This document shows positions 1 to 64,000 of a stretch of DNA of 64,000 nt, one piece after another. Position 1 is the first letter of the stretch. Each line of letters starts with the position of its first letter. This DNA is from an uncultured SAR86 cluster bacterium (GTDB taxonomy: Bacteria > Pseudomonadota > Gammaproteobacteria > Magnimaribacterales > D2472): NCBI GenBank assembly GCA_902623535.1, contig CACNUA010000003.1, positions 1 to 64,000 on the forward strand. Reading direction: 5' to 3'. Under the pieces are notes generated by a model that was not told the origin of the DNA, searched no databases, and saw nothing but the letters and a program-made list of their open reading frames with translations. The translations under genes were made by a program, and so were the position numbers.

Positions 1-450
1 CTTAGCAATCATAAGTCTTCTTTTCAGACCTCCTGAAAGATTTCTTGCTTGTTCAGATCTCTTCTCCCAAAGACCTAGTCTTTTTAGTGTAGTTTCAGTT
101 TTTGGTTTAGCTTGTGATGCAGAAATACCATAAAATCCTGCTTGAGTAATTACAATGTCCTCTACCTTCTCAAAAGGTGAGAAATTGATTTCTTGAGCAA
201 CTACGCCTAGTTTTCTCTTTGCTTCGTTAAAGTTGTCATCTATATCTATATCAAAAATTTTTACACTTCCAGATGTCTTGGTTACAAGAGAAGAAATTAT
301 TCCAATCGTAGATGATTTTCCTGCTCCATTTGGGCCAAGCAAGGCAAAAAAATCACCCTTTTTTACCTCAAGATCTATACCATCCAATGCTTTAACACCT
401 GATGCATATTTCTTCTCTAATGAAGAAATTTTTAATGCGAGATCAGTCAT
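1..450 (-). CDS. ABC transporter ATP-binding protein, truncated by window edge (C-terminal part missing)
   Basis: Reverse-strand reading from ATG at 450 gives MTDLALKISSLEKKYASGVKALDGIDLEVKKGDFFALLGPNGAGKSS...LSGGLKRRLMIAK: Walker A and signature motif. Confidence 0.9.
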   Translation of the reverse strand, partial: MTDLALKISSLEKKYASGVKALDGIDLEVKKGDFFALLGPNGAGKSSTIGIISSLVTKTSGSVKIFDIDIDDNFNEAKRKLGVVAQEINFSPFEKVEDIVITQAGFYGISASQAKPKTETTLKRLGLWEKRSEQARNLSGGLKRRLMIAK

Positions 451-1815
451 TTATACTTCAACATCTCTTTCATAACCATCAACCAATAAAGACAAAATGA
501 TCCCAACAACTAGTCCAATCCAAGCACTATAAAAAGTTATAAAGAATGCTATAAGTAGAGCAGTAGCCATTTCAGAATCTTTTTTTGGAATTGACATTGC
601 AATGTAAGCACAAGCAAACCCTGTAAGAATAAGAGTTAATGTTAAAGCCATCACCATGAGTGGTTGCATTAAAGTTACAAAAGGTAATGTAAAGTATAAA
701 AAAGGAATACCCATCAAATAATATGATCCAATTCCATCAAATATTGAAGGCATTGCTTTGGGGCCTTGTTTCCACCTGTCTGCTACAACTACATGAACAC
801 CGGTCCATAAAGCACCCTGAGTTGGAAAAAATGGATTGATGAATATACCTAGCAGATTTCTTATTCCTACTGATAAATGAGATCTGTTTAAATCGATTGG
901 TAAAGTTTGATCAGGTCTACTTTTTTGGGCATCTTTAAGCACTTCAGTTCCCGTTACCAGATCTCCAAATAAAAGCATGTAACCAATTAAAACTAATGGA
1001 ATGGCATCGATGTACATATTTAAGTCTGGAAAACCAAGATAAAGAGGTGAGGTCTTCTCAATCAAGCTAAGAACAGCTGGGATTTTAAATCCCCATTCAA
1101 TATTAAACTGTACTTCATTTAAAAAATAAGCAACCAAACCAGCTACTACGAATCCCGGTAGCAATCCCAAAGACCCAAGCACAGAGAATACTCTTGATTT
1201 TGTTGCTAATCTTTTAAATGGATTTGAAAACGTAGTAATTACACATAAGACAATAGCAGTTGTCATTGAAATTGGCTGTGTCATATAGGAATCAAAATCT
1301 TTGAAAAAGACTTGGTAAAATGCCGCGAGTGCAGCACCTAAAATGATCCCAGCCTTCAGTCCTCTAGGAATTATGTCAACAAGCTTTTTTCCCATCCCTG
1401 TAATTCCAAGGACTAAGATTAGAATCGTAAATTCAATACACATCGCTGCAAGAAATCTAAAGCTATCAGGATTGTATTGACATACTCCATCAACACAAGG
1501 TTGTACGCCATACATTCCTGCTGTTGCTAAAGCTCCCATTACAAGTGGAACAGCCGGAGTAACCCATCCAGGTGCCATAGGTTCTCCGAATATAATTGGT
1601 CCTGCAGATATTAAAGTTCCAGCTATGAGGCTTAATGCCACAGCTTCTTCAAAAGTTAGTCCTAGCTGCATACCAAGAGGGGCAGCTGCGAAAGCTGTAG
1701 CTCCGCTAATAACCAAGCCTTGGAGGAATTCACCACTTCTAAATTTAATATGAATAAATGGAATTCTTAATGTAAATGGTCCCCATTTAACACCATTGCT
1801 GATTGAATTATTCAT
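451..1815 (-). CDS. multi-TM permease, possibly NCS2/SulP-like transporter
   Basis: 454 aa, many hydrophobic helices; family assignment by general resemblance only. Confidence 0.55.
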   Translation of the reverse strand: MNNSISNGVKWGPFTLRIPFIHIKFRSGEFLQGLVISGATAFAAAPLGMQLGLTFEEAVALSLIAGTLISAGPIIFGEPMAPGWVTPAVPLVMGALATAGMYGVQPCVDGVCQYNPDSFRFLAAMCIEFTILILVLGITGMGKKLVDIIPRGLKAGIILGAALAAFYQVFFKDFDSYMTQPISMTTAIVLCVITTFSNPFKRLATKSRVFSVLGSLGLLPGFVVAGLVAYFLNEVQFNIEWGFKIPAVLSLIEKTSPLYLGFPDLNMYIDAIPLVLIGYMLLFGDLVTGTEVLKDAQKSRPDQTLPIDLNRSHLSVGIRNLLGIFINPFFPTQGALWTGVHVVVADRWKQGPKAMPSIFDGIGSYYLMGIPFLYFTLPFVTLMQPLMVMALTLTLILTGFACAYIAMSIPKKDSEMATALLIAFFITFYSAWIGLVVGIILSLLVDGYERDVEV

Positions 1816-2987
1816 TTTGAAAGATTACTCATGCCCTCCTCCAGGCCTTTTAATGTAAGTGGAAACATTCTCTGTTCAACAAGATCACGAATTAAGCAAA
1901 CTGATGAAGTATAGTCCCAATGATCCTCTTGAATAGGATTCAACCAAGCAACATTTGAAAAATGCTCGCATAAACGTTTGACCCAAACTCCACCTGGCTC
2001 TTCATTCCAATGCTCAATGCTGCCTCCAGCATTTGTAATTTCATAGGGAGCCATAGTCGCATCTCCAACAAAAATCAACTTGTAGTCGGCTGTATATTTA
2101 TTAATGATGTCTTGAACAAAAAAACGTTCTTGAGATCTTCTTCTATTATCTTTCCAAACAGTTTCGTAAATGCAGTTATGAAAATAATAGTAATGCAAAT
2201 GCTTAAATTCTGTCTTTACTGCTGAAAATAATTCTTCACATAGCTTCACAAAAGGATCCATGGAACCGCCCACATCAAAAAAGATAAGAACTTTCACATT
2301 ATTAGATCTTTCTGGAATCATATTGATGTCAAGAATGCCGCCATTTTTTGCAGTCGATCTAATGGTGCCGTTCATATCGAGTTCAAGATCGTTGCCATGT
2401 CGAGCAAACTTTCTTAGCCTTCTCAAGGCCATTTTGATATTGCGTGTGCCTATCTCTGCTGAGTCATCTAAATTTTGATATTGCCTTTGCTCCCATACCT
2501 TTACAGCTTTCTTTTGACCGCCTTCACCGCCTACTCTAATGCCTTCAGGATTTTGACCATTATTGCCAAAAGGAGAAGTCCCATTTGTACCAATCCATTT
2601 GTTCCCACCTTCATGCCTCTCTTTTTGCTCTTCCATTCTTTTTTTAAACTCCTCAAGGAGTTTATCTAGACCGCCGAGAGATTTAATTTTTTTTAATTCT
2701 TCTGGATCAAGCTCTTTCTCAAAAGCTTTTCTAAGCCAATCCTCAGGAATCAGTGCTTGAAAAATGTCCTCTAGAGTTTCAATTCCTTTAAAGTATATTT
2801 CAAAAGCTTTATCAAACTTATCGTAGTGCTTTTCATCTTTTACAAGAATTGCTCTAGATAAATGATAAAAGTCATCCAAATTTGCGTAGGCCAATCTATT
2901 TTCTAGTGCTCCTAAAAGATCTAAAAGCTCTCTAAGAGTGCAAGGCACTCCTGAAGAACGAACCGTATTGAATAAATTAATTAGCAT
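1812..2987 (-). CDS. VWA-domain CoxE-like protein
   Basis: FFDVGGSMDPF MIDAS-like motif; adjacent to MoxR ATPase. Confidence 0.8.
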   Translation of the reverse strand: MLINLFNTVRSSGVPCTLRELLDLLGALENRLAYANLDDFYHLSRAILVKDEKHYDKFDKAFEIYFKGIETLEDIFQALIPEDWLRKAFEKELDPEELKKIKSLGGLDKLLEEFKKRMEEQKERHEGGNKWIGTNGTSPFGNNGQNPEGIRVGGEGGQKKAVKVWEQRQYQNLDDSAEIGTRNIKMALRRLRKFARHGNDLELDMNGTIRSTAKNGGILDINMIPERSNNVKVLIFFDVGGSMDPFVKLCEELFSAVKTEFKHLHYYYFHNCIYETVWKDNRRRSQERFFVQDIINKYTADYKLIFVGDATMAPYEITNAGGSIEHWNEEPGGVWVKRLCEHFSNVAWLNPIQEDHWDYTSSVCLIRDLVEQRMFPLTLKGLEEGMSNLSK

Positions 2988-3838
2988 TATTTATTTGACT
3001 GTTCTCTCCTGGTCATAAAAGCAAGCCTCTCAAGTAAATGAACATCTTGCTCATTCTTTAACAAAGCACCGTAAAGCGGTGGTATGGCTTTAGAGTTATC
3101 AGCATTTTTCAAAATTTCATCAGGAATTTCATCTGATAAAAGTAACTTCAACCAATCAATCAATTCTGACGTAGAGGGTTTCTTTTTCATCCCAGGAATT
3201 TTTCTTATGTCAAAAAAGATATCCAATGCATCTTTGACTAATTTTTTCTTTATTTTAGGATAGTGGACATCGACTATAGCCTCCATGGTAGGTCTATCTG
3301 GAAATTGAATATAGTGAAAGAAGCATCGTCTTAAAAATGCATCTGGCAGTTCCTTCTCATTATTTGATGTAATAATAATGATAGGTCTCTTTATAGCTTT
3401 AATTGTTTCTCCAGTTTCATAACAATAAAACTCCATTCTATCTAGCTCTTGTAGCAGATCATTAGGAAACTCGATATCTGCCTTATCGATCTCATCTACG
3501 AGCAAAACTACCTGTTTGTCTGATTCAAAAGCTTCCCATAACTTCCCTTTCTTAATGTAATTTTTAATATCTTTAACTCTCTCGTCACCTAATTGAGAAT
3601 CACGAAGTCTCGTAACAGCATCATATTCATACAAACCCTGAGATGCCTTGGTTGTGGACTTAATATGCCATTCAATAAGATCCATTTTTAGAGATTTTGC
3701 TACCTCGATCGCAAGTAATGTTTTGCCTGTACCAGGCTCACCCTTAATTATAAGAGGTCGCTCTAAAGTAACGGATGCATTTACAGCCATACTCAAATCA
3801 TCAGTTGAAACATAATTTTTAGTGCCTTTAAATTTCAT
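2987..3838 (-). CDS. MoxR-family AAA+ ATPase
   Basis: GEPGTGKTLLA Walker A, LLVDEIDKAD Walker B, paired with VWA protein. Confidence 0.9.
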   Translation of the reverse strand: MKFKGTKNYVSTDDLSMAVNASVTLERPLIIKGEPGTGKTLLAIEVAKSLKMDLIEWHIKSTTKASQGLYEYDAVTRLRDSQLGDERVKDIKNYIKKGKLWEAFESDKQVVLLVDEIDKADIEFPNDLLQELDRMEFYCYETGETIKAIKRPIIIITSNNEKELPDAFLRRCFFHYIQFPDRPTMEAIVDVHYPKIKKKLVKDALDIFFDIRKIPGMKKKPSTSELIDWLKLLLSDEIPDEILKNADNSKAIPPLYGALLKNEQDVHLLERLAFMTRREQSNK

Positions 3839-3852
3839 ATTTTTTTCCTTAA

Positions 3853-4698
3853 TTAATTTTTTGCCAATCTTTCATTTGATTTTAAAACTTTAGCAATTTG
3901 CTTGCTGGTTGCAACAAGATTTTCATTTAGATCCCACATTGATAAGTTTTGCTCAAAATATCCTTTATTTAAGTCTGTAGCAATCGCATCAATAAAAACT
4001 TTTTGCGTTGTGGGTAATTGCTTGATGCTTGTTGTAAGAGTGAGCGTTGGTATCCATCCTAATGGTCCGTACTTGTTTGTAACAACAGGTGGCAAAATAT
4101 CTGCTAAATAAGATAATGCAAATTGGTCCGGTAGATCACCCTCAAGCTCTACAAAACCTGAGCATCTTGCATCATAACCTTCTCCATGAGAATCCCTTAA
4201 CCACCAAACATGATCAGGATGAACCAATAAGCTTAATTGTTTTACAAATTCTGGAGTAAATCCTTTTTGCAACGAATCGTAATTCATTGGCACATACGAA
4301 TCGTGATTTGATTCATGAAAAATTCCTGGTAACGGTGTATGAAGATCTGAGTAGCCCGATAATTTGTCTAGGTCTGTGCAAATCCCTGTCATTTTACAAG
4401 TAATCTTATCTCCCTGAATAAGTTCAACATCTCCCACAGATGTTCCCTTGCTTATTCTTATAGGTGTTACCTTAATGTCCACAGGCTCATGGTCAGTTCT
4501 ATCAAGATACAAAACATTTGAATTTATTGAGCAGCTGTGTGGAAGAACGCTTACCAAAGCTTTATGCATAATGGCTGCAAGATATCCACCGTTCGGAGTA
4601 GCGCCAACTGAATATTTTTTATCAGGCGTAAATTTAAACAAATTATCCGACTTTTGTTCAATAGATATTGCTTTCTGAAATTGCAGAAAATGATTCAT
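3853..4698 (-). CDS. thioesterase-family (hotdog fold) protein
   Basis: GATPNGGYLAAIMHKAL and overall acyl-CoA thioesterase-like architecture. Confidence 0.65.
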   Translation of the reverse strand: MNHFLQFQKAISIEQKSDNLFKFTPDKKYSVGATPNGGYLAAIMHKALVSVLPHSCSINSNVLYLDRTDHEPVDIKVTPIRISKGTSVGDVELIQGDKITCKMTGICTDLDKLSGYSDLHTPLPGIFHESNHDSYVPMNYDSLQKGFTPEFVKQLSLLVHPDHVWWLRDSHGEGYDARCSGFVELEGDLPDQFALSYLADILPPVVTNKYGPLGWIPTLTLTTSIKQLPTTQKVFIDAIATDLNKGYFEQNLSMWDLNENLVATSKQIAKVLKSNERLAKN

Positions 4699-4743
4699 AA
4701 TAAATATTTAAAAGACTGTTATTGTAAAGGATACTTTATTCAA

Positions 4744-5535
4744 ATGCCTGAATTCTTTGATATAGCCTGTAATTTAACGCATGAATCTATTTTGCCAAAT
4801 ATTGATGATGTAATTAGTGAAGCCAATTTGGTTAATGTTAATAAACTCGGATTAATCTCAGCTGAATTAGAAGACTTTAGTAAGATAGCCTCTCTTGTAA
4901 AAAGATACCCTAATGATCTTGCCCCAACCTATGGTGTGCATCCTCATCATGCAAGTCAGCTTAATGGGGTCACAAAAAATGGGTTTATTCAGCTTGTAAG
5001 TAAATACAATCCAAATGTAATTGGCGAGATTGGATTAGATTATTTTAGAAATATTTCAACACTTGAGGAACAGATACATGCTTTTGAAATCCAACTCCAA
5101 GCCTCAATTGATTTAGAGCTGCCGGTATTCCTTCACCAAAGGGACTCGCATGATGATTTTTTAAAAATACTTCGTAACTACAATTCAGAGCTTTCAAGTC
5201 TTGTGGTCCATTGCTTTACAGGCACACAAAGAGAGTTGGATGAATACTTGGAACTTGGTTCATATATTGGACTGACTGGATGGATTTGCGATGAAAGAAG
5301 AAATCAAGAATTAAGAGCTTCTATAAAAAATATTCCTCTTGAAAAATTGATGATAGAAACTGATGCACCATACCTAATTCCAAGAAATCTCAAACCGAGA
5401 CCCAGTAAAAATATTAATTTGCCAAAGTACTTGCCTCATATTGCAGCAGAGATTTCATCTCTTACTAATTACAGTATCGATGAGATAGCGACACAAACAT
5501 ACAACAATGCAATAAAATTTTTTAACTTAACTTAG
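4744..5535 (+). CDS. tatD: TatD-family metal-dependent hydrolase/DNase
   Basis: FFDIACNLT, GVHPHH, GEIGLDY, VVHCFTG, ETDAPYL motifs; in-frame ATG at 4744 preferred over 4654. Confidence 0.88.
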   Translation: MPEFFDIACNLTHESILPNIDDVISEANLVNVNKLGLISAELEDFSKIASLVKRYPNDLAPTYGVHPHHASQLNGVTKNGFIQLVSKYNPNVIGEIGLDYFRNISTLEEQIHAFEIQLQASIDLELPVFLHQRDSHDDFLKILRNYNSELSSLVVHCFTGTQRELDEYLELGSYIGLTGWICDERRNQELRASIKNIPLEKLMIETDAPYLIPRNLKPRPSKNINLPKYLPHIAAEISSLTNYSIDEIATQTYNNAIKFFNLT

Positions 5536-6628
5536 ATCCATCAAGTTTAAATTTTTTTGATATGACGGCATTGTCCTGTCCACATTTTGGAGGTCCGTGC
5601 TTGACAGATTCTTTCGTAAGGGAAAATCTTGGTGCTGGTGCAGGCTGAAAGTGTCCATCCAATTCAATAAAAGTATTTCTATATTTGAGATGATGGTGTT
5701 GGGGAGCTTCTGCGATGCTTAGAACTGGAGCAACACAAGCATCGGTTCCTTCAAAAATCTTTGCCCACTCATCGCGAGTCTTTGTTTTAAAACGATCTTT
5801 GATTACCTCCTTGTACTCTAACCACTTACTCTGGTCCATTTGATTACCAAAATAATCTTTATCTAATTCAAGCTTATCGATGAGTATTTCATAAAACTGT
5901 GGTTCGATTGACCCAACGGACATATGCTTGCCGTCTTTACATTCAAAAGTATCATAAAAATGAGCTCCACCATCAAGCAAATTAGACTCTTTGCTTTGTT
6001 TCCAAAAACCTGAAGCGTCAAAAGAGTAAAACATTGTCATTAAAAGTGAGGCGCCATCAACCATTGCAGCATCAACAACTTGACCCCTACCACCATTTTT
6101 AACATTTAATATGCCAGCAAGGATACCCAATGCAAGAAACATGCCTCCTCCGCCATAGTCACCAATTAAATTTAATGGCGGTGGTGGGTTTTCACCTTTG
6201 CGACCTATAGAGTCTAGTGCTCCTGTTAGGGCTATATAATTTAAATCATGCCCAGCTGAATTTGCTAAAGGGCCCGTTTGTCCCCAACCAGTCATTCTTC
6301 CATAGACAATATTTGGATTTATTTCTAAGACTTCTTCTGGTCCAAGGCCTAATCTTTCCATTACGCCCGGACGAAATCCTTCAAATAATGCATCTGCTTG
6401 GGATAATAATTTCTTTATTTCATCAATAGCATCAGGTTTCTTTAAGTCTGCGGTTATTGAATATTTTGAACGGCTTTGAAAGTCTAATTCATTACCTTTA
6501 CCTAGAGATGAGGCCCTATCTATTTTTATCACTTCGGCACCCAAATCAGCTAATACCATCCCGCAAAAAGGTCCTGGACCAATTCCTGAAAATTCTATGA
6601 TAGTTGTCCCTTTAAGTGGTCCGCTCAT
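5522..6628 (-). CDS. alpha-methylacyl-CoA racemase / CaiB-BaiF CoA-transferase family
   Basis: GHDLNYIALTGAL catalytic Asp motif; GPGPFCGMVLADLGAEVIKID N-terminus. Confidence 0.88.
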   Translation of the reverse strand: MSGPLKGTTIIEFSGIGPGPFCGMVLADLGAEVIKIDRASSLGKGNELDFQSRSKYSITADLKKPDAIDEIKKLLSQADALFEGFRPGVMERLGLGPEEVLEINPNIVYGRMTGWGQTGPLANSAGHDLNYIALTGALDSIGRKGENPPPPLNLIGDYGGGGMFLALGILAGILNVKNGGRGQVVDAAMVDGASLLMTMFYSFDASGFWKQSKESNLLDGGAHFYDTFECKDGKHMSVGSIEPQFYEILIDKLELDKDYFGNQMDQSKWLEYKEVIKDRFKTKTRDEWAKIFEGTDACVAPVLSIAEAPQHHHLKYRNTFIELDGHFQPAPAPRFSLTKESVKHGPPKCGQDNAVISKKFKLDGSKLS

Positions 6629-6637
6629 TTATCTGCC

Positions 6638-9079
6638 TTATGAATCAAATGCTTTAAAGGATTGTAGCAAAAGTGGTAATAATATTAATGTTGCCACTAA
6701 TGAGGTAAAAATTGCTAATGATGTAAAAGTTCCAAATAAAACCGTTGGAGAAAAATTTGAAAAGCTGAAAATCAGGAATCCAATAGAAATTGTCAGTGCT
6801 GTATACAAGATAGCTCTTCCAATAGTGGTATGCGATTTGAGAATTGCATCACTCGACGCTACTCCATTGGAAATTTCAACCTTATATCTATATAAGTAAT
6901 GGATTGTATTATCCACTGCCATCCCAACACTGATCGCAGCGACAGTGATGGTCATAATATCCAATGGAATTGATAGAATTCCAAGTAACCCAAGAACGCT
7001 TGACGCAGTTAAGATGTTAGGGATCAGTCCAATAACTGCAACTTTGATTGATCTAAATATTACCAAAAACATAATCAATATCACCCCAAAAACAATACCC
7101 AAAGATTTTATTTGAGAATCAAATAATGACTGCAGCATGTTGTTGTAAAGAACTGCAAGGCCGGTAATTCTAAATTGATCCTCTGCTAATCCAAATTTCT
7201 CCTGGAGATCACTTGAAACATTATTAATCAGTTGGTTCCTATTGAGGGTATTTGAAGTTTCATAAACGCGTGTTGAGATCCTAACCTGTGAATCGTCTTC
7301 ATTTATGTACGAATATAAAAGAGACTCCTTGAGATCTTCAGGCAAAACAGATCTTAATAATGCTAACTCAAGATCATTGAGATCTTTGCCATTATTGATA
7401 AGTCGTGCCATTTTTATTCCACTTGCAACACTTAACACTTTTCCTATTTCTGGAGTGCTATCCAAATAATCATGAATGCCTTCAAGTCGCTTTAAAGTAA
7501 AAGAGTTCCACCAGTATCCGGATGCTTCACTTGCATCATCTTCAAAAAGATCATCATCAAACAAATCATCATCCAGACCGATATCCTCTATTGATTCCTT
7601 TGGAGCATCTATAACAATATCTAAAGTTGCCGTCCCTCCGAGTTCTTTATCAAGCAAGTACATTCCTTGATAAATTTCAGTATCATCAGAAAAATAATCG
7701 ATGAATCTATTCTCAACTTTTAGAAGTGAAAACCCATACACTAATCCGCACATCAAAATGATAGATACCAAAAAAATTCGATTCTTTGCATAATGACTAA
7801 ATTTAACTAATGAAACTGGAACAGATTGAATCCAATGAGGCTCATTTGCTTTCCTGTTGATTAAAATCTTCATCATCATTGGTAAAAACGTGAAGGTTAG
7901 TAAAAACGCAAAAATCATGCCAACCGCCATCATTTTCCCAAACTCTATTACTGGTTTAATTTCTCCAAAAATTAATGAGATAAAAGCTACTGCAGTGGTA
8001 AATGCAGCAAAAAAACATGGAAACAACATTTGTTTACATGCCTCTGCTATAGCATCATCCACAGAATTCATCTCACGCCTAACATCATTAAATCTCACTA
8101 AAACGTGAACAGTTAACGAGATAGTAAGAATTAATAAAAGAGCAATAAAGTTGGATGAGACAACACTAATTTTCCAACCTGCCAAACCCAAAAAAGATGC
8201 GGTAAAAATGGTGGCTATTACAGCATTAGAAAGCGGTAGGAATACATAGCTTATTTTCCCAAAAAATGTGAACAGCAAAAGACCAAACACAATTGCAACT
8301 GCTATTCCAAAGACCCTAAGATCAGATTCTATAAATGACATCATATCAACTGCAATCATTGACGCTCCACCTAGGAAAATTGTCCCCTCAGACCTAAATT
8401 TATTTAAAACTGATCTTACGTTTTCGATTAATTGCTTTTGTTTTATAGACTCAAGATCATTGATCTCAGAAATAGCTAAATTTATTTTATCTATCTCATC
8501 TTGAACTTTAGGTGTTTGAACTTTATCCAGTAATTCATATCTTTTATTTATTAAGGGCCTGTATTCTAGATTTTCTTCTAAAACTATTTGTAAAGCAGTA
8601 GTTTTTCCATCAGGGCTTATTATTAGTTCTGAGTAGATGGGATTATCAAGAATTTCTTCTTTAGCCAGCTGAATATCTACCACAGGATCTTCAAGTGTCT
8701 TTAAGTTGTCTGCTATTTCACTAAGCTCTACTCTTGGTTGAAAGAAAATAGGTGCATCCAATAAAGAGAGAACTGAAGAAATGCCCTCTAAATCTGATAA
8801 TTGTGATTCTAAATTTTTTATAACTGATAATGTTTGTGGCTCAAATAAATTATTCTTTGGAGTAAACGTTGCAATTAAAAAATCTGAGTTACCAAATGTA
8901 TTACCAACCTCTCTGTAAGTTTTAAATGCTTCGTCCCCTTGAATAACCAATGCTTCTGAGGATGCATCAAGCTTAAAATTCTGCAGTCCAGGTAACAGAA
9001 GAACTAATCCAATCAGAAGCATCAGCAATCCCAAAACTGGTCTTTGAAGCATTTGTTTAAAAATCATTTTTTTGCACAC
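6638..9079 (-). CDS. RND/MMPL-superfamily exporter
   Basis: 813 aa, two blocks of TM helices and large periplasmic loops, VGMAVDNTIHYLYRY. Confidence 0.85.
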   Translation of the reverse strand: MCKKMIFKQMLQRPVLGLLMLLIGLVLLLPGLQNFKLDASSEALVIQGDEAFKTYREVGNTFGNSDFLIATFTPKNNLFEPQTLSVIKNLESQLSDLEGISSVLSLLDAPIFFQPRVELSEIADNLKTLEDPVVDIQLAKEEILDNPIYSELIISPDGKTTALQIVLEENLEYRPLINKRYELLDKVQTPKVQDEIDKINLAISEINDLESIKQKQLIENVRSVLNKFRSEGTIFLGGASMIAVDMMSFIESDLRVFGIAVAIVFGLLLFTFFGKISYVFLPLSNAVIATIFTASFLGLAGWKISVVSSNFIALLLILTISLTVHVLVRFNDVRREMNSVDDAIAEACKQMLFPCFFAAFTTAVAFISLIFGEIKPVIEFGKMMAVGMIFAFLLTFTFLPMMMKILINRKANEPHWIQSVPVSLVKFSHYAKNRIFLVSIILMCGLVYGFSLLKVENRFIDYFSDDTEIYQGMYLLDKELGGTATLDIVIDAPKESIEDIGLDDDLFDDDLFEDDASEASGYWWNSFTLKRLEGIHDYLDSTPEIGKVLSVASGIKMARLINNGKDLNDLELALLRSVLPEDLKESLLYSYINEDDSQVRISTRVYETSNTLNRNQLINNVSSDLQEKFGLAEDQFRITGLAVLYNNMLQSLFDSQIKSLGIVFGVILIMFLVIFRSIKVAVIGLIPNILTASSVLGLLGILSIPLDIMTITVAAISVGMAVDNTIHYLYRYKVEISNGVASSDAILKSHTTIGRAILYTALTISIGFLIFSFSNFSPTVLFGTFTSLAIFTSLVATLILLPLLLQSFKAFDS

Positions 9080-9363
9080 TCTGGTGATTCAGGCTCAGAA
9101 TCTAATTTTGAAAGTTCATCATGTGTGTAACAATGAAGTGCAAGCGCATGAAATTTCTGCATTAAATCTCCAAGATGAGAAAAAACCATTTTATGCCTTA
9201 AAACTCTTGGTGTATTAACAAATGAATCATCTGCGATGATTAACTTGAAGTGAGTTTCTGAATTTTCTGGAACCGAGTGCATATGACTTTCATTTTGAAG
9301 CTTGAAAACAGCATTGGGAAATTTTTCAAAAACTTTATTTCTTATTTCTGTTTCGAGATTCAT
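9064..9363 (-). CDS. BolA-family protein
   Basis: SETHFKLIIADDSFVNTPRVLRHKMVFSHL...HALALH BolA signature. Confidence 0.85.
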   Translation of the reverse strand: MNLETEIRNKVFEKFPNAVFKLQNESHMHSVPENSETHFKLIIADDSFVNTPRVLRHKMVFSHLGDLMQKFHALALHCYTHDELSKLDSEPESPECAKK

Positions 9364-9805
9364 AACTTTCTAGCTTTAAAAGTTTGTGTTTATTTTTAAT
9401 TCCAAAAGCATATTTACCAATATTTCCATTAGATTTTAATACTCTGTGACATGGAATTATAAGCGGAATTGGATTTAATCTACATGCTGAACCAACTGCT
9501 CTGACAGCATTTGGATTGTTAATGGATGCTGCTATTTCCTGATAAGAACATGTTTCACCATATTTTATATTAGTAAGGGATTTCCAAATTTTTTTTTGAA
9601 ATTCAGTCCCTTCTAATTTGCTAAAATTGATAGGAAGTTCTTTGACTGAAATCATACCTTTAAATAGCTGGTTAAAGGTTTCTTGAAGATTTTGATCAAA
9701 AAATAAGTTTACAGTTGAACTTACCAGCTCCAGTCTTGTGAGGTTTCTGTCTTTGAAGTGAGCTAAAAAATTACCAATTGGTGTTTTAATAAAAGATGAT
9801 TTCAT
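9335..9805 (-). CDS. ogt: methylated-DNA--protein-cysteine methyltransferase
   Basis: PCHRV active site, GSACRLNP. Confidence 0.92.
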   Translation of the reverse strand: MKSSFIKTPIGNFLAHFKDRNLTRLELVSSTVNLFFDQNLQETFNQLFKGMISVKELPINFSKLEGTEFQKKIWKSLTNIKYGETCSYQEIAASINNPNAVRAVGSACRLNPIPLIIPCHRVLKSNGNIGKYAFGIKNKHKLLKLESYESRNRNKK

Positions 9806-9813
9806 GAAAAGAA

Positions 9814-10569
9814 TTAGTTGTAATCCTTAATGCCTTTTGATTTTGATCGATCATAAATCTTTTGATCATAGGCTTCTCTAAAAGAGGTACTTGAAAAAGG
9901 TCTTGAGTGATGAGTGGTTTGAACTTTATTTCGTTTATTAAATAAAAACGTGTATATGAGTCCACTCATGAATCCGGCAACATGAGCCATGTAGGCAACA
10001 CCATCGGACATAGAGGATCCTAATGAGAAAAACTGACCAATAATCCATATTGCCAGAACTATGCCTGCGGGGACATTAATAATTTGGATAAAAATAAAAA
10101 TCCAAACGAAAACTCTTACATTTGCACTTGGATATAAAATCAGATATGCGCCTAGTATTCCGGCAACTGAACCACTTGCACCTATCAAAGGTATTAGACT
10201 ATCAGGATCTATAATTCCTTGAGCTAGAGAAGCTATAACGCCACAGACTAAGTAAAAGATAAGAAACTTAATCGATCCAAGTTCAGCTTCAATATTATCT
10301 CCAAAAATCCATAAATAGAGCATATTTGAGAATAAATGAAAAAATCCTCCATGAATAAATAAGGATGTGTATAGATTTGAATAAAGCAGACTCGAGTCTG
10401 AAAAAAATTCTCTGGAAATAAATCCATTTTCTCTAAAAAATGTTTCTAGTTCGCTACTGCTAAGACTAGACTGGAATAAAAATACCAATACATTTAAGCC
10501 TATAATTGTATAAGTCGCCCAAGGCGTTTTCTTTATTGGATTATCATCAAAAAGAGGTAAGAAAAACAT
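9814..10569 (-). CDS. rhomboid-family intramembrane serine protease
   Basis: GASGSVAGILGAY and HVAGFMSG motifs, multiple TMs. Confidence 0.92.
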   Translation of the reverse strand: MFFLPLFDDNPIKKTPWATYTIIGLNVLVFLFQSSLSSSELETFFRENGFISREFFSDSSLLYSNLYTSLFIHGGFFHLFSNMLYLWIFGDNIEAELGSIKFLIFYLVCGVIASLAQGIIDPDSLIPLIGASGSVAGILGAYLILYPSANVRVFVWIFIFIQIINVPAGIVLAIWIIGQFFSLGSSMSDGVAYMAHVAGFMSGLIYTFLFNKRNKVQTTHHSRPFSSTSFREAYDQKIYDRSKSKGIKDYN

Positions 10570-10772
10570 TAGCTATCGAGATGTTTTGCATTTTGTAACT
10601 CAATGACCCTACTAAGAACCTCCTCCCATATTTTCCACTCAGAATGATTTAGGTTTGCAGCATATTCAGCCGCTCTTAGCATCGCTATAGATTCCGCATC
10701 ATCACCATATTGAGAGATAAGGTCTCGAGCTGTTTTTGTTACTTGATTCAAGGCTTTTTGCAACTGGCACAT
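10569..10772 (-). CDS. small conserved-looking protein of unknown function (67 aa)
   Basis: start overlaps in-operon with rhomboid start region; no recognised domain. Confidence 0.55.
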   Translation of the reverse strand: MCQLQKALNQVTKTARDLISQYGDDAESIAMLRAAEYAANLNHSEWKIWEEVLSRVIELQNAKHLDS

Positions 10773-10956
10773 TATTTTAAATTGTTCTGCAACTTTATCC
10801 CAAGTAAAGCTAGATTCAAAGCTTATTCAGACAGACAAAAGAAATTTCTTAGCCCAAATGAATAACTGAGAAGAATATCGAGCGAAACTTGAGTTTGTAC
10901 ATAGTAGAATGGTAGGTGTAATTTAGGAAGTTAATAAAATAAAAATTAACAATTGT

Positions 10957-11880
10957 ATGGAAATTATTCACATATATGACCAAAGGCCAGGTCATTATAA
11001 CCAAGGAAATATTCTCTTAGAATGCCTTGGTAATGAGTTTAATTGTGCAACGTCAGAATGCTCAATAGATAACTTAAACAAATTTAAACCTAATTCAAAT
11101 AAACTTATTTTAATTGGGGTTGGGCATAGAGTGCATAAAGCATTACTGCAACAAAAAAGACTCCTCTCTAGCTCTCATAACATTACTCTTATTGCTGTTC
11201 TAAGACCAACTTTTAATGCTAAAAAGTTTGATCTAGTTGTAGCCCCAGAACATGACTACTTTGACAGAAAGATGCCTACAAACTGTTTGTTGTTTAAAGG
11301 CAGCCTTTGTAAAACATCCCTTCTTAAACCTGAAAATAATAAACTTGTTGTGTGTATTGGCGGCCCAATAAAGAATATGCCGTTTGAAAAAGGGCTCCTA
11401 ATAGATAATCTAAAATACATTATTGATACTCACCGGCAGTTTAAGATTTCTATTTTTAATTCAAGAAGAACACCCGATGATTTATGGTCTGAAATTTCTT
11501 GTTATAAAAATATTAGACTGTATGATTCTGAAGATACTGACTTTAATTTTTTTAACAGCAATCTTGTATCGGCTTCAAAAAAATTCATCACACCCGACAG
11601 CATTAGTATGATATTTGAGAGTCTATCGAGTTACGGTGAAACTTATTTGTTGCAAACCAGCAAATGCCCTAAAAAACATTGGTTCAGCTTTAAAAGCAAT
11701 AAGCATCAAAGAATTAATAATGGATTACTTGACGAAAAACGCATTGGTATTGTTCAAAAAAGGGATGTTTTTGATCGATCAGGAGTAATAAGTTACATCA
11801 TATCTCCAAATCCAGGTTTTGAACCATTGGCTGAAGTCGAGAAAATTGCTTTCAAAGTTAAAAGACTTATAAATGAATAA
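10957..11880 (+). CDS. ELM1/GtrOC1-like putative glycosyltransferase
   Basis: YDQRPGHYNQ start, GPIKN, SRRTPDDLW, SMIFESLSSYGETYLL as in bacterial ELM1 family. Confidence 0.75.
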   Translation: MEIIHIYDQRPGHYNQGNILLECLGNEFNCATSECSIDNLNKFKPNSNKLILIGVGHRVHKALLQQKRLLSSSHNITLIAVLRPTFNAKKFDLVVAPEHDYFDRKMPTNCLLFKGSLCKTSLLKPENNKLVVCIGGPIKNMPFEKGLLIDNLKYIIDTHRQFKISIFNSRRTPDDLWSEISCYKNIRLYDSEDTDFNFFNSNLVSASKKFITPDSISMIFESLSSYGETYLLQTSKCPKKHWFSFKSNKHQRINNGLLDEKRIGIVQKRDVFDRSGVISYIISPNPGFEPLAEVEKIAFKVKRLINE

Positions 11881-12859
11881 TATTGCGCATTTAATTTGTA
11901 GCAAAAATTTTTCAGGCATTGAGCAACATGTTCAAGAATTAACATCAACACTAACAAATAATTCTGATTATCGTCTTTATATCTTTGCAGATAAAAACTT
12001 AGAAACTCATTTTCAGAATCATAGATTTCAAGTATTTCCTAATAAATTCAGGCTCAATCTCTTTGCTCTCTTCAAGCTCCGAAAATTAATAAAAGTTCAT
12101 AAAATTCAAATACTTCACTGTCATGGTTCAAAATCAATCCTTTTAGGTCGTTGGGTAAGCTGGATTACAAAGGTAGAATTAATTGCAACAGTTCATGCTA
12201 ATAAAAAAAGACCTGTTCCTACAAATGGCTTTAGGAAAACAATTATCGTAAATGAGCTCTTAAAAAAAACTTATCCTGCTGCAGAGGTGATAGGTAATTG
12301 GGTAAATCCCAGATTAGAAATAATTAATTCCTCAAGAGATGGAAGCTTTATTGCGGTTGGAAGACTGGAAAAAATCAAGCGATTCGATTTATTGATTCAT
12401 GCATGGAAAGGCATTAATGAAAAACTTGAAATCATCGGAGATGGTTTAGAAAAGAATACTCTGCTAACTATCATTGAGAATAACGACCTAGCCAAAAGAA
12501 TTACCATCAGGTCAGAGGTCAATTCTCAGGAACTGGCTAATATTTATAAAAGAGCAAAAGGCTTAATCGTCACTAGCTCAAGAGAGGGAGGACCTAGGGT
12601 GGCTCTAGAGGCAGCAGCTTTTAACTTACCGGTATTTGGAACCAATGTAGGTATTATGAGTGAATTATTTCCCCAAGAGGTCTTGGCTGATCCCAGCAAT
12701 GAAGATGAAGTTATTTCTTTAATAAGAAGTTTTGTGCCCTTAGCAAAAAATCTTGATGTAAGTGCAATTAAGGAACGAATATTTGAATCCTATACAGTAG
12801 AAAGCTCTGCAAAAAAGGTTAGTAAAATTTACGATTCAGTATTAAGCAATTCTTTGTAA
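11873..12859 (+). CDS. glycosyltransferase family 4
   Basis: VGRLEKIKRFDLLIHAW, TSSREGGPRVALEAAAFNLPV. Confidence 0.88.
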   Translation: MNNIAHLICSKNFSGIEQHVQELTSTLTNNSDYRLYIFADKNLETHFQNHRFQVFPNKFRLNLFALFKLRKLIKVHKIQILHCHGSKSILLGRWVSWITKVELIATVHANKKRPVPTNGFRKTIIVNELLKKTYPAAEVIGNWVNPRLEIINSSRDGSFIAVGRLEKIKRFDLLIHAWKGINEKLEIIGDGLEKNTLLTIIENNDLAKRITIRSEVNSQELANIYKRAKGLIVTSSREGGPRVALEAAAFNLPVFGTNVGIMSELFPQEVLADPSNEDEVISLIRSFVPLAKNLDVSAIKERIFESYTVESSAKKVSKIYDSVLSNSL

Positions 12860-13926
12860 ACTTTTAATGTTGCGTTGGTTTGATACTCTTTTTTGAACTC
12901 TTTATTTAAAATTAACTGATCAGGTACATCTAATAAACGTCTTACTTTAACTTCTAAATCATCCATTGAATTAAGTTTAGTAAGACCATTAGATTGAAGG
13001 AGAGATAGAGACTCTTTTACCCCTCCATAATCCCATCCCACAACCGAGCAGCCACAAGCAACAGCTTCAATCATTGTTCTTCCAAACGGTTCAGCCTTTG
13101 ATGATAAGTTAAAAACAATAGAAGAAATTTTATAAACATTTTCAATATCAGATCTTCCATCACAAAATAATATTTTAGTGTCATCTAAATCAAGGTCTGA
13201 TGCCAACATTTTGAGCTTTTTAAAATAAGTTTTTTTATTCTTTGCAACAGGCCCCATGACAATGCCAATCAGTGAAGGATCTTTAAGCCTATGTATTAGT
13301 TCAATAAACGTTTCAATGCCCTTCCATGAAGTGATCCTGCCAGGCATTAATAAGATTTTTTTATTTGTTGTTTGCGGAAATTCTGCAAACCATTTATTGA
13401 GCCAACTACTTTCTAGAGGAACTTGATTGAATTTTTCTGTGTCACAACCTCTGTAAATATTGACTATATTTGTAGTTGAAATTCTGTAATTTTCTTTAAT
13501 GTATTGCTTTACAGTATTAGAAATACTAATAATTAAATCACTTTTAGCCATTGATTGGCTGTACCATGGCTTGCTGTAAAGACCATGAAAGGTAGATACT
13601 AAGATTGGCTTTTGATCATCTGCCAATCCTCTTATGGCCAAGAGATATATCCAGGCTGGAAATCTTGATCGAACATGAACAATATCTGGTTTCTCTTCAA
13701 GAAGAATTTTCTTGAGCGCATTAAATTGCATCAAAGCAGATATGGATTTCTTTGAAATAGGAATTTGTAAATTTTTTACCTCGATATCTAATTCACTCTC
13801 AAGAACGCCACCTGCTGAAATGACAAGAGCATCATGACCTTGAGAAACTAAAAAATTAGCAAGATCGACAGTTCCACGTTCAACACCTCCAAAATTTAAT
13901 TCTGGAAGTAATTGAGCAACTTTCAT
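12829..13926 (-). CDS. glycosyltransferase family 4
   Basis: NFGGVERGTVDLA, PGRITSWKGIETFIEL, EPFGRTMIEAVACG. Confidence 0.9.
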   Translation of the reverse strand: MKVAQLLPELNFGGVERGTVDLANFLVSQGHDALVISAGGVLESELDIEVKNLQIPISKKSISALMQFNALKKILLEEKPDIVHVRSRFPAWIYLLAIRGLADDQKPILVSTFHGLYSKPWYSQSMAKSDLIISISNTVKQYIKENYRISTTNIVNIYRGCDTEKFNQVPLESSWLNKWFAEFPQTTNKKILLMPGRITSWKGIETFIELIHRLKDPSLIGIVMGPVAKNKKTYFKKLKMLASDLDLDDTKILFCDGRSDIENVYKISSIVFNLSSKAEPFGRTMIEAVACGCSVVGWDYGGVKESLSLLQSNGLTKLNSMDDLEVKVRRLLDVPDQLILNKEFKKEYQTNATLKVYKELLNTES

Positions 13927-15135
13927 TTATTCGTACCTTAGTGAAATTGCTGGATCAAGTTTGGCTGCTCTTCTAGCAGGCCAAATTCCAAAAAATAGTC
14001 CTACCATTGCAGAAAAAGTAATTGATCCAATTATCGCGGTAAAAGGAAATACTATCGGCCATTCTTGTAAAAAAGCTATTAGAAAATATATTGAGGTTCC
14101 AAAAATAACTCCAATAAAACCGCCAATTAAGCACAACGTGATTGCTTCAATAATAAACTGAAATAATATTGTATTTTGTGTAGCGCCTAGTGCTTTTCTT
14201 AATCCAATTTCCCTTGTTCTTTCAGTAACTGAAACCAACATAATATTCATCACGCCAATACCCCCTACCAAAAGGCTTATTGAGGCTATGCCAATTATTA
14301 AAGCAAAGAATATAGATGTGGCTTGTCTTTGAAGGTCTAATGCTTGACCCCAATCTCTAATACTGAAATTATTATTTTCACCAGGCCCTATGTCATGCTC
14401 TCTTCTTAGAATCCTCTCAATAGCAATCATTACTTCCTCTGTCGCATACTCTATAGGATAATTTATAGCAATAGACCCTATTGTCTCCCTTCCAAAGATT
14501 CGATCAGAGGCAGTGTATAAGGGTGTATATATCTGCTCGTCAGGATTTGGCCCCCAGCTTGCGCCCTCTTCTTTGATAGTGCCAATTACTTTAAATGGAA
14601 TATTATTAATAAAGATTTCATTGTTCAAAAGAACTGTGGATGATGTTTTAAGTTCGTTAGCAACTTTTGAGCCAAGAATAACAACCCGTTTTCTTGCTAA
14701 ATTGTCATTTTCAGTAAAAGAAATACCAGAATCTAATTCATATCCTCGGATTGGAAAAAAATCCTGCGTGCTGCCGACAATTTGTAAACTTGCATTCTCG
14801 CTTTTAAATTGTACTTGTTTTGATCCCCTAATCTCAGGGGCAATTTGCCAGGGTATTTCTTCATCCTTTGAAAGAGCAATGGCATCTTTGATATCCAACG
14901 GAACCTTACTAGTATTTGTTGCCCCTTGCCTAGAAGAGCTTGGATAAACATATATTGTTCTTGCTCCTAGGTCGGTAATCGAGTCATTGAGTGCCTGTTG
15001 AGCACTCGAACCCATAGCTACCATAGCAATAACAGCAGCTGTACCAATAATAATGGCAAGCGTAGTTAAAATTGATCTTAATTTATTTACTTTTATAGCA
15101 TCTATTGCAGTGCCTATGGATTCTTGGACAAGCAT
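13927..15135 (-). CDS. MacB-like ABC transporter permease
   Basis: MacB periplasmic core plus FtsX-like C-terminus (SVTERTREIGLRKALGAT). Confidence 0.92.
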   Translation of the reverse strand: MLVQESIGTAIDAIKVNKLRSILTTLAIIIGTAAVIAMVAMGSSAQQALNDSITDLGARTIYVYPSSSRQGATNTSKVPLDIKDAIALSKDEEIPWQIAPEIRGSKQVQFKSENASLQIVGSTQDFFPIRGYELDSGISFTENDNLARKRVVILGSKVANELKTSSTVLLNNEIFINNIPFKVIGTIKEEGASWGPNPDEQIYTPLYTASDRIFGRETIGSIAINYPIEYATEEVMIAIERILRREHDIGPGENNNFSIRDWGQALDLQRQATSIFFALIIGIASISLLVGGIGVMNIMLVSVTERTREIGLRKALGATQNTILFQFIIEAITLCLIGGFIGVIFGTSIYFLIAFLQEWPIVFPFTAIIGSITFSAMVGLFFGIWPARRAAKLDPAISLRYE

Positions 15136-16325
15136 TAGCTAAACCTATTTTTTAAACGTTCAGAAAATCTTTGCTGAGATTTAATTAATCCCTCGCTTGG
15201 TAAGACATAAACAATATCATTTTTATTAAGCCCCTCTTTTAGTTCGACATAGTTAAGGTCAGTTTTGCCAACCTTAACCCATTGCATTTGTGGTCCCTTA
15301 TTTGTTTCTTTAAAAACTATAAAATAAGTAAAACCTTCACCTTCAACTCTTTTTTCTAAAAATGAACTGATTTGATCATTATCAATCCCTAAAAGCATGG
15401 CAACACTCATAACATCTCTTCTTGTTCTTAAGGATCCAGAGGGCAGTGCTAGAGCAACTTGTTCATTTAAAATTTCTATTTCAACATCGGTATTCATCCC
15501 TATCAGTAGCAAATTATTCTCATTTTTAATATCAATCAATACCGGGAATGTAGTAACGTTTTGCTCCTCTCTAGCCTGAGGTTCAATCTTTGAAACTATG
15601 CCAGTAAATTTTTTATCTCTGTAAGCTGAAACTTTCAAGGTAACTTCTTGGCCAATAGTGATTTTGCCAATATCTATCTCGTCGATTAATGCTCTTACTC
15701 TCACTTGATTTAAGTCAGCCATCTCCATTAAAAGAGTCCCCCCACCAACAGCTGATGTTGGTGATGTAATTACTTGTCCAACTTCTGCTGGTCTTGAAAT
15801 AATAGTTCCACTAATTGGTGATCTAACAAGGGTATCATCGAGCGCTATTTTTGCATTTTCTAAGTAAACATTAGATCTTACGTATTGAGATTTCGCAGAG
15901 GAAAAGGATTCTTGGGCATCTTCAAAAGCTTTATCAGAAATGCTTCCCTCATTATGGAGTGTTTCTGATCTAAGAAATTGGCTTTCAGCATTCTGTAATC
16001 TAACCTTTGCTACGTCTAAATCAGCAGACGCTTGCTCTAGATTATTTTTTGGTGTTCTTTGATCAATTCTTGCTAATACTTGACCTTTTTCTATAAAATC
16101 TCCAATTTCTGCACCCAAATATAATATTTCTCCTGATGCTTTAGACTTGATCTCAATAGAGGATATTGCCTCAACAGTTCCTGAAGCCTCGACAGTTAAA
16201 TCAAGTTGTTGAGTTTTAACTTCTTTTTTTGAATAAAATTTAAATTCCTCTTCGTCACTTGAGCCACCTCCACAACTTACTAGAGCAATTGGAATTATTA
16301 ATAAAGAAAATATTTTGTGCTTCAT
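15135..16325 (-). CDS. periplasmic adaptor (MacA-like membrane fusion protein), lipoprotein
   Basis: lipobox LVSCGGGSS; barrel-sandwich and beta-barrel MFP pattern. Confidence 0.9.
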   Translation of the reverse strand: MKHKIFSLLIIPIALVSCGGGSSDEEEFKFYSKKEVKTQQLDLTVEASGTVEAISSIEIKSKASGEILYLGAEIGDFIEKGQVLARIDQRTPKNNLEQASADLDVAKVRLQNAESQFLRSETLHNEGSISDKAFEDAQESFSSAKSQYVRSNVYLENAKIALDDTLVRSPISGTIISRPAEVGQVITSPTSAVGGGTLLMEMADLNQVRVRALIDEIDIGKITIGQEVTLKVSAYRDKKFTGIVSKIEPQAREEQNVTTFPVLIDIKNENNLLLIGMNTDVEIEILNEQVALALPSGSLRTRRDVMSVAMLLGIDNDQISSFLEKRVEGEGFTYFIVFKETNKGPQMQWVKVGKTDLNYVELKEGLNKNDIVYVLPSEGLIKSQQRFSERLKNRFS

Positions 16326-17008
16326 TTTAGTACCTTCTGATCCTCAGATATTTTACCGTCTTTTATAGAGATTATTCTCTCAGCTTGATTCGCAACTTCT
16401 ATTTCGTGTGTGATTACAATAATAGTTTGTCCTTGTTTATGAAGATTTATAAAAAGATTCATAACTTCATCACCAGTTTTGCTATCTAAATTACCAGTAG
16501 GCTCATCAGCAAAAAGAATTGATGGTTTATTAACTAGTGCTCTTGCTATTGCAACTCTTTGTTGTTGTCCTCCGGACAACTCTGAAGGTTGATGATGAGC
16601 CCTAGATTCAAGATCAACTGATTTTATTACCTCCATGGCAATTACCTCCTGCTCAGACTTATCTATTCCAGCATATTTTAATGGCAACATAACATTGTCT
16701 AAAGCTGTGTTTCTTGCTAATAAATGGAAGTTTTGAAATACAAATCCAATTTCATGATTTCTTATTAATGCTAGAGCATCATCATCGAGCATGCTCACAT
16801 TTCTGTTATTAAGGTAATATGTTCCGCTGGTAGGACTGTCTAAACATCCAATAATATTCATCAAAGTAGATTTACCTGAACCAGATGGACCCATAATTGC
16901 GACAAACTCTCCTTTATTTATGTTGAGTGAAACTCCTCTCAGAGCCTCAACAGTTTGGGTTCCAACATAAAAGTGACGAACCAAATTTTCAGTTTTAATT
17001 ATGCTCAT
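16322..17008 (-). CDS. ABC transporter ATP-binding protein (MacB/LolD-like)
   Basis: GPSGSGKST, LSGGQQQRVAIARAL, DEPTGNLDS. Confidence 0.95.
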   Translation of the reverse strand: MSIIKTENLVRHFYVGTQTVEALRGVSLNINKGEFVAIMGPSGSGKSTLMNIIGCLDSPTSGTYYLNNRNVSMLDDDALALIRNHEIGFVFQNFHLLARNTALDNVMLPLKYAGIDKSEQEVIAMEVIKSVDLESRAHHQPSELSGGQQQRVAIARALVNKPSILFADEPTGNLDSKTGDEVMNLFINLHKQGQTIIVITHEIEVANQAERIISIKDGKISEDQKVLK

Positions 17009-17037
17009 AAATTTTGGATGTAAAGTATACTTTACAC

Positions 17038-17493
17038 TTAGGTAGGTTCACAAATAAACACTGGGATGTCTCTATCGGTGTTATTTTGATAAGTCTGGTA
17101 GTTAGGATACGTCGCACATATAATTGGCCAAAGTGATGCTTTCTCCTCTTCTGACACTTGCCTTGCAAGAAAAGTTCCATGACTGGTAGAAGTCATAACT
17201 TCGACTTTCGGATTCGCTTTAACATTGTAATACCAGCTAGGATTTTTAGGCATTCCTCCTAACGAGGCAACTAAGATAGGATTACCATTCTTGTGAACAT
17301 GTATTAAGGGAATGTTTCGAATTTTATTTGTTTTGGCGCCAATAGTTCTTACAACCATAACTGGAAAACCACCTGGCCACTTATTCCAAATCTTACCTTT
17401 AGACATTAAAAAAATAGGTGCTTGAAGCTTTGAAAAAATACGAATCACAAACTTCCCAAATTTAGCTGAAGATTCTGAATATTTTTCTGCCAT
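17038..17493 (-). CDS. deazaflavin (F420)-dependent nitroreductase (DDN)-like protein
   Basis: MVVRTIGAKTNKIRNIPLIHVHKNGNPILVASLGGMPKNPSWYYNVKANPKVEV resembles DDN/FDR family. Confidence 0.82.
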   Translation of the reverse strand: MAEKYSESSAKFGKFVIRIFSKLQAPIFLMSKGKIWNKWPGGFPVMVVRTIGAKTNKIRNIPLIHVHKNGNPILVASLGGMPKNPSWYYNVKANPKVEVMTSTSHGTFLARQVSEEEKASLWPIICATYPNYQTYQNNTDRDIPVFICEPT

Positions 17494-17496
17494 TTC

Positions 17497-18663
17497 TTAT
17501 TTAAATGCTGATATACCAGTTTGAAAGTTACCTAAAATAAGAGAATGGACATCATGAGTTCCTTCATAAGTATTTACAGCTTCAAGGTTCATGGTATGCC
17601 TAATTACGTGATACTCATCAATCACTCCGTTGCCTCCATGCATATCACGTGCAGCTCTTGCAATATCTAATGCTTTTCCACAATTATTTCTTTTAACAAG
17701 TGAGATCATTTCTGGGATCATTTTATCCTCGTCCATTAATCTCCCAACTCTTAAGCTAGCCTGCAGTGCAAGAGTAATTTCAGACTGCATGTCTGCAAGC
17801 TTTTTTTGAATAAGTTGTTTGGCTGCTAAGGGTTCACCAAATTGATCACGATCAAGGGTGTACTGCCTAGCAGCCTTCCAGCAGAACTCTGCTGCCCCAA
17901 TAACCCCCCATGAAATACCGTATCTTGCTAAATTTAAGCACGAAAAGGGTCCTTTAAAACTTTGAACATTTGGAAGAAGTCTTTCATCAGGTATGAAAAG
18001 TTCGTCCATAAAGACTTGCCCTGTTGTTGATGCACGAAGAGCAAACTTACCCTCAAGTTTGGCAGTACTTATATTTTTATCATCTTTTTCTGCAATAAAA
18101 CCTCTCAGAATTCCTTGTTCATCTTTTGCCCATATGACAAAGATATCTGCTATTGGAGCATTCGTAATCCATGTCTTAGAGCCAGATAACTTATAACCAC
18201 CATCAACTTTTTTAGCAACAGTCTTCATGCTTCCTGGGTCTGAACCTGCATCCGGTTCTGTGAGGCCAAAACAACCAATTAACTTTCCTTTAGCCATTTC
18301 TGGTAGATACTTCTCTTTTTGATTATCTGAACCGAATTTATAAATTGCATACATCGAAAGCGAAGATTGAACACTCATTGCAGAGCGATAACTTGAATCG
18401 ACCCTTTCAATTTCTCTTGTAATCAAGCCATAAGCAACATAACTAATGCCTGCACAACCGTAACCTTGAATTGTAGGACCAAGCATTCCAAGATCACCAA
18501 GTTCATTATAAATTTCTCTATGAAACACCTCATCTCGATTAGCTTCAAGAATTCTAGGCATAAGCGAATTCTGACAATATTCGTGAATATTTCTCTGAAT
18601 AATTCTCTCCTCCTCAGAGAGCTGTTCGTCGAATAATAGAATGTCTTCCCAGTGATTTTGCAT
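17497..18663 (-). CDS. acyl-CoA dehydrogenase, glutaryl-CoA dehydrogenase-like
   Basis: [40 protein letters not shown]. Confidence 0.92.
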
Positions 18664-18697
18664 AAAAAAAACCAGCTTATTAATACTAAGCTGGTTT
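18664..18697 (-). terminator. intrinsic terminator downstream of TBDR 18712-20976
   Basis: inverted repeat aaaccagctta...taagctggttt followed on - strand by T-tract. Confidence 0.75.
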
Positions 18698-18711
18698 CAT
18701 AAAATTAAAAG

Positions 18712-20976
18712 TTAAAATTTATATCTAACATCAAATCCAACTGTTCTAGGTGCTCCATAATAATCAAGTGTTATCTGACCAAAACCAGGACCGAAGGGAA
18801 TATTGTTAACAATATAACTATTATCGGTTAAGTTTTTGATCCAGAAAGTTAGACTGATATTTTCTGCTGGATCTGTAAATAATCTTAGATCTGTTATTCC
18901 TCGTGAAGCTACATTAGTAAGAGCAGCCCTTGGATCATTTCCATTGTATGGAAAAATAGCATGCTCTGAAATCCTACTATGATCTAATCTCATTCTGTAT
19001 GGCCCAAAATCCTTTTCTAAAGAAACATATAAAGTATGATCAGGAGCATAAGGGAATTGCTCTAAAGCAAATCCATCACTTGCAACAGCACCGCCAGTAA
19101 ACTCGGCATCTAAACTACCATAATTAACCATCAGTTTGGTCGTATCATTTACATAAGCAGTTGTTTCAATCTCAATACCTGAGATATCTGCTGAATTATT
19201 AATTACTTCTGAAGCCGCAGCTGCATCCGCAGTGAAATAAGAAATTTGCATATCTTCATGCTCATTATCAAAGTATGCAACATTAACCATCACACGATTA
19301 TCTAAATATCTTCCCTTGAATCCAATTTCAGTGGATTGAACTGTTTCAGGTGCATAAGGTGTGGATGCTGCAAATGGGTTAGAGCTTTCAGCATTAAATC
19401 CACCAGCCTTAAATCCATCAGCTACTTTAAAATACATATTTGCAGATTCACTAATATCATGAGAAACAATGAATGTTCCCGTTGTATCATCAAAACTACC
19501 TTCACCAGAAGCAGAGATTAATCCAACATACTCTTTAAAGCCCTCTTTATCTTCATCGGTGCTTCTTACACCAACGGTAACATTTGTTTTATCTGTTACT
19601 GCAAGGTCAAATTGAGCATAAATAGCGGTGCTATCTCCACTACCTGAATAATTTTGCACAATATTAGTTCCCCCTCCGAAAAATAATTGAGGGTTTGAAG
19701 TATAAGCATCATCTTTTAGCGCATAATATCCTAATACATAGTTAAGATTACCTCTTTCGCCAGTTAACTGAAGTTCAAAAGTTTCTGATGTATAGTCAGT
19801 AAATCTAGAAGTATTAGCGATAGGGAAAGGCCCTCCATCAAGATCTAAGTTATCAGACCATTCAGTATCTCTTCTTGCTAGGATTGCTTTTACAGTTCCT
19901 AGGTTAGTGTCTCGTGAATAAGTTAATGCAACACCACTTACCTCCGATTTTTCAAAAACTGCTTCATTGACATGAGCCACTTTAGCTCTGCCCTTGGAAG
20001 TGTAAAGTTCAATCGGCCATAATTTTAATCCACCAGTTGCAGGAGAGGCACCAACGCCAAATGCTGCACTCCAGTTTGGAATTGTGTATCCAAGTTGTGC
20101 AAATGGGGGTGTATTACTTTGATCATTATAGTCAACAGACAAATCAAATGAACTGTTATCAGTATCTCTTGCTATAGTAAATCTAAAGCCATGAGAATTA
20201 ATAGTATCTAACTCGTTAACAGTTGGATCTGCAGATGGAACAACACCTTGTGCGCCACCAAAGGGACCAGGAGCATTATGAACATATCCATCCCGCTCTT
20301 TACTATTTACTACTAATTTACCGTAAGTACCATCGCCAATTTCAAAATCAGTAGTAAACTGAGCCTGAGTAAGACCATAATTTCCGAGAGTTAGCTTTGT
20401 CTCTACACCAGAACCGTTTGGTCTTTGTGAAATTAAATTTATAGCACCACCAAGAGTATTTCTTCCGTACAAAGTTCCTTGCGGACCTCTTAGAATCTCA
20501 ACTCTTTCTAAGTCAACTACATCAAAAATGGCTCCTTGTGTTTTTCCAAGATATACACCATCTAGGTAAACTCCAACGGTCGGTTCCCATGTAATAGCTG
20601 GATTAATTGTAACGCCACCACGCATCGCTATAGTAGCTGATGTGTTATTTGATGGAGTTTCAACTAACATGACATTAGGTGAGATACCTGCCATATCAAC
20701 TACATTTTTAATATCTAAGTCTTCAATAGTCGATGCAGTAATTGCTGTTAGTGCGATTGGAGTGTCTTGAAGAGATTGTTCTCTTTTTTGGGCTGTAACA
20801 ACCACTTCCTCGATGCCGCCCGCGGATCGTACTTCCATGCTTTGCTCAGTCATTGCACGAGTTTGATCATTTCTTTGACTTGCGTTTTCAGACTGAACAG
20901 CTCCTACAGGCTCATCAGCTAATAAAGTAAAACAAGCAATAAGTAAAAATGAAAAAAAGTAATTTTTATAATTCAT
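18712..20976 (-). CDS. TonB-dependent receptor
   Basis: EEVVVTAQKREQSLQDTPIALT, plug LRGPQGTLYGRNTLGGAINLI, C-terminal aromatic strand ending F. Confidence 0.95.
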   Translation of the reverse strand: MNYKNYFFSFLLIACFTLLADEPVGAVQSENASQRNDQTRAMTEQSMEVRSAGGIEEVVVTAQKREQSLQDTPIALTAITASTIEDLDIKNVVDMAGISPNVMLVETPSNNTSATIAMRGGVTINPAITWEPTVGVYLDGVYLGKTQGAIFDVVDLERVEILRGPQGTLYGRNTLGGAINLISQRPNGSGVETKLTLGNYGLTQAQFTTDFEIGDGTYGKLVVNSKERDGYVHNAPGPFGGAQGVVPSADPTVNELDTINSHGFRFTIARDTDNSSFDLSVDYNDQSNTPPFAQLGYTIPNWSAAFGVGASPATGGLKLWPIELYTSKGRAKVAHVNEAVFEKSEVSGVALTYSRDTNLGTVKAILARRDTEWSDNLDLDGGPFPIANTSRFTDYTSETFELQLTGERGNLNYVLGYYALKDDAYTSNPQLFFGGGTNIVQNYSGSGDSTAIYAQFDLAVTDKTNVTVGVRSTDEDKEGFKEYVGLISASGEGSFDDTTGTFIVSHDISESANMYFKVADGFKAGGFNAESSNPFAASTPYAPETVQSTEIGFKGRYLDNRVMVNVAYFDNEHEDMQISYFTADAAAASEVINNSADISGIEIETTAYVNDTTKLMVNYGSLDAEFTGGAVASDGFALEQFPYAPDHTLYVSLEKDFGPYRMRLDHSRISEHAIFPYNGNDPRAALTNVASRGITDLRLFTDPAENISLTFWIKNLTDNSYIVNNIPFGPGFGQITLDYYGAPRTVGFDVRYKF

Positions 20977-21007
20977 AATTGTCCCCTAATAAATAAAATA
21001 AATTAAA

Positions 21008-21241
21008 TTAAATTTTCACAATGAGTATTATGCCATATCTTTGAAAATCATAGTCAATTCCATTACTTCTGAGAGATATAGCGCAAATATCCATCATCTT
21101 TTTGCTGTTTCCACAAATTATCTTTAGTGGTAGCTCATCCTGAAATCTATAACAAAAATCTATCAGCTGTGACTCAACATAATTATGACGAACACCATGC
21201 AGGTCAAGGCATCTAATTCCACTTTCCTCAAAGGTTTTCAT
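21008..21241 (-). CDS. stand-alone Smr-like domain protein
   Basis: LDLHGVRH and IICGNSKKM resemble Smr domain motifs. Confidence 0.6.
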   Translation of the reverse strand: MKTFEESGIRCLDLHGVRHNYVESQLIDFCYRFQDELPLKIICGNSKKMMDICAISLRSNGIDYDFQRYGIILIVKI

Positions 21242-21257
21242 ACTTTATGATGTTGTT

Positions 21258-22493
21258 ATGATTAACATAGATGAGCTAACAGTAGACCATTTTTTTGATC
21301 CATCATCAAAGAATTTCATAGATGATCCAAAACCCACTATTGAAAAATTAGTTAAAGAATTTCCTATCGCTAGGTTTAATGCATGGTCAGCATGGTTAGT
21401 TACAGGTAATAAAAATATTACAAACTGTTTACTGGATAGAAGGCTATCAACTGACTTTAATCTCTGGGAGCATGCTCCACCAAAAAAAGAGCTTGCAGAT
21501 ATGGATGCTTTTGAAAAGCTAATGAATAATAATTTATTCTTTTTAAATAGGTCCAATCACCTAAGACTTAGAAAGCTTGCATTGCCTGCATTTTCACCAC
21601 GCATTATGGAGCAGATGAAGGTTAGATTTACAAAGTTAGTTAAGGAAAGATTTGATGAAATTGGTAAGCCTAAAAAATTTAATTTTGCCACCGAAATTGC
21701 AGAAATTATTCCGACCCAAGCTATTGCAAGTTTAGTAGGCATCCCTAGAGATAAATTTCCAATATTTGATTCGCTTGCTTATGGAGTGGTAAGAGGCATC
21801 AATCCAATGCTAACACCCCAAGAGAGAGCTGAAGCAATCGAAGGGGTACCTGCTGGTTTAGATCTACTTAACGAGCTTATTGATGAAAAGAGAAAGAATC
21901 CATCTGATGATTTTTTATCTACTCTTATTACGGCAGAAGAAGATGGCGATAAACTGTCTAACTGGGAAATGTGCGCACTAATCGGTGCGGTTTTAGGAGC
22001 TGGATCTGATACTGCAGTTGATTTACACAGTTATTTAATTAGGGCTTTATTATCTCATCCTGATCAACTAGCTGAATTAAAAAATGACGAAAGCTTAATT
22101 CAAAATGCTATTTCAGAGACTCTACGGTACGAATCGTCTGGTAAAACAGGTTTAGCAAGGTATGCATCTGAGGACCTTGAGATTCTCGGTGTTAATGTAA
22201 AAAAGGGTGAGATGGTACAACTGATAACTAGTACTGCTGGGTTAGATCCAAATGCTTACGAAAACGCAAATACTTTTAATATTCACAGAAGTCATGACAA
22301 AAGTATAAGTTTTGGTCAAGGTCCTCATTACTGCATTGGGGTTACATTGGTAAGATCTCAAACGGAAGTTATGCTCAAAGAGCTATTTTCAAGGTTTCCT
22401 GATTTAAGCCTTTCTGGAAAAATGGATTATGACTACAAACATCACAACGCAAGAAGAATGACGATTCTTGAAGTAGAAACTAATCTCAACTAA
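21258..22493 (+). CDS. cytochrome P450
   Basis: heme motif SFGQGPHYCIG, I-helix GAGSDT, ETLRYESS (ExxR). Confidence 0.95.
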   Translation: MINIDELTVDHFFDPSSKNFIDDPKPTIEKLVKEFPIARFNAWSAWLVTGNKNITNCLLDRRLSTDFNLWEHAPPKKELADMDAFEKLMNNNLFFLNRSNHLRLRKLALPAFSPRIMEQMKVRFTKLVKERFDEIGKPKKFNFATEIAEIIPTQAIASLVGIPRDKFPIFDSLAYGVVRGINPMLTPQERAEAIEGVPAGLDLLNELIDEKRKNPSDDFLSTLITAEEDGDKLSNWEMCALIGAVLGAGSDTAVDLHSYLIRALLSHPDQLAELKNDESLIQNAISETLRYESSGKTGLARYASEDLEILGVNVKKGEMVQLITSTAGLDPNAYENANTFNIHRSHDKSISFGQGPHYCIGVTLVRSQTEVMLKELFSRFPDLSLSGKMDYDYKHHNARRMTILEVETNLN

Positions 22494-23368
22494 AAGATAT
22501 TTGGATTAGGTAAATCTCCTCTGCTCAAAATAGAGTCAACCCTGTCTTTAAAAGCTTGTTCTGATTTCTCATTTGCGGGGTTAATCCAATACTTGCCTTC
22601 CCTAAGTTCAGCCAAGCAAAATTTAGCCACTTCTTCAGGAGTGGTTGTTTCCATTTCGACGCCCATTGATTTCATCATATCAACCATATCCTCAACGGAA
22701 GAAATTGGATGCTCCGGGGCGTTTGGATCTCTGGCTAAATCATCTGGTCTATTTCTTTCTGCAGAAAAAAGATTGGTTCTAACTGTATGGGGTCCTGGGA
22801 ATAGGATAGATACTTTTATATTACTTTCCGATTGATCTAATTGAAGCTTTAAGACCTCACTGATACTTGAAACTGCGGCTTTTGATGAGGTGTATATCGG
22901 AGTACTTGGAAGGTTAATAAATGCGCCATTACCTGAACAAGTATTTATAACATTTGCTTCTTTTCCATGACTTAACATATCAGGTATGAAAGCCTGCAAA
23001 CCATGAACAATACCCATAACATTAACCCCGTAAGCCCAATTCCAATCATTAGGGTTAGTATCCCAAATGGATTGTAATTCAGCTGGTGCAACACCAGCGT
23101 TGTTAAAGAGCATTTGAACATCGCCGACTTCAGAGGTGACAAATTTATTGAGCGCGACCATTGATTCATGATCGGACACATCTGCTTGTTTAATGTGAAC
23201 AGATGAGCCTTCTTTTTCTAAGTTGGTCCTTGCAGATTCGAGCGCAGAGGATTCAATGTCACTCAAAACTACTTTCGCTCCTTCTTTTGCTAGAGCAGCA
23301 CCAATTGCATAGCCTACGCCGGAGGCTCCACCGGTAATTACAGCAACCTTATCTTTGAAGTTAGACAT
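22490..23368 (-). CDS. short-chain dehydrogenase/reductase
   Basis: TGGASGVGYAIG, NNAG, YTSSKAA. Confidence 0.95.
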   Translation of the reverse strand: MSNFKDKVAVITGGASGVGYAIGAALAKEGAKVVLSDIESSALESARTNLEKEGSSVHIKQADVSDHESMVALNKFVTSEVGDVQMLFNNAGVAPAELQSIWDTNPNDWNWAYGVNVMGIVHGLQAFIPDMLSHGKEANVINTCSGNGAFINLPSTPIYTSSKAAVSSISEVLKLQLDQSESNIKVSILFPGPHTVRTNLFSAERNRPDDLARDPNAPEHPISSVEDMVDMMKSMGVEMETTTPEEVAKFCLAELREGKYWINPANEKSEQAFKDRVDSILSRGDLPNPNIF

Positions 23369-23372
23369 TTAA

Positions 23373-24137
23373 TCAGCCGTCGTATCTTGAATGCATGAAT
23401 GGAATGTAGCCCATAGGGTCCACCTCTTGCATCACAGATGCATTGCTTGAAGATGAGCCCTCCTCCCATGTCATTGATACCATCTCTTCAACCGGAAGGT
23501 CAACAACTGGATCAACTGGAGACTCTCGCAAGGTAAGCTCGCCATCTAGATTCAAGTTAACTGTTTGCTTTCGGTGCATATCTATTTTGACGAGCAATGG
23601 ATTTTGATCGCAAACTTTATTTTGCTCACATGATGGGAAAACTTTAAAACAAAAAACTTGATCAGTGAATGATGAGGTTTCAGCCTCATCTTTTACACTT
23701 CCATTAAACTCAATATATTTAATGCCATGCCTTTCAACACTCGCATGACATGAATCTCCATCTTTGCTTGCTTCGACATTTGCAATCTTTTTAGGTTCAC
23801 CATAGGTTTCTCTACCGCCCACAACAACGCCTTCCCCTTCCATCGGCATTGTGATTTCATAAATACCTTCCATATCTTTGTATTTGCAGTTGACACCAAA
23901 AGTCGCGGCACCAAACTCAAGACCATCATGCAAATCGACGAATACTCGGGACATTACAATTCTTACCATTGGGTCATCAGCAACAGTTAAAGGTGCTGGG
24001 ATGAGTTGTTCAATGAGACCTGGTGTAGTTTTATAAAAAACTTTTACAGCTTGCATTGTTGCATCAAAAAACTCTAAATTATTTTCAGCTGCTTCTTGAA
24101 GTTCAGCTGGTGTTTTTACATATCTTAATGTTGCCAT
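23373..24137 (-). CDS. acetoacetate decarboxylase-like protein
   Basis: GEPKKIA Schiff-base Lys motif; in-frame ATG at 24137 with AAGGAT upstream preferred over 24176. Confidence 0.8.
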   Translation of the reverse strand: MATLRYVKTPAELQEAAENNLEFFDATMQAVKVFYKTTPGLIEQLIPAPLTVADDPMVRIVMSRVFVDLHDGLEFGAATFGVNCKYKDMEGIYEITMPMEGEGVVVGGRETYGEPKKIANVEASKDGDSCHASVERHGIKYIEFNGSVKDEAETSSFTDQVFCFKVFPSCEQNKVCDQNPLLVKIDMHRKQTVNLNLDGELTLRESPVDPVVDLPVEEMVSMTWEEGSSSSNASVMQEVDPMGYIPFMHSRYDG

Positions 24138-24196
24138 ATCTTTTATCCTTTTTGATTTACCTGATATCATAACCAATTATCTAAAGGAATTTAAAT

Positions 24197-25201
24197 ATGC
24201 CAAAACAAGAATTTCCGTTTCCTATGCCAAATGGTTGGTTTTGTGTCAGCAGATCTGACGAAATAAAGGCTGGCGAACTTAAAAATATAAAATTTTGCGA
24301 GAATGATGTTGCTGCATTTAGAACTGAAAGTGGGATAGCTGCTGTACTAGATGCTTATTGCGGTTATTCAGGTATCAATATAGCTTTATGTGGAGAGGTT
24401 ATAGAAGAAGCACTATATTGTTCAAAGACAGGAATTAAATGGAGTACTGATGGTTCTTGTATTGATATAGATGATGACTCGCTTACTCCTGAATCAGCGA
24501 AAGATATTAAAATATTTAATTATCCAGTTGTAGAGATGAATGGTTTTATTTGGGCTTGGCATCATTTGCTGAAAGAAAAACCATACTTTGAGTTGCCAAT
24601 GCTTGATGGCTTTAATGGTGACAATGAAAAATGGGGAAAGGTTTATCACTACGAATATAAGATCAATACTGTTCTTCAAGAAATTGCAGAAAATGATGTA
24701 GATCAAGCTCATTTTCCAAAAGTGCATGGCTCACCATCGTTACCTGAAACTGAGGCTATCGTTGATGGTATTTACAGAAAAACCATAGCTGAAACTCTCA
24801 TGGATCCAAATAATGATAGTGTTTCTGAGGAATTTAAAGTTGAAGATCAGGGAATGTTTACAACTACTTTCACTAGAGAGTCTTGGGGTCTTGGTTGTGT
24901 TGGGTTGCATATGGTAAATCTTCCTCCCTCAGGCGGAGAATTTATTATGGTTAATGCATCCTGCCCGGTTGATAACAAAAATTCAATTTTAAGATGGTCA
25001 ATGCGAGTCTCTAAAGATATTGAAGATGAGCTTGGTATGGCAATCATAGATGGCATTGCTAATGGTGTTTTAGATGATATGCCAATATGGGATAACAAAA
25101 GCTATGTAGCAAACCCAATACTCTGTGATGGAGATGGTCCGATAAATAAGTTTAGAAAATGGGTAAGTCAGTTTTACTCTGAAGTCCCAGATACTGCATA
25201 A
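24197..25201 (+). CDS. Rieske-type oxygenase homologue (KshA/DAF-36-like) with degenerate Rieske site
   Basis: D169-x2-H172-x4-H177 iron motif in ENDVDQAHFPKVHG and DDMPIWDNKSYVANPILCDGDGPINKFRKWVSQFY C-terminus; Rieske positions read C55-G-Y57 and C75-S-K-T78. Confidence 0.82.
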   Translation: MPKQEFPFPMPNGWFCVSRSDEIKAGELKNIKFCENDVAAFRTESGIAAVLDAYCGYSGINIALCGEVIEEALYCSKTGIKWSTDGSCIDIDDDSLTPESAKDIKIFNYPVVEMNGFIWAWHHLLKEKPYFELPMLDGFNGDNEKWGKVYHYEYKINTVLQEIAENDVDQAHFPKVHGSPSLPETEAIVDGIYRKTIAETLMDPNNDSVSEEFKVEDQGMFTTTFTRESWGLGCVGLHMVNLPPSGGEFIMVNASCPVDNKNSILRWSMRVSKDIEDELGMAIIDGIANGVLDDMPIWDNKSYVANPILCDGDGPINKFRKWVSQFYSEVPDTA

Positions 25202-25204
25202 AAT

Positions 25205-25786
25205 TTGGCAAAAGTTCATTTCTTTTATTCGACCATGAATGCGGGTAAATCTACTGCCCTCCTTCAATCAAACTATAACTACAATGAGAGAGGCATGGAT
25301 ACGTTGCTCTTTCTTCCTAAAGTAGATGCAGATGCAAATGAAAATAAGATTCACTCAAGAATTGGTTTGATTGCTGATGCGATTTCAGTAGACACTAATT
25401 TTGATTTTTTTGAGTATGTTCAAAACTCTAAAAATAATAAGAAGGTCGATGCAATATTAATTGATGAAGTTCAATTTCTTACAAAAGATCAGGTTAGGCA
25501 AATTTGTAAGATAAGCGATACTCTAAATATTCCATCAATGTGTTATGGAATCAGAACTGATTTTAGGGGAGAACTCTTTGAGGGAAGCTCAGAACTACTT
25601 GCACTTGCAGATAATTTGATTGAGCTAAAAACTGTTTGCGACTGTGGAAGAAAGGCAACTATGGTAGTTCGGCTTAATGAATCTGGTAATGTGATTACTG
25701 CAGGTAAAAAAATTCAGATTGGTGGAAATGATACTTACAAAGTTTTTTGTAGAAAACACTTCAGGGAATTAACTAACTTAATTTAA
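25205..25786 (+). CDS. tdk: thymidine kinase (TTG start)
   Basis: STMNAGKSTALLQ, DEVQFL, CDCGRKATMVVRL. Confidence 0.95.
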   Translation: MAKVHFFYSTMNAGKSTALLQSNYNYNERGMDTLLFLPKVDADANENKIHSRIGLIADAISVDTNFDFFEYVQNSKNNKKVDAILIDEVQFLTKDQVRQICKISDTLNIPSMCYGIRTDFRGELFEGSSELLALADNLIELKTVCDCGRKATMVVRLNESGNVITAGKKIQIGGNDTYKVFCRKHFRELTNLI

Positions 25787-26328
25787 GTCCTGTGCCCTCT
25801 TTTAAAACTTTTTAAATGCAAATATAAAGGATCCGTGAGGTCTGAGGTTCCAATATTTGCTCCTTTGATCATTGGATGTTCAAGATTAACTTCTGAGGGT
25901 TCGTTTACATAAACCCAGTCCGCATCTACCACCCTTTTAGAAAATTTCCAGACTCCTTTTCTTTTTTCATATTTATCAAAATATCTCCCCCCAATGAGAA
26001 CATCATAACCTTGAGATTCATCTTTTACTTTGTGGAAAGCAATAATATAAGTCTCTCCTTCTGCCTTGTTACCATTTAACTTAATATTATGGGTTGTTAC
26101 ATTGTGATGAAGGATTGCCATGTTGCTTTGTATTTCTGGAAGCATATCAATAAAATCCATGGCTTTACCTCTAAAAAATGAACCATGATCATCCTCAGCA
26201 TCTTCATGATATAGAGATCGCATGAGTTCATGATCATGCCTATCGGCTGCCTGACAATAAAGATTTACAAGCTCTTTTATTGCTTCTTTATCAATTAATG
26301 TTCTTATTTCTTCGTTTAAATCTTCCAT
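25783..26328 (-). CDS. SnoaL/NTF2-like (ketosteroid isomerase/dehydratase fold) protein
   Basis: KEAIKELVNLYCQAADRHDHELMRSLYHEDA pattern. Confidence 0.8.
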   Translation of the reverse strand: MEDLNEEIRTLIDKEAIKELVNLYCQAADRHDHELMRSLYHEDAEDDHGSFFRGKAMDFIDMLPEIQSNMAILHHNVTTHNIKLNGNKAEGETYIIAFHKVKDESQGYDVLIGGRYFDKYEKRKGVWKFSKRVVDADWVYVNEPSEVNLEHPMIKGANIGTSDLTDPLYLHLKSFKRGHRT

Positions 26329-26329
26329 A

Positions 26330-26366
26330 ATAGTTGTCCTAAATAGTTAGTCCTATAGGCTATAAT
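26330..26366 (+). promoter_or_regulatory. candidate promoter/operator upstream of OYE-family gene
   Basis: direct repeat ATAGTTGTCCTA / ATAGTTAGTCCTA, palindrome CCTATAGG, TATAAT at 26361-26366. Confidence 0.5.
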
Positions 26367-26389
26367 TTTTCATGCACTAAGTAAAAGAT

Positions 26390-28516
26390 ATGCAATATTC
26401 AAACCTTCTAAAAAGCTCCTCCATTGGAGATATGCAATTAAGAAATAAAATTGTGATGGCTCCAATGGGATCCAATTTCGCTTCTGAGGATGGTCATGCA
26501 AGCGAGAGATTAAAATCTTATTATGAGGAAAGAGCTAAAGGGGGTGTAGGTTTAATTATTTTAGAGACTTCCGCGGTGAGTTGGCCTGCAGGATCCTCAA
26601 TGCCAAATATGATTGGATATTCTGAGGATAGATTCATTCCAGACTTACAAGACCTTACATCAAGGGTTCACCAATACGGTGCCAAAATTGCAGCCCAATT
26701 AAATCATAGTGGAAAAATTTCTCAGGAAGATGTTGTTGCTGGCTTGGAAATTCCAGTTCCATCCATCCCCAAAATGCATCCAAGTGACATGTTTGGGCTT
26801 TTGACTGAAGCAGAAATAATGAATTTCATTAAAGCTGCGGGCCCTGATGGGAAAGGCCCTAGATATCATGAGCTTACAACTGAAGAGATTAAAGTCGAAA
26901 TTGAACACTTTGTTTCAGCCGCTAAAAGAGCAGTCGAGTCAGGCTTTGATGCCATTGAAATTCATGCCGGGCATGGCTATCTAATCTCTAGCTTTTTATC
27001 TCCCGCAGTTAATAGACGAACGGATGAATATGGAGGAAGTGCAGAAAATAGGGCAAAATTATTGGTAGAGATAATTTCAAATATTAAATCGTCCATTCCT
27101 ACCTCTATTCCAGTAATTGTTCGCCTTGATGCATTTGAATACAGAATTGAGGATGGAATCTCAACTGATGATTTTCTTGTTACTATAAAACTTGCTGAGG
27201 AAGCTGGAGCAGATGCACTTGATATTAGTGCTTACGGAAATCCTGCTAAAGGAATTGCCTTTACGGAAGCTCCTCTTGTTCATGAGCCAGGTGGGTTTAT
27301 AAAATTTGCTAAACTTGCTAAAGCTCAATGCTCAATTCCTATTTTAGCTGTTGGGAGAATTAATTTAGATGTAGCTGAATCAGGCATAAAAAATAATGAT
27401 TTTGATTTTGTTGTGATGGGACGAAAGCTCCTTGCTGATCCGTTTCTTCCCCAAAAGCTACTAAATAATCAAGAGTCGCTGATTAGGCCCTGTATTTATT
27501 GTTATGTTTGTGTAAGCAAAATTTTTATAAATCAGCCTATGTGTTGCTCTGTCAATTCATCTATGGGTAAAGAATTTGAAGATAAAGATCTTTATTCAAA
27601 ACCTAATAAAAAGAAAAACATTGTGGTTATTGGTTCAGGGCCTGCAGGTATGGAGTCAGCTAGAATTCTTGGTGAACGAGGTCACAACGTTACAGTGATA
27701 GAAAAGGAAAAAGATATTGGTGGTACTTTAAGAGTTGCCTCACTTGCATATGAACCCAATCAAGCATTGATTACTTATTTAAAAAATAGTCTTAATCATC
27801 TTGGAATAAAAATTAAAACTAAAACTGAAGCAAATTTAAAAGTATTAAAAAAGATATCTCCTGATCATGTGCTTTTTGCAACAGGCGCCAAAAGAAATGC
27901 ACCACATATTCCCGGCAAAGGATTAGGGCATGTTTTTGATGGAGAGGAGTTAAAGTCCTTATTAATTTCAAGTAACAGTAAAGCTGAAAAAAAACTAAAT
28001 ATTCTTTCAAGGCTAATCTTAAAAGCTGGTAATCTTTCTCAACTCTTAAGGAATATATCTACCTTAAGATTCCTAAGTAAATTTTGGATGCCTCTTAAAA
28101 AAGAGCTTGTGATTATTGGTGGTGATCTGGTTGGTTTAGAGCTAGCGGAATTTCTAACTGAAAGGGGTAAAAAGATTACCGTCGTAGAGCCTAGCAATGA
28201 CTTAGGTCCTAATTTAAGTATTGTTAGGAGATCTCGAGTAATACATCTACTTAAATCTCATGGGGTTAATATTATCAAGAACGCAAAAGATATTAAGATC
28301 TCTAACTCAGATGTAAATTTTGAGCTAGATGGTGCCTGTCAATCAATCAAAGCAAATCAGGTCATCATAGCTATGGGAACTGAACCCAATACTGAGTTTG
28401 CTGAAGAACTTATAGAAAATAATTTTAATGTTTCTATGATAGGAGATTGCACCTCAGTCGGTTACATTGAGGGAGCAATATCTGACGCTAGGATCGCAGT
28501 AAAGGAGATTATTTAA
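26390..28516 (+). CDS. NADH:flavin oxidoreductase / 2,4-dienoyl-CoA reductase-like (OYE + FAD/NAD domains, Fe-S)
   Basis: HAGHGYLISSFLSPAVNRRTDEYGGSAENR; CxxCxxC; GSGPAGMESARILGERGH. Confidence 0.92.
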   Translation: MQYSNLLKSSSIGDMQLRNKIVMAPMGSNFASEDGHASERLKSYYEERAKGGVGLIILETSAVSWPAGSSMPNMIGYSEDRFIPDLQDLTSRVHQYGAKIAAQLNHSGKISQEDVVAGLEIPVPSIPKMHPSDMFGLLTEAEIMNFIKAAGPDGKGPRYHELTTEEIKVEIEHFVSAAKRAVESGFDAIEIHAGHGYLISSFLSPAVNRRTDEYGGSAENRAKLLVEIISNIKSSIPTSIPVIVRLDAFEYRIEDGISTDDFLVTIKLAEEAGADALDISAYGNPAKGIAFTEAPLVHEPGGFIKFAKLAKAQCSIPILAVGRINLDVAESGIKNNDFDFVVMGRKLLADPFLPQKLLNNQESLIRPCIYCYVCVSKIFINQPMCCSVNSSMGKEFEDKDLYSKPNKKKNIVVIGSGPAGMESARILGERGHNVTVIEKEKDIGGTLRVASLAYEPNQALITYLKNSLNHLGIKIKTKTEANLKVLKKISPDHVLFATGAKRNAPHIPGKGLGHVFDGEELKSLLISSNSKAEKKLNILSRLILKAGNLSQLLRNISTLRFLSKFWMPLKKELVIIGGDLVGLELAEFLTERGKKITVVEPSNDLGPNLSIVRRSRVIHLLKSHGVNIIKNAKDIKISNSDVNFELDGACQSIKANQVIIAMGTEPNTEFAEELIENNFNVSMIGDCTSVGYIEGAISDARIAVKEII

Positions 28517-28517
28517 C

Positions 28518-29603
28518 TCAACTTAATGCTTCACTGACTGCTTGATGTTTAATCTCACCTTTTGAAATATTGAGACCATTCTTTAAGCCAGCATTTTGGT
28601 TTAAGGCCTCCTCAACGCCTAAATTTGCGAGCAATTTTATGTATGGCAAAGTAGCTTTATTAAGAGCAAGCGAAGCAGTTAAAGGGACTGCACCTGGCAT
28701 ATTAGTAACACAATAATGAACAACATCATCTACTAAAAATGTTGGCTCGTCATGAGTGGTTGGTTTGCTGGTCTCAAAGCACCCACCTTGATCAATAGAA
28801 ATATCAACCATTACCGTTCCTGGTGACATTTCACCAATCATTTCCCTAGTAATAATCTTAGGTGCTTCTTTTCCAATCACATACACCGATCCCACCACAA
28901 GATCAGATTTTTTAATACTTTCAAAGATAGCCTCAGGAGACGATTGAATGTAATTAACATTATCTTCTCCATATTTTGCCTTTAGGGAATTCAATTTATC
29001 TGTGGATAAATCAATAACATTTACCAAAGATTTATTATCAATCGCTTTCTCAATGGCTTGAGTGCCTGCAACCCCGCCACCGATTACCGTAACAACTCTT
29101 GAATCTAAATTTTGAAATGATCCAAGCAAAACTCCTTTTCCATGATTGTGCTTAAGTAAATTATATGAGCCTACTACTATACTTATTTGCCCTGCGATTT
29201 TGCTCATTGGGGCTAGCAAAGGCAATGCATTGCTCTCATCAGTCACAGTCTCATAAGCAATACCGGTAACGCCAGTATTAACAATCTTTTTTGCACTTTC
29301 GGGATTTCCAGCAAGATGAAGATAAGTGAACAATGTTAAGTCTTCACGAAGATAGCCGAGCTCCTTTTCAATGGGTTCTTTAACCTTAATAATAAGATTT
29401 GATTTTTCAAATACTTCCTCAGCTTCATCAATTATTCTGGCCCCTGAATCAATATAATCTTGATTACCAAAACCAATTGAGCTGCCAGCATCTGATTGAA
29501 TTAATACTTCATGCCCCTCTTTGCAAAGAGCCATGGTCGATTCAGGAGTCAGGCCGACCCTGTATTCGTTATTTTTAAGCTCTTTAGGAACCCCGATGAT
29601 CAT
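28518..29603 (-). CDS. ald: alanine dehydrogenase
   Basis: MIIGVPKELKNNEYRVGLTPES, VIGGGVAGTQA, VTNMPGAVPLTAS. Confidence 0.95.
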   Translation of the reverse strand: MIIGVPKELKNNEYRVGLTPESTMALCKEGHEVLIQSDAGSSIGFGNQDYIDSGARIIDEAEEVFEKSNLIIKVKEPIEKELGYLREDLTLFTYLHLAGNPESAKKIVNTGVTGIAYETVTDESNALPLLAPMSKIAGQISIVVGSYNLLKHNHGKGVLLGSFQNLDSRVVTVIGGGVAGTQAIEKAIDNKSLVNVIDLSTDKLNSLKAKYGEDNVNYIQSSPEAIFESIKKSDLVVGSVYVIGKEAPKIITREMIGEMSPGTVMVDISIDQGGCFETSKPTTHDEPTFLVDDVVHYCVTNMPGAVPLTASLALNKATLPYIKLLANLGVEEALNQNAGLKNGLNISKGEIKHQAVSEALS

Positions 29604-29607
29604 TGTT

Positions 29608-30426
29608 TCATTTTAATTGTATATTAAAAAATTCAGAAACTGTTTTGTCGGCAATCCTCTGAAGTTTGATTGCAACGGATGGTTCGATATTACCGACTCC
29701 TATATTACCTTCAGTGCTGCGCTCAAAAAGAGTAGCAAATACAACACTTGCGGCAAGGTAGGTACCCTCTTCTGAGGGGTGCCTGTTATCGCTAGTGTAT
29801 AAATTAATTTCTGGATGGGACTTATTTCCAAGATCAAATGCTTCGCCAGCTGGAATAAGAAGTAGCTTATTTAAATTCGCTGCTTTTAAAAATTCCTTTT
29901 TAAGTTTTTTATACATTGTGGGTTTGTTTTTGTAACCCCAAGTCATAAAAAGTATGGGCTCTGCTTTATTTTTTCTGATAGTTTTTGAATGTTTTGCAAC
30001 ATAACTATAAAAGGCTTCTTTGGTCTTTGGATGAATTGGGCAAAGACTGCAATCAGAAATTATTACTGCATCCACAGAAGTCTCATCATACTCAATGTAC
30101 GAGTTGTCTTTATTAGAATCGATTTTAAAACTACCTATATTTGGATTGCTTAAATAACTCTTAACATTATGCCAAGACAATGAAGACCCATTGATGGTAA
30201 TTGAGCGCCTTTTGATGTCTCCTATTTCAGGATCAGCTTTAATAAGTTTTCCAAGGTGGTTATGGAGACTATTGTTGTAATAAAAAAAACTGTGTCCCAC
30301 AAACATTACTGATTTAATATCATTTGATTTTGTAGATTTAATGATTGGGATTAGATCGTCTGAAGAAATTGAAATTGTAAAGATCAGACTGACTGCAATA
30401 AAAGCATTGTTTAAATTAATACGCAT
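29608..30426 (-). CDS. secreted SGNH/GDSL hydrolase-like protein
   Basis: GHSFFYYNN nucleophile block, DNRHPSEEGTYLAA Asp-His block; start at 30426 preferred. Confidence 0.6.
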   Translation of the reverse strand: MRINLNNAFIAVSLIFTISISSDDLIPIIKSTKSNDIKSVMFVGHSFFYYNNSLHNHLGKLIKADPEIGDIKRRSITINGSSLSWHNVKSYLSNPNIGSFKIDSNKDNSYIEYDETSVDAVIISDCSLCPIHPKTKEAFYSYVAKHSKTIRKNKAEPILFMTWGYKNKPTMYKKLKKEFLKAANLNKLLLIPAGEAFDLGNKSHPEINLYTSDNRHPSEEGTYLAASVVFATLFERSTEGNIGVGNIEPSVAIKLQRIADKTVSEFFNIQLK

Positions 30427-30457
30427 TTCTAACAATTATATTCTTTGCTAATAATTT

Positions 30458-30533
<76 letters not shown>

Positions 30534-30624
30534 AATAATTAGATTGGCTATTCTAAATTGTTTTATGGTTGGTTGCTATACATAGCATTTCAAGATATCT
30601 TCGCTAAGTTAATCTCTAGAACTT

Positions 30625-32079
30625 ATGAATAAAAAAACACCTGTCGTAGTTGGTCTTGGAATAATCCAACAACATGGAACATATGATGAACTTGATGAAG
30701 CATTAATTTTGATGGAAAAAGCAACGCTCGAAGCTATTGAGGATTGCGGCAACCCAAAAATTACTGACTACATTGACATCATTGATATCCCTAAAGGTTT
30801 TTGGGCTTACAGAGATCCAGGCAAGTGGATTGGAGAAAAGCATGGTTTTCAGCATGCAAAAACCAGTGTTAATAAGATCGGAGTTTTACAACAGCACCTC
30901 ATAAATTCTGCTGCACTAAGAATCCAAAATGGTGAAATTCGTGGCGGCCTTATTCTTGGTGGTGAGTCCAGAGCAAAAATGATTTCAGCTTTAAAAGAGA
31001 AAAGAGACTTCAAAGAACTGGAGCTAAATACGAATCCAGATATGTATGTCAAAGCAAAAGATGATCTGTATGGGCCACAAGAAGCTGAAATCCTAGGATT
31101 AATGGCGGTTGGTTATTACGCAGTTCTTGAAAGTGCAATGCGATTTCACAAACAACATACATTAAAAGAACATGAAGACTATCTATCAAATATGTATGCA
31201 GATTTTTCTCAAATTGCTGCAAAAAATCCTCATGCATGGAATCAAAAAGAATATCAGCCTAAAGAAATTAGTGAGCCCTCCCCTAAAAATAAACCAATTG
31301 CCTATCCATATAATAAATTACACAACACCTCATGGAATGTTAATCAGGCATCCGCGATGATTATTATTGATGAAGAGATAGCTGATAAATTAAAGATCCC
31401 AAAAAATAAAAGATCATATCCATTGGCTTCATCTGAAACTAACCATATGCTCGCTCTTGTTGAGAGACCAAACTTTGTAAGTTCTGCTGGATTGGAATTG
31501 TCTGCTGCATATATAAATAAAAAGATTTCAAATTATGGGAAGCTCCCATCAATCGTTGACCTTTATAGCTGTTTCCCAGTTGCTATCCAGCAATGCGAAA
31601 ACGTCCTTGAACTAGATCCCTCAATACCAAAAACTATTACCGGAGGAATGCCATTTGCTGGTGGACCTCTGAATAACTATATGCTTCACGCCACAGTACA
31701 GGCGTTACTTCTATTGCGAGAGAATCCAGATAATATCGCTTTAATAACAGGTATCTCAGGGATGATGACAAAACAGGCTTTTGGCCTTTGGTCAGGGCAG
31801 AAGCTTGATGAATTCACTCATTTGGATACTACTGAAGATGCTAAGCAAATTGATCTTCCAAAAGAAATATCTGCTTTTGAGTCTGGAGATGGGCATGTCA
31901 TCGGTTACACAGTTTTATTTGATAAATTAGATGCTGAGAAAGCAGTTATATACATTGAAGATTTGCAAGGAAAAAGAAAAGTTGTAACATCAAATGAAGT
32001 AGATATTTTAAAAAACATGAGGGAAGAAGAATGGGTTGGAAAAGCAATCAGGTACAAAGACTCAGTGTTGGTCTCTTAA
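30625..32079 (+). CDS. thiolase-like acetyl-CoA acetyltransferase (SCP-x-like family)
   Basis: GGMPFAGGPLNNYMLHAT, GISGMMTKQAFGLWS. Confidence 0.82.
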   Translation: MNKKTPVVVGLGIIQQHGTYDELDEALILMEKATLEAIEDCGNPKITDYIDIIDIPKGFWAYRDPGKWIGEKHGFQHAKTSVNKIGVLQQHLINSAALRIQNGEIRGGLILGGESRAKMISALKEKRDFKELELNTNPDMYVKAKDDLYGPQEAEILGLMAVGYYAVLESAMRFHKQHTLKEHEDYLSNMYADFSQIAAKNPHAWNQKEYQPKEISEPSPKNKPIAYPYNKLHNTSWNVNQASAMIIIDEEIADKLKIPKNKRSYPLASSETNHMLALVERPNFVSSAGLELSAAYINKKISNYGKLPSIVDLYSCFPVAIQQCENVLELDPSIPKTITGGMPFAGGPLNNYMLHATVQALLLLRENPDNIALITGISGMMTKQAFGLWSGQKLDEFTHLDTTEDAKQIDLPKEISAFESGDGHVIGYTVLFDKLDAEKAVIYIEDLQGKRKVVTSNEVDILKNMREEEWVGKAIRYKDSVLVS

Positions 32080-33467
32080 CACTATTTATTGCATCACTAG
32101 ATGCCTCACAAAATTCAGTAAATCAATCTATTAAAAAACACCAATTAACATTTGAAAATGTTGCTATGGATATATGGGATTTAGCTGAGGTTGGTTATCA
32201 AGAATACAAGAGTTCAGAAATTCTAATCAATGTACTTAAAAAGAATGGGTTTAAGATTACAACCGGAGTAGCTGATATTCCTACTGCTTTCATTGCTGAG
32301 TATTCCAATGGTGGTCCTATTATTGGGATATTGGGTGAATATGATGCCTTGCCAGGAGTGATGCAAACATCGTCTCCCTTCAAAGAAACTCGTGCCGACA
32401 GGATCGCAGGTCATGCCTGTGGTCATCACATGTTTGGTGCTGCCTCTGCATGGGCAGCAGTAACGATCAAAGAGTGGATTGAAAAAACCAATACCCCTGG
32501 GACAATAAGATTTTATGGTACGCCAGCTGAGGAAGGTGGTTCAGGAAAAGTCTATATGGTGCGAGAAGGCCTCTTCAAGGATGTTGACGTAGCACTTCAC
32601 TGGCATCCTGGAAGTGTTAATCATGCAAACCCAAGAACTTCAAATTCGAATAAATCAGCTAAATTTACTTTTAATGGAATTTCTGCACATGCTGCTGGGT
32701 CACCTGATAAAGGTAGATCTGCTCTTGATGGTGTTGAATCAATGAACATGATGGTCAATTTAATGCGTGAGCACATCCCTCAAGAGTCAAGAATTCATTA
32801 TGTGATTACCAAGGGTGGTTTAGCTCCAAACGTCGTTCCAGATGTTGCGGAAGTTTATTACTACATAAGACATCCTAAAATGCAGATGGTCAACGAACTT
32901 TTTGAAAGAGTTGTAAAAGCTGCGGAAGGAGCTGCTATAGGAACAGATACAAGTGTTTCTTACGAAGTTATGCATGGAAATTACTCATTATTACCTAATG
33001 ATGCAATTCAGCGGATAATGTACGAAAAACTAACTCAAAGAGGTGGTGTTTCCTATAATCAAAAAGAACAAGAATACGCAGAAGAGATTTATCAAACTCT
33101 CGTGAGTCCATCAGGTAAAATTGGGGATCAAGAGAAAGTTCTCGCCTATAGACAAACACATGGTTATGGTTCAACAGATGTTGGGGATGTAAGTTGGGTT
33201 GTTCCAACTGGTGGCATTCGTGTAGCGACCTGGGTTCCTGGAACAGCTTCTCATTCATGGCAGGCAGTAGCTATTGGAGGAACATCAATTGGACTGAAAG
33301 GAACCAAGTTAGCTGCAGAAGTACTTAGTGACACTGCAATCGAATTAATGATGAATCCTTTGATAATTCAAAATGCTAATCAAGAGCTTCAAAAAAGAGT
33401 TGGTAAAGATTTTGTTTACGAACCATTGCTTGGTGATCGTCTGCCACCACTTAACTATAGGAACTAG
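32031..33467 (+). CDS. M20-family amidohydrolase (aminobenzoyl-glutamate hydrolase-like), possible signal peptide
   Basis: GEYDALPGV, AGHACGHHMFGAAS, GTPAEEGGSGK. Confidence 0.9.
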   Translation: MGWKSNQVQRLSVGLLTLFIASLDASQNSVNQSIKKHQLTFENVAMDIWDLAEVGYQEYKSSEILINVLKKNGFKITTGVADIPTAFIAEYSNGGPIIGILGEYDALPGVMQTSSPFKETRADRIAGHACGHHMFGAASAWAAVTIKEWIEKTNTPGTIRFYGTPAEEGGSGKVYMVREGLFKDVDVALHWHPGSVNHANPRTSNSNKSAKFTFNGISAHAAGSPDKGRSALDGVESMNMMVNLMREHIPQESRIHYVITKGGLAPNVVPDVAEVYYYIRHPKMQMVNELFERVVKAAEGAAIGTDTSVSYEVMHGNYSLLPNDAIQRIMYEKLTQRGGVSYNQKEQEYAEEIYQTLVSPSGKIGDQEKVLAYRQTHGYGSTDVGDVSWVVPTGGIRVATWVPGTASHSWQAVAIGGTSIGLKGTKLAAEVLSDTAIELMMNPLIIQNANQELQKRVGKDFVYEPLLGDRLPPLNYRN

Positions 33468-33532
33468 TTAAAATTTTTGTTTTTTACCAAAAAATTGTTA
33501 ATATTTAGTAAGTTCATAACACAGGGGGAACT

Positions 33533-36478
33533 ATGAAATTTAAAATTGCATTATTTGCGTGTCTAGGCTTAATTTTACCTTTAACCATATCTGCACAATC
33601 TAGTGATGATGTTGAAGAAGTTGTGGTTGTTGGATCACAAATTAAAGGAGCTAAAATTACTGATGCCTTGGCTGTTTCTGTTATTTCTACAAAAGATATT
33701 GAAACTATCGGTGTAGATTCTGGAGATGACCTTTTAGAGAATTTAGTTGAGCAAGGCGCTAACTACTTCAATGAGGCTGAGGATGCTTCCGGTGGTGTTA
33801 ATGCTAACCGTGGTGATGTAGGAGCGTATAACCTAAGAAACATGGGTGTTGGTAATACGTTAACCCTTCTCAACGGTAGAAGACTTGTTAATAGTGGTAC
33901 CTATCAAACAGAATTAATCGGTGGCGACTTTGTTCCAACTATTTCAGCTAACTCAAACTTAATCCCTGTGTATGGCCTTGAGAGAGTTGAGGTATTGAGG
34001 GATGGAGCATCTGCTATTTATGGTGCTGATGCCGTAGCCGGTGTTGTTAATAATGTATTACAGAAAGACTTTGAAGGTCTAACTGTAAGAGCAAAAATAA
34101 CAGCCTATGATCATTTTGAAACTGAAGACAATACAGTCAATGTGAAGTGGGGTTCATTCTTTAATGATGGAGCAACCAATGTAAGTGTTTTCTTTGACCA
34201 CTACGACCGAGGCGCTATTAATGCACAAGAAGATCCCAGATGGGGTGCTGGAGAACATAGACCTTTTGTTGATGATGACTCTCCATGGAAAACAAGCACA
34301 GCGTTTAGAAATTTAAGTACAAACTCAGAATATCCCCAAATGGATATGGTCAGTAGTGCTACAAGTATTGCCGGAACTGAATATGACAAGGTTTTTACAG
34401 ACTCAGCTGGAGAGTTTGAGTTATTCCCAATAGGTGATTCTAGATGTACAAATAGAGGAAACCCTTTATTCGATACAGGCTACGGTACTTGTATAGCTCC
34501 TGATGGTAATGGAGTCATTCGAGAAAACTTTTGGGGGCCAACCGACAGAAGGTCTGAGCTTGTAAGGAATAATGTTGTTCTTTTTATCAATCATCAAATG
34601 GATAATGGTGTTGAGGCTTTCACTGAGGTCGCTGCTTATAGTTCAGACAGTGACAGAATTGCACATGCATCATACGCATTTACTTCATCCAAACACAGAG
34701 TAGGTCCTGATAACTATTACCTTAATCAATTAACTTATAACGGTGTTGCTATCTTTGCTGGAAAAGAACTTTTCATTGATAACTATAGATACACTGAAAG
34801 ACAAAGATTGGTGAATGTTAAGAAAGAGACTTATAGATTCTTGCAAGGTTTCAGAGGCACTTCTGGTAATTGGGATTGGGAAACAGCAATAATGTCCTCC
34901 ATTGCAAAACATAGAGATGTTACTAGAAATAGATTATCAAATAATCTTCTAAAAGAAGCACTAAGAGATCCTACACCTGCTGCATATAACCCATTTAGTG
35001 CAGGAGTTAATACAAATATCGAAAGAGCTCTTGTTGACGTATATAGAAAAAATGAAAGTTCTCTTGATATGTTTGATTTCAAGATGTCTAACCCATCTGT
35101 TGCATCATTGCCTGCTGGTGATGTTGGAATGTTGGTAGGTTTTGAATACCGTGAAGAAGAAATCATTGATGATCGTGATCCAAGGCTTGATGGAACCATA
35201 ACTTACACTGATTATGAGGGAGACACCTATCCTTTGGTTGGGGATGTAGTTAATTCCTCTCCTACTGGAGACTTAGAAGGCTCAAGAGACGTCACATCAT
35301 TATTCACAGAATTCCAAATTCCACTAGCTGACAATATTGATGCTCAATTGGCTGTGAGATATGAAGATTTCTCAGACTTTGGGGATAGTACTGTTGGAAA
35401 ATTTGCTGTGGGTTGGGATGTTGCTCAATGGTTAAGGCTTAGAGGATCAGTGTCAACATCATTCAGAGCTCCGAATATTCCTCAGATAAATGAAAAAGTA
35501 GTTGTTAGATCCGGAACAAGATACGACCGTGCTGCTTTTAGAGTGAATGAACTTCAGAGCGTTGGAAATGTGATTGATTCAGACTCAAGATATACAATTC
35601 AGAGGAAAGCTGTTGGTGCATCAGGACTTGAAGCTGAAGAATCTGATAATACCTCTTTTGGTATTGTTTTAATGCCTTCAGACAGTCTTACAATAACTGT
35701 TGACGCATGGACTATTGAAAAAGATAAAACAATTGGTTTATTTGGTAGAGAAAACCAAACAGTTAACGACATGTTGCTTAGATTAGCAAATGGTACTAAT
35801 AATTGTGATACTTTTGCTGGTGATCCATTGGTAGTAAGGGAAGCGCCTGATGATGGTGACCTTGCTGCATTTGCTGCCGCTGGTGTTTGTCCTTTTGGGG
35901 AGATTAAATATGTTGAAAATAACTATATCAACCTTGCAATGAGAACTGTTGAAGGTGTGGATGTTGGCATCTACTATAACTTCTCAACCGATTGGGGTGA
36001 TTTTGATATCAGATACAATGGAACTTACCTTGATAAATTTGAGCAAGAAGCAACTGGTCAATTTGCTGATTTACAAGCTAAGAAAGACTCTGGTGAAATC
36101 CCTGAAAGTATTCCTCTGAAAGGTTTTGGTGATCTTCTTAACAAAGATGGTATTTATGATGAAAAACATAACTTTAGAATCTCATGGGATAAGGGTGATT
36201 GGGGCGCAAGCTTGAGTGGTACTCAGAAAGGTGCTTTTGAGCAAACCTCTCTTGGCTTAAAGAATGGTGTTCCATACATAGTTGATTCTGTTACTCATCT
36301 TGATGCAACTGTATCTTACAACTTTGAATTAAGTGGTAATAAAGCAAGACTCAGATTTGCTGTAAAGAATCTTGAAGATGAAAGAGCACCTACTGCAGAC
36401 AGATACTACGGTTTCTTTGCAGATGCTCATGGCGACTATGGAAGAAACTATTACGTTGATTTAAGAGTTTCATTATAA
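33533..36478 (+). CDS. TonB-dependent receptor
   Basis: VEEVVVVGSQIKG, plug VEVLRDGASAIYGADAVAGVVNNVL, SD gggga upstream. Confidence 0.95.
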   Translation: MKFKIALFACLGLILPLTISAQSSDDVEEVVVVGSQIKGAKITDALAVSVISTKDIETIGVDSGDDLLENLVEQGANYFNEAEDASGGVNANRGDVGAYNLRNMGVGNTLTLLNGRRLVNSGTYQTELIGGDFVPTISANSNLIPVYGLERVEVLRDGASAIYGADAVAGVVNNVLQKDFEGLTVRAKITAYDHFETEDNTVNVKWGSFFNDGATNVSVFFDHYDRGAINAQEDPRWGAGEHRPFVDDDSPWKTSTAFRNLSTNSEYPQMDMVSSATSIAGTEYDKVFTDSAGEFELFPIGDSRCTNRGNPLFDTGYGTCIAPDGNGVIRENFWGPTDRRSELVRNNVVLFINHQMDNGVEAFTEVAAYSSDSDRIAHASYAFTSSKHRVGPDNYYLNQLTYNGVAIFAGKELFIDNYRYTERQRLVNVKKETYRFLQGFRGTSGNWDWETAIMSSIAKHRDVTRNRLSNNLLKEALRDPTPAAYNPFSAGVNTNIERALVDVYRKNESSLDMFDFKMSNPSVASLPAGDVGMLVGFEYREEEIIDDRDPRLDGTITYTDYEGDTYPLVGDVVNSSPTGDLEGSRDVTSLFTEFQIPLADNIDAQLAVRYEDFSDFGDSTVGKFAVGWDVAQWLRLRGSVSTSFRAPNIPQINEKVVVRSGTRYDRAAFRVNELQSVGNVIDSDSRYTIQRKAVGASGLEAEESDNTSFGIVLMPSDSLTITVDAWTIEKDKTIGLFGRENQTVNDMLLRLANGTNNCDTFAGDPLVVREAPDDGDLAAFAAAGVCPFGEIKYVENNYINLAMRTVEGVDVGIYYNFSTDWGDFDIRYNGTYLDKFEQEATGQFADLQAKKDSGEIPESIPLKGFGDLLNKDGIYDEKHNFRISWDKGDWGASLSGTQKGAFEQTSLGLKNGVPYIVDSVTHLDATVSYNFELSGNKARLRFAVKNLEDERAPTADRYYGFFADAHGDYGRNYYVDLRVSL

Positions 36479-36495
36479 AAATAAGCTAAAATTTA

Positions 36496-36520
36496 AGGGA
36501 GCTTTATGCTCCCTTTTTTT
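36496..36520 (+). terminator. intrinsic terminator overlapping translation start region of next gene
   Basis: aGGGAGC-tttat-GCTCCC-ttttttt. Confidence 0.85.
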
Positions 36521-37387
36521 ATGAAAATAAAAACATCAATATTTTTCGTTTTACTAGCCTTCGCATTATCTGCTGAGGCTGAAAATGGTTTCTACAAAGT
36601 AGAAAAGGTTAATGGCGAAGAAATAAATTTATATTTTGCTAAGCCTAAATACGTCGATAATAAAACACGGTTAGTAGTTGTAATGCATGGTCGAAAAAGG
36701 AATGCCGAGGAATATAGAGATCAGTGGTCAGATTTTGCAAATGAATTAAATCTCGTTGTTGTTGTGCCGGAATTTTCTGAAGCCCAGTTCCCAATGGTTT
36801 GGGGCTATAACTATGGTGGCATAAAAACAAAGCCAGAAGAATTATCAAACCTAAATGATTCAAGTTTTAGCTATATAGAGTTAGTTGTAAATCAAGCACT
36901 AAAAAAGTTTAGATTGAAATCAGATAACTGGGGCCTATATGGTCATGGTGCTGGCGCTCACTTTGTTCATCGATATGTTTTGTATTATCCAGAATCCTCT
37001 TACACCCTAGCCATTGCAGCTAATCTAGGCTGGTATCTAACAATGACCGACAAGCAATGGCCATTTGGATTAAAAAATTCTGATATAAATGAAGAAATGT
37101 TAAAAAAATCATTTCAAAATTATTTTTTACTCATGCTAGGCATGAGTGACATATCTACAAAACCTAATACAGACTATGTCGCAAGCATATTTGATAAAGT
37201 AACAGACCAAGGCTCCCATAGACTGGAGCGAGGTAGAAATTTCTTTAATGGAGTCCTTAGCAAGTCAAGGGAACTGGATACATTTCTAAAATGGGGCATG
37301 GTTGAGGTGCCAACCAAAGATGGGCATAGTAATACTAAACAGATGGTACCTTTTGCAGCTGAACTTTTTTTTGAGAGGCTCAAATAA
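36521..37387 (+). CDS. secreted alpha/beta hydrolase-fold protein (PHB-depolymerase-like), nucleophile Ser replaced by Gly
   Basis: signal peptide MKIKTSIFFVLLAFALSAEA; YGHGAGAHFVHRYVLYYP where GHSAG is expected. Confidence 0.72.
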   Translation: MKIKTSIFFVLLAFALSAEAENGFYKVEKVNGEEINLYFAKPKYVDNKTRLVVVMHGRKRNAEEYRDQWSDFANELNLVVVVPEFSEAQFPMVWGYNYGGIKTKPEELSNLNDSSFSYIELVVNQALKKFRLKSDNWGLYGHGAGAHFVHRYVLYYPESSYTLAIAANLGWYLTMTDKQWPFGLKNSDINEEMLKKSFQNYFLLMLGMSDISTKPNTDYVASIFDKVTDQGSHRLERGRNFFNGVLSKSRELDTFLKWGMVEVPTKDGHSNTKQMVPFAAELFFERLK

Positions 37388-38823
37388 TGCAAGCCTATAA
37401 AAAGAAAGGATTTTGGGTTGGTCTTTTGTTGTTTATTATTTGTAATCTATTACCTCCTCCTCCAGGATTAAGTGAATCCGGTTGGGTGGTTGCTTCGGTC
37501 ACAATACTTATGGCAGCGTGGTGGGCAACGGAGGCTGTTCCTGTTGCTGTTACCGCCCTGCTTCCTTTAACACTCTTCCCACTTTTAGGAGTTACTGATA
37601 TCAAGACTGCTGGCTTGCCATATGCCAATCCGAATATTTACCTGTTTATGGGTGGTTTTATTCTTGCTCTTGGTATTGAAGCATCGGGACTACACAAACG
37701 TCTTGCTTTAAAGATGCTTTTGCTAGTTGGCAATAGTGGTGCGAGGTTGGTTGGCGGATTTATGTTAGTTTCTGCTCTTATCAGTATGTGGGTAATGAAT
37801 ACATCTACAACTTTGATGCTTTTGCCGATTGGTCTTGCTGTGTGTGCGTCAGTCTCGCAAACCATTCCAGATATGAGTAGCAAAGATCGAAAAAGTTTTG
37901 AAGTTGCACTCTTATTGGGTATCGCCTACGCCGCTACTATTGGAGGAATGTCTACTCTTGTAGGAACTGCTCCAAATATTATTTTTGCTGGGTTCATGAA
38001 AGAAACATATGACATAGAAATATCTTTTATAGACTGGATGCGACTTGCAGTCCCTCTTTCATTCATTATGCTTATTGCATCCTGGTATGCACTAACTTCA
38101 ATTGTCTACCCGGTTAACTTTCAGGCTACCGAAAAAACTAAGACAAAACTTAAAAGTATGCTGGACGAATTAGGAGCTTTGAGTAAGGATGAAAAAAAAG
38201 TGCTTTTAATATTTAGCTTTGCTGCTCTTGCGTGGATGTTCAGAAAATTAATTAATTTAATTCCAGGGTTTGAGTTACTTACTGACGCTGGTGTTGCATT
38301 GATTGCAGCATTACTATTTTTTATTATCCCCTCCTCCATGCATAAAAATGATCTGCTGACTTGGGATCAGGCTAATAAACTTCCATGGGCCTTACTTGTT
38401 CTCTTTGGTGGAGGATTATCGCTTGCAGCCCAAATAGGCTCATCTGGGTTAGGAGAATGGATAGGAGATGGCTTGACAGTCCTTCAGTCAGTTCCACCAA
38501 TTGTATTGGTGCTTTGCGTTGCTACGTTAATTATATTCCTAACTGAAATTACATCTAATGTTGCAACAACGAGCACATTTTTACCAGTTGTTGGTGCAGT
38601 TGCTGTATCAATTGGTGTGCTTCCTGTTTCTCTAACCATTCCGGTTGTCCTTGCAGCTAGTTGTGCTTTTATGCTGCCAGTTGCAACCCCACCAAATGCT
38701 ATTGTTTTTGGTGCAAATAAATTCTCGATTCCAGATATGATACGTGCTGGTTTAGCGCTGAATATTATTGGAATCATTTTAGTCACAATCTTTGCTTATT
38801 ATGTTGCTCCGAATATTTTTTAA
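37387..38823 (+). CDS. SLC13/DASS-family permease
   Basis: AWWATEAVPVAVTALLPLTLFPLLGV, NTSTTLMLLPI, SNVATTSTFLP, MLPVATPPNAIVFG. Confidence 0.95.
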   Translation: MQAYKKKGFWVGLLLFIICNLLPPPPGLSESGWVVASVTILMAAWWATEAVPVAVTALLPLTLFPLLGVTDIKTAGLPYANPNIYLFMGGFILALGIEASGLHKRLALKMLLLVGNSGARLVGGFMLVSALISMWVMNTSTTLMLLPIGLAVCASVSQTIPDMSSKDRKSFEVALLLGIAYAATIGGMSTLVGTAPNIIFAGFMKETYDIEISFIDWMRLAVPLSFIMLIASWYALTSIVYPVNFQATEKTKTKLKSMLDELGALSKDEKKVLLIFSFAALAWMFRKLINLIPGFELLTDAGVALIAALLFFIIPSSMHKNDLLTWDQANKLPWALLVLFGGGLSLAAQIGSSGLGEWIGDGLTVLQSVPPIVLVLCVATLIIFLTEITSNVATTSTFLPVVGAVAVSIGVLPVSLTIPVVLAASCAFMLPVATPPNAIVFGANKFSIPDMIRAGLALNIIGIILVTIFAYYVAPNIF

Positions 38824-40528
38824 TTTTTCCCTTCTATTTTTTAACCTTTCTCTGCTTGCGCAGCAAAGCTATATTGATTATCGATCTCCGTTTCATCCAA
38901 CAGTTAGTAAATCAGGGATGGTTGTCTCTCAAAACATCGATTCATCAAACATTGGGATTGAAATTCTGGATATGGGAGGAAATGCTATTGATGCTGCTGT
39001 TGCTGTAGGTTTTTCATTAGCAATTACCCTGCCTCGAGCCGGTAACCTTGGAGGTGGTGGTTTTTTACTTGTATACATTAAGGATAAAGATGAAATAGTG
39101 TCCATTGATTATCGTGGAGCCTCTTCTCTAAATGCTGATTTATTTAAAATCTTTCAAAAAAAACTGCCTGAACAATTCAATGAAATTGATAGAGATCTTG
39201 TTAGATACGGTTATCAAGCGTCGACAACTCCCGGTACAGTTGCAGGGCTATTAGAGGCACATAAACTTTATGGAAGATTGCCGCTAAAGGATATTTTGGC
39301 TCCAGTAGTCAAACAAGCTCGTGAAGGAATTTTAGTCTCTTACGATCTGCATAATGCGATCAAAAGTGCTCCGCAGTTACTTGAAGATCCTGAATCAAAG
39401 CGTATTTACTTTATTGATGGAGAAGCTTTAAAAATAAATTCATTGATGACAAGACCAGATCTTGCAAAAACCATTTCTTTAATTATGGATCAAGGTTTGA
39501 AGGGATTCTATGCTGGTGAAGTAGGAAACCTTATTTCTAAAGCAATGAAAAATAACAAAGGTTTTATAGATTTAAATGATCTTTCAAATTATAGACCAAA
39601 TATTCAAAAACCTATTTCTACGAAGTATAGAGGTAATACTGTGTTCACTCAGGGGCCACCATCAGGTGGTGGAGTTGTTTTATTAACCGCTCTTAATGTT
39701 CTTGAGCCATTTAACATGAATGGATTTAAAGAAAACTCATCTGCAACATATCATTTATTGGCAGAAGCACTAAGAAAAGGTCATCACGCACGCTCAAGGT
39801 ATGTGGGGGATCCAGGATTCTTCGATGTCCCCATTAATGACCTCATCAATAAAAAGGATGCACAAGAATATGCACGACAAATTGAGTTTAATAAAGCTAC
39901 TCCTGCTAGCGAGGTAAAACCATTAGAGGTAATTCAAGAAAGCAAAGATACAACCCACTACTCTATCATTGATGAAGAGGGTAATGCTGTTTCAAACACT
40001 TACACATTAGGTTATTCGTTTGGCTCTGGAGTAACAATTCCAGGCACAGGCATACTAATGAATAATCAAATGAATAATTTTGCATTCCAATATGGAGATC
40101 AAACTGAAATATCTAGAAGTAGCAGTCCTGGAAATAGGTTTATTCCTGGAAAGAGACCAATGAGTACCATGAATCCAGTTATTGTAAAAAATAAGGAAAA
40201 TAATATTTCAATCGTTACGGGATCACCTGGAGGCTCATTCATTCCTGCAGCTGCTCTGAGAGTAATTACAGGTATCATAGACTTTAATCTTGATGTGGGT
40301 CAGGCAACCATGCTTCCAAGAATACATAAGGATTGGCCCTACGCTGGACTTGAATACGAATCAACACTAAGCTCAGATATTGTATCTGTCTTGGAAAGAT
40401 TAGGTCATCAACCAGAATCTTCAAAGACATTAGGCAGCACACAGAGTATTTCGATAATTGATGGTATAAATTATGGTTATGCGGACTTAAGAAGACCAAA
40501 TGCTGGCGTAGCAATACAAGCTGATTAA
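38801..40528 (+). CDS. ggt: gamma-glutamyltransferase
   Basis: GGNAIDAAVAVGFSLAIT, DTTHYSIIDEEGNAVSNTYT catalytic Thr, STMNPVIV. Confidence 0.94.
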   Translation: MLLRIFFNFSLLFFNLSLLAQQSYIDYRSPFHPTVSKSGMVVSQNIDSSNIGIEILDMGGNAIDAAVAVGFSLAITLPRAGNLGGGGFLLVYIKDKDEIVSIDYRGASSLNADLFKIFQKKLPEQFNEIDRDLVRYGYQASTTPGTVAGLLEAHKLYGRLPLKDILAPVVKQAREGILVSYDLHNAIKSAPQLLEDPESKRIYFIDGEALKINSLMTRPDLAKTISLIMDQGLKGFYAGEVGNLISKAMKNNKGFIDLNDLSNYRPNIQKPISTKYRGNTVFTQGPPSGGGVVLLTALNVLEPFNMNGFKENSSATYHLLAEALRKGHHARSRYVGDPGFFDVPINDLINKKDAQEYARQIEFNKATPASEVKPLEVIQESKDTTHYSIIDEEGNAVSNTYTLGYSFGSGVTIPGTGILMNNQMNNFAFQYGDQTEISRSSSPGNRFIPGKRPMSTMNPVIVKNKENNISIVTGSPGGSFIPAAALRVITGIIDFNLDVGQATMLPRIHKDWPYAGLEYESTLSSDIVSVLERLGHQPESSKTLGSTQSISIIDGINYGYADLRRPNAGVAIQAD

Positions 40529-40589
40529 AGCAATTTCATATATTATTAAAACTGATTTAAGCAATCAAAAATTATTGCAGAAATTTTAC

Positions 40590-41987
40590 CTAAGATGTCA
40601 TCTCAAGTGCTTTTTTAATTCTTTCCAAGGATAATTCCTTACCTATCAAACTCAAAGTCAATCCTAACGACGGAGATTTAGTGGTTCCAACTAAGGCAAC
40701 TCTAATGGGTTGGTTAAGTTGAGGTGTTTTTAAATCTAATTCTTTCTGACATTTTGCTAAAACTTCATCTAAGTCTTGTTCAGTCCATTGTTCAAGCGAT
40801 TCTAACTGCCTTAGAACGTATTCAAGAATATTCTTTGATCCAGTAATAAACTTTTCAACAGATTTTTGGTCATATTCTTTAATATCATCAAAATACGGAA
40901 TTAAATCTATGCTAATCTCAGACAGTGTCGAAGCTGTTGTTCGAAGGTTTTCAATAATTAGTTCAGCATTTTGTCGATTACTCATTTTAATTCCCAGTTG
41001 ATCTAAATAGGGATTCAATTGAATAATAAAATCCTCCAAGCTCAAATTTGCAAGATGATTGGTATTAATCCAATCTAATTTCTTCAGATCAAATACGGCA
41101 CCGGCTTTTTGTACCTCCTGAATTCTAAAATCTTTAAGAAGATCATCTATGTAGAATATTTCCTTGTCTCCTTTTGACCACCCTAACCTTCCTAGCATAT
41201 TTATCATTGAGGTTTGTAAATATCCTTTAGAGATATATTCATCGAGACTTGTTACCGAATCTCTTTTTGAAAGTCTTTTTTTGTTTTCACCAAGGACTAG
41301 GGGTAAGTGAGCATACTCCAATGCCGGTAGCCCAAGAGCTTGTTGAATGTGAATCTGTCTTGGAGTATTACTCAAGTGATCCTCGCCTCTAATTACAGTT
41401 GTAACACCTTGATCGGCATCATCAACCACAACACATAAATGATAGGTCGGTGCCCCATTACTTCTAAGAAGAATAAGATCATCAAGTTCGGAATTATTGA
41501 ATACTACTTCACCTCTTACCAAATCATTGAATCTAACCTCTCCATCATTGGGTGTTTTAAGTCTTAGAACTGTGCTTTCAGATTTCTCTAAACCTTTATC
41601 TCTGCATTTACCGTCATACATTGGTTTTTTACCTGCTTTTAGCTGAGCATTTCTAAGCTCATCCAATCTCTCAGGCGAACAATTGCAATAATATCCTTGG
41701 CCTGATTCAATAATTCTATGAGCTGCATCTAAATAAAGATGCTTTCTTTCAGATTGCCGAACAGGCTCTTCATCTGGCTTGAGACCAATATCATCTAATC
41801 CAGTAATAATGTTTTCCTCAAATTCTAGTTTTGAGCGAACTTGATCAGTATCTTCAATCCTTACAAGAAATTTACCATTATTTTGTTTGGCATAAATATA
41901 ATTAAAAAGTGCTGTCCTCACTCCGCCAATATGTAATGCTCCTGTAGGACTTGGTGCAAATCGAGTGGTTATCATGATTGGTTCCAA
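40590..41987 (-). CDS. gltX: glutamyl-tRNA synthetase
   Basis: RFAPSPTGALHIGGVRTALFNY, KRLSKRDS. Confidence 0.97.
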   Translation of the reverse strand: MEPIMITTRFAPSPTGALHIGGVRTALFNYIYAKQNNGKFLVRIEDTDQVRSKLEFEENIITGLDDIGLKPDEEPVRQSERKHLYLDAAHRIIESGQGYYCNCSPERLDELRNAQLKAGKKPMYDGKCRDKGLEKSESTVLRLKTPNDGEVRFNDLVRGEVVFNNSELDDLILLRSNGAPTYHLCVVVDDADQGVTTVIRGEDHLSNTPRQIHIQQALGLPALEYAHLPLVLGENKKRLSKRDSVTSLDEYISKGYLQTSMINMLGRLGWSKGDKEIFYIDDLLKDFRIQEVQKAGAVFDLKKLDWINTNHLANLSLEDFIIQLNPYLDQLGIKMSNRQNAELIIENLRTTASTLSEISIDLIPYFDDIKEYDQKSVEKFITGSKNILEYVLRQLESLEQWTEQDLDEVLAKCQKELDLKTPQLNQPIRVALVGTTKSPSLGLTLSLIGKELSLERIKKALEMTS

Positions 41988-42685
41988 ATAGACTTTATTT
42001 CATATTTTGATTCAATCTCATTAATCCTTTCCTGATTGGCTTTAATATCTTCCTTAGTAGCATTAAAAGCATGAATTTGTAAATCTGAGTCATCAAGATT
42101 GGAGGCGGTATCATTGATATCAGAATCTAACGTATGATTTGATTCAAATTCAAACTTTGATTGACCACCAGTAAGATGAAAGTAAACATCAGCTAATATG
42201 TTTGCATCTAACATCGCTCCATGAAATGTTCGATCATAACTATTTATTTCAAATCTTTTAGATAATGCATCTAATGAATTTCGTTGACCTGGATATTTAT
42301 CTCTTGCAATAACCAAGGAGTCCTCAACATTACAGACATCTTCTAGTTTTGGATAGCTCGAGGAGATAAGATTAAATTCATAATTTAGAAAACCTAAATC
42401 AAACGGTGCGTTATGAATAATAAGAGTGCTGTCCTGAATGAACTCTAGAAATTCATCTGCAATCTCAGAGAATAATGGCTTATCAACTAAATCCTTATTT
42501 GAAATCCCATGAACCCTTTGCGCTTCCTCATCAATCAACCTCTCAGGATTCAAATAGACATGAAAATGATTATCAGTTTTTTTTCTATCCTCCAGCATTA
42601 GGGCACCAATTTCAATGATGCGATGTCCCTGCTCTGTTTCTAAACCAGTTGTCTCAGTATCTAAAACTATGTATTTTTTTGCCAT
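41972..42685 (-). CDS. dnaQ: DNA polymerase III epsilon subunit
   Basis: VLDTETTGLETEQGHRIIEIGA, IHNAPFDLGFLN. Confidence 0.97.
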   Translation of the reverse strand: MAKKYIVLDTETTGLETEQGHRIIEIGALMLEDRKKTDNHFHVYLNPERLIDEEAQRVHGISNKDLVDKPLFSEIADEFLEFIQDSTLIIHNAPFDLGFLNYEFNLISSSYPKLEDVCNVEDSLVIARDKYPGQRNSLDALSKRFEINSYDRTFHGAMLDANILADVYFHLTGGQSKFEFESNHTLDSDINDTASNLDDSDLQIHAFNATKEDIKANQERINEIESKYEIKSIWNQS

Positions 42686-43116
42686 CAGAGATCTTCTATT
42701 CCTAAATTTGCCAGTTCATCTGCTCTTTCATTGCCTGGATCCCCAGAGTGACCTTTTACCCAATTCCATGAAATATTATGTTTTTGAACTAACTTATCAA
42801 GCTCTACCCAAAGCTCTTTGTTTTTAACAGGCTTTTTGTTAGCAGTTTTCCAATTATTTTTTTTCCAATTGTGAATCCAAGAATTAATTCCATCCATTAC
42901 GTACTTTGAATCAGTAAAGAGTTTTACCTGACAAGGTTCTTTTAGTGCGCCAAGTCCTTGAATCACTGCACTTAACTCCATTTTGTTATTTGTTGTACTT
43001 CTTTCACCACCGTAAAACTCTTTAATTTCATTATGATACTGCATTAAAACACCCCATCCACCAAGGCCTGGATTACCTCTACAAGCTCCATCAGTATAAA
43101 TAATTACTTCTTTCAT
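42685..43116 (-). CDS. rnhA: ribonuclease HI
   Basis: [29 protein letters not shown]. Confidence 0.97.
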
Positions 43117-43132
43117 AGGTTAAAATAGGGTT

Positions 43133-43903
43133 ATGTTAAAGATCTCTCCAATTAATGCATTTAGTGATAATTATATTTGGTTAATACAAACTAATGAAGG
43201 AAATACTTTAGTAGATCCAGGTGACAGTAAACCTATAATTTCGACTATAGATAAATTGGGTATCACTATTGATGATATCTTAATTACACATCATCATTTT
43301 GATCATATCGGTGGCCTTGAATCGCTGAAACCTCATATTAAGGGGTCTGTTATTGGTCCAGAAAATAATGCCATAGATCTTTTAGATAAACATGTTGTTG
43401 AGGGAGATGTTATTAAGTCGATTGGTTTAGAATTTTCTATTTTTGAAGTTCCTGGGCATACCTTAGATCACATAGCGTTTTATTCTGAAACTGAAAAAGA
43501 GGTTTTGTTTTGTGGTGACACCATTTTTTCTGGTGGTTGCGGCAGAGTGTTCGAAGGAACTTTTGAGCAAATGAATCATTCATTAGAAAAACTTATTAAA
43601 TTACCCTCAAAAACAGAAATATATTGTGCTCATGAATATACCCTTAGCAACCTGAAATTTGCATTGTTGGCTGAACCGAATAATCTTAATTTGAAAGAAT
43701 ATCAATTAAATTCGACTGATAAGAGAAAAAATAATATTCCAACAATTCCAACAACATTAGGTCAAGAACTGCAAATAAACCCATTTTTGAGAGTCGCAGA
43801 AATTAGTTTGAGAGAAGCTATAAGTGATAAACTTAATAGTTCTAATCAGGCTACAAACGCAGAGGTATTTGGATTCCTTAGATCATGGAAAGACTCTTTG
43901 TAA
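43133..43903 (+). CDS. gloB: hydroxyacylglutathione hydrolase (glyoxalase II)
   Basis: THHHFDHIGG, PGHTLDHI, FCGDTIFSGGCGRVFEG. Confidence 0.96.
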   Translation: MLKISPINAFSDNYIWLIQTNEGNTLVDPGDSKPIISTIDKLGITIDDILITHHHFDHIGGLESLKPHIKGSVIGPENNAIDLLDKHVVEGDVIKSIGLEFSIFEVPGHTLDHIAFYSETEKEVLFCGDTIFSGGCGRVFEGTFEQMNHSLEKLIKLPSKTEIYCAHEYTLSNLKFALLAEPNNLNLKEYQLNSTDKRKNNIPTIPTTLGQELQINPFLRVAEISLREAISDKLNSSNQATNAEVFGFLRSWKDSL

Positions 43904-45345
43904 TTTTTATCTCGATTTTTATTTTTTATGGATGTGCAAATATAAGCATAATTCCTGCTCGCCCATATATAGATATCGAACCATCAGAAGTTATTACACC
44001 TGCAGAGGATAAATATACTGATATTTGGTCTAGGATTAATGCAGAAAATAATTTTAGTTTTGATCCTTTGCCTAATGAAACCTCAAAATATAAAAAGAGA
44101 TTCCTTAAAAATAGAAAACACTTTAATGAATTAATTGCTAATGGTGAATACTACCTTTATGAAGTTCTTGAAGAGCTTGACAGGTATAGATTACCACCCG
44201 AATATGCCCTTCTTCCATATATTGAAAGCAATTATGATCCATTCTCAATTTCTTCATCTGGTGCTGTTGGTTTATGGCAGCTCATGCCAACAACCGGCAG
44301 AATTTATGATCTTGAAAAATCATGGTGGGTAGAAGAAAGACATGATCCAATCTTATCTACTAAAGCAGCAATTAAATATATAGCTTATCTTTATAATAGA
44401 TTTGATAAAGACCCTATTCTTACTTTAATTGCCTATCATGCTGGACCAACTTTTCTTGAAAAGCAAATAAAATCTCTCGAGAGAAGGGGCTTAAATCCAT
44501 CAATATCAAACTTAAAACTTTCCAGAGAAAGTTATAACTATGTTCCAAAATTTTTGGCTATTCATCAAATCATAAGAAATCCTTATGAATATGAAGTAAT
44601 TCTACCTAGATTTCCAAACGAAAAGGTAATTAAAAAAATTGATTTATCTGGTCAGGTTGAAATGCTTGCGTTTAGTGAATTTATTGGGGTCACTCCAGAA
44701 TTTCTATATCAGCTTAATGCGGGATATACAAAATGGGCTACACCTCCAGCAGAAAATTCAGTGTTATATCTCCCAACAGAAAAAATTTTTGGTGTAGAAG
44801 ATAAACTAGATGAATATTTTCAAGAAAATCCAATTAGATGGATGACCCACGAAGTTTCGAGAGGAGAAAACTTGTGGGATATTGCCAAAATATATGATGT
44901 TAGGCTGGAAGACCTTAAATTAGTTAACTCAAAAAGTAATAATAGTATTCTTTCAATTAACGAGACGTTGCTAGTGCCCTTGGGGGATCCTGAGTTATCT
45001 AGCTTCATACCCTATCAATCCCACATTGTAAGTGAAGGTGATACTTTATGGAGTTTAGGTAGAAAATATGGAATAGCGCCAATAGAAATTGCTCGAAATA
45101 ATCAACTGGCCTTAAATGGCGTTCTATCTATTGGAACCGCTCTAAATATAGGTACAGGCAATATCGCAAGATCAATGCAAGCAAAGAAAAGGTCTGTTTT
45201 GTATAGCGTAAAGCAAGGGGATAACTTATATAAGATTGGAGAGCTTTTTAATCTTGAGATAAGTGAAATTATTGAGCTCAATAATTTAGCATCAAGCGAT
45301 TTAAGCCCCGGCCAAATACTAAAACTAGTAATTAGTGCGATCTAA
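43885..45345 (+). CDS. mltD: membrane-bound lytic murein transglycosylase D with LysM repeats
   Basis: IESNYDPFSISSSGAVGLWQLMPTTG; repeated LysM motifs; lipobox-like FYGC. Confidence 0.94.
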   Translation: MERLFVIFISIFIFYGCANISIIPARPYIDIEPSEVITPAEDKYTDIWSRINAENNFSFDPLPNETSKYKKRFLKNRKHFNELIANGEYYLYEVLEELDRYRLPPEYALLPYIESNYDPFSISSSGAVGLWQLMPTTGRIYDLEKSWWVEERHDPILSTKAAIKYIAYLYNRFDKDPILTLIAYHAGPTFLEKQIKSLERRGLNPSISNLKLSRESYNYVPKFLAIHQIIRNPYEYEVILPRFPNEKVIKKIDLSGQVEMLAFSEFIGVTPEFLYQLNAGYTKWATPPAENSVLYLPTEKIFGVEDKLDEYFQENPIRWMTHEVSRGENLWDIAKIYDVRLEDLKLVNSKSNNSILSINETLLVPLGDPELSSFIPYQSHIVSEGDTLWSLGRKYGIAPIEIARNNQLALNGVLSIGTALNIGTGNIARSMQAKKRSVLYSVKQGDNLYKIGELFNLEISEIIELNNLASSDLSPGQILKLVISAI

Positions 45346-46193
45346 TCTTCTGACGTTTTGGGGTCTAAAGCGTCTCTGAGGCCATCACCAAAGAAATTAA
45401 GTGCAAATAGTGTAATGGTGAATGTAAGACCTGGATAAATCAGAAGCCATGAGTACTCTTCCATTGACTCCACTCCATACCTTATTAAAGTACCCCAACT
45501 ACTCATAGGTGGTTGAACACCTAAGCCAAGGAAACTAAGAAATGCTTCTAAAAGCATTACCTGAGGTATTGTTAGTGTTGCATAAACTGCTATGGGTCCA
45601 AGTATATTTGGAAAGATATGTTTAACAAACAGTCTTAAATTAGGAACTCCCATTGCTTGTGCTGCCATAACGTATTCTTGATTCTTGATGGTGATGACCT
45701 GTCCTCTTACAATCCTTGCCATTGTTAACCACTCGACTGCTCCAATTGCCATAAAAAGTAACCATATATTTCTTCCAAAAATTACCATTAATAGAATAAT
45801 GAAAATGATAAAAGGAAGCCCATAAAGGACATCAACTATGCGCATCATTACCGAGTCAATTCTTCCACCAAAATAACCTGCAATAATGCCCCATGAAACA
45901 CCTATAACTAATGCAACTGCGGTGGCAACAAATCCTACTAAAAGAGAAACTCTAGCACCGTAAAGTATCCTACTGAGTAAATCTCTACCGAGGGTGTCAG
46001 TACCAAGCAGAAATTCTCCTGAAGGAGGCGTAGCACCGACATCTAAGTTCTGATAAGAGTAAGAATGAGGAGCTATCCAAGGAGCAAAGATTGCGGCTAA
46101 TATTAATACAATTAATATACACGCACTCCCTACTGCAGCCCTATTAGCAATCAATCTTCTAAACGCATCGTTCCATAGAGAATTATTATTCAC
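45342..46193 (-). CDS. dipeptide/oligopeptide ABC transporter permease (OppC/DppC-like)
   Basis: GTDTLGRDLLSRILYGARVSL, EAFLSFLGLGVQPP. Confidence 0.95.
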   Translation of the reverse strand: MNNNSLWNDAFRRLIANRAAVGSACILIVLILAAIFAPWIAPHSYSYQNLDVGATPPSGEFLLGTDTLGRDLLSRILYGARVSLLVGFVATAVALVIGVSWGIIAGYFGGRIDSVMMRIVDVLYGLPFIIFIILLMVIFGRNIWLLFMAIGAVEWLTMARIVRGQVITIKNQEYVMAAQAMGVPNLRLFVKHIFPNILGPIAVYATLTIPQVMLLEAFLSFLGLGVQPPMSSWGTLIRYGVESMEEYSWLLIYPGLTFTITLFALNFFGDGLRDALDPKTSED

Positions 46194-47116
46194 TATTGAG
46201 AACTCCTGCTTTGAGGATTAGCTATTAAAACAGCTAAATCAGATAAAAGATTAAAAAAGATTATTAACACTGAGAAAAAAATTGTCGTACCAAGAATCAT
46301 TGTATAGTCTCTATTAAACGCTGCCTCAACATAAAAGCGTCCTAAACCAGGGATTTGGAAAATTGTTTCAACAACAAATGATCCTCCAATTAATCCAGCA
46401 ACTGCAGGACCTAAAAATGACAGTACAGGTATCAATCCGCCTCTCATAGCATGATTAAATACTACATTGAATTCAGATAAACCTTTTGCTCGAGCTGTTC
46501 TTACATAGTCCTGATTTAAAGTTTCCAACATACCGCCTCTGCTAAGGCGTGCTATGTAAGCAGCGTAAGCTGCACCTAGAGTTATCGAGGGTAGGATTTT
46601 ATCTCCTGGCAAGGTATCCCAGCCAGATACGGGCAGAAGCTCTAAATGAATTCCAAAAAAAAGTACTAATAAGGGCCCAAGCAAAAAGGTTGGCATACAT
46701 ATTCCAATCATAGCGATTGTCATTGGTATGTAATCCAGAGCAGTATTTCTTTTGACTGCAGCTAAAACACCTGCAAATATCCCAATAATTAAAGCAACCA
46801 GAATTGCATAAAATGCTAATTCAAAAGTAACAGGCATACCAGTAAAAATCATCTCAGTAACTGATCTAGAGGGATATCTAAATGATGGTCCAAAGTCTCC
46901 TTGTAAGAGATTAAGCATGTAATCTTTGTATTGAACGATTACTGGGGCATCTAAGTTATATCTTTCATTAAGGCTCTTTAAGACTTCAGGTGGAACAGCC
47001 TTTTCTGCATCAAAAGGTCCGCCTGGAGCCATTCTTATTAAAAAAAAGGTAATAGTGATTACTATTAGAATCACTGGTATAGCAATAAGAAGCCTTTTTA
47101 ATAGAATCTGCAGCAA
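46193..47116 (-). CDS. dipeptide/oligopeptide ABC transporter permease (OppB/DppB-like)
   Basis: RLLIAIPVILIVITITFFLIRMAPGGPFD, RTARAKGLSE, FQIPGLGRF. Confidence 0.95.
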   Translation of the reverse strand: MLQILLKRLLIAIPVILIVITITFFLIRMAPGGPFDAEKAVPPEVLKSLNERYNLDAPVIVQYKDYMLNLLQGDFGPSFRYPSRSVTEMIFTGMPVTFELAFYAILVALIIGIFAGVLAAVKRNTALDYIPMTIAMIGICMPTFLLGPLLVLFFGIHLELLPVSGWDTLPGDKILPSITLGAAYAAYIARLSRGGMLETLNQDYVRTARAKGLSEFNVVFNHAMRGGLIPVLSFLGPAVAGLIGGSFVVETIFQIPGLGRFYVEAAFNRDYTMILGTTIFFSVLIIFFNLLSDLAVLIANPQSRSSQ

Positions 47117-47119
47117 AGA

Positions 47120-48721
47120 TTATTCTCTTTCTAAATAAATATATTTTGGGTGATGAATATCTTGAAAATTTGGATACCAGCCTTTCACATCGCTTGATAG
47201 TTGATATTGCCTTACGTAAGTATAAATTGGGATAATTGGCATCTCATCAATTAAAAGCTTTTCAGCTTGATTTAGTATTTCATACCTTTTATCTCTATCA
47301 ATTGTTCTATTAGCTAAAGATAAAAGTTCATCATATTTTGGATTCTCCCAGCCCGTCTTATTATTACCTCTATTCGGTCTTAGAGTATCCAAAAAAGTGT
47401 TCGGATCTTCATAGTCACCTATCCATCCTGCACGAGAAATTTGAAAATCACCCACCCTTTCTCTTGAAAGATAGACCTTCCAATCTTGATTCACAAGCTC
47501 AACTTCAATACCTAGATTTTCTTGCCACATCTGCTGAATTGCTAATGCTATCTTACGATGGCCCTCTTGGGTATTAAACAATATCTCTAGCTTCGGAAAG
47601 CCTTCACCATTTTGATAGCCAGCCTCAGATAACAGTATTTTTGCTAGATCAGGATCAAATGGGATGGATGTTTCTGGAAAATAACCATCGCTACCAGGAG
47701 GGGTGAATGAATATGCAGGTTGTTGACCACATTTAGATACCCTCTCAACTATTTGTTTTCTATTGATGGCAAACGCGAGTGCCTTTCTTACACGTTTATC
47801 CTTAAGAGCATCAATTGTTGTATTAGTCCGATAAAAGTAGGTACCCATGTAAGGCTCAATACGTAAATTTGGATTATTCTCTTCAATATAAACTGGGCAT
47901 TTCTCAAGAGGCACTACATTAGTTACATGAAGTTGTCCTGCTCTAAACATCCTATCTTCAGTTGATTCGTTTTGGACAGGGTAAAAATGCATTTCATTTA
48001 ACCTAACCTCTTCTGCATCCCAATAAAAAGGATTTCTTTCAACAACTATTTTTTTATTTAATTCCCAACTTTTTAATTGAAATGGGCCATTACAAACAAA
48101 ATTTCCAGGTCGTGTCCACTCTCCATATCTATCATCAATTGGACCAAACTTTAGAACTGTTTCCTTGTGAACAGGATAAGTACTGTAGTGATGAAGTAAT
48201 TTAATAAAAAAACTTGTTGGAGATCTTAATTCAACTTCAAGCGTACTATCATCAATAGCCTTGACACCAACTTTTGAGAAATCGTCAATCTCTCCCAAAT
48301 GATAACTTTCGGCATTCTTAACGTAATAGAGCATATCAGGATATTGTGAACCCAAAGACGCAGTTAGAATTCTCTTCCAAGACCACACAAAATCGTCAGC
48401 CGTGACAGAGTCTCCGTTAGACCATCTAGCATCTTTATTAAGCTTGAAGGTATAAATTAGTCCATCAGATGAGATATCCCATGATTCTGCAACTCCTGGT
48501 AATTGTGAGCCTCCTTTTGGATTATAGATTGTTAAGCCCTCACAAAGAGCAGTAAGAAGATGATTTTCAGGTACGCCAGTAACTATATGTGGGTCAAGGC
48601 CTTGAGGTTCAGTTCCATTACCAAAATGGAAGATCTGATTTTCCAATCCTGAATCTACAGGAGTGACAGATTCACCGCATGAAATTAATAAAAAAAACAA
48701 TGGAAATGCTAAATATTTCAT
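47120..48721 (-). CDS. oligopeptide ABC transporter substrate-binding lipoprotein (OppA-like)
   Basis: lipobox LLISCGE, EPQGLDPHIV, WSNGDSVTADDFVWSWKR; ATG at 48721 preferred over 48730, see findings. Confidence 0.93.
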   Translation of the reverse strand: MKYLAFPLFFLLISCGESVTPVDSGLENQIFHFGNGTEPQGLDPHIVTGVPENHLLTALCEGLTIYNPKGGSQLPGVAESWDISSDGLIYTFKLNKDARWSNGDSVTADDFVWSWKRILTASLGSQYPDMLYYVKNAESYHLGEIDDFSKVGVKAIDDSTLEVELRSPTSFFIKLLHHYSTYPVHKETVLKFGPIDDRYGEWTRPGNFVCNGPFQLKSWELNKKIVVERNPFYWDAEEVRLNEMHFYPVQNESTEDRMFRAGQLHVTNVVPLEKCPVYIEENNPNLRIEPYMGTYFYRTNTTIDALKDKRVRKALAFAINRKQIVERVSKCGQQPAYSFTPPGSDGYFPETSIPFDPDLAKILLSEAGYQNGEGFPKLEILFNTQEGHRKIALAIQQMWQENLGIEVELVNQDWKVYLSRERVGDFQISRAGWIGDYEDPNTFLDTLRPNRGNNKTGWENPKYDELLSLANRTIDRDKRYEILNQAEKLLIDEMPIIPIYTYVRQYQLSSDVKGWYPNFQDIHHPKYIYLERE

Positions 48722-48756
48722 GGTGGTCATTATACCTTTGTTAAAAACTTATAGAT

Positions 48757-48785
48757 AAAAAAAGAGCCGGTAAACCGGCTCTTTT
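48757..48785 (-). terminator. intrinsic terminator downstream of TBDR 48804-51773
   Basis: 10-bp stem aaagagccgg/ccggctcttt, loop taaa, T-tract on - strand. Confidence 0.9.
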
Positions 48786-48803
48786 AATTAGTAAAACTAA
48801 GAC

Positions 48804-51773
48804 TTAATACTTAATCTTAAACCCTGCATAAATGAATGCTCCACCTGGGATATCCCATGCAAAGTCAAAGTTTTGAGCAAAAGCATCATACACAAGTGGT
48901 GGCTCTTGACCTAATAGGTTTCTAGCACCAATTGAGAAGGTAATGTTGTCGTCATAGTTGTAATCAACGTTGAGGTCAACATAAGGATCAGCTTTTACTT
49001 CATGGAATCCATAACTTCCTTTATCAGGATGTGAACAAGGAATGTTAGCGTTGTCTGCTTCAGAGAAGTAGAACTGTAACCAACAATCTTCCCAGTTATC
49101 ATCTAGGAATCTGAAGTTAAGTGTAGTAGTAAAGTCTTCATAGAACCATAAGACAGTCGCATTAGCTCTCCATCTGAAATCAGCAGCACCCTCATAGTAA
49201 CCAAATGATTCTGAGGGAGTTGAGTCAACATCTTGAGCAAACTCATCTTTAGTGTAATAAACCATGTCAAAAGCTGTTGTAAAGCTTCCATAGCCATCTA
49301 CATCAAAGTCATATGCAGCTACAAAGTCAACACCTGACACATTATTAACAGCTGAGTTAATTTGCGAAGTACGTGCTGTCTGGAGATTACCAGATGCAGT
49401 TCTTGTAACAAATGCACAGAAACCAGGATCTTGGTTAGGCCCATCGATATAACATCTGTTAAGAACTTGTTGAGCAGATATTGAACTAAAGATGTTTTCT
49501 AGTTCAATTTCCCAGAAGTCAACACTTAGTCTGAGACCTTCAACCTGTGAAGGAGTATAAACAACGCCCAATGTTCTGTTCTCGCCTTCTTCAGGTGCAA
49601 GATTTGGGTTACCACCAACAAAAGCTCTGAGCTGTGTTGTAGCCTGTTCAATACCGCCTTGAGGAACACCAGCAGCTAAACAGTTAGCCTGTGTAGCAGC
49701 ACTTTGTTGTGGGAATTGATCAGTATTACAAGGGTCAAGAGCTTGTGGGAATGATTCACCACCACCTCTATATAGATGTCCAACGTTTGGTGCTCTAAAT
49801 GTTTCACCAAATGTAGCTCTAACTAAAACATCATCGATAGGCTTCCATCTGATTCCAACTTCTGTTGTTGAAGGCTTACCTGGATTATTAGTAGTAGCTG
49901 TTGAGCCAACAAAACCGTCAGCATCGTAATCTGAAGTTCTAGCAGAAATAGTCATTTCTAGCTCTTGAGCACCTGTTACGCCCTCTAGGAGAGGCAAGTT
50001 AATCTCAAGGAACATCTCTTCAACGCTAGTCCCACCTTTGGTAGGCTCTCTGTAGTTTGTTGATGAACCACCTGAACTAACTAAAGCATCTGGAGTATCA
50101 AAGTATCCAACAGATCTATTTTCAAGACCAAATGCAAAGTATGCAGTTCCGTAAGGCATTTCAAATAAAGGACCTGAAACTTCAAACCAGTAGTTATCAG
50201 AATCCATGCCAGCAACAGCAGCACCGTCGTATCCGACGTAATTAACCATAGCGTCGTATTCAGCTTGAGTAATAACTCCAGCACCTAAACCTAGATCAGG
50301 TCCACCAAAAATGTTGAACGGTGTACATCCATTAATTACTTCGGTAGGAGTACCACATTTAAGTTCTTGTGTGGCAGCATCTCTGAATGATGGTCCAACA
50401 GCATTAGCTAAGTGAACTAGATCAACAAAGTTAAATAATTCAGCATCATATCTAGCATCGTTAACTTGAGTACCAGCTGACCAAAAATATGTTTTACCGT
50501 CTATTTCAAAGTTACCGTCTAATCCAGCTCTGATACCATATGTATCGTAATCATACTCATAGATTCTAGGACCGATAGCAATCGCTCTAAAACCAAAAGA
50601 AGTATCTCCGCCTAGCACGTTGAAATAACCGTCAGAAGTAGCAAACCTTCCATTGTTAAGTTGCCACTGGGGACCAGCAAATCTAGCTGCTGTCATTGGT
50701 ACTTGTGCTAATTGGTTTTTACGAGCAGATTTTGAATATACAAACTGTACATAACCTGAAAGGTTATCAGCGAATTCAAAGTCTGAGTAAGTGTATACAC
50801 CAACTCTTTCTATTGGGTTTTGAACATGGTTGACTGGAGCATAGTTATATCTGACTGCATTAGTCCAAGGCTGGAAATGATCTAGCTGAGTACCAGCTTG
50901 ACCTGGAATCAAAGCACCTTTTCCATTTGGAGCATCAAAATATCTACCATATGCAGGATAAGAAGATCCACATATAAAGCTATTAGCAGGTGCAAAGTTA
51001 CCAAAACCACTATTTTGCTCAGGAGATGGTCCTAAGTTTGTAGGGCTGTTTTGCGGCCCAGTACCTGAACCAGGCACATTGGTACAACCATAGTAAGGCT
51101 GATTAGCTCTTGGGATATCACCGGCCATAATCTCTTCCTGATTAGCCATGGATATGTTGAAGACATTAGATGATCTTTCACCTGTACTACCAAATGTAAG
51201 ACTTACTGAGTCTTGACCACCGTAGTTGGCTTCATATTCACCCATTGAGGCTCTCATTTCGAAGCCTTCAAAATCTTTTTTAGTAATGATGTTGATCACA
51301 CCCGCAACAGCATCAGAACCATAAATTGAAGAAGCACCATCTTTTAGGATTTCAACTCTTTGGATGATAGATGCTGGAATGGTCTGCATATCAACAGTAC
51401 CAAATGCATCTGTAACCCATCTTCTTCCATCTATAAGAACCAATGTTCTACCAGCACCAAGGTTTCTTAATGAAATCTCATTAGATCCATCACCACCATT
51501 GGTTGCTGTAGTAACAGGTCGAATACCTGTTCCATCAGATGAAGTTAAGTTTTGAAGAACATCACCAATGTTATTGAGACCTGTTCTTTCAATTTGGGCA
51601 GCGTCAACAACTTCGAGAGGCTTTGAACTATCGAATATATCAACTTTTTTAATTTTGGAACCAGTAACAATGACTTCTTCAACATCACCGTCTTCTTGAG
51701 CGAAGGTAGGTGCAATGCTAAATGTGCCTATTGCTAGTACTGATACCAGCGAAAATTTAAGAAATTTAGACAT
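48804..51773 (-). CDS. TonB-dependent receptor
   Basis: VEEVIVTGSKIKK, VEILKDGASSIYGSDAVAGVINIIT; ATG at 51773 preceded by GGGGA. Confidence 0.95.
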   Translation of the reverse strand: MSKFLKFSLVSVLAIGTFSIAPTFAQEDGDVEEVIVTGSKIKKVDIFDSSKPLEVVDAAQIERTGLNNIGDVLQNLTSSDGTGIRPVTTATNGGDGSNEISLRNLGAGRTLVLIDGRRWVTDAFGTVDMQTIPASIIQRVEILKDGASSIYGSDAVAGVINIITKKDFEGFEMRASMGEYEANYGGQDSVSLTFGSTGERSSNVFNISMANQEEIMAGDIPRANQPYYGCTNVPGSGTGPQNSPTNLGPSPEQNSGFGNFAPANSFICGSSYPAYGRYFDAPNGKGALIPGQAGTQLDHFQPWTNAVRYNYAPVNHVQNPIERVGVYTYSDFEFADNLSGYVQFVYSKSARKNQLAQVPMTAARFAGPQWQLNNGRFATSDGYFNVLGGDTSFGFRAIAIGPRIYEYDYDTYGIRAGLDGNFEIDGKTYFWSAGTQVNDARYDAELFNFVDLVHLANAVGPSFRDAATQELKCGTPTEVINGCTPFNIFGGPDLGLGAGVITQAEYDAMVNYVGYDGAAVAGMDSDNYWFEVSGPLFEMPYGTAYFAFGLENRSVGYFDTPDALVSSGGSSTNYREPTKGGTSVEEMFLEINLPLLEGVTGAQELEMTISARTSDYDADGFVGSTATTNNPGKPSTTEVGIRWKPIDDVLVRATFGETFRAPNVGHLYRGGGESFPQALDPCNTDQFPQQSAATQANCLAAGVPQGGIEQATTQLRAFVGGNPNLAPEEGENRTLGVVYTPSQVEGLRLSVDFWEIELENIFSSISAQQVLNRCYIDGPNQDPGFCAFVTRTASGNLQTARTSQINSAVNNVSGVDFVAAYDFDVDGYGSFTTAFDMVYYTKDEFAQDVDSTPSESFGYYEGAADFRWRANATVLWFYEDFTTTLNFRFLDDNWEDCWLQFYFSEADNANIPCSHPDKGSYGFHEVKADPYVDLNVDYNYDDNITFSIGARNLLGQEPPLVYDAFAQNFDFAWDIPGGAFIYAGFKIKY

Positions 51774-51865
51774 AATATTCCCCATTTAGTTATTTCTAAG
51801 GGTTAATTGTGGCTAATTTGTGACGATTGTCAACTTTTTGTGACTTTTTATCATAATCACTCCAA

Positions 51866-51894
51866 ACAAAAAAAGGGTGCCTAAGCACCCTTTT
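51866..51894 (-). terminator. intrinsic terminator downstream of TBDR 51915-54899
   Basis: stem aaaagggtgc/gcacccttt, loop ctaa, T-rich tract on - strand. Confidence 0.9.
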
Positions 51895-51914
51895 ATTTGC
51901 TAAAAAACTTTTAG

Positions 51915-54899
51915 TTAGTATTTAACAGTTAAGTTTAAGAAAACATACTGACCAAAGGCATCAAAGAATCCAGGGAAAGTATTACCATTTCCTGGAGCTG
52001 TACCAGCATCAGAAGTGTACTCTGGCTCTTCATCAAAGAAGTTATTAATACCAAAAGTAACCACCAAATTGTCAGTAGGTGTATATTGCGCTCTTAAATC
52101 AACATAAGTGATTGCATCAAAATCAATCTGATTAGAATTAAGGTCATCAGTTTCACCTAGATGTCTTAAACCGATTGTAAAGTCAGTATCAAAGTCTGTT
52201 GATAAAGTTGCTTGATATTTACCCATAAACTCTGGCATTGGATTTTTACCACATGAACCACCCCAGTTTCCTGAACAAGAAATTGCAGGAGAGCCAGGTA
52301 ATTCTACTATGTCATATGAATCCAAAAATGTAGTGACACCCTCAATACTCACAGGACCCCAGTCAGTATCAAGTGCATATGAGAAAATTACATCAAAACC
52401 ACTAGTGGATTCTTCACCAATGTTAGTTAACTGTTGAGAAATATATCCACCTTGGAGCCATAATGAACCGTTAGGTAATCTATTGATAAGCCCACAGTAT
52501 GACGATTGTCCGGTCTCGATACATTTATCCAAAGCAGTTTTAGCACTGATTGATCCAATACCATCTTCGACAGTGATATCAAAGTAATCTAAAGTAAGGC
52601 TTAACCCAGGAACTGAATCAGGTGTAAGTACAACACCAATTGTAGTAGATTCAGATTCTTCTGGAGCTACGTTTGGATTACCTCCACCTTTAATATTGTA
52701 CTGGTCAGCTGGAGAGTTCAAATCAGTATTGTAGTACTGAGGTGCTAAACCAGTTAAAGCACATTGTGCTTGCGTAGCAGTAGCAGGATCTCCGTTTTGC
52801 TGAATTGAACAAGGATCGTTATCCAAATCAACCAAGCCATCGCTCACAGCTGAATATAATTCAGAAATATTTGCGTGTCTTTGTGCTGTTTGAAAAGATG
52901 CTCTAAGTGAAACACTATCATTAATTGTCCAATATGCTCCTACTTTAGTAGAGTCGGTATCAGCACCTGTTGAATATTCAGCAGTTCTATAACCTAAATC
53001 AACGCTAAGACCATCTGCTACAGGAATACCCATTTCAAAGTAGTATTCATCAACATCATACTCACCAGCAATTGGAAGTGTTGCTCCACCTGAACCAGAT
53101 CTATCACCTGTTCTACTTGGTAAGTCAGGTCTAAAGTCTGCATCTAGTTCCTTGGTTTCAAAACCAACTACTAAGGATACTGAACCCGGTGCGCCTGGAA
53201 TGGTCCAGCCAGTATCACCAGTTATATAACCAGAAAAAATCTTTTGCTTACCATCTCCATGAATATATGTAGCATTAGCGACATAATTTTGAAGTGCTTG
53301 ACCACCGTCAATAACTCCTTGAATACCTTGATCGCCAGGTAGTCCACCCTGGAATAAATTGTAAGGTATACATGAGGCATCAGTTCCATTGATTGCAGAT
53401 ACACAAGTTGGGACTCCGTTAACACTAATCACATCAACACCTCGATTGATTGCTATAACAGAAAGGTCGTTTCTGTACTCATTGCTATAATCAACAGTCG
53501 AGTCTTGGTAGTAAACATCGTAAGACCAATCATCGTTTATGTCTCCTCTTAAACCAATGGTTGTATTGTATTGCTTAATCATGAAAATTGACTGACGAGG
53601 ATTACCTTCTACGTTTCTTTTAAGAGAATATAAAGGCGCACTGTAATCAATAATATCACCATTACCTTTTGCGATTTCTAAACCAGAAATATATGCAAGA
53701 GCAGCAGCATTAGAAGCAAAATCTGGTGCATGATCACCACCCATTCCAGTCCAATTACCACAGATTGTTGCATATTGCTGTGCAGACAATAATGGGTTGT
53801 AACAAGGGAGGGAGGTAATGTTTCCAAATGTTCCTGAGAAAGCAATCTGAGCATTGGATTCTGACTTCATAAAAGTAGCATCCATATAAAGCTCAGCATT
53901 ATCAGTTAAAGTATATTTTCCAAAGAATCCAGCATTAATCCTGTCATCAGGTCTTTGGAAGAAATTCGTTGGATTATAGTTAAATGTTTGTCCAGCTCTT
54001 GGCACAAATTCATTACCTTGGACTTTAAGGTCAACTCCAGTAACTGACGGATCTATGTTTACAAAACCAGCGGCACCATAACCACCAAAATCTGCCCATC
54101 TACCGGGAGGAATTGTTGATGAGCCACCACACCTAGAAGTACCGCCACTTAGTGCACAAGCACTTATGTCAAATTCACCCTGAAGAATTGGTTTCGTATC
54201 AGTATGCTCAAAAAATGCAGTAATGTGACCTTTACCACCATCAATATCTCCACCGAATGCAAGTGAAACTTTATTAGTATCACCAGTTTGCACATCACTT
54301 GGAGCTTTTTCATAGTTGTAACTATCAACTAGAGCTCTAAGAGAACTATTATCATTTTCATGATTATAAAAACCGTACTGATAGGACGCCTTAAAGCCTT
54401 CAAATTCATCATCGAGAATAAAGTTAACAACACCAGCAACGGCATCAGATCCATATATGGATGATGCGCCACCTGTGAGGACTTCGACGCGATCCAGAAG
54501 AAGAGTTGGAATTGTATTCAAGTCAGCACAATTGCCGCCTGAAGTAGTACCCGGAGGCATACGTCTTCCGTTTAAAAGAACTAATGTCCTTCCGCAACCA
54601 AGGTTTCTAAGATTAACCGTTGCAGCACCACTAGCACCATTTGAGTTTGTTATAGACTGTCCAGGTGATATTTGAGGCATGTCGTTAAGGTAGTCTTCTA
54701 CCCTTGTGACACCTGCGTCAACTATATCTTGACCGTCAACTACTGCTATTTGCGATGAGCTAACAATATTTGGGTCAGTGATCCTTGAACCTGTAACTAC
54801 TACTTCTTCAACGTCAGCACCATCAGCTTGAGCATACAGTGTGGTTGGAAGTGTAGCAACAAAAAATAAGCCTAAAATAAGCTTGCTTAAATTTTTCAT
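51915..54899 (-). CDS. TonB-dependent receptor
   Basis: VEEVVVTGSRITD, VEVLTGGASSIYGSDAVAGVVNFIL; ATG at 54899 with AAGGGA upstream preferred over 54944. Confidence 0.95.
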   Translation of the reverse strand: MKNLSKLILGLFFVATLPTTLYAQADGADVEEVVVTGSRITDPNIVSSSQIAVVDGQDIVDAGVTRVEDYLNDMPQISPGQSITNSNGASGAATVNLRNLGCGRTLVLLNGRRMPPGTTSGGNCADLNTIPTLLLDRVEVLTGGASSIYGSDAVAGVVNFILDDEFEGFKASYQYGFYNHENDNSSLRALVDSYNYEKAPSDVQTGDTNKVSLAFGGDIDGGKGHITAFFEHTDTKPILQGEFDISACALSGGTSRCGGSSTIPPGRWADFGGYGAAGFVNIDPSVTGVDLKVQGNEFVPRAGQTFNYNPTNFFQRPDDRINAGFFGKYTLTDNAELYMDATFMKSESNAQIAFSGTFGNITSLPCYNPLLSAQQYATICGNWTGMGGDHAPDFASNAAALAYISGLEIAKGNGDIIDYSAPLYSLKRNVEGNPRQSIFMIKQYNTTIGLRGDINDDWSYDVYYQDSTVDYSNEYRNDLSVIAINRGVDVISVNGVPTCVSAINGTDASCIPYNLFQGGLPGDQGIQGVIDGGQALQNYVANATYIHGDGKQKIFSGYITGDTGWTIPGAPGSVSLVVGFETKELDADFRPDLPSRTGDRSGSGGATLPIAGEYDVDEYYFEMGIPVADGLSVDLGYRTAEYSTGADTDSTKVGAYWTINDSVSLRASFQTAQRHANISELYSAVSDGLVDLDNDPCSIQQNGDPATATQAQCALTGLAPQYYNTDLNSPADQYNIKGGGNPNVAPEESESTTIGVVLTPDSVPGLSLTLDYFDITVEDGIGSISAKTALDKCIETGQSSYCGLINRLPNGSLWLQGGYISQQLTNIGEESTSGFDVIFSYALDTDWGPVSIEGVTTFLDSYDIVELPGSPAISCSGNWGGSCGKNPMPEFMGKYQATLSTDFDTDFTIGLRHLGETDDLNSNQIDFDAITYVDLRAQYTPTDNLVVTFGINNFFDEEPEYTSDAGTAPGNGNTFPGFFDAFGQYVFLNLTVKY

Positions 54900-55057
54900 A
54901 ATATTCCCTTTATAAAAATAAATTAGACTTTTATTTAAGCACAATTACCTAAAAAGTACATAACTTTCAGGCTTTTTATTTTTGTGAATTTGTAGACTAG
55001 TATTATTTAATTGTCTTTAGTTTTTAAAAATTCCAAACTTGTTATATTATTCGCGAA

Positions 55058-55849
55058 ATGTTTCTAGAGAATAAAAAAATCCTAATCGCTGGTCTTGCAA
55101 ATAAACACTCAATAGCTGCTGGAATAGCACGCTCAATGACAGAGCAAGGCGCAAAGCTTGCTTTCACCTATCAAAGTGAAAGATTAAAAAGAAATGTTGA
55201 GAAAATAGCCCATGAGCTTGGCCATGATGTCCTAATAGAATGCGATGTTAGTAAGGATGAAAGCATTCATTCAATGTATCAAGAGCTTAGTAAAACATGG
55301 GAAAACTTTGATGGATTAGTCCATTCCATAGGTTTTGCACCGGCAAATGAACTTGATGGAAATTTTGTTGATGTTGCAACCAGAGAGGGTTTTCAAATTG
55401 CGCATGATATTAGCTCGTTCAGCTTTACCGCGCTTGCTAAGGGTGCAAAGCCATTGCTAAATAAAAATAGTTCCCTGTTAACTCTTACCTATCTCGGAGC
55501 AGTGCAGTCTCTTCCTAATTACAATGTTATGGGTCTTGCTAAAGCAAGCCTAGAGGCGAACGTAAGATTTATGGCTTCCTCGCTTGGTAAGGATGAAATT
55601 AGAGTCAACGGTATTTCTGCAGGCCCTATCAAGACATTGGCAGCATCAGGAGTAAAGAACTTCAGAAAAATGCTTACGAGTTATGCAAAAAGAGCTCCAT
55701 TAGGAAGAACGGTTACAACTGACGAAGTGGGAAATGTTGCTGCTTTCTTATGCTCTGATCTAGCAAGCGGAATTACTGGTGAGATTACGTACGTCGATGG
55801 AGGGTTCAGTACCTCTGCCCTATCAATAGATGAATATTTAGAATCCTAA
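55058..55849 (+). CDS. fabI: enoyl-[acyl-carrier-protein] reductase (NADH)
   Basis: [36 protein letters not shown]. Confidence 0.96.
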
Positions 55850-57712
55850 TCAAGCTTGAGGCTGAAGATTTTTTAAATCAACTCTCAAACCTTCTCTGAT
55901 TTTTTGGTCAACCAAGGAAGAGTTTTTCTGTGTGATGTATTGAATGAAATAAGATCTGTAATCATCAACCTTTGCATTAATTTCTTCATCGGTTGGCATG
56001 TTCTCTGATTGTATTTTGATCCAATAATTATTTCCATCACTTCCAACAGTGATGATATTTTCATTGATACTGCTTGAGAAAATCTGTGAGACAACATCCA
56101 TTGGTAATAAAGATGAGAATTTATTTATTGCCTTATATTCTTCTATTTCAAAACCACTAGGTATGTCAATGCCTTGATCATCAATAAGTGAAAACGCATC
56201 TTCATTCATTGACTGTATGAGAGCATTAGCTTTCTCTTTGCGAACTTCTTGAAGCGCGAGTTCTACAGAGCTATCAAAGGTCATCAAGCTGGGTGCATTA
56301 ATTTCAGCTAATCCGATGATATAAAAACCGTCTTCCGTTTCAATGATGTCATTGTCACCAACCAACAGAGATCTATCAAAAAATCTTAATCCATCAATAC
56401 CTGCTAATAAAGATTCAAACTCATCTTGAGCAATTAAATTAGTATCTTGCTGTTCTAGATTAATAGTTGTGGCAATTTCTTCAAAATTAGCACCACTAAT
56501 AATTAGCTCTTCTGCTATTCCGATGTCATCGTTCATAAGTGAAGCTGATTCAGAAAGAATAATTTCTTCTCTAAGCTCAGAGATAATTTCAGACTTAGAT
56601 CTTATCTCTGGCTTTAAAACCTCTGTAAGTTTTATCAGATGGAGGGTATCTCCTAAATCAATCGGTGAAGATACTTCATTTAATTTAAGTTTTGCAATTA
56701 CGCTTTCAAACTCGTCAGGAAATGCATCTCCAGACGAGTAGCCTAAATCACCTGACTCTTCAATTGATGCCTCATCTTCACTGAATTCAGTTACTGCGGT
56801 TACGAAATCAATCTTACTTGTATTAATATCATTAAAAATTTCATTAATTAAATCACTAGCTTCACTTTCAGAGGCATAATTAGATTTATCAATCATGATA
56901 TGAGAAATTCTATTTTGGAGTGAATTGTTAGCCTCATTTAAATAGTCTTGATAAGAGTCTTCAAGCAAATCATCTGAAATATCAATACCCTCAGCGTAGT
57001 TTTCTATGCTTGCTTTAATGAATTTAAATCTTCTTGTTTCATCTGAAAGAAAAAGCAGATTGTTGTCATTGTAGAAAACTTCTGCTTCTACCAGTGTAGC
57101 CGGTTGAGAGTCTAAAATTTTTTCATTATTGGACTTAAGAAATTTTATGTCCCGTGAAACCTCATTAACAGCAATAAAACTCTTTATTTCTTCATCAAGA
57201 ATAAAAAAAGAGCTACCTAGCGCTCTAACTAAATTGTCTGAGGCAATACTTGATGCAACTAATTCTATGTACTCATCAGGAATTAAGCCTGCGCCACGGA
57301 TTGTTGCTTCAAAGATGGATTGATCAAATTTACCATTTTCATCTTTAAAGCTATCAAGCTTAATAATTTCTTTTTTTGCGTCATCAATACTCACTCCAAG
57401 ACGATTTTCAATGGCGCTTGATTCAATCATTTTTTGATTAATAATTTGAGTTTTAAGTAACTCAAAAAGTTCATCCTCATCAAGCTGATCCAAAGAGAAA
57501 GATTCCCCAAAAATAGATTTATATCTTTGTTCAATTGTTCCTGATGCAGAATTTACATCTACCTGAGAAACTTCAAGACCATTAACAGTCCCATAGTTTG
57601 AAAAAATAGTGCCGAAAGAGGAAACTCCGGTAAAGATAAAAGGTATCGCACAAATACCTACAATCACATATAAGGTTTTACCGGAGAGAAGATTTCTAAA
57701 TGACTCAAGCAT
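55850..57712 (-). CDS. ppiD: SurA_N/PpiD-type periplasmic peptidyl-prolyl isomerase
   Basis: single N-terminal TM, SurA-like N-domain, parvulin block ESGDLGYSSGDAFPDEFE; location after hupB. Confidence 0.92.
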   Translation of the reverse strand: MLESFRNLLSGKTLYVIVGICAIPFIFTGVSSFGTIFSNYGTVNGLEVSQVDVNSASGTIEQRYKSIFGESFSLDQLDEDELFELLKTQIINQKMIESSAIENRLGVSIDDAKKEIIKLDSFKDENGKFDQSIFEATIRGAGLIPDEYIELVASSIASDNLVRALGSSFFILDEEIKSFIAVNEVSRDIKFLKSNNEKILDSQPATLVEAEVFYNDNNLLFLSDETRRFKFIKASIENYAEGIDISDDLLEDSYQDYLNEANNSLQNRISHIMIDKSNYASESEASDLINEIFNDINTSKIDFVTAVTEFSEDEASIEESGDLGYSSGDAFPDEFESVIAKLKLNEVSSPIDLGDTLHLIKLTEVLKPEIRSKSEIISELREEIILSESASLMNDDIGIAEELIISGANFEEIATTINLEQQDTNLIAQDEFESLLAGIDGLRFFDRSLLVGDNDIIETEDGFYIIGLAEINAPSLMTFDSSVELALQEVRKEKANALIQSMNEDAFSLIDDQGIDIPSGFEIEEYKAINKFSSLLPMDVVSQIFSSSINENIITVGSDGNNYWIKIQSENMPTDEEINAKVDDYRSYFIQYITQKNSSLVDQKIREGLRVDLKNLQPQA

Positions 57713-57742
57713 AGCTATTTAATATTTGGTGGGAGAATAATA

Positions 57743-57777
57743 AAAAAAAAGGAGTGCAAAAGCACCCCTTTTTTTAA
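57743..57777 (-). terminator. intrinsic terminator downstream of hupB
   Basis: aaaaaggagtgc-aaaa-gcaccccttttt; the G-U pair forms only in - strand RNA (A.C mismatch on +), fixing orientation. Confidence 0.85.
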
Positions 57778-57792
57778 ATAAAAAAGGTCTAG

Positions 57793-58071
57793 TTATGAAA
57801 ATTTAACTTTGTCTTTTAACCCCTTACCTGCTTTGAAGCCAGGTACTTTAGAAGCAGGGATGTGCATGGGAGCTCCAGTTTGGGGGTTTCTACCATCTCT
57901 TGCAGCTCTGTGTCTGACAGAAAAAGTACCAAAACCAACTAGTGAAACTGAATCACCATTACCAAGTGCACCACCTATTGCATCTAATGTCGCATCGACT
58001 GCTCGCGCAGCAGAAGCTTTTGTTAGATCAGCAGAACTTGCAACTGCGTCAACTAAATCAGATTTATTCAT
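57793..58071 (-). CDS. hupB: DNA-binding protein HU
   Basis: [45 protein letters not shown] gaggaga. Confidence 0.97.
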
Positions 58072-58107
58072 ATTATCTCCTCTCGTTAGATATGATTGCT
58101 ATAACCT

Positions 58108-58136
58108 ATGAAAATCCATATGCATAGAAATGTCAA
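58108..58136 (-). promoter_or_regulatory. candidate sigma70 promoter for hupB
   Basis: - strand TTGACA (58136-58131), 17 nt spacer, TTTCAT (weak -10). Confidence 0.45.
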
Positions 58137-58152
58137 GTTTAAAAACCTATTG

Positions 58153-60564
58153 TTAGTGCGATCTTTGCTTGGGTGTAGCTGGTTTGGAACTAGATTTTAC
58201 CGGTGCGGGTTTTGATTTTGATTGCCTTTTTGACGATTTGGCTTTGGGCTCATCAGTAAGCGCAAGGGAAATCACTTCGTCAATCCATTTAACGGGATGT
58301 ATTTTCAGAGCTTTGGTAATTTGTTTTGGAAACTCTTTTAACTCAGGAAAATTCTCTTCAGGAATGATCACTTGTTTAATACCCGCACGCTTTGCTGCTA
58401 AAAGCTTTTCTTTTAATCCTCCGATTTTTAAGACTTGACCATGGAGTGTGATTTCTCCAGTCATGGCTGTATCAGATCTTATGGGAATATCGGTAAGAAC
58501 AGATATTAGAGCTGTACACATACCAATTCCCGCACTTGGCCCGTCTTTTGGAGTCGCGCCCTCAGGTACATGAATATGAATATCCAATTTTTCGTGAAAT
58601 GAGGGATTTAGTCCTAAGATTTTTGACCTTGATCGAACCACAGTAAGTGCAGCTTGGATAGATTCTTGCATCACATCTCCTAGTGAACCTGTCTTAATAA
58701 TCCTGCCTTTTCCTGGAACTTTAGATGCTTCAATAGTAAGAAGTTCACCGCCAACTTCTGTCCAAGCTAATCCTGCAAGCTTTCCAATACTATCTTCTTT
58801 ATCAGCGGTTCCAAATTGGAACTTCCTTACACCGTTATACTTTTCTAAGTTTTTGGATGTAACTTTAGTTTGTGAAAGTTTTTTACTACTGAGTTCAATT
58901 TCTTTAACAGACTTTCTTAGAACTTTTGAAATTTGTCTTTCAAGACCCCTAACACCCGCTTCTCGAGTGTAATATCTAATGAGATCTAAGATTGCTTTAT
59001 CATCAAAATTAACTTCTTCTGAACCAAGACCATTCCTTTCCAGCTGCTTAGGTATCAAGTACTGCTTGGCGATATTTAATTTCTCATCTTCAATATATCC
59101 TGGAATTCTTATGATCTCCATTCTATCCAGTAATGGGCCTGGGATATTTAAACTATTTGCCGTACAAACAAACATAACTTCTGATAAGTCAAAATCAACC
59201 TCAAGATAATGATCTGAAAACGTAGAGTTTTGTTCAGGGTCTAAAACTTCCAAAAGAGCGGAAGCAGGATCACCACGAAAATCCATACCCATTTTGTCTA
59301 TTTCATCTAGCAAGAAAAGGGGGTTCTTTGAATCAGCTTTAGAAATTTTTTGAATAATTTTTCCTGGCATGGAGCCAATATATGTTCTACGGTGACCGCG
59401 AATTTCAGCCTCGTCTCTTACCCCACCCAAGGACATTCTTATAAACTTTCGATTGGTTGCATTTGCAATGGATTGACCTAAAGATGTTTTACCAACTCCA
59501 GGAGGGCCAACTAAACAAAGCACTGGTGCTTTGAGTTTTTTAACTCTTTTTTGAACTGCTAGATACTCTAAAATTCTTTCTTTGATTTCCTCTAATCCAT
59601 AATGGTCACTATCAAGAACAGACAAAGCGTTTTTTATATTTGATTTAATCTTAGTTTTCTTCTTCCAAGGCAGATTTGAGACCCAATCAAGATAAGATCT
59701 TACGACCGAAGCTTCTGCTGACATCGGCGACATTAGCTTAAACTTAGAGAACTCACTCATGGCTTTTTTAAGGGCCTCTTTAGGCATGCCAGATTTTTTT
59801 ATTTGTATTTCGAGGTGAGAAATTTCATCACCCTCTTCGGTAATATCACCCAACTCTTTTTGAGCAGCTTTGATCTGTTCATTTAGGTAGTACTCTCTTT
59901 GAGATTTCTCCATTTGTTTTTTAACTCTATCTCTAATTTTTTTATCTACATCAACGGCATCAATTTGTCCTTGTATCAAACTGATGAGCATATCTGCCCT
60001 TTTGGATAAATCCTCGCATTCTAAAATTGATTGAGCGTCTGAAATTGAAATGGGAAGATGTGATGCAACAGAATCAATAACTCTCGTTACATCATCGAAT
60101 GCATCGATGCTTGAAAGAACTTCAGGAGCAACTTTTTTTGTAATTTTTATAAAATCTCCAAATTTGCCTTTGATAAAGTTACATAAGTTTTTATTATCAG
60201 CAGGGTCTAACTGAGATTCAGGAATAATTTTCACTTGTGCTTTAAGAAAATCTTTTTCTTTTAAGACTTTTAAGGCCGCACATCTGTGATCGCCCTCAAC
60301 CAATAATTTGACCGTTCCATCGGGAAGCTTGATCAACTGCAAGATGGTTGCAAGAGTTTGTACTTTGTATATTTCACCAAATGATGGATTATCTATTGAG
60401 CCATCGATTTGGGTTCCTAAAAGGATTTTTTTATTGGCTGCCATTGCTTGATTAAGAGCATTGATTGATGGCTCTCTCCCTACAAACAAGGTTGTAACAT
60501 TACCAGGAAATACGACAACATCCCTTAAGGGCAATAAAGGTAAGTCGTATTTTACTGAGGGCAT
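58153..60564 (-). CDS. lon: Lon ATP-dependent protease
   Basis: GPPGVGKTSLGQSIA, KDGPSAGIGM catalytic Ser, synteny. Confidence 0.98.
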   Translation of the reverse strand: MPSVKYDLPLLPLRDVVVFPGNVTTLFVGREPSINALNQAMAANKKILLGTQIDGSIDNPSFGEIYKVQTLATILQLIKLPDGTVKLLVEGDHRCAALKVLKEKDFLKAQVKIIPESQLDPADNKNLCNFIKGKFGDFIKITKKVAPEVLSSIDAFDDVTRVIDSVASHLPISISDAQSILECEDLSKRADMLISLIQGQIDAVDVDKKIRDRVKKQMEKSQREYYLNEQIKAAQKELGDITEEGDEISHLEIQIKKSGMPKEALKKAMSEFSKFKLMSPMSAEASVVRSYLDWVSNLPWKKKTKIKSNIKNALSVLDSDHYGLEEIKERILEYLAVQKRVKKLKAPVLCLVGPPGVGKTSLGQSIANATNRKFIRMSLGGVRDEAEIRGHRRTYIGSMPGKIIQKISKADSKNPLFLLDEIDKMGMDFRGDPASALLEVLDPEQNSTFSDHYLEVDFDLSEVMFVCTANSLNIPGPLLDRMEIIRIPGYIEDEKLNIAKQYLIPKQLERNGLGSEEVNFDDKAILDLIRYYTREAGVRGLERQISKVLRKSVKEIELSSKKLSQTKVTSKNLEKYNGVRKFQFGTADKEDSIGKLAGLAWTEVGGELLTIEASKVPGKGRIIKTGSLGDVMQESIQAALTVVRSRSKILGLNPSFHEKLDIHIHVPEGATPKDGPSAGIGMCTALISVLTDIPIRSDTAMTGEITLHGQVLKIGGLKEKLLAAKRAGIKQVIIPEENFPELKEFPKQITKALKIHPVKWIDEVISLALTDEPKAKSSKRQSKSKPAPVKSSSKPATPKQRSH

Positions 60565-60568
60565 TTAC

Positions 60569-61816
60569 TTAAGATCCTGAAGAGGTTTTCTTTTTAGGTG
60601 TTTTGTAAACCTTAATTGGGTCTGATTGTCTAGAAGCTGCGTTTTCATCAACAACAACTTTTTCAAGCTCTTCATTTGGAAGTTCAAACATCGTATCCAT
60701 TAAAATTTCTTCCATAATTGATCTTAAGCCTCTGGCACCAGTTTTTCTTTTAATCGCTTGTCGGGCAACTTCTTTTAGGGCTGATTCCTTGAAATCCAAA
60801 TTTACGGAATCCAAATCAAACAAGTATTTATATTGGTCAACCAAAGCATTTTTAGGTTCTTGTAAAATTCTAACTAACGATTCTTCATCAAGCTCATGAA
60901 GTGTTGAGATTACAGGTAGCCTTCCAACAAACTCAGGAATTAAACCGTACTTTACCAAATCCTCCGGCTCAAGTTGATCAACTAAATTTTGCACTGAAGC
61001 ATCTGTATCTTTGATGGCTGCTGAGAATCCAATACCTGATTTATCAGTTCTTTGTTTAACAACCTCGTCAATGCCCGAGAATGCTCCTCCACAAATAAAT
61101 AGGATGTTAGATGTATCTATTTGAATGAACTCTTGTTGAGGGTGTTTCCTGCCACCTTGAGGAGGAATGGATGCGACAGTACCTTCAATTAACTTTAATA
61201 GCGCCTGCTGAACACCTTCACCAGATACATCTCTTGTTATTGATGGGTTGTCAGACTTTCTTGCAATCTTGTCAATTTCATCAATGTAAACAATTCCAAG
61301 TCGTGCTTTTTCAGGATCATAGTCACTTTTTTGAAGGAGTTTTTGAATAATGTTTTCAACATCTTCGCCAACATAGCCTGCCTCAGTAAGCGTTGTTGCA
61401 TCGGCAATGGTGAATGGCACATTAAGAATTCTTGCAAGCGTTTGAGCAAGTAGAGTCTTTCCGCTACCAGTCGGCCCCAGTAATAAAACATTACTTTTTT
61501 GGAGCTCAACAGCATCCCTATTTGATTGATTTTTTAATCTTTTGTAATGGTTATAAACGGCAACAGATAAAACTTTCTTAGCTTTTTCTTGACCAATCAC
61601 ATAATCATCTAATTGACTAAATATTTCTGCTGGCGAAGGAAGTTCGTTTAGGGTATTTGGGTCATCAGCTTTGATTTCTTCTTCAATAATGTCATTACAC
61701 AAATCAACACATTCATCACAAATGTATACGCTTGGACCCGCTATGAGTTTTTTTACGTCCTCTTGATTTTTACCACAAAAGGAACAAGTTAGTTTTTGAT
61801 TATCGCTACTTTCCAT
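60569..61816 (-). CDS. clpX: ClpX ATPase subunit
   Basis: CSFCGK zinc finger, [15 protein letters not shown]. Confidence 0.98.
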
Positions 61817-62435
61817 CTTTGGTATCGTCTCTTGAATCTAGGATGTCGTCAATAATCCCATAAGATTTGGCTTCACCAGCATTTAAAAAATTATCTCGAT
61901 CAGTATCTTGCTCGATCTTCTTAAGAGTTTTGCCTGTATGCTTAGCCAGAATTTCATTAACTTTTTGCTTCATCACTAAAATTTCTTTGGCATGAATTTC
62001 TATATCAGATGCTTGGCCTTGGAATCCACCTAGCGGCTGATGAATCATCACACGTGAATTAGGTAATGCAAACCTTTTACCTGCTGCTCCACCTGCTAAT
62101 AATAGAGAACCCATGCTTGCTGCCTGACCAACACACAAAGTAGCAACCTCTGGCTTAACAAATTGCATGGTGTCGTAAATGGCAAGTCCAGATGAAATGA
62201 TTCCCCCTGGAGAATTAATATAAATACTTATGTCTTTTTCAGGATTTTCTGATTCAAGAAACAATAATTGAGCAATGACTAGGTTCGATATGTAATCATC
62301 AATAGGTCCGGTAAGGAAAATTATTCTTTCCTTGAGAAGTCTTGAATAAATATCAAAAGCTCTCTCGCCTCTTGGAGTTTGCTCAACAACCATTGGTACT
62401 AAACCAGAATTAAGAATGTCAGTTTTATGGTCCAT
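61806..62435 (-). CDS. clpP: ClpP protease subunit
   Basis: [22 protein letters not shown]. Confidence 0.98.
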
Positions 62436-62437
62436 AA

Positions 62438-63742
62438 TTATTTTATGTTAGCTAAATCTTTGAATTTAATTTCCTTTACCCTTGATTTAAGCTCATTTTT
62501 CAATTTTTCAATAAGCAGTTCCTCTAAAATGATCATTTTATAGTTATCAAGCTGTTTGGGTTGAGATTTGATCCATGTCTTAAATTGATCTGGATCTTTA
62601 TATTTTTCTGATTCCTTCTCAACAAACTCATCAACCCTTTCTTGATTAACTTCTAATTTAAAAAACTTTACAAACTCACTAAACAGTAAATCCAATTTAA
62701 CCCTTTTTTCTGCGTTTTCTAAAAAAGTATCTAAAGGAAATAAATCCTCCGGCGCTTCATCAGCTTGTTGACCCATTCTCATTAATGAGTCTTTTCTCAT
62801 TAGATTAGCTTGCTCATTAATGACTGAACTAGGCGCAGAAAAATTATTTACCTCAAGCAACAAATCATAGATGGATTCTCTTGTAAGAGAATCTTCTTGC
62901 TGTTTGACTTCTTGCTGCATTCTTTTTTCAATTTCTACCTTGAAGTCATTCTCATTTTTAACTTCCTCCATTGCCAGAGATTTATAGAGTTCTTCATTGA
63001 TGGATGCATTTTGCTTTTCTTGAACTTTATTTACTTTGATTAAGAAATTTGCATTTTTTCCAGCAAGATCACTTTTAAAATAATCGTCTGGAAATTTAAC
63101 TTCTGCATTAAATTCGTCATTTATTTTCTTACCGATGATTGCATCCTCAAAACCTGGAATCATGGATTTTGATCCTATTACCAGTGCAAAGTCTTTGGAT
63201 GAATTTCCCTCAAAATCTTCACCGTCAACGGTGCCTGTGAAGTCAATGATCACTTGATCTTTCTCTAAAGCAGCTCTGTCAACATCCCCCCAAGTACCAT
63301 AGCGCTCCAAAATATCAGCTACAGCAAGATCAATATCATCACTTTCAATAGTAATTTTTGATTCTTCAAAAGACTTCCATCTAGTAAGTTTAGGTTTAAA
63401 TTCTGGAAAAACTTCAAATTCTGCTGAATACACAATACCCTTTTTAGGATCCTCAGAATCAATGCTGATGTTGGGTGAAGATGCAGGTTTAATTTCTTTT
63501 TCAGCTATTTCAAGGGGGTAAGTTTCCTGAATTAATTCATTCAACACTTCATAGTGAATTGAAGGTCCATATTTTTGAATTAGCACATCGTTTGGCACTT
63601 TGCCCTTTCTAAACCCATCAAGCTTTACTGTGGATCTAATCTTACTAAGCTTGGCCTGATATTTTTCGTCGTATTTTTTAGTTTCGACATTTACGGTCAA
63701 CTTTCGATTTAGATCCTTGAGTTTTTTTAGTTTACTGGTCAT
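62438..63742 (-). CDS. tig: trigger factor
   Basis: [21 protein letters not shown]-like domain, synteny. Confidence 0.96.
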
Positions 63743-63765
63743 AAGTTATTATCTAATCTAATTGA

Positions 63766-63843
63766 TGGGGCGAGCGATGGGGTTCGAACCCACGGCCTCC
63801 GGAGCCACAATCCAGCGCTCTAACCAACTGAGCTACGCCCGCC
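63766..63843 (-). tRNA. tRNA-His(GTG)
   Basis: - strand GGCGGGCGTAGCTCAGTTGGTTAGAGCGCTGGATTGTGGCTCCGGAGGCCGTGGGTTCGAACCCCATCGCTCGCCCCA; G-1:C73 present. Confidence 0.96.
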
Positions 63844-63907
63844 ACGCAAAAGGATCACATTATAAGAGAAAAATCATATAATCTATACTATTAATGGGGG
63901 TGATTGG

Positions 63908-64000
63908 ATGACAAAACTTTCTATGCTCGAATCAACAAATCGTTTAATTGATAAAGCGCTTAAGTATTCCGATGTATCGCCAGATGTTGCACATCGAATT
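63908..64000 (+). CDS. N-terminus of probable Glu/Leu/Phe/Val dehydrogenase, truncated by window edge
   Basis: MTKLSMLESTNRLIDKALKYSDVSPDVAHRI; SD-like GGGGGTG upstream; only 31 aa visible. Confidence 0.5.
   Translation, partial: MTKLSMLESTNRLIDKALKYSDVSPDVAHRI

Follow-up and report, generated by a model that had tools for sequence, protein, structure and literature searches.

Rieske oxygenases are defined by the transfer of electrons to a mononuclear iron from a Rieske [2Fe-2S] cluster, which requires both of its histidines. In these enzymes, electrons pass from the cluster of each subunit to the iron of its neighbour (PMC12445004), and an iron subunit of the family without a Rieske cluster of its own has been described, namely NdmC of the NdmCDE caffeine N-demethylase (PMC4408171). 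Steroid catabolism genes have been reported in SAR86 (PMC4810484), in which the full ring-degradation set is found in a few genera of the Suzuki family (PMC11582366). Here, we focus on a protein encoded in a 64,000-nucleotide stretch of DNA from an uncultured SAR86 cluster bacterium (the window, meaning the whole stretch), which is a member of the Rieske oxygenase family related to the 3-ketosteroid 9-alpha-hydroxylase oxygenase KshA, with both Rieske histidines gone and the iron site intact. An earlier note, made from the letters of the window, had proposed the loss of a normal Rieske cluster and the retention of the iron site; the sequence supports this and extends it to a set of SAR86 genomes, where the degenerate domain, neither a one-off nor a case of simple decay, behaves as an allele that recombination exchanges with the domain of normal orthologues occupying this locus. 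We found no description of this degenerate (D) form in the open-access literature.

The KshA sequences of the PDB align to the window protein end to end (phmmer E value 8e-25 to 4QDC), in keeping with the KshA-type match first noticed along its whole length. In this alignment, Y57 and T78 lie opposite the two Rieske histidines of KshA (LDAYCRHMGG...CPFHDWRW in 4QDC), and D169, H172, H177 and D294 lie opposite its iron-site residues, so that the mononuclear site (two His and an Asp, with the bridging Asp) is complete, as the note had held. The Rieske motif C-x-H...C-x2-H reads C55-x-Y57...C75-x2-T78, and the codons confirm that both histidines are replaced and both cysteines kept (C55, TGC, 24359-24361; Y57, TAT, 24365-24367; C75, TGT, 24419-24421; T78, ACA, 24428-24430). 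A canonical C-x-H/C-x2-H pair elsewhere in the protein, which the note had allowed for, does not occur. Profile searches place the protein in KshA_C (PF19298, 107 bits, cut-off 23.3) and return a weak match to the Rieske family (PF00355, 33.4 bits); no KshA-level match was found in NCBIfam. A structure model built with 37 homologues (pLDDT 88, pTM 0.88) has the two-domain fold, Rieske plus catalytic, with ten-residue blocks over residues 11-120 scoring 89-98, although its alignment includes canonical homologues that may draw the D model towards the canonical fold, and a model from a shallower alignment was poor in the catalytic domain. The Rieske fold is predicted with high confidence to persist without its histidine ligands.

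Table 1. Features of the D-form locus and of comparable loci (window positions unless another locus is named).
Feature	Position	Strand	Basis
KshA-family oxygenase-like protein, degenerate (D) form, 334 aa	24197..25201	+	Intact ORF; Pfam Rieske and KshA_C; KshA structures
First ligand loop, C55-G56-Y57 (canonical C-P-H, His to Tyr)	24359..24367	+	
Second ligand loop, C75-S-K-T78 (canonical C-P-F-H, His to Thr)	24419..24430	+	
KshA_C catalytic domain, about residues 120-334	24554..25198	+	97% identity to canonical congeners over residues 120-330
D169-x2-H172-x4-H177, bridging Asp and two iron His	24701..24727	+	Invariant across all aligned rows
D294, likely third (carboxylate) iron ligand	25076..25078	+	Invariant across all aligned rows
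Degenerate Rieske-domain segment, the exchanged stretch, about residues 31-116, borders approximate	24287..24544	+	Diagnostic columns; mosaic test; sliding identity; tree conflict
Cytochrome P450, conserved neighbour	21258..22493	+	PF00067; synteny
Short-chain dehydrogenase, conserved neighbour	22490..23368	-	PF00106; synteny
Acetoacetate-decarboxylase-like protein, conserved neighbour	23373..24176	-	PF06314; synteny
Thymidine kinase, conserved neighbour	25205..25786	+	PF00265; synteny
Split KshA, examples	L068:3928-5223(-); L069:4523-5825(+); L070:4508-5772(-); L073:4901-6188(-); L071:2-1016(-)		Rieske-only ORF (CxH...CPFH) plus catalytic-only KshA_C ORF

The nearest relatives of the window gene all come from SAR86, or from MAGs grouping with SAR86. 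At the same locus, 12 genomes carry the canonical CPHLGAH...CPFHAWRW motif (G002, G004, G006, G014, G042, G046, G050, G101, G105, G109, G116 and G117) and nine carry the degenerate domain (G000, G005, G021, G038, G058, G102, G103, G111 and G113), and the loss of the first histidine is therefore not peculiar to one genome. Its replacement is conserved across the nine (Tyr in eight, Phe in one), whereas the other residues that might have marked a clade are not: the second position holds H, Q, N, S or T, and C65 occurs in the window protein only. Of the two cysteines that the earlier note called extra, C88 is not so, since most canonical orthologues have Cys there (GTC). An all-Cys [2Fe-2S] cluster with four conserved cysteines near the site, one of its suggestions, is rejected: besides the uniqueness of C65, L033 has Ser in place of C75, and C88, an ordinary position of the family, is lost in L020 and L037, whose motif reads CAF...CPKS.

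All genomes except the single-contig G005 are drafts, most of them incomplete; the D form is present in CP097973 (L020), a record deposited as a complete genome, and in several other assemblies, and the frames are intact in all complete D copies. The homologues recovered from outside SAR86, in other families and in the class sample, are canonical. Those recovered away from this locus are canonical too; the exceptions are the catalytic subunits of split KshA and one paralogue with a frameshift. L039 (61%) and L081 (54%), orthologues at a greater distance, have the canonical motif, which leads us to regard that form as ancestral and the D form as derived. Genomes with the AG-313 prefix include both the D form (L007 and L013; N18 and D11) and the canonical form (L015 and L018; P16 and O08), and both may thus occur together in a single sample, provided that the prefix denotes the sample.

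The gene order is common to both forms, running from acyl-CoA dehydrogenase, TonB receptor, P450, short-chain dehydrogenase (SDR) and acetoacetate-decarboxylase-like (ADC-like) genes through the oxygenase to thymidine kinase, SnoaL-like and OYE genes, and comparison of gene order at the locus revealed no gene that accompanies the D state alone in all D genomes. As a separate observation, the OYE/2,4-dienoyl-reductase-like gene is replaced in some D genomes by a version that is shorter and strongly diverged, at about 35% identity (window 26390-28516; L008, L010, L011, L020, L022 and L026), and the usual version is kept in the D genomes L007 and L013.

The two halves of the oxygenase gene have different histories. 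Within the family, identity over the catalytic half (residues 120-330) ranges from 79 to 100% and is not split by state, whereas identity over the Rieske core (residues 45-112) is bimodal, at 81-100% between canonical proteins, 41-97% between D proteins and 35-50% between the two; the window protein itself shares 97% of its catalytic half and 35% of its Rieske core with canonical congeners. A perfect separation of D from canonical is found in 21 alignment columns, all within residues 31-104 and none in the catalytic half. The Rieske-domain tree unites the D proteins in one clade (100/100) and rejects a clade of the five rows of the window's genus (p-AU 2e-6). By contrast, a D clade is rejected by both the catalytic-domain tree (p-AU 5e-8) and the tree of four flanking genes (p-AU 1e-58), on which the state changes seven times, with at least five changes forced by well-supported branches. 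A triplet mosaic test delimits a D-like segment in the window gene from about residues 37/54 to 114/123, with none of 20,000 permutations as extreme; sliding identity agrees with this segment, and the other D genes give consistent signals, weaker in some triplets. Since the Rieske, catalytic and flanking-gene trees conflict so strongly, the segment must have been exchanged by recombination several times. The D domain, about residues 31-116, has thus been exchanged between SAR86 species by homologous recombination. No direct donor of the window's D segment was found, the best match to the core being only 68%.

The mosaic in the window gene could also be an assembly chimera of two strains, given that the draft genome containing the window consists of 36 contigs at 71% completeness, and that four related contigs break inside the oxygenase gene. 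Such a chimera would, however, need two in-frame misjoins within 1 kb; the D form recurs in CP097973, titled a complete genome, and in several other assemblies, and the tree conflict does not depend on the window alone, which leaves this reading scarcely credible. Silent alternative cassettes or phase variation were rejected, the PF00355 search having found no spare Rieske segment of the oxygenase gene within any genome, the single-contig G005 included. A plasmid origin was likewise discarded (all plasmid matches were below 60% identity), as was a phage origin (no match). The contigs that break inside the gene (L022, L023, L025 and L026) start there, and two of these starts fall at residues 94 and 101, close to where the exchanged segment has its 3' border, perhaps by chance or perhaps because assemblies break where the site is polymorphic.

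A codon model estimates omega at 0.046 in the Rieske region of D genes and at 0.008 in that of canonical genes; in the catalytic half, D genes have 0.011 and canonical genes 0.012. All values are approximate because pairwise dS is near saturation. Fixing omega at 1 worsened the fit for the D Rieske region by 190 log units under a null in which kappa was set to 2 as well. Purifying selection thus acts on the D domain, less tightly than on its canonical counterpart, and the domain is not freely decaying; the catalytic domain is under equally strong constraint in D and canonical orthologues. This bears on the view of the D domain as a loss-of-function allele, nearly neutral and in decay, that recombination spreads, for which one may cite its omega, about six times that of the canonical Rieske region, and the free variation at the second histidine position. 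Against it stand an omega of about 0.05 and the rejection of neutrality, the intact frames of all complete copies, a catalytic half as constrained as that of canonical genes, and newly conserved residues in the D loops (I60, G79 and I80, and mostly Y57, S58, N61 and K81). Decay is thus already largely refuted and very improbable, and a pseudogene is rejected on the selection analysis, as expected in the note from the intact frame at 24197-25201; its concern that a single genome under relaxed selection might carry the substitutions has likewise been dispelled. We are confident that the locus holds two alternative Rieske domains, one of them an allelic, cluster-less version, in an otherwise ordinary KshA-family oxygenase.

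What such a protein does is less firmly indicated. On the reading that we favour, the catalytic iron would still work, on the same substrate class and in the same pathway, the D domain would serve as a folded, cluster-free structural part, and a separate protein, such as a free ferredoxin or a stand-alone Rieske subunit, would deliver the electrons, after the manner of NdmC with NdmD or of split KshA. The electron step in trans, which draws on these analogies, is possible rather than probable, and its combination with an allelic cluster-less domain is our best joint explanation, a tentative one. Most SAR86 genomes of this set have a split KshA, in which a Rieske-only ORF of about 132-149 aa adjoins a catalytic ORF of about 280-290 aa that has no cluster region. 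D and canonical SAR86 genomes alike conserve this arrangement, which recurs in G061, from a second family of the order. It is possibly a two-piece 3-ketosteroid hydroxylase, and its neighbours look, by sequence, like 4-hydroxy-2-oxovalerate aldolase and acetaldehyde dehydrogenase; the oxygenase locus is set apart from this steroid-type cluster. Its presence in the same genomes, together with the NdmC precedent, makes supply of a cluster in trans plausible in the SAR86 lineage, and the tie to the window protein is one of analogy.

Several results speak against electrons in trans. Neither a compensating Rieske gene nor Fer2 proteins were seen to track the D state, an absence that is weak evidence in genomes that are mostly drafts; Rieske matches in the PF00355 search number 4-5 per D genome and 2-7 per canonical genome. 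The neighbourhood comparison gave no electron-partner gene at the oxygenase locus, and no NdmC-type fusion of a Rieske domain to a reductase was found, the Rieske matches of D genomes lying in open frames of 109-395 aa, too short for one. A folded D domain would also fill the Rieske place in the trimer, so that a Rieske protein coming from outside might be kept from the iron. The bridging Asp, moreover, may have been retained solely to keep the iron histidines in place. The want of a partner tracking the D state favours instead a mononuclear-iron enzyme with no need for Rieske electrons, that is, a redox-neutral, peroxide- or substrate-driven enzyme (isomerase, lyase or shunt oxygenase) acting on the same ligand class. 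The unchanged constraint on iron site and catalytic domain fits this alternative, as do the new conserved loop residues, as if adapted to a cluster-free state. Since no catalytic-half column separates D from canonical, however, nothing points to a new active-site reaction; we regard such an enzyme as possible too, and place iron chemistry with outside electrons only just ahead of it.

A canonical paralogue (about 35% identical) is present in most D genomes, which, with the passage of electrons from one subunit's cluster to the next subunit's iron in Rieske oxygenases, raises the alternative that D proteins act as non-catalytic or regulatory subunits, binding a ligand or forming mixed trimers in which the paralogue's cluster serves them. 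A non-catalytic protein would not need the iron ligands, which are invariant, and the paralogue is distant in sequence, equally common in canonical genomes and broken in the window's own genome, all of which render this role improbable. The broken copy, L072:4684-5677(-) (G000:C26), consists of overlapping ORFs of 108 and 252 aa, through either an assembly error or a frameshift.

Taken more broadly, the locus may represent a trans-species domain dimorphism, in which SAR86 maintains two electron-input domains at one locus, one with a Rieske cluster and one lacking it, with recombination exchanging them and selection preserving both, the cluster-less enzyme being active through another electron source or another chemistry; we consider this a serious possibility, still short of probable. 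That a domain lacking its cofactor has been swapped again and again among abundant ocean bacteria is an unusual evolutionary pattern, and a tie to iron economy is possible but speculative. The two forms provide matched natural pairs with a near-identical catalytic half, differing mainly in whether the cluster can form, and the need for the cluster is thus directly testable in vitro.

Compared with known systems, the window protein shares with KshA (PDB 4QDC, 4QDF and 2ZYL) the whole-chain fold (TM 0.83 for superposition of the model on KshA5), the KshA_C domain and the iron-site motif, but is only about 25% identical to it and lacks both Rieske histidines. The canonical SAR86 orthologue (e.g., L006, L009 and L017) has the same gene order and nearly the same catalytic half (97%), and differs in its CPH...CPFH motif and in a Rieske core only 35% identical. 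Like NdmC, the D protein would, by its sequence, be an iron subunit without its own Rieske cluster; unlike NdmC, which works with NdmE and with the reductase NdmD and its fused Rieske domain, a partner of a kind not found for the D form, it keeps a Rieske domain predicted to be folded and cluster-free. The split KshA of SAR86 (e.g., L068:3928-5223) is likewise a KshA-family catalytic protein without its own cluster, found in the same genomes, but its cluster region is absent altogether, a Rieske-only ORF lies next to it, and it is not an allele of a canonical gene.
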